Source: Burkholderiales bacterium (GTDB taxonomy: Bacteria; Pseudomonadota; Gammaproteobacteria; Burkholderiales; Casimicrobiaceae). Taken from it: a stretch of DNA of 36,929 bases. The first letter of the stretch is position 1; every line of letters begins with the position of its first letter. The stretch covers positions 1 to 36,929 of the forward strand of contig JADLBN010000033.1 in assembly GCA_020847675.1 (NCBI GenBank), written 5' to 3'. The notes under the pieces are model-generated. The model did no database searches and had not been told where the DNA came from. It was given only the letters and a program-made list of their open reading frames with translations. Positions 1-36,929 of this stretch are shown piece by piece. The translations under genes and the position numbers were made by a program.

Positions 1-30
1 ATATCGGGCGCCAGCGTCGCCCGGCGTCTT

Positions 31-51
31 GCCGGTATTCCCGATACCGGC
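31..51. repeat. Perfect small inverted repeat GCCGGTAT-TCCCG-ATACCGGC
   Basis: 8-bp perfect arms with a 5-nt loop, beyond the 3' end of the minus-strand gene ending at 120; no T-tract. Confidence 0.5.
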
Positions 52-119
52 TGCGCCGCCGGTCTCGCCGTCATCCCGATCTCGGGCCAACGCGCACCAC
101 GCACTTTCGCAGAGCTTCC

Positions 120-986
120 CTAGCGCCTGCAGGACTCGGGCAGGTAGCGGGCCGGGATGTCGACCGGCACGCACAGCCACTGCACGCGGTCGGCAGCGTC
201 GAGGGTGGGCGCGAGCAGGATCGCCTTGCCGGCCGCGCCGGGAACCGACGGGCCGAGCGACACGCGGACCCGGCCGGTCGCGGCGTTCACCGCGACGTCC
301 TCGACGTAGCGTCCGTCGTTCTGCGCGACGAGCCGTCCCACGCTCCGGGCGTCGGCGATCGTGCCGGTGCGCTCGCGTGCGGCCTCGACCGCCTCCTGCA
401 CGCCGCGGACCGACGCCAGCGTGCGCACTACGGCTTCGCGCGCGGCGTGCGCGACGTACTCGGCCCGGATCGGCGGACCGAGAGCCGCGGCCGCGAGGAC
501 GACCGATCCTCCGCCCAGCACGACGGCCGCCCAGGTCGAGGTCGGGCGTCCGCCCGCGAGAGCCTCGATCGCCTTGGTCGCGCTGCGGGTCGCGGCTTCG
601 GCGCGGGCGACCGCCCGCCGCGTCCGCCCCCACAGCAGCGCGTCGGCGAACAGGCCCGCCAGCACCGACGGCTGCAGCCAGACGAACGCGGCAAGCGCGA
701 TCCACCACGCGGCGCCGGCGGCTTCGAGCGTACCGCCGAATGCCGCGAAGGCGAACACGCCCGCCACCGGCAGCAGCGCGAACGCGATCCCTTCGATCCA
801 GAGCCTGCGGTAGAACGCCCACACCGGCGGCGCGAGGAACGCGGACCAGTTCCAGCGGGGCCGCGCGCGTCCGGTTCGCTCCCAGTCGAGGAAACGCGGC
901 ACGTAGCGATCGGCTCCGGGGCCGAGCGCCACGCGGAACATGACGGCCAGCGCGGGCCTCACCACGACCGGGTCCGGCGACGTCAT
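120..986 (-). CDS. DUF2628-like membrane protein with C-terminal type IV pilin-like domain
   Basis: N-terminal 'FRVALGPGADRYVPRFLDWERTG..RPRWNWSAFLAPPVWAFYRRLW' plus TM segments resembles DUF2628. C-terminus 'YVEDVAVNAATGRVRVSLG...GKAILLAPTLDAADRVQWLCVPVDIPARYLPESCRR' resembles a pilin D-region. ORF extends to 1139; start chosen at 986. Confidence 0.75.
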   Translation of the reverse strand: MTSPDPVVVRPALAVMFRVALGPGADRYVPRFLDWERTGRARPRWNWSAFLAPPVWAFYRRLWIEGIAFALLPVAGVFAFAAFGGTLEAAGAAWWIALAAFVWLQPSVLAGLFADALLWGRTRRAVARAEAATRSATKAIEALAGGRPTSTWAAVVLGGGSVVLAAAALGPPIRAEYVAHAAREAVVRTLASVRGVQEAVEAARERTGTIADARSVGRLVAQNDGRYVEDVAVNAATGRVRVSLGPSVPGAAGKAILLAPTLDAADRVQWLCVPVDIPARYLPESCRR

Positions 987-1161
987 GCCGGGAATGCGGA
1001 CCGTGTCGATGGCCGTGGCCGGCGCCGCTGTCGCGGAGTCGGTGGCGAGCGGATGCGCGCCCCGGCTCTCGTGTCCAGGCGATGCGCCGTTCGAGGGAAA
1101 CATCCGCGGATTGTCGGCCATCCGCCAAGCGGATGGCAACCCGGCGGACCGCAGGGACTCC

Positions 1162-2064
1162 TCAGGCGCCCTGCGCCTCGAACTCGACCGTCTCGGTCGG
1201 GTCCTCCGCGTAGGCGTGGCCGAACGTGATGCGCCCGCGGCCGCGCAACGTGAACTCCTCGCGGCGCAGTTCGACCTCGTTCTCGCCGTGGACGGTGCAG
1301 AAGGTCCCGTTGGTGCTGTGGTCGATCAGGACGAACTTGTCGCGGCGGCGCTCGATGCGCGCGTGCTGGCGCGAGGCCATCTTGTCGCCGACCACGACGT
1401 CGCTCTGCGCGTCGCGACCGAACGTGAACACGTTGACGTCCGCTCCGAGTTCGACCTTCCTGTCGCCGTGGACGAGCCGGAGCGAGGCCTCGCGGACCGC
1501 CGCCCTCGGCGCCATCGCGGTCAGTTCCTCGCGCGACTCCTGCCAGATGAGCTCGTGCACCGCCACGTCGGCCTGCTTGCCGCGGACCGTGTGCGTGTCC
1601 TGCGGCCGCGTGCGCGAGCGCAGCGACGGCGACAGGATCGCGAGCGTGTCGGCGGAAATGAGCGTCTGCCCGGACTTGGCGAGCGACGTGAGGCGGGCCG
1701 CGAGATTCACCGAGTCGCCGAAGACGTCCTTCGCCTCCTCGATTACCGGGCCGTAGTGGAAGCCGGCGTGGATCGCGAGCGGTGCACCGCGGCTGGTCTT
1801 CAGCGCCGACACCTGCGTCTGCATCGTGATCGACGCGTAGGCGGCATTGGCCGCGTTCGGGAAGATCGCCATCGCCTCGTCGCCGATCGTCTTGACGATG
1901 CGGCCGCCGTGGTCCTCGCAGATCTGGCGGATCACGTCCAGCGCCCGGGTGATGGTCGCCAGCGCCTCGCTGTCACCGAGTGTCTCGTACAACCGGGTGC
2001 TGCCCGCGATGTCGGCGAACAGGATCGCGGCTTGCTTGGATGCGGGGGCGGGGTCCGTCGGCAT
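1162..2064 (-). CDS. Class III adenylate/guanylate cyclase domain protein with C-terminal FHA domain
   Basis: 'AILFADIAGSTRLYETLGD', 'KTIGDEAMAIF', 'FGDSVNLAARL' cyclase motifs; FHA motifs 'FTFGRDAQSDVVV..SRQHARIE...STNGTF'. Confidence 0.93.
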   Translation of the reverse strand: MPTDPAPASKQAAILFADIAGSTRLYETLGDSEALATITRALDVIRQICEDHGGRIVKTIGDEAMAIFPNAANAAYASITMQTQVSALKTSRGAPLAIHAGFHYGPVIEEAKDVFGDSVNLAARLTSLAKSGQTLISADTLAILSPSLRSRTRPQDTHTVRGKQADVAVHELIWQESREELTAMAPRAAVREASLRLVHGDRKVELGADVNVFTFGRDAQSDVVVGDKMASRQHARIERRRDKFVLIDHSTNGTFCTVHGENEVELRREEFTLRGRGRITFGHAYAEDPTETVEFEAQGA

Positions 2065-2135
2065 TGCGTGGGCGCTCGAGTCGAGCGCAAGAGTACAGGG
2101 GATGCACGGGAGGCATCAAGGCCGGGCGTCAGCCT

Positions 2136-2151
2136 CCGGCCGGCCGGCCGG
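2136..2151. repeat. (CCGG)4 tetranucleotide repeat in divergent promoter region
   Basis: CCGGCCGGCCGGCCGG between the divergent cyclase and kinase genes. Confidence 0.8.
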
Positions 2152-2274
2152 CGGCGTCAATGCGAACTTTCCCCCGGGCCGGGCGCAATCCGGGACTATG
2201 CCGGAGCGCGCGCCCGCAGTATCCTCGCCCGGGCGCGGGGCACGGACCGGGCCCGGCAACGAGGAAGCGCGACG

Positions 2275-3921
2275 ATGGAACGACTGGGACGCTATCAGAT
2301 CCGCGAGATCATCGGCGAAGGCGCGATGGCGCGCGTCTACAAGGGCTACGACCCCGAGATCGACCGCGAGATCGCGATCAAGCTCCTGAAGAGCCAGCTC
2401 GCCGACGACGACCAGTACCGCGCCCGCTTCCTGCGCGAGGCGAAGGGTGCCGGCACGCTCTCGCACCCCAACATCGTCACCATCTTCGACGTCGGCGTCG
2501 ACGGCAAGCATCCGTACATCGCGATGGAGCTGGTCGACGGCATGACGCTGACCGACCTGATCCGCTCCGACCAGCGCATGTCGACGCGCGACGTGGTCGA
2601 GATCGGCATCCAGCTCACGCGGGCGCTCGACTACGCGCACAAGAAGGGCATCATCCACCGCGACATCAAGCCCGGCAACATCATGCTGGTGTCGACGGGC
2701 AACCAGGTGAAGGTCACCGACTTCGGGATCTGCCGGATCGACGGATCCGACCAGGAGCTCACGCAGCACACGCAGCTCGGCGACGTGCTGGGGACGCCGA
2801 ACTACATGTCGCCCGAGCAGGTGCTCGGCCAGAAAGTCGACTCCCGCTCCGACCTGTTCTCGGTCGGCGTCGTGCTCTACAAGCTCGTCACCGGCCAGCT
2901 GCCGTTCGAGGGGGACTCGATCATCAGCGTCGCGATGAAGATCACGCAGACCGACCCGCCGACGGTCGACAAGCTGCGGCCCGACGTGCCGCTCTCGCTG
3001 CGCCGGGTGATCGAGCGCGCGCTCAAGAAGCAGCCCGACAAGCGCTACCAGACCGGCGAGGAGTTCGCCCAGGCGCTCATCGGGGTCGCCCGCGAACTGA
3101 AGGACGAGGAGGAGAAGAAGGGCCAGAGCAAGGGCATCTCGCTGTCGGTGCGCTGGGCCGCGATCATGGCGGCGATCGTCGCGGTGACGATGACGCTGAC
3201 CGCCGGCATCCTCTACCAGCGCCAGTACGCCGCGATGCTCGACCAGGTGAAGGGCTACGGCGGGTCGCTCGCCAAGTTCATGGCGACGCAGAGCGCGGTG
3301 CCGCTGCTCGCCGAGGACTTCGCGGCCATCGACGTGTTCGTGCAGGACACGCTCGGCCGGCAGGACTTCCCCTACCTGATCGTGAACGACGACACGGGCG
3401 TCGTGCGGGGCAGCAACGATCCCAAGCAGGTCGGCCAGAAGTACCTGCCGCCGCCCAGCGCCGCGCCGGTGGGCTCGCCCGACGCCGAGGTCACGGTTCG
3501 CACCCACGATCTCGACGGCAGCAAGGTGCTCGACTTCGAGGTGCCGGTGCTGTTCCAGAAGAAGCCGATCGGCGCGGTCCACCTGGGCATCTACGAAGCG
3601 CCGCTCGCGCGCGTGGCCAACCTCGTGTTCGTGCTGCTCGCGATCCTGACGCTGGTGACGGTGGCCGCGGTGGCCGCCGGCACCTACCTGCTCGCAAGAC
3701 GCATCGCCGCACCGATCCGGGTGCTCAAGAGCTCGCTCGACGAGATCGCTCACGGCCGCTACGACGTGCGCATCGGCGAGACGAGGAAGGACGAGTTCGG
3801 CGAGTTGTACGCGGCGTTCGACAAGACCGCCGCGGCCCTGGAGGCCCGACATGATCCCGAGACCGCGACCGCTCATGCAGCCGCGCCCGACACCGCGACG
3901 GCCCCTGCCGTTCCGGGCTGA
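2275..3921 (+). CDS. Hanks-type serine/threonine protein kinase with TM-flanked extracytoplasmic sensor and C-terminal HAMP domain
   Basis: 'IGEGAMARVYKGYD', 'AIKLL', 'HRDIKPGNIML', 'DFGI', 'GTPNYMSPEQ'; two TM segments around a sensor-like region; HAMP 'RRIAAPIRVLKSSLDEIAHGRYDVRI...DEFGELYAAFDK'. ATG at 2275. Confidence 0.95.
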   Translation: MERLGRYQIREIIGEGAMARVYKGYDPEIDREIAIKLLKSQLADDDQYRARFLREAKGAGTLSHPNIVTIFDVGVDGKHPYIAMELVDGMTLTDLIRSDQRMSTRDVVEIGIQLTRALDYAHKKGIIHRDIKPGNIMLVSTGNQVKVTDFGICRIDGSDQELTQHTQLGDVLGTPNYMSPEQVLGQKVDSRSDLFSVGVVLYKLVTGQLPFEGDSIISVAMKITQTDPPTVDKLRPDVPLSLRRVIERALKKQPDKRYQTGEEFAQALIGVARELKDEEEKKGQSKGISLSVRWAAIMAAIVAVTMTLTAGILYQRQYAAMLDQVKGYGGSLAKFMATQSAVPLLAEDFAAIDVFVQDTLGRQDFPYLIVNDDTGVVRGSNDPKQVGQKYLPPPSAAPVGSPDAEVTVRTHDLDGSKVLDFEVPVLFQKKPIGAVHLGIYEAPLARVANLVFVLLAILTLVTVAAVAAGTYLLARRIAAPIRVLKSSLDEIAHGRYDVRIGETRKDEFGELYAAFDKTAAALEARHDPETATAHAAAPDTATAPAVPG

Positions 3922-4942
3922 CCTCGCCCGTGCCGGCGCGGCCGCGCTGGCCGCGCTCCTCGTCGCCGCCTGCGCGGAAGCGCCGCAGAAGCCGGTGGAG
4001 CGGCCCGAGGTCATCACGTTCGCGCCGGCCGAGTCCGGGCCCCTGCTCGCACGCGACGCCGCGTTCGTCGTCGTCGTGCCCGCGGCCGGCGAGGATCTCG
4101 GCTCGCTCGCCGAACGCTACCTCGGCGACCGATCGCGCCGTTTCGAGATCGCGGAGTTCAACCGCGTCAACGAGGCGCGGGCGGGCCGTCCGCTGGCGAT
4201 TCCGCTCGCGCCCTTGAACCCCGGCGGCATCGAGCCGTCCGCCGTGCAGGCGGTCCCGATCCTCTGCTACCACCGGTTCGGCCCGCGGCCCAACACGACG
4301 ACGGTGACGCCGCAGGCGTTCGACGCGCAGATGCGCTATCTCGCGCAGAACGGCTACACCGTCATCCCGATGGCGAAGCTCGCGTCGTTCCTCGAAGGCA
4401 GGACGGCGCTGCCGAAGAAGTCGGTCGTGGTGACGATCGACGACGGTTACCGGTCGACCTACGACATCGCGTGGCCGATCCTCAAGAAGTACGGCTTCCC
4501 CGCCACCGTCTACCTCTACACCGATTTCGTCGGCGCACCGGACGCGCTCACCTGGGCGCAGATGAAGGAGATGACCGCAGGCGCCGTCGACATCCAGCCG
4601 CACAGCAAGACCCATTCGAACCTCACGCTGCGGCTCCCCGGCGAGACCGAGGCGCGCTATCGCGACCGCATCCGCACAGAGGTCGACGCCGCGATCGACG
4701 TGATCGGGCACCGGCTCGGCGAGAAGACGCTCTCCTACGCGTTCCCCTACGGCGACGTGAACGACACCGTGGTCGACTTCCTGAAGGCGAAGGACGTCAG
4801 GATGGGGGTCACCGTCACGCCGGGCGGCAACCCGTACTACGCGCCGCCGATCATGCTCCGCCGCAGCATGATCTTCGGCGGCGACGACCTCGACGCCTTC
4901 AAGGGCAAGCTCGTGACCGCGCTGCCGGTCCCGCGACCGTGA
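3851..4942 (+). CDS. Polysaccharide deacetylase-family lipoprotein with LysM-like N-terminal region
   Basis: Lipobox 'LLVAACAE'; LysM-like 'DLGSLAERYLGDRSRRFEIAEFNRVN'; NodB-like 'VPILCYHRFG', 'VVVTIDDGYRSTYD', 'DIQPHSKTHSNL'. Overlaps the kinase 3' end. Confidence 0.92.
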   Translation: MIPRPRPLMQPRPTPRRPLPFRADLARAGAAALAALLVAACAEAPQKPVERPEVITFAPAESGPLLARDAAFVVVVPAAGEDLGSLAERYLGDRSRRFEIAEFNRVNEARAGRPLAIPLAPLNPGGIEPSAVQAVPILCYHRFGPRPNTTTVTPQAFDAQMRYLAQNGYTVIPMAKLASFLEGRTALPKKSVVVTIDDGYRSTYDIAWPILKKYGFPATVYLYTDFVGAPDALTWAQMKEMTAGAVDIQPHSKTHSNLTLRLPGETEARYRDRIRTEVDAAIDVIGHRLGEKTLSYAFPYGDVNDTVVDFLKAKDVRMGVTVTPGGNPYYAPPIMLRRSMIFGGDDLDAFKGKLVTALPVPRP

Positions 4943-5961
4943 CCGGCCCCCTGGCGCGACGCCTGGCCGCCTTCGCCGCCGCCTCGCTGCTGGCGGCGTG
5001 CGCCCAGCAGCCGACCGAGCGCGAGGCCGTTCCGGCGGAGCCTGCACCGGCGCCGCGCGTCGTGCGCGCGGACGGACCGCGCGAAGAGGCGGTGCGCCGG
5101 CACCGCGACCTTGCGCGCGAAGCCCGGGCCGCCGGCGACCTGGCGACCGCCGTCGACCACCTGCACGTCGTCGTGCTGCTCGCGCCGGACGACGAAGCCG
5201 CGAAGCGAGACGTCGAGACGCTGCGAGCGGAGATCCGCCGCGGCGTGCGCGACGGCCTCGAAACCGGGCGCAGCGCGATGCGCGCGGGAGACAGCGCACG
5301 GGCGACGGCCGCGTTCCTGCACGTGCTGGCGCTGGAGCCGAAGAATGCCGAGGCGGCACGATCGCTCCGCGAGATCGACCGCCTGGCCATGGCCCGGCAT
5401 CAGTCGGGTCGCGCCGCCCGCGCCGGTGCGCACGAAGCCACCCCCGAGCCGCGCGCGGCGAAGCCGGCGTCGCCTGCCCCGCCCGCGGGCCCGGCCGCAA
5501 CCGCGGCCACGAGCGCGGGCGACGCAGTCGAACTCGACCAGCGGCTCGAGATGTTCGGCGCGGGCGACACGGCCGGTGCGCTGCGCGAACTGAAGGCCTG
5601 GGTCGATGCGCACCCGCGCGACCGCGCGTCGCGCCAGAAGATCGGTTCAGCGGTGGCCGCGCGCGCGAAGGAGTTCGAGGGCAAGGGGCAGCGCGAGAGC
5701 GCGATCGGACTCTACGAGCAGGCGCTCGCGCTGCGCGGCGAACCCCAGCCCGAGTGGTCCGCGAGGATCGCTGCGCTGAAGAAGCAGGTCGCGGCCGACG
5801 CCTACGCGAGCGGGATGAAGCTCATGCGCACCGACCTCAACGGCGCGGTCAAGGCCTTCGAGACGGCGGTGAAGCTCGATCCGGCCAACGCGAACGCGCA
5901 GCGCGGACTTCGCGAGGCCACCGCGGCGAGGGACAAGCTGTCGCGGATGCCGCGACAGTAG
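4939..5961 (+). CDS. TPR-like lipoprotein
   Basis: GTG start at 4939 overlaps the upstream stop; lipobox 'LLAACAQQ'; repeated helical TPR-like segments. Confidence 0.8.
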   Translation: MTGPLARRLAAFAAASLLAACAQQPTEREAVPAEPAPAPRVVRADGPREEAVRRHRDLAREARAAGDLATAVDHLHVVVLLAPDDEAAKRDVETLRAEIRRGVRDGLETGRSAMRAGDSARATAAFLHVLALEPKNAEAARSLREIDRLAMARHQSGRAARAGAHEATPEPRAAKPASPAPPAGPAATAATSAGDAVELDQRLEMFGAGDTAGALRELKAWVDAHPRDRASRQKIGSAVAARAKEFEGKGQRESAIGLYEQALALRGEPQPEWSARIAALKKQVAADAYASGMKLMRTDLNGAVKAFETAVKLDPANANAQRGLREATAARDKLSRMPRQ

Positions 5962-5990
5962 ACAGGGATCAGGGATCAGGTAACAGGGAA
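5956..5990 (+). repeat. Five-unit heptamer array CAGTAGA-CAGGGAT-CAGGGAT-CAGGTAA-CAGGGAA
   Basis: 7-bp register with invariant CAG; first unit contains the terminal Gln codon and TAG stop of the 4939-5961 gene. Confidence 0.85.
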
Positions 5991-6226
5991 CGAAGGCGGC
6001 AGGCTTGCCGGTGGCGGCGCATTCGGCGCCGGACTGCGGTTACGTATGGAGGGGTGCAGCGCACCTTGAGGGAGCTTCGGTGCAATGCTCGGGCGACGCG
6101 AACGATGCTGCCCCCTCGGCCGCGGAGGACAATCTCTGGCCGCCGGCCTGCGCAAGGCGACGGCGACTTTCCGGAATGACAAGACTTTTCCTCGGCGCCC
6201 AATGCGCCGCCACCGGCGCCGCCGCG

Positions 6227-6261
6227 GCTTCTGACTTCTGACTTCTGTCTTCTGACTACTG
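6227..6261 (-). repeat. Five-unit heptamer array CAGTAGT-CAGAAGA-CAGAAGT-CAGAAGT-CAGAAGC (minus strand)
   Basis: 7-bp register with invariant CAG; first unit contains the terminal Gln codon and TAG stop of the 6256-7215 gene. Confidence 0.88.
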
Positions 6262-7215
6262 TTTCGGCGCCGTCCCGCCGAACTTCTCCGCCAGCCGCTT
6301 CTTGAGGTCCAGCGCCCGTTCGCGCTCGAGCCGGGCCTTGCGGTTGTTCGGATCGAGTTCGAGCACCCGATCCCACTTGGTGATCGCGAGATCGAGGTTC
6401 TGGCGCTGGAACGCGACCGACGCCTCGCGGTCGAGCGAGCGAACGAGCGCGGCCTTCGACGCATCACGCTTCTTGACCGCCTCCTGGCTGCTCGGGAACC
6501 GCGAGACGACTTCCGTGTACGCCGCGTAGGCGGCTTCGGGATTGCCGGCCTTCTCGACGCTCGCGGCGTGCTTCAACGCCTCGGCGAGGTCCGGCTTGGG
6601 GGCCTCGGGTTCGGCGACCTTGGGCGGCGGCGCGACCGGCGCCTCGGCCGCGGGCGCGGGCGGCGGGGTCGCCGGCTGGCGGCCCGGGATCTTGACCACC
6701 TGCCCCACGGCGACGCGGGACGGGTTGGCGATGTCGTTGTACTTGGCGAGGATCCAGAACCGGAAGCGATCCCCCATGTACTGCTGAGCGAGACGCGAGA
6801 GCGAATCGCCCGACTGCACCGTGTGGCGGAAGAAGACCGAACCCAGCTCCTTCTGCGGGTCGGCATTGATCTGCGCCATCAGGTTCTTCGCGAGCTCGTT
6901 CGCCGGGTCGAGCTTCTGCGCCTGCTCGAGCGTGAGCCGTGCGGTCGCCTCGTCGCCCACCTGGAGCTGGTCGACGGCCTGGAGCGCAAGACGCTGCGCG
7001 GCTGGCTTCGCCTCCGCAGCCGGGATCTCCGGCGCCACCGGAGCCACCGGGGTCGGCGCCGGCGGCGGCGTCACCGGCCGCACGGGTGCCGCGGGTGCCT
7101 TGGGCGCCTCAGCCGGCTTCGGCGCGCCGCCTTCCTGAGTCGCGCAGGCGGCGACCACGAAGGCTGCCAGCACGGCGACAGGCAGTCGGAAAGCGCGATG
7201 CGAAAAGGCTGTCAT
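6256..7215 (-). CDS. LysM and TPR domain lipoprotein
   Basis: Lipobox 'FVVAACAT'; Pro-rich linker; LysM 'HTVQSGDSLSRLAQQYMGDRFRFWILAKYNDIANPSRVAVGQVVKIP'; C-terminal TPR 'DLAITKWDRVLELDPNNRKARLERERAL'. Start CAT at 7213-7215. Confidence 0.9.
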   Translation of the reverse strand: MTAFSHRAFRLPVAVLAAFVVAACATQEGGAPKPAEAPKAPAAPVRPVTPPPAPTPVAPVAPEIPAAEAKPAAQRLALQAVDQLQVGDEATARLTLEQAQKLDPANELAKNLMAQINADPQKELGSVFFRHTVQSGDSLSRLAQQYMGDRFRFWILAKYNDIANPSRVAVGQVVKIPGRQPATPPPAPAAEAPVAPPPKVAEPEAPKPDLAEALKHAASVEKAGNPEAAYAAYTEVVSRFPSSQEAVKKRDASKAALVRSLDREASVAFQRQNLDLAITKWDRVLELDPNNRKARLERERALDLKKRLAEKFGGTAPKQ

Positions 7216-7501
7216 GGCAATGGAAGATCGGGGAGCCTGCGCAGCCCCCCTTGGGAATGGACCGGGGATCGACACTATTGCACGCCCGGCGCCCGCCTGC
7301 CAACCCGAATGCGAATCGTCGCCACCCGCCGTCGGTCCGGCGTCTCGAGTCGGCGATTCGTCGAAGACCTTGCGCCTTCGTCGCGATGCTCGCGCGCGAG
7401 TTCGCGAGTCCTTCGACGCGGCAGCCGCAGCGAAACGAGTGGTCGCGGTGACCGTTCGCGCCCGAACGGCGGGCCGACGGAACGCCGGGCGGCGACGCGG
7501 T

Positions 7502-8278
7502 TCAGTTGCCGTGATCGCGCTCGACCCTGGCGGGACAGGGCGCCACGCGTCCCCAGTAACCGTCGCAGTGCTCGAGGCGCAGCGACTCCTGGCAGTACAC
7601 GCGTTCGAACAGCCCCGGCGGGCAGGCGGCGAGGCGTTCGGCGAGACGCTGCCAGCGGTCCGGCACGGGCTTGGGCGCAGGCGCCTGCGCCACGACGACC
7701 GGAGCGGGCTCCGGAGGCGGCAGCGGCGCTGCCGGCGGCGGTGCCACGGGCTCCGGCGACGGCGCGGGGGCCGCCTTGGGGACGGTCCTGGGGACAGCGA
7801 TGCTTGATGGCAGCTTGTGGACGTCGATCGGCTCGCGTGGAGGCGCTGCCGCGACCTGTTTCGTCTCGACGGCCGGCGACGGCGCCTCGACGGCGTCGTC
7901 CGCATCGGACGCCGTCACCGGCGACTCGGCGGTGAGCGCCGCGCCCGATGTGTGGGCTGCCGCGGCGCCGCTGTCGTCATGCGACTGGACGAACCACACG
8001 ATGCCGGACAGCACCAGGAGCGCCGCACCGACAGCCCAGCTCAGGCGGAACCCGCCCGGCGAAACGCGCGCCGGCGCGACCGCCTCGACCGCCGCGGCGG
8101 GCCGCAGCCGTGGCAGTTTGCGCGGCCGGGGCGACGGCGGCATGCCTTCCGACACCGTCGCATCGCGGGCCCGCTTGAGCGCGGAGCGACAGGGCGCGCA
8201 CAGCCGGCCTCCGATGAGGGCAGGCTGCCCGCAGATGGAGCAGTTCGTCGATCGCGGTCGCTTGCGCGGCGGTGACAT
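7502..8278 (-). CDS. Zinc-ribbon, single-TM protein with Cys-rich C-terminal motif
   Basis: N-terminal 'CSICGQPALIGGRLCAPC'; TM 'LSWAVGAALLVLSGIVWFV'; C-terminal 'LAACPPGLFERVYCQESLRLEHCDGYWGRVAPCPAR'. Confidence 0.75.
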   Translation of the reverse strand: MSPPRKRPRSTNCSICGQPALIGGRLCAPCRSALKRARDATVSEGMPPSPRPRKLPRLRPAAAVEAVAPARVSPGGFRLSWAVGAALLVLSGIVWFVQSHDDSGAAAAHTSGAALTAESPVTASDADDAVEAPSPAVETKQVAAAPPREPIDVHKLPSSIAVPRTVPKAAPAPSPEPVAPPPAAPLPPPEPAPVVVAQAPAPKPVPDRWQRLAERLAACPPGLFERVYCQESLRLEHCDGYWGRVAPCPARVERDHGN

Positions 8279-8425
8279 GGTGAGAAAGGGTGCAACCGGT
8301 CATTGCCAGACCGTGCGCCTCCCGACTATGACATTGTCATCCCTCTCCCGCAACGCCATCCGTCGGGGACGGCCGGTCGCGCTGGGGCGCGGGACCGGAT
8401 CGACGCGGTCCGATAGCATCGGCCC

Positions 8426-9115
8426 ATGCGTGACGCTGCAATTCTCGTGCTCGCCGGAACCCTGGCTCTCTTCGCAGGCTGCGACCGGGTGGCGGCCCTG
8501 ACGGCGGCCGGCAACCTCCAGGCGTTCGAGTCCCGCTGCGCGAAACTGCCGCCCGGCCGGGTCGACGTGATCCGTGCGCCGACGGCGATGTCCGTGGATG
8601 CCACGCGCAGCGGCGACGAACTCGAGCGACTGTTCGAGACGAACAGTTCCCGGCACCGCACCGTCGGCGTCACGACCGCGAGCTTCGGATACAGGACGAC
8701 GATCGACATCGACGGCCTCGAGGATGCGCGCGGCGCGCGCGCCTGCGCCCGGCCCCGCGTGCGGATCGAGATCGCGCTGACGCCGATGACCGTGTATGTC
8801 GCGCGCGAGTTCCGGGAAGACGCCTGCCGCAAGCCGCTCATCCTGGAGCACGAGCACCGGCACGTCGACGTGTTCGAGCGCTACGCCGACGAAGTCGCCA
8901 GCGACCTGTCGCTCGACCTCTCGGCGCACCTCGGCGAGCAGGTCCTTCACGGACCGACGATGGTGTCGATCCAGCAGGCGGTGCAGGAAGACCTCGCGGC
9001 GTGGCTCGAAGCCTTCATGGACCGCGCCCGCAGCGAACTCGCCGGGCGCAACGCGGCGATCGACACGGTCGACGAGTACGGAAAGCTCGAGCGGGTCTGC
9101 GGACCGGCGTCCTGA
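8426..9115 (+). CDS. Exported/lipoprotein-like hypothetical, DUF922-like putative Zn-dependent protease
   Basis: Signal 'LVLAGTLALFAGCDR'; 'LEHEHRHVDVFERYADEVASDL' metal-binding-like motif. ATG just after TATA-like 'GATAGCAT'. Confidence 0.65.
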   Translation: MRDAAILVLAGTLALFAGCDRVAALTAAGNLQAFESRCAKLPPGRVDVIRAPTAMSVDATRSGDELERLFETNSSRHRTVGVTTASFGYRTTIDIDGLEDARGARACARPRVRIEIALTPMTVYVAREFREDACRKPLILEHEHRHVDVFERYADEVASDLSLDLSAHLGEQVLHGPTMVSIQQAVQEDLAAWLEAFMDRARSELAGRNAAIDTVDEYGKLERVCGPAS

Positions 9116-9326
9116 TCGATCGCCGCCACCCGCCAGCCCGGGAGGACCGGTGCCGCGAACGTGCCGGCGGGCCGGAAGTCAGGATCCCGATCGTCCCTGC
9201 CGTCGCCGCAGCCGCGGGAACGCACCTGTTGCTTTTCGTCCCCGCGGCCTTCGGCCCCCGACGCCCGGGGGTGGACAGCGTGGCCGCATTCGCGGTTGAA
9301 TGCCCTGCACGCCCACGGAGGCACCC

Positions 9327-9752
9327 ATGCGCGCAATCCATCCCGCCAACGCAGTCCTCGCCACCGTCGCCGTTGCCGCGACATTCGCTTTCGCCGCGGC
9401 GGACGCCTCGGCGGCCGCGACCTGCTACACGGTATTCGACCGCCAGGGCGAGATCGTCTACCGCGCGTTCGCGCCGCCGTTCGAGGGTGCCGGGGACTAC
9501 ACGACGCCCGGGCGACAGGCGATGCGCGCGCGTGGCGAGAACCTGGTCTTCTTCGACGCGACGTTCTGTCCGCCGGTCGCGAGCGTCGGCGGCATCGGCG
9601 GGCGCAGTTACACGACCGAGGAGATCGTCGCGGCCTTCCCCGGCTACGCGGTGCGCCCCGACGGCTCGACGATCGGCGCGCGCTACGGCGTCCTGCCGAC
9701 GCGGGCCACGCCAGGCGACTCGGTCAACGTCGGGTCCGACCCGGCGCGCTGA
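9327..9752 (+). CDS. Exported hypothetical protein
   Basis: Signal peptide 'VLATVAVAATFAFAAADASAAATCY'; coding frame closed by TGA. Confidence 0.65.
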   Translation: MRAIHPANAVLATVAVAATFAFAAADASAAATCYTVFDRQGEIVYRAFAPPFEGAGDYTTPGRQAMRARGENLVFFDATFCPPVASVGGIGGRSYTTEEIVAAFPGYAVRPDGSTIGARYGVLPTRATPGDSVNVGSDPAR

Positions 9753-9878
9753 CGCAGCCGCCTTCGCGTCACGCACGAAGGCTCCCGGCGAAGATCGCCG
9801 CTGTGCGATGCGGCTCGTCGCGCGAGGGCGCGACGCCGCCCGCTACACTTGCGCTTTGCCGACAGGAGCGAGACCGCC

Positions 9879-10628
9879 ATGTCCACGAACAGGATCGCCA
9901 TCGTCACCGGCGCGGGCACCGGTATCGGTCGCGCGGTCGCCCTGGCACTCGCTCGCCACGGCTGGCGCGTCGCGCTCGCCGGCCGCCGTCGCGAACCCCT
10001 CCAGGCGGTCGCCGCCGAAGCCCCGTCGGGAACCACGCGGGTCCAGCCCGCCGACGTCGCCGATCCGGACGCGGTGAAGCGTCTCTTCGCGGCGACCGTG
10101 GACGCGTGGGGACGGGTCGATTTCCTGTTCAACAACGCCGGCGTCGGGGCGCCGGCCGTTCCGCTCGAAGAACTCACGGTGGAGCAGTGGAGACAGGTCG
10201 TCGACGTCAACCTCACCGGCGTGTTCCTGTGCATGCAGGAAGCGTTCCGCGTGATGAAGGCGCAGCACCCGCGCGGCGGCCGCATCGTGAACAACGGCTC
10301 GATCTCGGCCCACGCGCCGCGGCCGGACACCGCTCCCTACACGGCGACCAAGCACGCCGTCACCGGCCTCACCCGATCGGGTTCGCTCGACGGCCGCAAG
10401 TACGACATCGCGGTGGGCCAGATCGACATCGGCAACGCCTCGACCGAGATGGCGGCGCGCATGGCCACCGGCATCCGCCAGGCCAACGGCGAGATCGCGA
10501 TCGAACCGCTCATGGACGTCGATCACGTCGGCGACGCGGTCCGGCACATGGCCGAACTGCCGCTCGCGTCCAACGTGCAGTTCATGACCCTGATGGCCAC
10601 CAAGATGCCGTTCATCGGACGCGGCTGA
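9879..10628 (+). CDS. SDR-family NAD(P)-dependent oxidoreductase
   Basis: '[23 protein letters not shown]', 'FLFNNAGVG', 'NNGSISA...[13 protein letters not shown]'. Confidence 0.95.
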
Positions 10629-10680
10629 CGCGGCGCAGCGGCGCCGGAGGCACTCTCGTCGTCCGGATCGATGGCGGCGA

Positions 10681-11655
10681 TCAGCCGCCGTAGGGCCCCT
10701 GCCGGCTCGGGCATTCGCGCACCTGCCCCCACCATCCCGGGCAGAAGCGGATGCGGATGCGTTGCCGGCACATCACTTCCTCGATGAAGTCCTCGCTCGG
10801 GCAGGCCGCCAGTTCGTCGCGCATCGTGTCCCACGGGCTGCGCTGCGGGCGCTCGGATGCGGCGGCGACGAGCACCTGCTCGACGCGCGGTGCGGCCGGC
10901 AAGACGGCCGGCTCGCTCACCCGGGACGGCGGCGAGGGCGCGGTAGCGCGCGAGACGGCGCGCGCCGGCGCCTTGCGCGTTGCCGGCACGACCGCTCTCG
11001 CAGCCGGTTTCGAGGCGTGCCTGACTGCATCGACGGCGGCTTCCGCGCGGCGCGGCGGCGTCGGGGACGTCGGTTCCTCCTCGCGCGCCGGTGCGGCGGC
11101 CATGTCGGTCGCCTTCCCGGTCGCGGGAATCGTCGGCGGGGCGAGTGCTGCCGTGGTCCGGCGAGGTTCCGCTTCGTCCGCCAGGCGACCGACCCGATCG
11201 ACCATGTAGAACCCGGCGATCACCAGGACACCGATCGCGCTCCACGCGACCAGGCGCTCGCCGCGTCCATGCGGCGTTGCGCCCGCCACCGCCGTCGCCG
11301 GCCTCCGCAGAGGTACCGGTGCCGGAGGAATCGGCGGGCCGGCGGCACCCCGCTCCTCCGACGGAGGGGACGAAGGGCCGTTCGCGTCCGGAGCACCCTG
11401 CGAGGGCAGGACGCGAAGCGTCCGGGACACCGGAAGCGGTGGAAGCGGTGGAAGCGGGGCAGTCGCCAGTGCGCGCGTGTCGGTCGCCGGTCCCGGCGAC
11501 CGGTGAATGGCGCCGCAGTGCGGACAGAACTTCGTGCCGGCGGCGAGGACCGCGCCGCACAGGCGGCAGGCCGGCGCGGAATGCGCACACGCATTCGCCC
11601 CGACTTCCGTCAGGGATGGACGCCCCGCGTCACTCCCGAGCCCTTCCTGCTGCAT
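10681..11655 (-). CDS. Zinc-ribbon, single-TM protein with Cys-rich C-terminal motif (paralogue-like to 7502-8278)
   Basis: 'CRLCGAVLAAGTKFCPHCGAIH'; TM 'LVAWSAIGVLVIAGFYMVD'; C-terminal 'LAACPSEDFIEEVMCRQRIRIRFCPGWWGQVRECPSR'. Confidence 0.75.
   Translation of the reverse strand: MQQEGLGSDAGRPSLTEVGANACAHSAPACRLCGAVLAAGTKFCPHCGAIHRSPGPATDTRALATAPLPPLPPLPVSRTLRVLPSQGAPDANGPSSPPSEERGAAGPPIPPAPVPLRRPATAVAGATPHGRGERLVAWSAIGVLVIAGFYMVDRVGRLADEAEPRRTTAALAPPTIPATGKATDMAAAPAREEEPTSPTPPRRAEAAVDAVRHASKPAARAVVPATRKAPARAVSRATAPSPPSRVSEPAVLPAAPRVEQVLVAAASERPQRSPWDTMRDELAACPSEDFIEEVMCRQRIRIRFCPGWWGQVRECPSRQGPYGG
11432..11458. repeat. 9-bp tandem repeat GGAAGCGGT x3 (last copy ends in G)
   Basis: Encodes PLPPLPPLP in the 10681-11655 protein. 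Confidence 0.8.
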
Positions 11656-11940
11656 CGCCGCCCCCGATCTGAACGGGAAGCAACTTCTGCACCGCGCCCG
11701 GGAATTCGCGATCGCGCATCACGTTGTAGTGGACGTGCGCCGTCGCCGCAGACCGCGACCACGCACAGGCGAGCCCGGTCGGCACCATCGCGGCGGTCGG
11801 ACTCTGACCCGGTTTCGCAGCCAGGCCTCGCGGACCTCCGCGAACCCTCGGCGCGGTGCGCGTCCTGAACGCGGGCACTCCGCCGGTCCGCCCGGAGTCC
11901 CTTCCGTCCGGAGCCGGAATGCGTGCCGCGCACCTCTGGC

Positions 11941-11946
11941 TAGAAT
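11941..11946 (+). promoter_or_regulatory. Possible sigma70-type -10 element TAGAAT upstream of the DUF1631 gene
   Basis: TAGAAT 45 bp upstream of the ATG; no clear -35 assigned. Confidence 0.35.
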
Positions 11947-11985
11947 AGCGGGGTTCTCGATCCGGCTCCCACGCGTTTCGCCCCG

Positions 11986-14379
11986 ATGAGTTCAGCGCCC
12001 GCACCTGCCCAAGCCTCCGGCGCCGGGTCCGCTCCGCGGCCGCCGCGCGGTGGCCACGACGTGCTGCGCGAAGCGCACAAGATCTACGCGGCCGACGTCG
12101 CGGCGCTCGCGCGCACGTCGATCGAGACCACCAACGACCTGTTCGAGCTCTCCGACTACGTCTCGCGCGCCGAATCCCAGGCGTTCCAGGACCGGCGGGC
12201 CGAGTGGCTGACGAAGTTCGACTCGGTGCTCGCCGACCTGTTCGAGCGGCGGATCGCCGGCACCCCCCGCAAGGGGCGCCGCCCCGACTTCGATGCCTCG
12301 CTCGCGTCGTTGCGCGTGCTCACCGCGTTCGACCACGAAAAGCAGGTCGCGCTCACCGCCGCGACCGGGTTCCTGGTCCGGTTCACCAAGCGCGAACTCG
12401 AGGCGCTCGACCTGCGCGTCGCCGAACTCCTGGGCGAGCGCGTGACGCGGGAGCTCGACAACCCGTTCTCGCCCACCTACCTGCTCGACGCGCTCGGCGT
12501 GACCTCGCGCGCGATCTATCCGGTGGCGAAGATCTGGCGGCCGCTGATGGAGCGCGTAGTCGCCGACATCACGCCGTCCGCGAACAAGATCTACATCCGA
12601 CTCAACCGGTTCCTCGCCGACCGCAACGTGCTGCCGGACATCAAGGCGGCACTCCGCGCGCGAAGTGACCTGTGGCCCGACGACGACAGGGATCTCCTGC
12701 CCGCGTTCAGCCGCTTGATGAGCGAAGCCGGTCCGATGCCGACCGACATCGTCATCCCGCCGTCGTTCTCGGATCCGGGGTCGCCGCTCGCGCTCCGGTT
12801 CGCCGACAAGCTTCCGTCGCAGCGCGCCGCCGCCTGGGGTCCGGGCGCGGCAGGCGCGGTGCCGCTGCCCGAGGGAACCGTGCCTATCCCTGCGGAAGCC
12901 GCCGCGGGACTCGCGGCCGCGCCTCAGGTGATCGCCGGCCTGACCGCGTTGACCAAGCTCGCGTCCCGGGTTCCCGGCGATGCCGGCGGCGAGCCCACGG
13001 CCGCACCGGGCGAGATGCCGAGCATCGATCCCCTGATGGCGCTCGGCGCCAACTCGCCGCTGTTCTCGCTGCTCGCGCGCTGGCAGCGCCTCGACCTTCC
13101 GGCCGCGATCGCGCAGGCCGCGCCCAGGGCGGCCGACGGGGCCGCGGTCGAGGTGCCGCGCAATCTCGTCCCCTACATCCGCCTCGCGATCGCGGACCAG
13201 CTCGAGCACGACACCGACCGCATCACGATGGACGTGATCGCGCTCCTGTTCGACTACGTGTTCCGGGACCCGTCGATACCGGATTCGCTGCGCGAACTCT
13301 TCGGCCGCCTCCAGGTGCCGGTGGTCAAGGTGGGGCTCCTCGACCGCACGTTCTTCTCCGATCGCGCCCACCCGGCGCGCCGGTTCCTCGACCATCTGTC
13401 GGGGGCGGCGATTGGCGCCAACGGCGATCCGCGCTACTTCGACGCGTTCCGCGGCACCGCGACGGCGCTGATCGACACCGTCTGCTACAGCTTCGAGATC
13501 GACGTCTCGGTGTTCGCGGAAGCCGACCGCAAGCTCGTCGCATTCATCGAGTCCGAGCAGCGCAGCACCGCGGCGGCCGCGGAGCCGGACGTCGCTTCCG
13601 CACTCGCGGGCGAGTCCGGCGAGGGAGACCGCTCGGCGGTGCGCTCGCAGTTGCGCGACAAGCTCAGCGGCGTCGTGGTGCCGTTCGAGGTGCGCTCGTT
13701 CGCCGAAACGGTCTGGGTCGACCATCTCGCCGCGATCCGCAAGTTCGAGGGACAGGACGGCGCGGGGTTCGCCAGCGGTCTGAAGACCGTCGACGACCTC
13801 CTGTGGAGCATCACCGCGAAGGAACGCACCGCGCAGAAGGCCCGCCTCACGCGAATGGTTCCGGGGCTGGTCCTGAGCCTGCGCAACGGCTGCAAGGCGG
13901 TCGGCCTCTCGCCCGAGCGCTCCAAGCCGTTCTTCGACGAACTCTACCGGCTGCACATCGAAGCGATCAAGCCGGCCGCGGCGAAAGCGGAGGCCGAGGC
14001 GCGGGCCGCCGCTGAGGCCGAAGCGCCGGCGGCGGCGGCCGCGAACGGCCTGCCTCCCGGCGCGAACGTCCACGACTTCGCCAACGACATGGTCCTCGGC
14101 ACCTGGGTCGCATTCGAGACCGCCGAGGGACGCGTCAACGCGCGACTGCACTGGATCAGCCCGATGCGCACGCGCTATGTGTTCACCAGCCGCCTGCGGT
14201 CGCGGGCGTTCGTCCACTCGCCGGAGGAACTCGCCTGGGAGTTTGCCAACGGTCGTGCGGCACTGGTGATGGAACCGGTGCCACTGGTCGATCGCGCGGT
14301 GTCCGCCGCGCTCGACCGGATCGGCACGCAGCGCCCGCCCGCGCAACCCGAGCCTGCGGTGGCGGGAGCCCGCGCCTGA
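11986..14379 (+). CDS. DUF1631 family protein
   Basis: About 800 aa with family-like segments 'RTSIETTNDLFELSDYVSRAESQAFQDRR', 'PARRFLDHLSGAAIG', 'GTWVAFE...RLHWISPMRTRYVFTSR'. Confidence 0.85.
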   Translation: MSSAPAPAQASGAGSAPRPPRGGHDVLREAHKIYAADVAALARTSIETTNDLFELSDYVSRAESQAFQDRRAEWLTKFDSVLADLFERRIAGTPRKGRRPDFDASLASLRVLTAFDHEKQVALTAATGFLVRFTKRELEALDLRVAELLGERVTRELDNPFSPTYLLDALGVTSRAIYPVAKIWRPLMERVVADITPSANKIYIRLNRFLADRNVLPDIKAALRARSDLWPDDDRDLLPAFSRLMSEAGPMPTDIVIPPSFSDPGSPLALRFADKLPSQRAAAWGPGAAGAVPLPEGTVPIPAEAAAGLAAAPQVIAGLTALTKLASRVPGDAGGEPTAAPGEMPSIDPLMALGANSPLFSLLARWQRLDLPAAIAQAAPRAADGAAVEVPRNLVPYIRLAIADQLEHDTDRITMDVIALLFDYVFRDPSIPDSLRELFGRLQVPVVKVGLLDRTFFSDRAHPARRFLDHLSGAAIGANGDPRYFDAFRGTATALIDTVCYSFEIDVSVFAEADRKLVAFIESEQRSTAAAAEPDVASALAGESGEGDRSAVRSQLRDKLSGVVVPFEVRSFAETVWVDHLAAIRKFEGQDGAGFASGLKTVDDLLWSITAKERTAQKARLTRMVPGLVLSLRNGCKAVGLSPERSKPFFDELYRLHIEAIKPAAAKAEAEARAAAEAEAPAAAAANGLPPGANVHDFANDMVLGTWVAFETAEGRVNARLHWISPMRTRYVFTSRLRSRAFVHSPEELAWEFANGRAALVMEPVPLVDRAVSAALDRIGTQRPPAQPEPAVAGARA

Positions 14380-14443
14380 CCGGCGGCTGCGCGCTTTCGC
14401 CGGACCCGCGCGACGTCCACCTGCATCGACGGGCGCAGAGCGC

Positions 14444-16039
14444 CTACGCGACGGCTCCCCGGGCCGCGATCGCGACGCGGTTGCGCCCTTCGGCCTTCGC
14501 GCGGTAGAGCGCCGCGTCCGCCCGCGCGAGCAGCGAGGCGACGTCGTCCCCTTCGACCGCTTCGGCAAGCCCGACGCTCACCGTCACGGGTGGAGCGCCG
14601 TCGTCGCCGTGGCGCTCGATCGCGCCGCGGATGCGCTCGCAGACCGAGCGCGCGGCGTCGAGCCCGGCATCGGCGAACACGATCGCGAACTCGTCGCCGC
14701 CGAAACGCGCGGCGAGATCGGTGCGCCTTGACGCCTGCGTCAGCACCCGCGCGATGCGCTGGAGCACGCGATCGCCGGCGAGGTGGGAGGCGCGGTCGTT
14801 GACCTCCTTGAAGCGGTCGCAGTCGATCAGCGCGAGCGTGCAGCGCGCGTCACCGCGACCCAGCAGCGTCCCCAGCGCGCGGTCGAAGGCGCGCCGGTTG
14901 CCGATGCCGGTGAGCGCGTCGCGCTCGGCCGCGTCCGACCACGCCCGCGACTCCGCGCGCGCGCTCGCGACCTCGCGCCGGGCGCGCTCGGTGTCCACGC
15001 GCAGCGCGGACATGCGCGCGCGCTGCTCGCCGATGTCCGCGGCGACTTCGCGCTCGAGCGCGTGGTGCCGCTTGTAGTGGGACAGCGCCTCCGCGAGCCG
15101 TCCCGCGCGCTCGAGCGTCTGCGAGATCTGCAGGTGAACCCGCCCGAGCAGCGGCTTCGCCTCCTGCGCCGCGCCGATCGCGTACGCCTGCTCCAGCGCC
15201 GCGAGCGCCTGCTCGATCGCGCCAAGCTCACGGTCGCACTCGGCGAGAAGCAGGAGCGAGTAGCCCTGCGCCAGCAGGTCGCCGGACGCGCGCGTCTTGT
15301 CGAGCGCGCGCGCCGCCCAGAGCCGCCCCTCGACGAAGTCGCCACGCTCGATGATCACCGCACCGAGGCTCGCCTCCGCCGTCGCGACCGCAGGCAGGTC
15401 GCCCTCCTCGGTCGCGAGATCGAGGGCGCTGCGGATCATCGCCTCGGCGTTCGCCAGCGCATCGGCCTTCGCCTGTGGCTCGATCCGCCGGCAGGACGCG
15501 TGGATCGCCGTGCCGAGCGCGTTGGCGCAGTCGCAGATCGCGCGCGCCACGCCGCTCTCGAGCGCGAAGCCGAAGGCGCGTTCGAGCGTCGAGATGCCGG
15601 CAACCTGCCCGCCGATCTCCGACAAGGCCACGCCGAGCGCCCGATGCACCGCGGCCAGGAGTTCGCGATCGCCCAGCCGGAACGCGCGGTCGACTTCGCC
15701 CTCGACCACCGAGATCGCGGTCTCGGTGTCGCCGATGCGCCAGAAGCCGGACGACAGCGCGATCGCCGCCTCGACCGACAGCCTCGCGTCCCCGAGGGCC
15801 TCTGCGCGCGCCTGGACGTCGAGGGCCCGCCGGATCGACGTGGCGAACTGGGCGTCCTGGTAGTCCGCCTGCGCGAGCGCCAGTGCCGCCCAGGCCGCGA
15901 CGGACTCGTCGTCGCAGGCAAGCGCGAGGTCGTGCGCAGTCAGCGCCGTCTCGCGCGCGCGGGCGACGTTGCGACTTCCGAGGTGCTCGAACGCGCTGCC
16001 GAGCGGCGTACCGGCGAACCCGGGGGGCGTACGGGCCAT
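14444..16039 (-). CDS. Diguanylate cyclase (GGDEF) with N-terminal TPR-like region
   Basis: 'RDALTGIGNRRAFDRAL', 'LIDCDRFKEVND', 'RRTDLAARFGGDEF' (I-site RxxD five residues before GGDEF). Start CAT at 16037-16039. Confidence 0.93.
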   Translation of the reverse strand: MARTPPGFAGTPLGSAFEHLGSRNVARARETALTAHDLALACDDESVAAWAALALAQADYQDAQFATSIRRALDVQARAEALGDARLSVEAAIALSSGFWRIGDTETAISVVEGEVDRAFRLGDRELLAAVHRALGVALSEIGGQVAGISTLERAFGFALESGVARAICDCANALGTAIHASCRRIEPQAKADALANAEAMIRSALDLATEEGDLPAVATAEASLGAVIIERGDFVEGRLWAARALDKTRASGDLLAQGYSLLLLAECDRELGAIEQALAALEQAYAIGAAQEAKPLLGRVHLQISQTLERAGRLAEALSHYKRHHALEREVAADIGEQRARMSALRVDTERARREVASARAESRAWSDAAERDALTGIGNRRAFDRALGTLLGRGDARCTLALIDCDRFKEVNDRASHLAGDRVLQRIARVLTQASRRTDLAARFGGDEFAIVFADAGLDAARSVCERIRGAIERHGDDGAPPVTVSVGLAEAVEGDDVASLLARADAALYRAKAEGRNRVAIAARGAVA

Positions 16040-16082
16040 CCCTCGCCTCACGCAAGCGGCGTGCCGGGAGTCCTGCGCGGCT

Positions 16083-16859
16083 TCACGCCGGCGCCTGCGC
16101 GACGGCAGCGTTTCGCGCGTGAGCGAGCAGGCGCACCCTCGCCTCCTCGACCTCGGCCGGCAGGCGGTTGTCGCGTTCCTCGGCAGGCGGAACCGTCCAG
16201 TCGCCGTCCCCGAGCCCGACGCGCCGCGCGAGTTCCCGCAACAGGTCGGCCTGCGCACCGACGTAGGTTTCGTAGCGCACGGCGAGGGCCGGACGTCCGG
16301 ATTCCACGATCAGCGCGTTCCACGCGCGGTTGTGCTCCCGCAGGATCGCCGCGAGCCGAAGCGTGAACTCCGAGGGCTCGAGCGTGACGTCCGCCGCCCT
16401 CGGTCCCGGTGTATCGTCGAACGACCAGAGCCCCGTCGCCAGCGAGACCTGCCACGATACCGCCTGCGCTATCAGATCGTGACGGTACAGGAACACGATC
16501 AGGTCCGCCCGGTCGAGCCAGCGTTCGCGCAGGCCGCGATGGCGCTGGTAGTGGCCCCACTGCACCTTGGCCGCGAACACGCCGTTGACGGACGTGCGCC
16601 GCGCCTCGACTTCGTCGAAGTACGCGGCGTCGTCGCCGGCCTCGATCGACCAGCGCTCCGAGAGCGCCGTCCGCGTGGCATGCCGCAGGTACTCGGTCGG
16701 CAAACCCAGTCCCGCGTTGATCATCTGCCGGCACAGCAGGTAGGAGCCGGAGCGCGGCGTGCTGCAGATCAGGATGCGTCGCCGCGCATCCCGCCGCGGC
16801 CCGTCCCACGACGGCCCGTCGAGGTCGTCGTGGTGCATCCGTCGGTAGGTCGTGGGCAT
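16083..16859 (-). CDS. Stf0-like sulfotransferase
   Basis: PAPS-binding-like 'RILICSTPRSGSYLLCRQM', 'GLPTEYLRH', 'FAAKVQWGHY', 'IVFLYRHDLIAQAVSW'. Start CAT at 16857-16859. Confidence 0.85.
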   Translation of the reverse strand: MPTTYRRMHHDDLDGPSWDGPRRDARRRILICSTPRSGSYLLCRQMINAGLGLPTEYLRHATRTALSERWSIEAGDDAAYFDEVEARRTSVNGVFAAKVQWGHYQRHRGLRERWLDRADLIVFLYRHDLIAQAVSWQVSLATGLWSFDDTPGPRAADVTLEPSEFTLRLAAILREHNRAWNALIVESGRPALAVRYETYVGAQADLLRELARRVGLGDGDWTVPPAEERDNRLPAEVEEARVRLLAHARNAAVAQAPA

Positions 16860-16994
16860 CGCTGGCGAGGTGTCGGCGCCGGAGGTCAAGTCTACTATGC
16901 GCGCTCGCCTCGACGCTCCGGCGCGACACTCCGCGGGCGATCCCGGTGCCGCCACGGGCGAAGTGCGACAATCGCGGGCCCACGATGCCCGCCG

Positions 16995-17942
16995 ATGGCC
17001 GCGTTCGTCCACTTCGTTTCGCTGACTGCACCGCTGTTCGCGCTGATCGCGCTGGGCTACGCGCTCGCGCGAAGCGGCCGCTGGGGCGACACGGCGACCG
17101 ATGCGCTCACGCGCTTCTGCTTCTCGGTGGCGATCCCTGCGCTGCTCTTCCGGCTGATGAGCGACTTCTCGTCGCTCCCCCGCACCGACCTGCGCGTGCT
17201 TGCCGCCTACTTCGGCGCCTGCCTCGCGGTATTCGCCGTCGGGCGCATGCTGTCGCGATTCGCGTTCCGCCACGACGGCGTCGAGCAGTCCGTGTTCGCG
17301 CTCGCGGGCATCTTCTCGAACTCGGTGCTCCTCGGCATTCCGCTGGTCCAGGTCACGCTCGGCGACCCCGCGATGGCGACCGTCTCGCTCATCGTCGTGT
17401 TCAACGCGCTGATCCTGTGGACGCTGGTGAGCGTCTCGGTCGAGCTCGCGCGCGCCGGTGCGATGTCGGCGCGCAAGTTCGCCGCGACGGCGACGGCCGT
17501 CGTCGCGAACCCCATCATCGCCGCGATTCTCGCCGGCACCGCGTTCGGCTACACCGGCCTCGCGCTGCCGGCTTGGATCGACCGCACGCTCGCGCTGGTC
17601 GCGCAGGCGGCGGTGCCGCTGTCGCTCGTCGTGCTCGGCATGGGACTGGGGCTGCGCGCGCCGGGAGCGCAGTGGCGCGCGAGCCTCGCGATGGCCGCGG
17701 TGAAGCTCGCGGTGCTTCCGCTCGTCGCATGGGGTCTCGCGCGCCTCTTCGGCCTTCCCGATGCCGAGACCACGGTCGTGGTCGTGATGGCCGCGCTGCC
17801 GGTCGGCGCCAACGTCTACCTGATGGCGCGCCAGTTCGGGGCGCTCGAGGGGCCGGTGGCCGCAGGGCTCGTCGTGTCGACTGCGCTCGCGGCCGTCACC
17901 ACGCCGGTGGTGCTGGCGCTCCTCGGTGCGCAGGCGCCGTGA
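16995..17942 (+). CDS. AEC family (auxin efflux carrier-like) transporter
   Basis: Multiple TM segments; 'PLFALIALGYALARSGRW', 'FSVAIPALLFRLM', 'SNSVLLGIPLV'. ATG at 16995. Confidence 0.9.
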   Translation: MAAFVHFVSLTAPLFALIALGYALARSGRWGDTATDALTRFCFSVAIPALLFRLMSDFSSLPRTDLRVLAAYFGACLAVFAVGRMLSRFAFRHDGVEQSVFALAGIFSNSVLLGIPLVQVTLGDPAMATVSLIVVFNALILWTLVSVSVELARAGAMSARKFAATATAVVANPIIAAILAGTAFGYTGLALPAWIDRTLALVAQAAVPLSLVVLGMGLGLRAPGAQWRASLAMAAVKLAVLPLVAWGLARLFGLPDAETTVVVVMAALPVGANVYLMARQFGALEGPVAAGLVVSTALAAVTTPVVLALLGAQAP

Positions 17943-17967
17943 CGCGGGCGTGGTAACGTCGCGCTCC

Positions 17968-18747
17968 ATGGAACGAGCGATGGCAGCGATCGGCGCAGCC
18001 CTCGTCGTGGCGGCGCTCGGGTGGACACCCGCTTTCGCGGCACCGGCGCTGTCCGCCGAGTGCGGACCCGCCCCGACGGGCGCGATGTGCCCTGACGGCC
18101 CCTGGTTCTCCTTCTCGACGCTCGAGGTCGACGTGTCGCAGGGCCCGGTGACCTCGCGCTACGACGTCACGCTCGGCGCGGGCAAGGACATCCTCGCGCG
18201 GATCGAGCAGTCCACGCCGCAGTACGTCGGCCGGGCCGAGGTGTTGCTGGTCGACGGGTCGACGATCGTCTACCGCAACGACCGGTCCCTCCCCGGCGAA
18301 GGACAGGAATTGCTGGGCGATCCGCTGCTCGCCGCGCAGGAAGTCGCGGCGCTCCTGCAGATCGCCCTTCCCCGCGGCCCCGGCAAACTCGCGAAGGCGA
18401 CGCCGGTCGACAGTCGCGGCACGCGGATCCTCTCCGCCCGCACGCCAGGCGTGTCGTCGTACTTCGGCCCGCCCTGGACGCTCAAGGGGAGCGTGACTCC
18501 GCAGAAGAACGGAGCGTACGCGTTCGATCTCACCTTCGACTTCCGGCTGGCCAGCCCGGACGGGTCGGTCAGTCCCCGCGAGTACCAGCACCGCTACCGC
18601 GGCCGCATCGGCTTCCCGGCGAAGCGTCCGCGCCTGCCGGACACGATGGACCTGACCGGCTGGACGCTCAACCTGCCGCCCGGCTCGATGCAGGGCTCGA
18701 CGCTGGGCGACCTGCGGAGCGCTCTCGGGGTCCGGCCTCCCCGGTAG
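17968..18747 (+). CDS. Exported hypothetical protein
   Basis: Signal peptide 'AAIGAALVVAALGWTPAFAAPALSA'; 15 bp before the next ORF, same strand. Confidence 0.65.
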   Translation: MERAMAAIGAALVVAALGWTPAFAAPALSAECGPAPTGAMCPDGPWFSFSTLEVDVSQGPVTSRYDVTLGAGKDILARIEQSTPQYVGRAEVLLVDGSTIVYRNDRSLPGEGQELLGDPLLAAQEVAALLQIALPRGPGKLAKATPVDSRGTRILSARTPGVSSYFGPPWTLKGSVTPQKNGAYAFDLTFDFRLASPDGSVSPREYQHRYRGRIGFPAKRPRLPDTMDLTGWTLNLPPGSMQGSTLGDLRSALGVRPPR

Positions 18748-18761
18748 CGGATCGCCGCCGC

Positions 18762-20447
18762 ATGGCGAGGCCTCCGCTCACCGTCGACGTCGTCCGCGCG
18801 CTGCGCCTGGATCTGTCGCGCTTCGGCCCGGGGACCGGCAGGACACGCCGCGCCGCGCAGGCCCGCGGCTCCGGCGCGCCGTTCGCCGATGCGCAGGCAC
18901 TCCTCGACTGGCACGACCTGATGCTCTTCGTGCTCGCGCACCCGGCCGCGCGCGGCGACATCGCGTACGGAGAGCGCGAACTCGCGCGCACCGCGGATGC
19001 CGCTCGCGCGATCGGAGCGCGCGGCAGCGCCCGGGATCGCAGGCTGCTGCGGGAGACCGGGATCGCGTGGACGACGGTGCGCGCGCGCTTCGGTCTCGCG
19101 TTCGCGCGCTGGCTGGTCGAACGCCATCCCGGACGCGCGACGCTCGATGCGATCGACGACGATCCCGTCGCGCTCACCGAGGCGATCGCGCCTGCGCTGC
19201 CCGGCGCGCAGTCGGACATCGCGGCCGGCGGCCACCTCGACGGCCTCGACCTGGCCGAGGCGTTCTCCGGACGAGGCGACCCTCTCGCGTGGCTCGTGCG
19301 CAGCTTCGACGCGATCGCCGCACCCGAGGCGGTGCGCGAGCAGGTCTTCGAGTCGGTCGGAGCGTGGTCCCGGATCGCGCTTGCCGACTCGGCACTGTCG
19401 CGCACGTTCCTGCGCGGCCCGTCGCGGCGGCCTCACCTCGTCTCGCGGCTGGTGCGCGGATTCGAACTGGCCGGCGTGCTCGGCGCTCCGCTGCCGAAGC
19501 CGCGTGCCGCAGGGCTGCTCGAACGGCAGGCCGCGCTCGACGCGAGCCGCGGCGCGATCGCGGTCCTGGGCCGCGAGACGGACGCGCTGGCGACGACGTC
19601 CGCCCGCGACACCGAGATCCACGAACTGGGGCGCGGACTGGTGATCGCGCTCCACGCGCCGCAACCGGGCCGCGCGGGCGCGTTCGACGCGCACGTCGGC
19701 TTCGCGCTCCACCGCAACGGCGTGCCGGTCGCCTACGGCGGCGGCTGGCCGTTCGCCGGAGGGTGTCGCATCGGCGTCAACGTGTTTCCGGCGTTTCGCG
19801 GCGGCGAGTCGGCGTGGTTGTTCGCACAGGTCCTGCGCGCCTACCGGCAGCGCTTCCGGGTCGGGCGCTTCGTCGTCGAGCCCTACCAGTTCGGCGCCGG
19901 CAACCGCGAGGGTCTCGAGTCCGGCGCCTTCTGGTTCTACTGGCGGCTGGGCTTTCGTCCGGTCGTGCCGCGCGTGCTCGCCCTCGCCGAGGGCGAGGCG
20001 GCGAAGCTCGCGGCCGATCGGAACTACCGCGCCCCGATCGCGATGCTGCGGCGGTTCACGGCGAGCGACGTCGCACTCGAGCTCGCGCGCGCGAGCGTTC
20101 CGCCCGACGCCGCCGAATTGGCCGAAGCGGCCTCGCGCTGGCTGGTGGACCACGGTGCCGGTGACGTCGCGCGGGCGGCGCGACACGCGCTGACGATCGT
20201 CGAGCGCCGGCTCGGCCTGCGTGCCCCGAAGGAACCCGCGGTCCGCAGCGTCTGGCTCGCCTGGGCGCCGGTCCTCGCCCAGGTTCGCTCGCTCGGTCGC
20301 TGGCCGGCCGGCGACCGCGGCAGGCTCGCGTCGGTCCTGCGGGCGAAAGCGCTCGACGAGTTCGCCTTCCAGGCGCGGCTCGTCCGTTTCCCGCGCCTGT
20401 GCGACGCGCTTCGCGCGGTCGCGGCGAGCGCCCGCGACGGCGTTTGA
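18762..20447 (+). CDS. Hypothetical protein with GNAT-like segment
   Basis: 561 aa; 'GVPVAYGGGWPFAGGCRIGVNVFPAFRGGESAWLFAQVLRAYRQRFRVGRFVVEPYQFGAGNREGLESGAFWFYWRLGFRPV' resembles an acyltransferase core. Confidence 0.75.
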   Translation: MARPPLTVDVVRALRLDLSRFGPGTGRTRRAAQARGSGAPFADAQALLDWHDLMLFVLAHPAARGDIAYGERELARTADAARAIGARGSARDRRLLRETGIAWTTVRARFGLAFARWLVERHPGRATLDAIDDDPVALTEAIAPALPGAQSDIAAGGHLDGLDLAEAFSGRGDPLAWLVRSFDAIAAPEAVREQVFESVGAWSRIALADSALSRTFLRGPSRRPHLVSRLVRGFELAGVLGAPLPKPRAAGLLERQAALDASRGAIAVLGRETDALATTSARDTEIHELGRGLVIALHAPQPGRAGAFDAHVGFALHRNGVPVAYGGGWPFAGGCRIGVNVFPAFRGGESAWLFAQVLRAYRQRFRVGRFVVEPYQFGAGNREGLESGAFWFYWRLGFRPVVPRVLALAEGEAAKLAADRNYRAPIAMLRRFTASDVALELARASVPPDAAELAEAASRWLVDHGAGDVARAARHALTIVERRLGLRAPKEPAVRSVWLAWAPVLAQVRSLGRWPAGDRGRLASVLRAKALDEFAFQARLVRFPRLCDALRAVAASARDGV

Positions 20448-20479
20448 TAACATCGGGGACCGCGTAGCCGACTCCTCCG

Positions 20480-20959
20480 ATGTCTGCCCGTTCCCCCAAA
20501 ACGAAGTCCAAGCAGGCTCCCCGCCGTCCGTGGCGCGTGGTGCAGTCGCCGATCCACGGGCGCGGCGTCGTCGCCACGCGGACCATCCGCAAGGGCGAGA
20601 CGATCCTCGAGTACCGGGGCCGTCGGACCACCTGGGAGGAAGCCTGCGAAGGCCCGGATTCCGACGCGGACAACCCGTACCACACGTTCCTGTTCTCGCT
20701 CGACGACGGCCGCGTGATCGACGCGTCGGTGCGCGGCAACGCCGCGCGCTGGGTCAACCACTCCTGCGCGCCCAACTGCGACACCTACGAGGACGAGGAC
20801 GGCCGCGTGTTCATCGAGGCGCGCCGCACGATCCGCGCGGGCGAGGAACTCGCGTACGACTACCAGCTCCAGCACGACGGCCCGATCGGGCCTCGCATCC
20901 GCAAGCGCTACGCCTGCCGCTGCGGCGCCCCGCGCTGCCGCGGGACCATGCTCGCCTGA
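20480..20959 (+). CDS. SET domain protein-lysine methyltransferase with post-SET motif
   Basis: 'SPIHGRGVVATRTIRKGETILEY', 'RWVNHSCAPNCDTY', 'GEELAYDYQL', post-SET 'CRCGAPRCRGTML' (CxCx4C). Confidence 0.93.
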   Translation: MSARSPKTKSKQAPRRPWRVVQSPIHGRGVVATRTIRKGETILEYRGRRTTWEEACEGPDSDADNPYHTFLFSLDDGRVIDASVRGNAARWVNHSCAPNCDTYEDEDGRVFIEARRTIRAGEELAYDYQLQHDGPIGPRIRKRYACRCGAPRCRGTMLA

Positions 20960-21059
20960 CCGCCGGCCGGCGGCACGGCAGGTCCTCTGTCCGGCCCTCC
21001 AGGGCGCGGCTCCTGCGTCGATCGCCCGCGCACGTTCCCGGGGACTTCGCTGCGGGTCG

Positions 21060-21096
21060 ATAGCTTCGGCCGATCGTCGCGATAAACATAACTGAT
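21060..21096 (+). promoter_or_regulatory. Candidate OxyR-type site upstream of ahpC
   Basis: ATAG-N7-CGAT-N7-ATAA-N7-TGAT matches 12/16 of ATAG-N7-CTAT-N7-ATAG-N7-CTAT in exact register. Confidence 0.45.
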
Positions 21097-21124
21097 TTGT
21101 ATCATTCTCGTTTGTTTGATAATA

Positions 21125-21139
21125 TGCGAATCGTTCTCA
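21125..21139. promoter_or_regulatory. Candidate Fur-like 7-1-7 box upstream of ahpC
   Basis: TGCGAAT-C-GTTCTCA matches 10/14 arm positions of TGATAAT-N-ATTATCA, in an AT-rich segment before the RBS. Confidence 0.45.
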
Positions 21140-21167
21140 TTCATTACCTTTCACCGAGGAGATCCGC

Positions 21168-21716
21168 ATGAAGACCGTCGGCCAGAAGCTCGAGCATTTC
21201 AGCGTCGTGGGCGTGAAGCCCGGGTTCAACCAGCACGAGGAAAAGGGCGTCTCGGCGTTCGAAACGATCACCGAAGCCTCGTTCCCCGGCAAGTGGAAGA
21301 TCGTCTACTTCTACCCGAAGGACTTCACCTTCGTGTGCCCGACCGAGATCGTCGGCTTCGCGAAGCTCGCGAACGACTTCGCCGACCGCGACGCGGTGGT
21401 GCTGGGCGGGTCGACCGACAACGAGTTCGCCAAGCTCGGCTGGCGCCGCGATCACGCGGACCTGAAGAGCCTCAACCACTGGCAGTTCGCCGACGTCCAG
21501 GGCTCGCTCGTCGACCAGCTCGGCGTGCGGGACGAGAAGGAAGGCGTGGCGCTTCGCGCGACCTTCGTGATCGACCCGGACAACGTGATCCAGCACGTTT
21601 CGGTCAACAACCTGAACGTGGGCCGCAACCCGGACGAGATCCTGCGCGTCCTCGACGGCCTGCAGACCGACGAACTGTGCCCCTGCAACCGCAAGGTCGG
21701 CGGCACGACGATCTGA
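21168..21716 (+). CDS. ahpC: Peroxiredoxin, AhpC type
   Basis: 'FYPKDFTFVCPTEIVGF' peroxidatic Cys; 'DELCPCNRKVGGTTI' resolving region; GAGGAG RBS before ATG. Confidence 0.95.
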   Translation: MKTVGQKLEHFSVVGVKPGFNQHEEKGVSAFETITEASFPGKWKIVYFYPKDFTFVCPTEIVGFAKLANDFADRDAVVLGGSTDNEFAKLGWRRDHADLKSLNHWQFADVQGSLVDQLGVRDEKEGVALRATFVIDPDNVIQHVSVNNLNVGRNPDEILRVLDGLQTDELCPCNRKVGGTTI

Positions 21717-21741
21717 CGCGGACGCCCGGAGGGATGCGCGC

Positions 21742-21768
21742 CCCTCTCCCCCGATGACGGGGAGAGGG
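21742..21768. terminator. Hairpin CCCTCTCCCC-CGATGAC-GGGGAGAGGG
   Basis: Perfect 10-bp stem, 7-nt loop, 26 bp after the ahpC stop; no T-tract, so termination is only a possibility. Confidence 0.45.
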
Positions 21769-21937
21769 CTCGCAGCCCGGGCAGGCAAGGCGAGACTCGG
21801 CTTTCGCGGAGTCGATGGTCGATGCTCGATCGTTGCGACGAGCGAGAGTCGAGTCCGACCCCGATCGAGTCCCGACCTGCCTGCCTCACGCCCCCTGTCC
21901 CACGCACATCACCGACGCCACACTGCCGGAGACGACC

Positions 21938-22489
21938 ATGACCGCGCTCAACACCCTCAAGGCCCGCCTGCCCGACTGGGCGAAGGACATCCGCCTCAAC
22001 CTCGACGCCACGATCGCGCGCTCGAGCCTCGAACCGCGCCTCGCCGCGGGCGCGGCGCTCGCCGCGGCGTACGCCGCCCGATCGCCCTCGCTGGTCGAGA
22101 CGTTCCGCGACCCGGAGTTCCTCGACGCGCAGCACGCGAACGCGGCGCTGACCGCCGCGGCACTCATGGGAATGAACAACGTCTGGTACCCGTTCGTCGA
22201 AATGGCCGACGACGCCGAACTGAAGACGCTGCGTCCCGAACTTCGCATGAACGCGTACGCGACCCACGGCGGCGTCGACAAGGTCGCCTTCGAGCTCTAC
22301 GCGCTCGCCGCCTCGATCGTGGGCAAGTGCGAGTACTGCGTGCAATCCCACTCGCGCCTGCTCAAGGAAGCCGGCCTCACGACGCAGCAGGTGCGCGACG
22401 TGGGCCGCATAGCCGCGACCGTGCGCGCTGCCGCGCTCGCGCTCGACGTCGCTCCGGTTCCTTCGGCCGCGGAGCCGGTCGCCGCGTAA
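21938..22489 (+). CDS. ahpD: Alkylhydroperoxidase AhpD family protein
   Basis: 'ASIVGKCEYCVQSHSRLLKEAGLT' (E/CxxC/H motif); follows ahpC. ATG at 21938. Confidence 0.92.
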   Translation: MTALNTLKARLPDWAKDIRLNLDATIARSSLEPRLAAGAALAAAYAARSPSLVETFRDPEFLDAQHANAALTAAALMGMNNVWYPFVEMADDAELKTLRPELRMNAYATHGGVDKVAFELYALAASIVGKCEYCVQSHSRLLKEAGLTTQQVRDVGRIAATVRAAALALDVAPVPSAAEPVAA

Positions 22490-22498
22490 CGTCGGCCT

Positions 22499-22576
22499 CC
22501 GGTCCCACGGACCGGCGCCGGCCGCCACCCCGGATCCCACGGCCGTCCCGCGGACCGCAGTCCGGTTCGTGGGATC
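22499..22576. repeat. Structured intergenic inverted repeats after ahpD
   Basis: CCGGTCC-CAC-GGACCGG (22499-22515); GATCCCACG (22533-22541)/CGTGGGATC (22568-22576) enclosing CGGAC-CGCA-GTCCG (22551-22564). Confidence 0.65.
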
Positions 22577-22664
22577 GGAGGCAAGCGGCGCCGATTGCGC
22601 GATGCCGCGCGCGTCGTCAGAATGCGCGACGCCCGCGGCGCAAGCCGCGCCACGAAAGCGCCCC

Positions 22665-23771
22665 ATGGCCAGGAAAGCCCCTGCCGCACCCACCGGCCGG
22701 CTCATCGTCGTCGAGCACCGTTCGCGAGTCCTCGCCGGCAACCCGCTGGGGGATCCGCACGTGCGGAGGCTGCCGGTCTGGCTGCCTCCCGGCTACGACG
22801 AAGGCTCGACTCGCGGTCGCGGCCGCCGCTTTCCGGTGCTGTTCGACCTCGTGGGCTTCACCGGGTCGGGCCTCTCCCACGTCAACTGGCGTCCGTTCGA
22901 CGAGAACGTGCCCGAGCGCCTCGCTCGCCTCGTGCGCGACGGCAGGATGGGTCCCTGCATCGTCGCGTTCCCGGACTGCTTCACGAGCCTCGGCGGCAAC
23001 CAGTACGTCAATTCGCCCGCGATCGGCCGCTACGCGGACTACCTGACGCGCGAACTGGTGCCGTTCGTCGACCGCGAGTTCCGCACGCTCGCCTCGCGCG
23101 AGCACCGCGGCTGCTTCGGCAAGTCGTCGGGGGGCTACGGCGCGATCGTGCACGGGATGCGCTACCCGGAGACCTGGGCGGCGGTGGCCGATCACTCGGG
23201 CGACGCGATGTTCGAGTTCTGCTACTACACCGACCTGCCGCGCACGCTGAACGAACTCGACCGCTACCGGATGCCGAAGCGTCGCGCGGGGCGCGCTACG
23301 CTGGCGCACGCGGCACGCGTCGCCGACGGACGCGACGACGGCCGCATCCGGCGCTTCCTCGACGCGATCTGGGCCAAGGACAAGGTCAACGACGGCGAGG
23401 TGCACGCGCTGATGATGCTTGCGATGGCCGCGACCTACGACCCGGTTCCGCGCGACAAGCTGGGCTTCCGCCTGCCGGTCAATCTGGAGACGGGCGCCCT
23501 GATCCCGACGCGCTGGCGCCGCTGGAAGGCGCACGACCCGGTCGAGATGGTGGCGCGCCACGTCAAGTCGCTCAAACGGCTGAAGGCGATCTGGGTCGAC
23601 TGCGGCTGGCGCGACCAGTACCACCTGCACTACGGTTCGCGGATGCTCTCGCTCGCGCTCTCGCGCCACGGGATCCGGCACGTCTACGAGGAGTTCGACG
23701 ACACGCACTCGTCGATCGACTACCGGATGGACGCGAGCCTTCCCTACCTCTACCGCGCGATCAAGCCCTGA
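22665..23771 (+). CDS. Alpha/beta-hydrolase esterase (esterase D/enterochelin esterase-like)
   Basis: 'FPVLFDLVGFTGSG', nucleophile elbow 'GCFGKSSGGYGAI', late 'EEFDDTHSSIDYR' His. ATG at 22665. Confidence 0.85.
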   Translation: MARKAPAAPTGRLIVVEHRSRVLAGNPLGDPHVRRLPVWLPPGYDEGSTRGRGRRFPVLFDLVGFTGSGLSHVNWRPFDENVPERLARLVRDGRMGPCIVAFPDCFTSLGGNQYVNSPAIGRYADYLTRELVPFVDREFRTLASREHRGCFGKSSGGYGAIVHGMRYPETWAAVADHSGDAMFEFCYYTDLPRTLNELDRYRMPKRRAGRATLAHAARVADGRDDGRIRRFLDAIWAKDKVNDGEVHALMMLAMAATYDPVPRDKLGFRLPVNLETGALIPTRWRRWKAHDPVEMVARHVKSLKRLKAIWVDCGWRDQYHLHYGSRMLSLALSRHGIRHVYEEFDDTHSSIDYRMDASLPYLYRAIKP

Positions 23772-24060
23772 TCGGCGCGGCGGCCTCCTGGCGCCGTTCG
23801 GACGGTCCGGCTCGGGGACGAACCGGGATCCGCCTCTCCGGGCGGCGGACCGAAGGGTCGGCGATCCCTGCCGGGAGCACGCGCAGGCGCGAGCCTTTCC
23901 CGCCGCACGCGGACCTGACCGGAGCGCGAAACGGCGATCCCCGCGATCCGCGTGGCAGCGGACGCTTCGGGCCCGCCGGGGTCCTCTCCTAGCAGCATGA
24001 TTCAAAACGCGGCCCAGGGCGACGGTGTGCGCACGACACCCGGTGTTTCGTGCCGTTGCC

Positions 24061-24097
24061 GGCGGTCGTCCGACGGGCCGCCCCTAGGGCGACCGCC
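24061..24097. repeat. Inverted repeat GGCGGTCG...CGACCGCC with internal GCCCCTAGGGC
   Basis: 8-bp perfect arms directly left of the three-way-junction palindrome. Confidence 0.6.
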
Positions 24098-24107
24098 TGA
24101 AATCACC

Positions 24108-24173
24108 TCGATGCAAAAGGCGCGACGCAGCCTTCTCGTCGTCCGGGAACCGCTCGGACGCCTTTTGCATCGA
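24108..24173. other. Perfect three-way-junction palindrome
   Basis: 15-bp arms TCGATGCAAAAGGCG/CGCCTTTTGCATCGA enclose exactly two hairpins, CGACG-N9-CGTCG (24123-24141) and TCCG-N9-CGGA (24142-24158), with no unpaired junction bases. Confidence 0.75.
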
Positions 24174-24177
24174 CCCG

Positions 24178-24423
24178 CTAGTGCTGCAGCCCGATCGCCG
24201 GAAACGACGCGCCCGCACGCTCACCGACCGCATGCGGCCACTGCCGCGAGTTCCGGAGGGCGCAGCCGCCGGTACGGCGGGAGACCGAAGCCGCGAGTTT
24301 CCTCGCGGCCCCGGCGAGGCTCTCGACCAGATCGACGATCGCTTCGGCGCGCGCCATCTGGCCGCGCGCGAGCGCACGCTCGTGGCTGGGCAGGTGAGAG
24401 AGTCTGGCGTCGAGGATGGACAT
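24178..24423 (-). CDS. Small hypothetical protein (81 aa), divergent from the LysR gene
   Basis: ATG preceded on the minus strand by AGGAG spacing to an RBS; starts 'MSILDARLSHLPSHERALARGQMARAEAIVDLVESLAG'. Confidence 0.5.
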   Translation of the reverse strand: MSILDARLSHLPSHERALARGQMARAEAIVDLVESLAGAARKLAASVSRRTGGCALRNSRQWPHAVGERAGASFPAIGLQH

Positions 24424-24539
24424 GGCTCGGGGCTCCTGGTCCGGACCCGCTCATCGGCACAGCGCCGACGACGGGGGATCCGCTGTTCCTGATGATGATT
24501 CCTTGTCGATTGACTTTCAATACTTAGCGTAGGAAACTC

Positions 24540-24562
24540 ATTCGTGCCATACAGGAACGAAT
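24540..24562. promoter_or_regulatory. Candidate LysR-type operator, inverted repeat ATTCGT-N11-ACGAAT
   Basis: Arms extend to ATTCGTGCC/GGAACGAAT with one mismatch; lies 9 bp before the LysR start. Confidence 0.5.
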
Positions 24563-24571
24563 AGGTCACAC

Positions 24572-25531
24572 TTGGACACGCTGTTCGCGATGGACGCGTT
24601 GCTGCGGTCGGTCGACCGGGGAGGATTCGCACCGGCGGCCCGGGAACTCGGGGTGTCCCCTTCGGCGCTGTCCAAGGTCGTCGCCAAGCTCGAGTCCCGG
24701 CTGGGCGTCAAGCTCCTTCACCGCACCACCCGGCGACTGCGCCCAACCGCGGAAGGCGAGACCTACCTCGAGCGCGCGCGCCGCATCGTGGAGGACGTGC
24801 GCGAAGCCGACGCCGAGGCGATGCGGCACGGCGGAAGGCCGGCGGGGCGCCTGCGACTCGTCGTCGCGATGTCGTTCGGCACCCACGCGCTCCTGCCCGC
24901 GCTGCCGGAGTTTCTCGCGCGCTACCCCGAGATCGACCTCGACCTCGTGATGGGCGACCGCGCCCTCGATCCGGCCGACGCCGGCGCGGACCTGTCGATC
25001 CGGCTCGGCACGATCGCCGACGTGGCGCTGGTCGCGCGGAAGATCTGCGACGTCGAGCGCGTCATCTGCGCCTCGCCGGACTACGTCGCGCGTCACGGCC
25101 AACCGGTCGACCCCGCGAGCCTGCACGCGCACCGCTGCCTCGTGTTGTCGGATGCGCCCGAACTCGCGCGCTGGCCGTTCCTGGCCGACGGGAAGCGCAC
25201 GGTCGTCGACGTGCGCGGGCGCGTCACCGCGAACAACGCCGAGACGCTGCTCGAACTCGCGCTCCTCGGCGAGGGCATCGTGCGGCTGCCCGACGTCATC
25301 GTCGGGCCGTCGCTCCGCGCGGGACGTCTGGTACCGCTGTTCGAGGGCACCCACGTCGCCGAGCCGGTGCCCGTGCACGCGATCTATCCCTGGTCGCGCC
25401 TGCGGCCGCCGAAGGTCGGGGCAATGGTCGACTTCCTGGTCGAGAAATTCTCCGACGTACCGTGGCGCACGCCGCCGCCACGCGAGCGCGCGCCTCGTCC
25501 GCGCGTCCGGCCGCGCATCGCGCCCCGCTGA
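24572..25531 (+). CDS. LysR family transcriptional regulator
   Basis: N-terminal wHTH 'MDALLRSVDRGGFAPAARELGVSPSALSKVVAKLESRLGVKLLHRTTRRLRPTAEG'; TTG start at 24572 or ATG at 24590. Confidence 0.95.
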   Translation: MDTLFAMDALLRSVDRGGFAPAARELGVSPSALSKVVAKLESRLGVKLLHRTTRRLRPTAEGETYLERARRIVEDVREADAEAMRHGGRPAGRLRLVVAMSFGTHALLPALPEFLARYPEIDLDLVMGDRALDPADAGADLSIRLGTIADVALVARKICDVERVICASPDYVARHGQPVDPASLHAHRCLVLSDAPELARWPFLADGKRTVVDVRGRVTANNAETLLELALLGEGIVRLPDVIVGPSLRAGRLVPLFEGTHVAEPVPVHAIYPWSRLRPPKVGAMVDFLVEKFSDVPWRTPPPRERAPRPRVRPRIAPR

Positions 25532-25578
25532 CCGGCTAGCGCGTCCACGCTCCGTCCGCCGGTTCCGAGCCGGTCGCA

Positions 25579-25593
25579 CCCCGCCGGGCGGGG
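25579..25593. repeat. Palindrome CCCCGCC-G-GGCGGGG within a larger imperfect hairpin
   Basis: 7-bp perfect arms with outer GTTCC...GGAAC, between LysR and the oxidoreductase. Confidence 0.5.
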
Positions 25594-25689
25594 CGAGCCC
25601 GGAACTGCCGCAGCGAAGCGAAGTCGTTGCGGCGACCGCCGCCGCGCTCGTTCTGGCCACGCGATCGACTTGCTCCTATCATCCGTTCC

Positions 25690-26655
25690 ATGCGCGCGCT
25701 GCGCTACGACCGCTACGGACCGCCCGAGGTGCTGGAGGTCGTCGACCTCGACGAACCGGTGCCTCGCGAAGGCGAACTCAAGATCCGCGTACGGGCCGCG
25801 AGCTTGAACCCGCTCGACGCGAAGATCCGCGCGGGTCACCTGCGCCTCCTCCCGATGGTCGACCGGCCGCCGCGCGGCAACGGCGTCGACTTCGCGGGCG
25901 AGATCGTCGGCACCGGCGGGGGCGTGTCCGGCTACTTCCCCGGCATGCGCGTGTTCGGATCGCTTTCGCCGTTCCGCCGCGCAGGCTCGTTCGCCGAGTA
26001 CGTGTGTGCTGCGCCCGACCGCATCGCCGCGACGCCGGATGCGGTCACGGACGCGGTGGCCGCGACGCTTCCGATCGCGGCGGGCACCGCGGTGCAGGCG
26101 TTCACCGTCGACGCGCCGCTCGAACGGGGCATGACGGCGCTGGTGATCGGCGCGGCGGGCGGCGTCGGGCACTTCGCGGTGCAGTTCGCGAAGCACGTGG
26201 GCGCCCACGTCACCGCGACCTGTGGAGCGGACAACCTCGACTTCGTGCGCTCGCTTCGCGCCGACGTCGTGCTCGATTACACGGCCGACGACGGCATTCG
26301 TCCCGGCGCCCGCTACGACGCGGTATTCGACGTCGCGGGGCGGTCGTCATGGCGCACCGTCCGCGAAGTTCTCGCGCCCGAGGGGATCTACCTCAACACC
26401 AACGGCAGCGCGTCCGCCGTGCTGGCGACGATGGCCGGGACGCTGACCTCGCGCCTCGCGGGTCGCCAGCGTGTCGTGGGGCTGATGCTCCGGGGCGGCG
26501 CTCCGGCGTGGCAGCGGCTCGCCGCACTCGCGCAGGCGCGCTCGCTCGTTCCGCACGTCCGCGCCACGATCGGCCTCGCGGGCGTCGCAGAGGCGCAGCG
26601 CGCGATCGAACGCGGTCACGGTCGCGGCAAGGTCGTCGTCGATCCCGCGCTCTGA
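25690..26655 (+). CDS. Zinc-type alcohol dehydrogenase-like/quinone oxidoreductase (MDR family)
   Basis: 'MRALRYDRYGPPEVLEV', 'RVRAASLNPLDAKIRAG', 'ALVIGAAGGVGHFAVQFAKHVGA'. ATG at 25690. Confidence 0.93.
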   Translation: MRALRYDRYGPPEVLEVVDLDEPVPREGELKIRVRAASLNPLDAKIRAGHLRLLPMVDRPPRGNGVDFAGEIVGTGGGVSGYFPGMRVFGSLSPFRRAGSFAEYVCAAPDRIAATPDAVTDAVAATLPIAAGTAVQAFTVDAPLERGMTALVIGAAGGVGHFAVQFAKHVGAHVTATCGADNLDFVRSLRADVVLDYTADDGIRPGARYDAVFDVAGRSSWRTVREVLAPEGIYLNTNGSASAVLATMAGTLTSRLAGRQRVVGLMLRGGAPAWQRLAALAQARSLVPHVRATIGLAGVAEAQRAIERGHGRGKVVVDPAL

Positions 26656-26825
26656 CGCAGCGGGCGCCGTCGGCGCCGAAGTCCGGACCGCCATCTCGCG
26701 GCGACCGCAACTGCGCCGGCCGGCGAAACGGGACGGGATGCGGATGGCGTATGCTGGCGGCGTCGCCATCCGCCCCGCTCCGCGCGTGCCGGGATGTTCC
26801 GCGACAACCACAGGAGGAGCCGGGA

Positions 26826-27725
26826 ATGCGCTGGGGCGACATGCGTCGGAGCGAGAACGTCGAGGACCGCGGCGGGATGTCCGGCGGCGGTGGGCGGATG
26901 CCGCTCGGCGGAGGCATGAAGATCGGCGGAGGCACGCTCGTCCTGCTGGTGATCCTCGGTCTCGTCTTCGGCGTCAACCCGCTGCAGGTCCTCGGCATGG
27001 CCGGTCCCGACGTCGGCGCTCCGGCACCCGCCCCGTCGATGCCGGCGCCGTCCTCGTCCGGATCCGGCGCTCCCGCGCCCTCCGACACCCGCAAGGACTT
27101 CTCGGCGCGCGTGATCGGCGACACCGAGGACGTGTGGGGCGCGCTGTTCAAGGCGATGGGCAGCGACCGCTATCCGCCCACGACGCTGACGCTCTATCGT
27201 GGCGCAGTGCGCTCCGGCTGCGGCAACGCGACTGCTGCAGCCGGCCCCTTCTACTGCCCCGCCGACAGCCGCGTGTACCTCGACACGAGCTTCTTCGACG
27301 AGCTCTCGCGTCGCTTCGGAGCGCCGGGCGACTTCGCGCAGGCCTACGTGATCGCGCACGAGGTCGGCCACCACGTCCAGAACATCACCGGCACGATGCA
27401 GAAGTTCGACCGCCAGTCGCAGGGTCTGAACGAGCGCCAGCGCAATGCCCTCTCGATCCGCCTCGAACTCCAGGCCGACTGCTACGCCGGGGTCTGGGGC
27501 TACTTCGCGCAGAAGCGCAACCTGCTCGAGCCCGGCGACCTCGAGGAGGGCCTGCGCGCGGCCGCGGCCGTCGGCGACGATACGATCATGAAGCGGACGC
27601 AAGGTTACGTCGTGCCCGACGCGATGAACCACGGCACCTCGGAGCAGCGGATGCGCTGGTTCAAGACCGGACTCGCGAGCGGCGACCCGCGCGCCTGCGA
27701 CACGTTCTCGGTCGCCCAGCCTTGA
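26826..27725 (+). CDS. Neutral zinc metallopeptidase (YpfJ-like)
   Basis: 'MRWGDMRRSENVEDRGG', 'VIAHEVGHHVQNITGTM' HExxH, 'ELQADCYAGVWGYFA'. ATG at 26826, AGGAGGAG RBS. Confidence 0.95.
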   Translation: MRWGDMRRSENVEDRGGMSGGGGRMPLGGGMKIGGGTLVLLVILGLVFGVNPLQVLGMAGPDVGAPAPAPSMPAPSSSGSGAPAPSDTRKDFSARVIGDTEDVWGALFKAMGSDRYPPTTLTLYRGAVRSGCGNATAAAGPFYCPADSRVYLDTSFFDELSRRFGAPGDFAQAYVIAHEVGHHVQNITGTMQKFDRQSQGLNERQRNALSIRLELQADCYAGVWGYFAQKRNLLEPGDLEEGLRAAAAVGDDTIMKRTQGYVVPDAMNHGTSEQRMRWFKTGLASGDPRACDTFSVAQP

Positions 27726-27861
27726 TGGACCCGCGTGCGGCCTCGCGGTGCGCGGCAGCGACCGCGCGAACGGAACAGCCGCGCGGCGCAACCCCGGCAG
27801 GAACCCGCGCGCGAACGCTTCCGTCGCGGACGCGCCGGGAACGCGCAAGGCCCGCCCGACC

Positions 27862-28590
27862 ATGATGTCGGGCACCGGAGCCGCCTCGCCCTGTCCTTCC
27901 TGCGGCGAGGCGATGGCAGTGCGCCGGCTCGATCGCAAGCCGGTGGGCGAAGCGTCGGTCGACCTGTGCATTGCGTGCCGGGCGCTGTGGTTCGACGGAT
28001 TCGAGAGCCCGCAACTCGCGCCGGGCGCCACGCTCGAACTCCTGCGCGCGATCCACGACGCCGAGCGCGAACCGGTGCGCCCGCTTCGCGCCCGTCTCGC
28101 GTGCCCGCGCTGCTCGGGAACGCTCGCGCTCACGCGCGACCTGCAGCGCACGACGCGCTTCTCCTACTTCCGCTGCGCGCGCGGCCACGGACGGTTCACG
28201 CCGTTCATCGAATTCCTGCTGGAGAAGGACTTCGTCCGCCCGCTTCCGCCGCGCGAGATCGAGCGGCTCAAGGCGGCGGTCCGCACCGTGCGCTGCAGCG
28301 GCTGCGGCGCCGCGATCGACCTCGCGTCGGACGCCGCCTGCCGCTACTGCCGCGCTCCGGTCGCCGTGCTCGATCCGGACGCGCTGTCGCGCACCGTGGC
28401 CTCGCTCACCGACGCCGAGGCGAAGCGCCACCGCATCGATCCCGGCGCCTGGGCCGACGCGATCCTCGCGAGCGAACGGCAGCGCTCGCAGGATGTGCGC
28501 GGGTCCCGCGGCGATGCTGCCGCGGATGCTCTCTTCGCGGCCATCGGCTTCGGCGCCACCGCGCTCGACATCCTGTTCGGCTCGCGCTGA
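27862..28590 (+). CDS. Multi-zinc-ribbon protein
   Basis: Cys pairs 'CPSCGEAM..LCIACRALWFDGFE', 'CPRCSGTL..FRCARGHGRF', 'CSGCGAAI..CRYCRAPV'; hydrophobic C-terminal tail. Confidence 0.75.
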   Translation: MMSGTGAASPCPSCGEAMAVRRLDRKPVGEASVDLCIACRALWFDGFESPQLAPGATLELLRAIHDAEREPVRPLRARLACPRCSGTLALTRDLQRTTRFSYFRCARGHGRFTPFIEFLLEKDFVRPLPPREIERLKAAVRTVRCSGCGAAIDLASDAACRYCRAPVAVLDPDALSRTVASLTDAEAKRHRIDPGAWADAILASERQRSQDVRGSRGDAAADALFAAIGFGATALDILFGSR

Positions 28591-28628
28591 CGCGCGGCCC
28601 GTATCACGCCAGGTCACGATCGCGGCGG

Positions 28629-28634
28629 TACAAT
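28629..28634 (+). promoter_or_regulatory. Possible -10 element TACAAT
   Basis: TACAAT upstream of the exported protein at 28665. Confidence 0.35.
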
Positions 28635-28664
28635 CCGCGCCTTCGTCCCGCTCCGGAGTTTCCC

Positions 28665-28985
28665 ATGGCCAGGCTTCCCATCGTCCTCGCGGCCGCGTGC
28701 GCCGCGACGCTCGTTTCCGCGGCGTTCGCCCAGGCGCCGGCGGCGGCGCCTGCCGTTGCGCCCCACAGTTGCGAGAAGCCCGAATTCCCCGGAAGGGTGG
28801 CGGGCGACGCGAAGATCCGGCGCTGGACCAACGAGTTCAAGGCCTACACCGAGTGCCTCAAGGCCTACGTCGCCGAGCGCAAGGCGATCATCGACGAGAA
28901 CGCGAAGCAGATGAACGCCGCGGTCGCCGAGTTCAACAAGAGCGTGCCCGAGTACAACGAGACGATCAAGTCGCTGCAGGACTGA
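28665..28985 (+). CDS. Small exported hypothetical protein
   Basis: Signal peptide 'PIVLAAACAATLVSAAFAQA'; helical 'CEKPEFPGR...AYTECLKAYVAERKAIIDENAKQMNAAVAEFN'. Confidence 0.75.
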   Translation: MARLPIVLAAACAATLVSAAFAQAPAAAPAVAPHSCEKPEFPGRVAGDAKIRRWTNEFKAYTECLKAYVAERKAIIDENAKQMNAAVAEFNKSVPEYNETIKSLQD

Positions 28986-28996
28986 CGCGGACCGGG

Positions 28997-29695
28997 TCAA
29001 CGCGCCGGACGCTGGACCTCGCTAACCAGCCCGTACTGGCACACGATCGCCATGCTCTGCGGCGGACGGCCGCCGTCGCTCGCGAACACGTGGCGCATGC
29101 CGGGGGACTGGGTGATCCGGCCATCCGGTCCCGTCGAGGGCAGCAGGACCGCCTCGCTGCGTTCGGGAGATCCGGCGGCGGAAACCGCGGCCTGGCAGTC
29201 CTGCCCCGGTTCGATCGACTGACGCGCGTTCGCGGCGTCGCCGGGAATCCCCGGCGTCGCCCCTCCGGGCCCGGCCGGCGTTTCCGCGACCGGCGCATCC
29301 TCGGTGCGCTCCCAGGCAAGGCGTCGATCGACGAACCCGATGCTGCGAAGCCCGCCCGAGCCGCGGTAGTGCCAGACCTCGCCCGCCCTCTCTCCGGGCA
29401 ATCCGGCGCGCGTCTCGTAGGGCGGGCCCAGCGCGGCCTGGACGTAGCGCTGCGGCATCCCCGGCAGAATCTGCCCCGCCTTCGCCGCCGCCGTCCACTT
29501 CGCGACGAGCGCCGGGTCGTCGGCAGCCACGCCGTTGTCCGCCGTGATGTCGACCCGCGACCCCTTCGCGCCCTGTGCGCAGGGCGCCTGCTGGTAGGTC
29601 GTGCGTCCATGGCCATCGACGCACTTGAACACCTCGGCGCGCGACGGTTCCACGGCCGCGAGCAGCAACGCGAGGATGGCAAGGCGGGAAACCAT
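28997..29695 (-). CDS. DUF4124-like exported protein
   Basis: 'LALLLAAVEPSRAEVFKCVDGHGRTTYQQAPCAQGAKG' is the typical DUF4124 start. Start CAT at 29693-29695. Confidence 0.8.
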   Translation of the reverse strand: MVSRLAILALLLAAVEPSRAEVFKCVDGHGRTTYQQAPCAQGAKGSRVDITADNGVAADDPALVAKWTAAAKAGQILPGMPQRYVQAALGPPYETRAGLPGERAGEVWHYRGSGGLRSIGFVDRRLAWERTEDAPVAETPAGPGGATPGIPGDAANARQSIEPGQDCQAAVSAAGSPERSEAVLLPSTGPDGRITQSPGMRHVFASDGGRPPQSMAIVCQYGLVSEVQRPAR

Positions 29696-29763
29696 GGCCC
29701 GATGATAGCGCCGGACGCCGCGCCGGTCCGCGGTATGATGCTCCGCAGCAAGCCCATCGACCC

Positions 29764-31596
29764 GTGATGCCTTCCGACCGCCCGGACGACGCCGCGACGA
29801 CCGCACGCCGATCCGCGGCCGACGATCCGGCCCAGGCGATCGCGCGCGCGCTGCTCGCCGGATTCGACAAGCACTACGCGTTGTTCCGCGAATGCGCGCG
29901 CGCGGCCAAGCGGCATTTCGAAGCCGGCCACTTCCTCGCGATCGGCCACGTCGCGCGCGACCGCATCGACTTCTACGACCGGCGCGTCGCCGAGACGGCC
30001 GAGCGCGTGCGGCGCGACTTCGCGGCCGTGGGGCTCGACGGGGCGGACGCCGAGGCGCTGTGGGCGCGCGTCAAGCGCCACTACGTCGCGATGCTGGCCG
30101 AGCACCGCCAGCCGGAGTGCGCCGAGACCTTCTTCAACACGGTGAGCTGCAAGCTGCTGGCGCGCGACTACTTCCACAACCGCGCGATGTTCGTCCGCCC
30201 GGCCGTGGCCACCGAGTACCTCGACGCCGACCTGCCGGCCTACCGGTCCTACTACCCGCGCGAACGCGGCCTGCGCGCCGCGGTCATCGACCTGATCCTC
30301 GACTTCCGGCTCGAGCGGCGCTTCGCGGACTTCCGGCGCGACCTCGCAAACCTGCTCCGCGCGTTCCGGACCCGGCTGCCCCGCCCGCTCCGCCTCGACG
30401 CCAATTTCCAGATCCAGGTGCTCTCGGGCCTCTTCTTCCGCAACCGGTCGGCCTACATCGTCGGGCGCATCGTCAACGGGGTCTCCGTGGTTCCGTTCGC
30501 GGTGCCGATCCGCCACGCGCCGGGCGGCGCGCTCTACGTCGACGCGCTCCTCGCCGACCCGGTGGACCTCGCGCTGCTCTTCTCCGCCAACCGCGCGTAC
30601 TTCCTCGTCGACATGGAAGTGCCGTCGGCGACGGTCGAGTTCCTGCGCTCGATCCTGCCGGACAAGACCGCCGCCGAGCTCTACACGATCGTCGGCCTGC
30701 AGAAGCACGGCAAGACGCTCTTCTTCCGCGACTTCCTCGCGCATCTGCGCCACTCGACCGACCGCTTCGAGAACGCGCCGGGCATCCGCGGCCTGGTGAT
30801 GGCGGTGTTCACGCTGCCCTCCTACCCGTACGTGTTCAAGATCATCAAGGACCGCATCGCCCCGTCGAAGGACACCGACCGCGCCAAGGTGGCCCAGAAG
30901 TACGCGCTGGTGAAGCACCACGACCGCGCGGGAAGGATGACCGACATTCTCGAGTACTCCGACGTGATGCTGCCGCGCGCGCGCTTCGCGCCCGGACTCG
31001 TCGAGGAACTCGTCGACCTCGCGCCGTCGCAGGTCGAGGAGCACGGCGACTGGGTGCGCATCCGCCACGTCTACATCGAGCGACGGCTGAAGCCGCTCAA
31101 CCTGGTGCTCGAGGGCGCCGACGCGCTCGTCCGCGAGCACGCGATCGCCGAATACGGCCAGGCGATCCGGGATCTCGCGGCGGTGAACATCTTCGCGGGC
31201 GACCTCCTGTACAAGAATTTCGGGCAGACGCGCTACGGGCGGGTCGTGTTCTACGACTACGACGAGATCGAGTACATGACGGATTGCTCGTTCCGGAAGA
31301 TCCCGGCCCCGCCCCCGGGATTCGACGACTGCTCCGGCGAGGTCTGGTACCGGGTCGGACCGAAGGACGTGTTCCCGGAAGAGTTCGCGACCTTTCTCCT
31401 CACGGACCCGGACGTCCGCGACGCCTTCCTGCGCCACCACGCCGACCTCCTGGAAGCAGACTGGTGGCGCGGTGTCCAGCAGTCGATCCGCGAGCACGGG
31501 GCCGCCGAGGTCCTCTGGTACCCCGAGCGGTTGCGTTTCGCGCCGCCGGTCGAAGCGCGGCGCAAGCAACCGGTCGCCCGCGAGGCTCCGGCCTGA
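29764..31596 (+). CDS. aceK: Isocitrate dehydrogenase kinase/phosphatase
   Basis: Full-length AceK-like: 'TFFNTVSCKLLARDYFHNRAMFVRP', 'FPYVFKIIKDRI'-type 'SYPYVFKIIKDRIAPSKD', 'VFYDYDEIEYMTDCSFRKIP', 'WYRVGPKDVFPEEF'. GTG 29764 or ATG 29767. Confidence 0.96.
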   Translation: MMPSDRPDDAATTARRSAADDPAQAIARALLAGFDKHYALFRECARAAKRHFEAGHFLAIGHVARDRIDFYDRRVAETAERVRRDFAAVGLDGADAEALWARVKRHYVAMLAEHRQPECAETFFNTVSCKLLARDYFHNRAMFVRPAVATEYLDADLPAYRSYYPRERGLRAAVIDLILDFRLERRFADFRRDLANLLRAFRTRLPRPLRLDANFQIQVLSGLFFRNRSAYIVGRIVNGVSVVPFAVPIRHAPGGALYVDALLADPVDLALLFSANRAYFLVDMEVPSATVEFLRSILPDKTAAELYTIVGLQKHGKTLFFRDFLAHLRHSTDRFENAPGIRGLVMAVFTLPSYPYVFKIIKDRIAPSKDTDRAKVAQKYALVKHHDRAGRMTDILEYSDVMLPRARFAPGLVEELVDLAPSQVEEHGDWVRIRHVYIERRLKPLNLVLEGADALVREHAIAEYGQAIRDLAAVNIFAGDLLYKNFGQTRYGRVVFYDYDEIEYMTDCSFRKIPAPPPGFDDCSGEVWYRVGPKDVFPEEFATFLLTDPDVRDAFLRHHADLLEADWWRGVQQSIREHGAAEVLWYPERLRFAPPVEARRKQPVAREAPA

Positions 31597-31810
31597 GGAG
31601 CGGCTCGGACCGATCCGGAGGCATCTCGCCACGCGGGTTCCCTTGCCCCGCCGGCGCGGCCTTCCGGTGGAGCGGGCTGCCCGGCCGCGGGACGCCACCG
31701 GGCGCCTGCCGTTCGGCGGACTGCAAGCGCCGATTCTCGGACGGTGCCGCCTCCGCGAGGCCGAGTGCCCATACTCGACCGCTGATCCCGACTGCCCGGA
31801 TTCGCTCGCG

Positions 31811-33193
31811 ATGGCGAGTCCTCGTGCCGCGATCGAGGGGGAGAGCGTCGCCGTGGCGTACCTGAGCCTGTTCTCGGTCCTGCGACCCGGGCCCGGCCCG
31901 TCGTCGATGCACACCGCGGGGCCCTGGCTCGCGGCGCGGCGCTACGTCCACGACCTCGCGGCTTCCGGCCATCTCGGTTCGGTGACGCGGCTCGGCGTCG
32001 AACTCTACGGCGGAGCGGCCTGCGTCGGGCGCGAGTGCGGCGCGAGCGGTGCGATCGTCGCAGGGCTCGAAGGACTCGACCGGGCCGCCTGCGATGCCAG
32101 CGCTGTGCGGAGTGCCGTCGCGCGGTGCGAAGCCCGCCGCAGGGTTCGCCTCGATGGCCGCCACGAGATCCGTTTCGACCCTTCGGACGACATCGGTTTC
32201 CGGATCGACCGGGCGCTGCCCTACGACGGCGGCGCGATCCGCTTCGCCGCCTTCGACGCGGCGGGCGCCACGGTTGCCGACCGGCTGTACCTGCCGCTCG
32301 GAGACGACGTCGTTCTCGCTCGCGGCGAAATGCAAGCGGACGCGCCGGCGCTGCGCGTCCCGTACGACTACGCGGCGTCTGCCGACGCGTTGATCGACGC
32401 CTGCCGCGCGGCCGGCGGCCGCCGTATCGCGTTCGTGGCTCTCGCCGACGAAGGCGCGATCCTGCCTCCCGGTGAAGTGCGCTCCCGGCTCCTGGCGATG
32501 CGCGACCGGATGCTCGGAAGCATCGACCGCGGACTCCTGCGTACCGGTTCGCTTCCCGGCGGTCGCCGGCGGCAGGCCTCGGTCCTCGCGCAGGCGCTCG
32601 ACGACGACAAGACGACGGCGGCACAGCGCTGCCGCATCTACGCGATCGCCGCGGCCGAGGAGAACGCCGCGGGCGACGGCGGCGTGGCCGCGCCTTCGTC
32701 GGGTGCCGCGGGTGTCGTCGCGGGCCTGTTGCGCCACTCGCTCGCCCTCGGCGCCCAGACCGCCGATGCCGCAGCGGTCGAGTTCCTGGCGACGGCAGGT
32801 GCCACCGGCGCATTGCTGCGGCGGTCGGGCCTGAAACAGGTGGGCTGCCAGGGAGAGGTCGGGGTCGCGGCCGCGATGGCGGCGGCGGGCGCCGCGGCGG
32901 TCGCGGGTGCGACGCCGGCGCAGGCGCTGCGTGCCGCCGAACTCGCGCTCGAGCCGCACCTGGGCCTCGCCTGCGATCCGGTCGGAGGCCACATCGAGTC
33001 GCCTTGCGTCGAGCGCAACGGCCTCGCCGCGGCGCGCGCGTGCGCTGCGGCCGCAACGGCCATCCGCGACCCCGAACCGCGCGTCTCGCTCGACGCCGTC
33101 GTCCGGTCGATGCTCGAGTCGGCGCGCTCGCTCGCAGGGCGCTACAAGGAGGCCTCGCTCGGCGGCGTCGCCCTGTCGGTCACCGACTGCTGA
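31811..33193 (+). CDS. L-serine ammonia-lyase-like protein (divergent)
   Basis: 'LFSVLRPGPGPSSMHTAGPWLAARRYVHDL'; 'EENAAGDGGVAAPSSGAAG'; Fe-S cysteine motifs 'VGCQGEVG', 'LACDPVGG', 'SPCVERN'; 'YKEASLGGVALSVTDC'. Confidence 0.85.
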   Translation: MASPRAAIEGESVAVAYLSLFSVLRPGPGPSSMHTAGPWLAARRYVHDLAASGHLGSVTRLGVELYGGAACVGRECGASGAIVAGLEGLDRAACDASAVRSAVARCEARRRVRLDGRHEIRFDPSDDIGFRIDRALPYDGGAIRFAAFDAAGATVADRLYLPLGDDVVLARGEMQADAPALRVPYDYAASADALIDACRAAGGRRIAFVALADEGAILPPGEVRSRLLAMRDRMLGSIDRGLLRTGSLPGGRRRQASVLAQALDDDKTTAAQRCRIYAIAAAEENAAGDGGVAAPSSGAAGVVAGLLRHSLALGAQTADAAAVEFLATAGATGALLRRSGLKQVGCQGEVGVAAAMAAAGAAAVAGATPAQALRAAELALEPHLGLACDPVGGHIESPCVERNGLAAARACAAAATAIRDPEPRVSLDAVVRSMLESARSLAGRYKEASLGGVALSVTDC

Positions 33194-33249
33194 GGCGACG
33201 ATCGCGGAAGGGAGTCGGATTTACGGTCGCGATCTGCTAGCCTTCGGGC

Positions 33250-33603
33250 ATGCGCATCGCCCTCACCGCCGTCGTCGCCGCGCTCGCCCTCGCCGCCTGC
33301 GGCGCCCCCGAGAAGAAGCCGGAGCAGCCCTCCGGCGACACGATCGCCTGCCAGTTGGGTGGCCAGCGCATCGTCATCCGCTTCCTGCCCGACGAAGTGC
33401 GGATGCTGACGCCGGACGGCGAGCGGGTGACGCTCCAGAAGGTGCCGGCCTCGTCGGGCGTGCGCTACACGAACGGCCTGATGGAGGTCCGTGGCGGAGG
33501 CGGGCCGCGCACCGATCCGGGGGGCCTCATGTTCGTTCGCGACGGCACGGCGTGGCCGCTGACCGAGTGCGCGCCGCTGATGATCCCCGCGCCGGCGAAG
33601 TGA
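33250..33603 (+). CDS. MliC-like lipoprotein
   Basis: Lipobox 'LALAACGA'; 'IACQLGGQRIVIRFLPDEVRML..ERVTLQKVPASSGVRYTNG..PLTECAP' resembles the MliC fold. Confidence 0.65.
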   Translation: MRIALTAVVAALALAACGAPEKKPEQPSGDTIACQLGGQRIVIRFLPDEVRMLTPDGERVTLQKVPASSGVRYTNGLMEVRGGGGPRTDPGGLMFVRDGTAWPLTECAPLMIPAPAK

Positions 33604-33699
33604 TGCCGCCCGACCGGGGCGATGCTGCCCGGCGGCCGCGTCGGGCCGGGTTGCAGGCGACCGACGGGCGCGACGAATCCACGATCCGGACCCGCCTCG

Positions 33700-34611
33700 T
33701 TGAGCGCCCGGCGTAGCCCTCCAGCGACCGTCGGCGTCATCGGCCCCGGCGCGATGGGGCTCGGCATCGTCGTGTCGCTCGTGCGCAACGGCTTTCCCGT
33801 CGTCGCGCGCGACGTGCGTCCCGATGCGAACGCCCGTGCGGCCGCCGCCGGTGCGACGGTGCCCGATTCGTCTGCCGCCGTCGCACACGCCGCGGGCATC
33901 GTCATCGTCGTCGTCGTGGATGCGAAACAGGTCGACGAGGTGCTGTTCGGCGCGGACGGCGTCGTTGCGTCGGGCGCACGCGGCCGCATCGTGATGATCG
34001 CGTCGACGCTCGACCCCGACTACGTGCGTTCGCTGCCGCCGCGCTGCGCCGATGCCGGCGTCACCATCCTCGACACACCGATCTCGGGCGGGCCTGCGAA
34101 GGCCCACGCCGGCACGATGACGATCATGGTCGCCGGTCCCGCGGCGGAGCGGGAACGCTGCGCCGGTGTCCTCGCGGCGATCGCGGGACGGCGCTTCGAG
34201 ATCTCCGACCGGGTGGGCGACGCCGCGTCGACCAAGATCGTGAACAACCTGCTCGCAGCCGCGAACCTCGCGGCTGCGGCCGAGGCCCTTGCGCTCGCCG
34301 AAGCGCTGGGACTCGATCTCGCGGCGACGGCGAACGTGATCGACGCGAGTTCGGGCGGAAGCTGGATCTTCGCCGACCGCGTACCGCGAGCGCTGGCGGG
34401 CGACTACGCGCCGCGTGCCGCGGCGAGGATTCTCGCGAAGGACGTCGGCATCGCCTGCGACGTCGGGAAGCGGGCCGGTGCCGATGCGACATTCGCCGAA
34501 GCCGCGCTGCGTGCGTTCGCCGATGCGGTCGACGCCGGGTACGGCGAGGACGACGACGCGGTGCTGGTGCGGCGGGCGCGGGAGCGGCTCGCGCGACGCT
34601 CGTCCGGCTGA
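33700..34611 (+). CDS. NAD(P)-dependent oxidoreductase, 3-hydroxyisobutyrate dehydrogenase family
   Basis: 'VGVIGPGAMGLGIVVSLVRNGFPV', 'DTPISGGPAKAHAGTMTIMVAG', 'KIVNNLLAAANLAAAAEALALAEALGLD'. TTG start at 33700 is a guess; ORF opens at 33622. Confidence 0.88.
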   Translation: MSARRSPPATVGVIGPGAMGLGIVVSLVRNGFPVVARDVRPDANARAAAAGATVPDSSAAVAHAAGIVIVVVVDAKQVDEVLFGADGVVASGARGRIVMIASTLDPDYVRSLPPRCADAGVTILDTPISGGPAKAHAGTMTIMVAGPAAERERCAGVLAAIAGRRFEISDRVGDAASTKIVNNLLAAANLAAAAEALALAEALGLDLAATANVIDASSGGSWIFADRVPRALAGDYAPRAAARILAKDVGIACDVGKRAGADATFAEAALRAFADAVDAGYGEDDDAVLVRRARERLARRSSG

Positions 34612-34637
34612 TTCGCACCTGTTGCGCGCGGCCTTCG

Positions 34638-36425
34638 CTACCTCCCTGCCACCGGCCCGCTCACGTCGTAGTAGCGGAACGAGAAGCTGCGGATCGGGTG
34701 CGCGCGGTAGTTCCGCACCCGCGCGTGCCACGCGTGGTCGTCGATCGTGTGCACGGTGAGGCGCATCGGCGCGTAGGCAACCATCAGCTCCTGCATCCTT
34801 CCGAACAGCGCGGTGCGCTCGGGCCCGTCGGGCAGCGCGCGCGCCTGGTCGTAGAGGCGGTCGTACTCGGGCAGCCGGAACCGCGCCTGGTTCTCCTGCC
34901 CGGCGTTGGGGCCGTAGAGGAGCTGCAGGAAGTTCTCGGCGTCGGGGTAGTCCGCCCACCAGCCGTCGGCGCGGAACGGAATCTTGCCCTGGCGCGCCAT
35001 CTTGCGAAGTTCCGGCAGCTTGTCCTTGCGGATCGCGAGCCTGATGCCGATCGCGTTCATGCTGCGGGTCCACAGTTCGTCCGCTTCGCGCTGCGTCGAG
35101 GTCGGCACCGACCAGCGTTCGAGCACCAGCGGCTTGCCGTCGGGCAATTCGCGGAAGCCGTCGCCGTCCCGATCCTTGTAGCCGAAGCGGTCGAGGAGCG
35201 CTCGCGCGGCGACCGGGTCGAACGTCTGCGCGCCGAAGTTCCATGCCGGGTCGTAACCGGCGACGCCCGGCGGCACGAGGCTTTGCGCGAGGACGCCGCG
35301 TCCCTTCTGCAGCACGCGCAGCCCTTCGGCGGCGTCGTAGGCCATTGCGATCGCGCGCCGAAGCGCGATCTTGTCCGGCGTGTAGCCGCCGACGAGCGGG
35401 TCGTCCATGTTGAAGTACACCCACCAGGCGTTCGGCCGCATCGCGGCCTCGTGGTGAATGCCCTGCGCCGCGAGTTCGGGCCGCAGTTTCCCGCCGGCGA
35501 GGAGTTCGCCCGACAGGTCCGCCGGCACGAGCGCGTCGAGGTCGATCTCGCCGTTGCGGAAGGCGAGCCAGCGCGACTGCGCCTCTTCGATCACGCTCAC
35601 CTCGACCCGATCGAGCAGCGGCAGCCGCTTGCCCTTGAGCGCGGCAGCGATCTCCTGCGACGCGGCGGGCACCGGTCCGGCCGGCACGTAGGTGTCCATG
35701 CGATAGCCGGGATTGCGCTCGAGCACCATGCGCGTGCTGCGCTTGTACTCGGCCAGCCGGAATGCCCCGGTCCCGACCGGATGCGCGCCGAGGTCGAGGC
35801 CGTAACGCTCGACGACCTCGCGCGCGACCGCGCCGAGGTAGGGCACCGCGAGGACGAACGGGAAGCGGAAATCCGGGGCGTCGAGGCGAATGCGAAGCGT
35901 GTAGCGGTCGACGACTTCCAGCCCGGCAAGCGGCGCCTCGTAGTCGAAGCGCCCGGCCTTCTGCGCGGCTCGGATCGCTTCGCCGGCCCCCGCGAGCCGG
36001 CCCTCGAGGAGCCACAGCCACGGCGACTTCACCTTCGGATCGAGCACCCGCCGGTAGGTGTAGGCGTAGTCCGCGGCGGTGAGTTCGCGCGGTTTGCCGC
36101 CGAACGCCGGATCGGGCGTGAAGAAGATGCCCTTCTTCACCCGGCAGATCCAGGTACGGCCGCCGTCGGGCGTGACCGGCATCGCCTCGAGCGTCCTGGG
36201 CACGAGCTTCACCGGCCGCACGAGGTAGTCGTAGTCGAGCATCGCCTCGAACACCTCGGAGATCACGGTGTCGGACGCCGCATCGGACGCGAACTGCGGA
36301 TCGAAGCTCGTCTCCGCGGTGGGGAGCATCACCTTCAGCACGCGAGCCGGATCCGCGGCAAGGGCTCCCGAAGCCGGGACCAGCGCGAGCGAGAGAAGGA
36401 AGGCGGATCGGGCTGCGGCGCGCAT
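34638..36425 (-). CDS. ABC transporter substrate-binding protein, family 5 (peptide/nickel)
   Basis: Signal peptide; 'LKVMLPTAETSFDPQFASDAASDTVISEVFEAMLDYDY', 'TAADYAYTYRRVLDPKVKSPW', 'LDRFGYKDRDGDGFRELPDGKPL'. Start CAT at 36423-36425. Confidence 0.93.
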   Translation of the reverse strand: MRAAARSAFLLSLALVPASGALAADPARVLKVMLPTAETSFDPQFASDAASDTVISEVFEAMLDYDYLVRPVKLVPRTLEAMPVTPDGGRTWICRVKKGIFFTPDPAFGGKPRELTAADYAYTYRRVLDPKVKSPWLWLLEGRLAGAGEAIRAAQKAGRFDYEAPLAGLEVVDRYTLRIRLDAPDFRFPFVLAVPYLGAVAREVVERYGLDLGAHPVGTGAFRLAEYKRSTRMVLERNPGYRMDTYVPAGPVPAASQEIAAALKGKRLPLLDRVEVSVIEEAQSRWLAFRNGEIDLDALVPADLSGELLAGGKLRPELAAQGIHHEAAMRPNAWWVYFNMDDPLVGGYTPDKIALRRAIAMAYDAAEGLRVLQKGRGVLAQSLVPPGVAGYDPAWNFGAQTFDPVAARALLDRFGYKDRDGDGFRELPDGKPLVLERWSVPTSTQREADELWTRSMNAIGIRLAIRKDKLPELRKMARQGKIPFRADGWWADYPDAENFLQLLYGPNAGQENQARFRLPEYDRLYDQARALPDGPERTALFGRMQELMVAYAPMRLTVHTIDDHAWHARVRNYRAHPIRSFSFRYYDVSGPVAGR

Positions 36426-36609
36426 GACGGAAGGATGCGGACGGGGAAGCCGAATCCTACCCAAAGCCGGCGCCAGCGGGCCCGCGCACGCGTGGCCGGT
36501 CCCCGCCGCGATTGACCGGCCCGGGCTGCCGCCTCCATACTGGATCGCGGCGCAACGTTGCCGGGGATCGCCGGGCGGAGCGACGTTCCACGCCAGGGGG
36601 AAACGCGCG

Positions 36610-36819
36610 ATGGAGATGAAGCCGATGCACGGCGGCAGCCTCAAGTCCGCCGGCTACGACGAGCGGACGCGCAAGCTCGTCGTCGAGCTCAGTTCGGGAA
36701 CGTTCGAATACTCGGGCGTTTCGCCCGAGGTCTGGCGCCGGCTCGCGAGCTCGAGTTCGCCGTGGAGCTTCTTCCGCGACAACGTCGACGAGGAGTTCGT
36801 CGCCAAGCGCGTCCGCTAG
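36610..36819 (+). CDS. KTSC domain protein
   Basis: 'SLKSAGYDERTRKLVVELSSGTFEYSGVSPEVWRRLASSSSPWSFFRDNV'. Confidence 0.8.
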   Translation: MEMKPMHGGSLKSAGYDERTRKLVVELSSGTFEYSGVSPEVWRRLASSSSPWSFFRDNVDEEFVAKRVR

Positions 36820-36858
36820 GCAGAAAGTGGGGTCAGGGCGGTGTAACCCCGTCATTGC

Positions 36859-36929
36859 AACACCTTCTGGTTCAATGGAGAAGGGAGGTGTTCAATGGGA
36901 CAAAGTCGTAGGTTCACGGCGGCGGAGCA
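36859..36929 (+). mobile_element. Probable left edge of an insertion sequence with truncated transposase start (ATG at 36895)
   Basis: AACACCT/AGGTGTT inverted pair, TTCAATGG direct repeats at 36871 and 36891, GGGAGG RBS, then 'MGQSRRFTAAE' resembling an IS3-type OrfA start; cut by window end. Confidence 0.4.

Follow-up and report, generated by a model that had tools for sequence, protein, structure and literature searches.

Several described families of small repeats come close to the sequence reported here. ERIC (IRU, RU-1) elements, which are intergenic palindromes of 127 bp in enterobacteria, reportedly share transcripts with neighbouring genes and influence the stability of the mRNA (PMC2229807). 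RUP, of Streptococcus pneumoniae, is 107 bp long and has IS630-Spn1 as its proposed mobiliser, and many bacterial repeats called MITEs have no known parent (PMC2229807). The repeat that we describe, found in a window of 36,929 nucleotides (the whole stretch of DNA that was analysed, contig JADLBN010000033.1 of a Burkholderiales bacterium), works like ERIC, RUP or REPIN; we file it as MITE/REP-like and not as a member of any of these families. Like ERIC it is 100-200 bp long, intergenic and dispersed; it differs in its host group, in its precise position at CTAG stop codons and in its three successive stem-loops, and in this comparison, made by description, no recognisable sequence relation was noted. 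With REP, BIME and REPIN sequences (PMC3116915, PMC3733652) it shares inverted hairpin arms, occurrence as dimers and as singlets, and a place near gene 3' ends, and its ends, like those of REP, supply TAG stops (PMC3733652). In contrast to these, it has a CTAG tag, arms of ~66 nt and a unit of ~193 bp, and no linked RAYT gene, flanked by the repeat, was found, which puts it outside the GTAG REP/REPIN definition. Like RUP, it is a small terminal-inverted-repeat element, and TA insertion fits its ends; unlike RUP, it has extended conserved internal hairpins, and no matching IS630 was found. Correia/NEMIS sequences of Neisseria are likewise small elements bounded by terminal inverted repeats, and the stem-loops of their RNA can undergo processing (PMC2229807), but they differ from the repeat in sequence, length classes and host. 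Set apart from ERIC, Correia and RUP by their descriptions, the family is apparently undescribed, and we conclude that the window copy is probably one member of a new family of small mobile repeats, confined to a single genus, non-autonomous and MITE/REP-like.

The feature that drew attention to the locus is a palindrome at positions 24108-24173. Read directly, TCGATGCAAAAGGCG (24108-24122) is fully complementary to CGCCTTTTGCATCGA (24159-24173), giving a perfect 15-bp stem, and the 36 nt enclosed by it divide into two hairpins, CGACG-9 nt-CGTCG (24123-24141) and TCCG-9 nt-CGGA (24142-24158), with stems of 5 and 4 bp and zero unpaired bases at the junction. This reproduces the geometry given in an earlier note on this DNA, which had also correctly placed the palindrome 4 nt beyond the stop codon (24178-24180) of a minus-strand 81-aa ORF (24178-24423; no family assigned). 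Rfam 15 gave no match above the gathering score in the window. Folding of the two strands with RNAfold bore out the proposed structure on one of them: the plus strand forms the three-way junction (-38.0 kcal/mol, z = -5.81, equalled by 0 of 200 shuffles), whereas the minus strand prefers a single long irregular hairpin.

The palindrome is the right third of a dispersed repeat of ~193 bp (23989-24181, no strand assigned), which consists of three stem-loops in a row and lies between an esterase gene and the 81-aa ORF; its boundaries were set by nhmmer and by flank divergence, with a full-length alignment of 50 copies. The window copy reads CTAGCAG...CCGCTAG and the family consensus CTAGCAG...CTGCTAG. 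The terminal inverted repeats are ~16 bp long, imperfect and end in CTAG (family pair CTAGCAGCATGATGCA / CTAGCAGGTCGATGCA). On the left, CTAGCAGCATGATTCA (23989-24004, plus strand; CTAGCAGCATGATGCA in its family form) contains a TAG, and on the right, CTAGCGGGTCGATGCA on the minus strand (24166-24181) contains the TAG at 24178-24180 that is the stop of the 81-aa ORF. Between them lie, on the plus strand, a left arm (23990-24053), seen by self-alignment and consensus fold as a weak stem-loop that mirrors the right arm in degenerate, inverted form; a central hairpin GGCGGTCGTC...GGGCGACCGCC (24061-24097), recognised by compensatory changes in the 50 copies, with a strongly conserved apical CGACGGGCCGCCCC; and the right arm itself (24108-24173), in which the conserved 15-bp outer stem surrounds a variable 36-nt interior that makes a three-way junction in the window copy. 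The repeat matches its own reverse complement from end to end and is one large imperfect palindrome of left arm, central hairpin and right arm. We gathered 99 distinct copies, most of them full length and some of them solo right arms; a few are internally deleted derivatives of 45 to 80 bp that retain both ends, and the solo ends that were fetched are remnants or deletion derivatives of repeat copies. As in MITEs, the element is short, is bounded by terminal inverted repeats and holds no transposase gene within its ~193 bp.

The search for other copies proposed in the earlier note, in the same and in related genomes, was successful. A DNA search of the window's own genome (G000) returned two further copies with identity extending over ~190 bp; these near-identical copies at two other sites, together with an expectation of 0 matches to the stem pattern in shuffles, put the palindrome beyond chance. 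A covariance model of the right arm found about 66 copies in G008 (isolate SJ348), 48 in G001 (4_1_Oct_SF_Bin16), 6 in G000, 4 in G015 (BroJett026), 2 in G003 and 1 in G009 (SJ575), counts that rest on the model and on pattern searches, after reverse-strand duplicates had been merged by hand. The same model gave one weak match in G017, resembling a different palindrome, and no copy in the remaining genomes of the genus or in 39 genomes of other genera. Among 84,980 species, represented by one genome each, the stem pattern occurs in 53 stretches, all of them in four betaproteobacterial MAGs, namely G008, G001, G015 and G009; viral contigs gave no match to the pattern, and phages and plasmids no match to the repeat at the sensitivity used. 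Copy number is therefore high in two members of the genus, and the repeat is rare or absent in the others, a distribution that allows the gain, spread and loss of such repeats to be compared within one uncultured betaproteobacterial genus. The third copy in the window's own genome (G000:C149:13266-13349) stops exactly where its contig ends, most likely because the assembly broke at the repeat. Since contigs break at copies in this way, draft assemblies probably yield counts that are too low.

Comparison of the copies revealed which parts of the structure are kept. In 72 right arms, the outer 15-bp stem is 98.7% paired, a figure biased by those copies that were fetched through the stem pattern itself, the nhmmer and BLAST copies being free of this bias. 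The inner hairpins are 52% (hairpin 1) and 76% (hairpin 2) paired in the same arms; 2 of the 72 have hairpin 1 intact, 24 have hairpin 2 intact and 2 have both, and most of the copies that were folded give one irregular hairpin. The three-way junction is therefore incidental: its inner hairpins are nearly specific to the window copy, the junction as such is without function, and we discarded it as a conserved motif. In the 50 full-length copies, three pairs of the central hairpin show 11-12 double compensatory changes each, and double-change cells over the whole structure number 39, compared with 12 in shuffles. When diverged subfamilies were added, 10 pairs vary on both sides, with 45 cells against 14 in shuffles and a covariation score of 0.257 against 0.113. 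These subfamilies (L208 and L206 in G015, L212 in G008), which are possibly older families, have compensated outer stems, such as GATGAAAAACGTG...CACGTTTTTCATC in L208, and are without the left terminal repeat. Compensation, for which the earlier note had proposed to look, thus holds for substitutions in the outer stem and fails for those in the inner hairpins. Compensatory changes preserve the outer stem and the central hairpin alike, and the fold is therefore under constraint, as the note's alternative reading of the palindrome as a 3'-end RNA structure would have it. One terminator-like match was found inside the right arm, on the plus strand; we set aside the reading of this arm as an intrinsic terminator, since the interior around the match varies between copies.

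The repeat is placed at gene ends, and the gene ends of relatives without it are unchanged. The same gene order as in the window is found in G014, where the repeat is absent; the homologue of the 81-aa ORF there, 48% identical over its full length, ends in ...GLQH-TGA, while the window has ...GLQH-TAG-repeat. On contig C1 of the window's own genome, the repeat starts at the stop codon of a gene ending in ...MVL, which we take from its translated sequence to be ybeD-like (DUF493); at least 12 relatives stop at the same place (...VL-stop) and have no repeat. In G008, a copy lies between GlyA (...FPVYS-TAG) and NrdR (GTG 4 nt on), names likewise assigned by recognising the translated sequence; in relatives that keep the glyA-nrdR order, the repeat is absent and the end of GlyA falls at FPVY or beside it, and in G009 a GCTAG stands at the glyA stop codon. 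Compared across what are separate species, these three repeat-free loci show that the repeat inserted at native stop codons and that these were preserved. The earlier note had counted homologous loci that lack the structure against it; such loci do exist, and here, alongside the copies elsewhere, they point to insertion. As in MITEs, the repeat is present in dispersed copies (99) that are missing at homologous sites in relatives.

Gene-to-repeat distances are approximate, because genes were called by a simple codon-bias script; with these calls, the stop codon of a convergent right-hand gene lies within 10 bp of the right end of the repeat in 53 of 59 copies and mostly overlaps it, so that the 3'-end position suggested by the earlier note is right as to place. 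TAG makes up 43 of these 53 near stops, against 78 of 283 (28%) in the background. When the right-hand gene is co-directional, its start codon is at most 15 bp away in 26 of 35 copies; for random intergenic points, the right-hand gene would be that near in 11-34% of cases. Among junction types, convergent ones are in excess (33 of 93 copies versus 27 of 282 in the background) and divergent ones are depleted (4 of 93 versus 52 of 282).

For a mobile repeat of MITE/REP-like type, this placement could be explained by the ends of the element. The repeat would insert at the TA of CTAG and duplicate the TA (C-TA/GCAG...CTGC/TA-G), an insertion that would re-create a TAG stop on both sides; landing on a stop codon would in that way be harmless. 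Roughly 70% of copies have a TA at either end, which may equally be part of the conserved CTAG end. With its strict placement at stop codons and a TAG supplied by its own end, this otherwise ordinary type of genomic repeat is a clear example of a small mobile sequence that settles at sites of least harm. Because it sits at mRNA 3' ends and operon junctions, its hairpins, once transcribed, would act on the RNA as well, changing the 3' ends of mRNAs or the distance between stop and start codons, effects on record for REP, ERIC and NEMIS. The mobiliser of the repeat may have been a transposase supplied in trans, which has since been lost or went unrecognised here, and which would have acted on the terminal repeats, the hairpins or both. 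Whether this was an IS630/Tc1-mariner-type enzyme, making the repeat a MITE of such a transposon with the TA duplicated inside CTAG, is a possibility that we hold with some doubt. The ends CTA/GCAG...CTGC/TAG fit, IS630 elements insert at TA and duplicate it, the title of a reference cited in the same paper (b29) names a preference for TA in CTAG (PMC2170065), and RUP, for which this origin has been proposed, is a precedent (PMC2229807). Yet DDE_3 genes number one in G008, at a locus without matching terminal repeats, and none in G000 or in G001 with its 48 copies, and a family cannot be assigned from length and terminal repeats alone. Examination of ends in G008, G001 and G000 turned up no autonomous element with matching terminal inverted repeats, and the loci of DDE_Tnp_1 (IS4/IS5-type) genes lack the ends of the repeat; partners of either type, being absent or without matching ends, were discarded. 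We accordingly call the repeat MITE-like and assign it to no named MITE family, since the autonomous parent was not found, as for many bacterial MITEs. Movement as a REPIN or BIME, in which a pair of inverted REPs flanks a spacer and a RAYT/TIRYT HUH transposase mobilises the unit as single-stranded DNA by recognising its hairpins, is rather unlikely. The dimeric inverted arms with a spacer hairpin, the solo right arms that exist as singlets and the hairpins held by compensatory changes, as a single-strand substrate needs, would suit it, and there is a published parallel in GTAG-REPs, whose ends are described as providing TAG stop codons and as being located <20 bp from the 3' ends of genes (PMC3733652). 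Y1_Tnp genes are indeed present in G000, G001, G008 and G015, but they are flanked by unrelated palindromes of the GGGGTCAGAGTC or GGTGTCAGACACC type, and no copy of the repeat adjoins them; G014 and G019 have Y1_Tnp and no repeat copies, none was found in G009, which has one copy, and both the tag (CTAG, not GTAG) and a unit far beyond 20-40 bp are foreign to REPINs. As the Y1_Tnp loci carry other palindromes, a RAYT was discarded as partner.

Less probable still is that the repeat is mainly a functional structured RNA, a 3'-UTR or operon-junction element selected at many loci, and not mainly a mobile parasite. Its outer stem and central hairpin are compensated even between diverged subfamilies, its apical CGACGGGCCGCCCC is near-invariant, and it is enriched at 3' ends and depleted from divergent promoter regions; however, a transposition substrate would equally show structural constraint, the inner parts vary freely, nothing in the window matched Rfam, few genomes of the genus carry the repeat and the orthologous junctions examined in relatives are without it. 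An integron attC site or a viral or phage terminal structure, to which a long single-strand palindrome with extra hairpins might point, is barely conceivable: no RYYYAAC/GTTRRRY core pair was seen by eye in the 193 bp, copies stand singly between ordinary genes at gene ends and not in cassette arrays, and viral contigs, phages and plasmids were without a match at the sensitivity used. The resemblance to viral terminal repeats or recombination sites drawn in the earlier note has thus fallen, its inner geometry being intact in 2 of 72 arms, and a viral terminal repeat was discarded, since the copies are internal to chromosomal contigs. As the GTAG-REP definition and attC both fail and the link to an IS630-type MITE is tentative, the repeat is not filed under a named family. 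That it is a module specialised for stop codons, which by CTAG insertion re-creating TAG would set a compact folded RNA between the stop and start codons of an operon, bring these codons close in space and so preserve or tune translational coupling despite an insertion of 193 nt, is a speculation to which we give little credence.

Some single loci deserve mention. Y1_Tnp (RAYT/TIRYT-like) genes with long flanking palindromes of their own are found at L086, L089 and L090 (in G000, G008 and G001), and one repeat copy (L117) is interrupted by a GGGTCAGACTCG palindrome. In G008, a left-end remnant TAGCAGCCTGATGCAGAACGCGATCGAA (L246:2017-2060; G008:C214:3816) appears to give the upstream gene its TAG stop and to give a glyS-like gene its ATG and first codons (MQNAIE). 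At four loci of the same genome (L158, L166, L167 and L177), right ends of the repeat lie near another dispersed sequence, GATCCCTCGCTTCGCTCGGGATGACAC, which suggests composite repeats.
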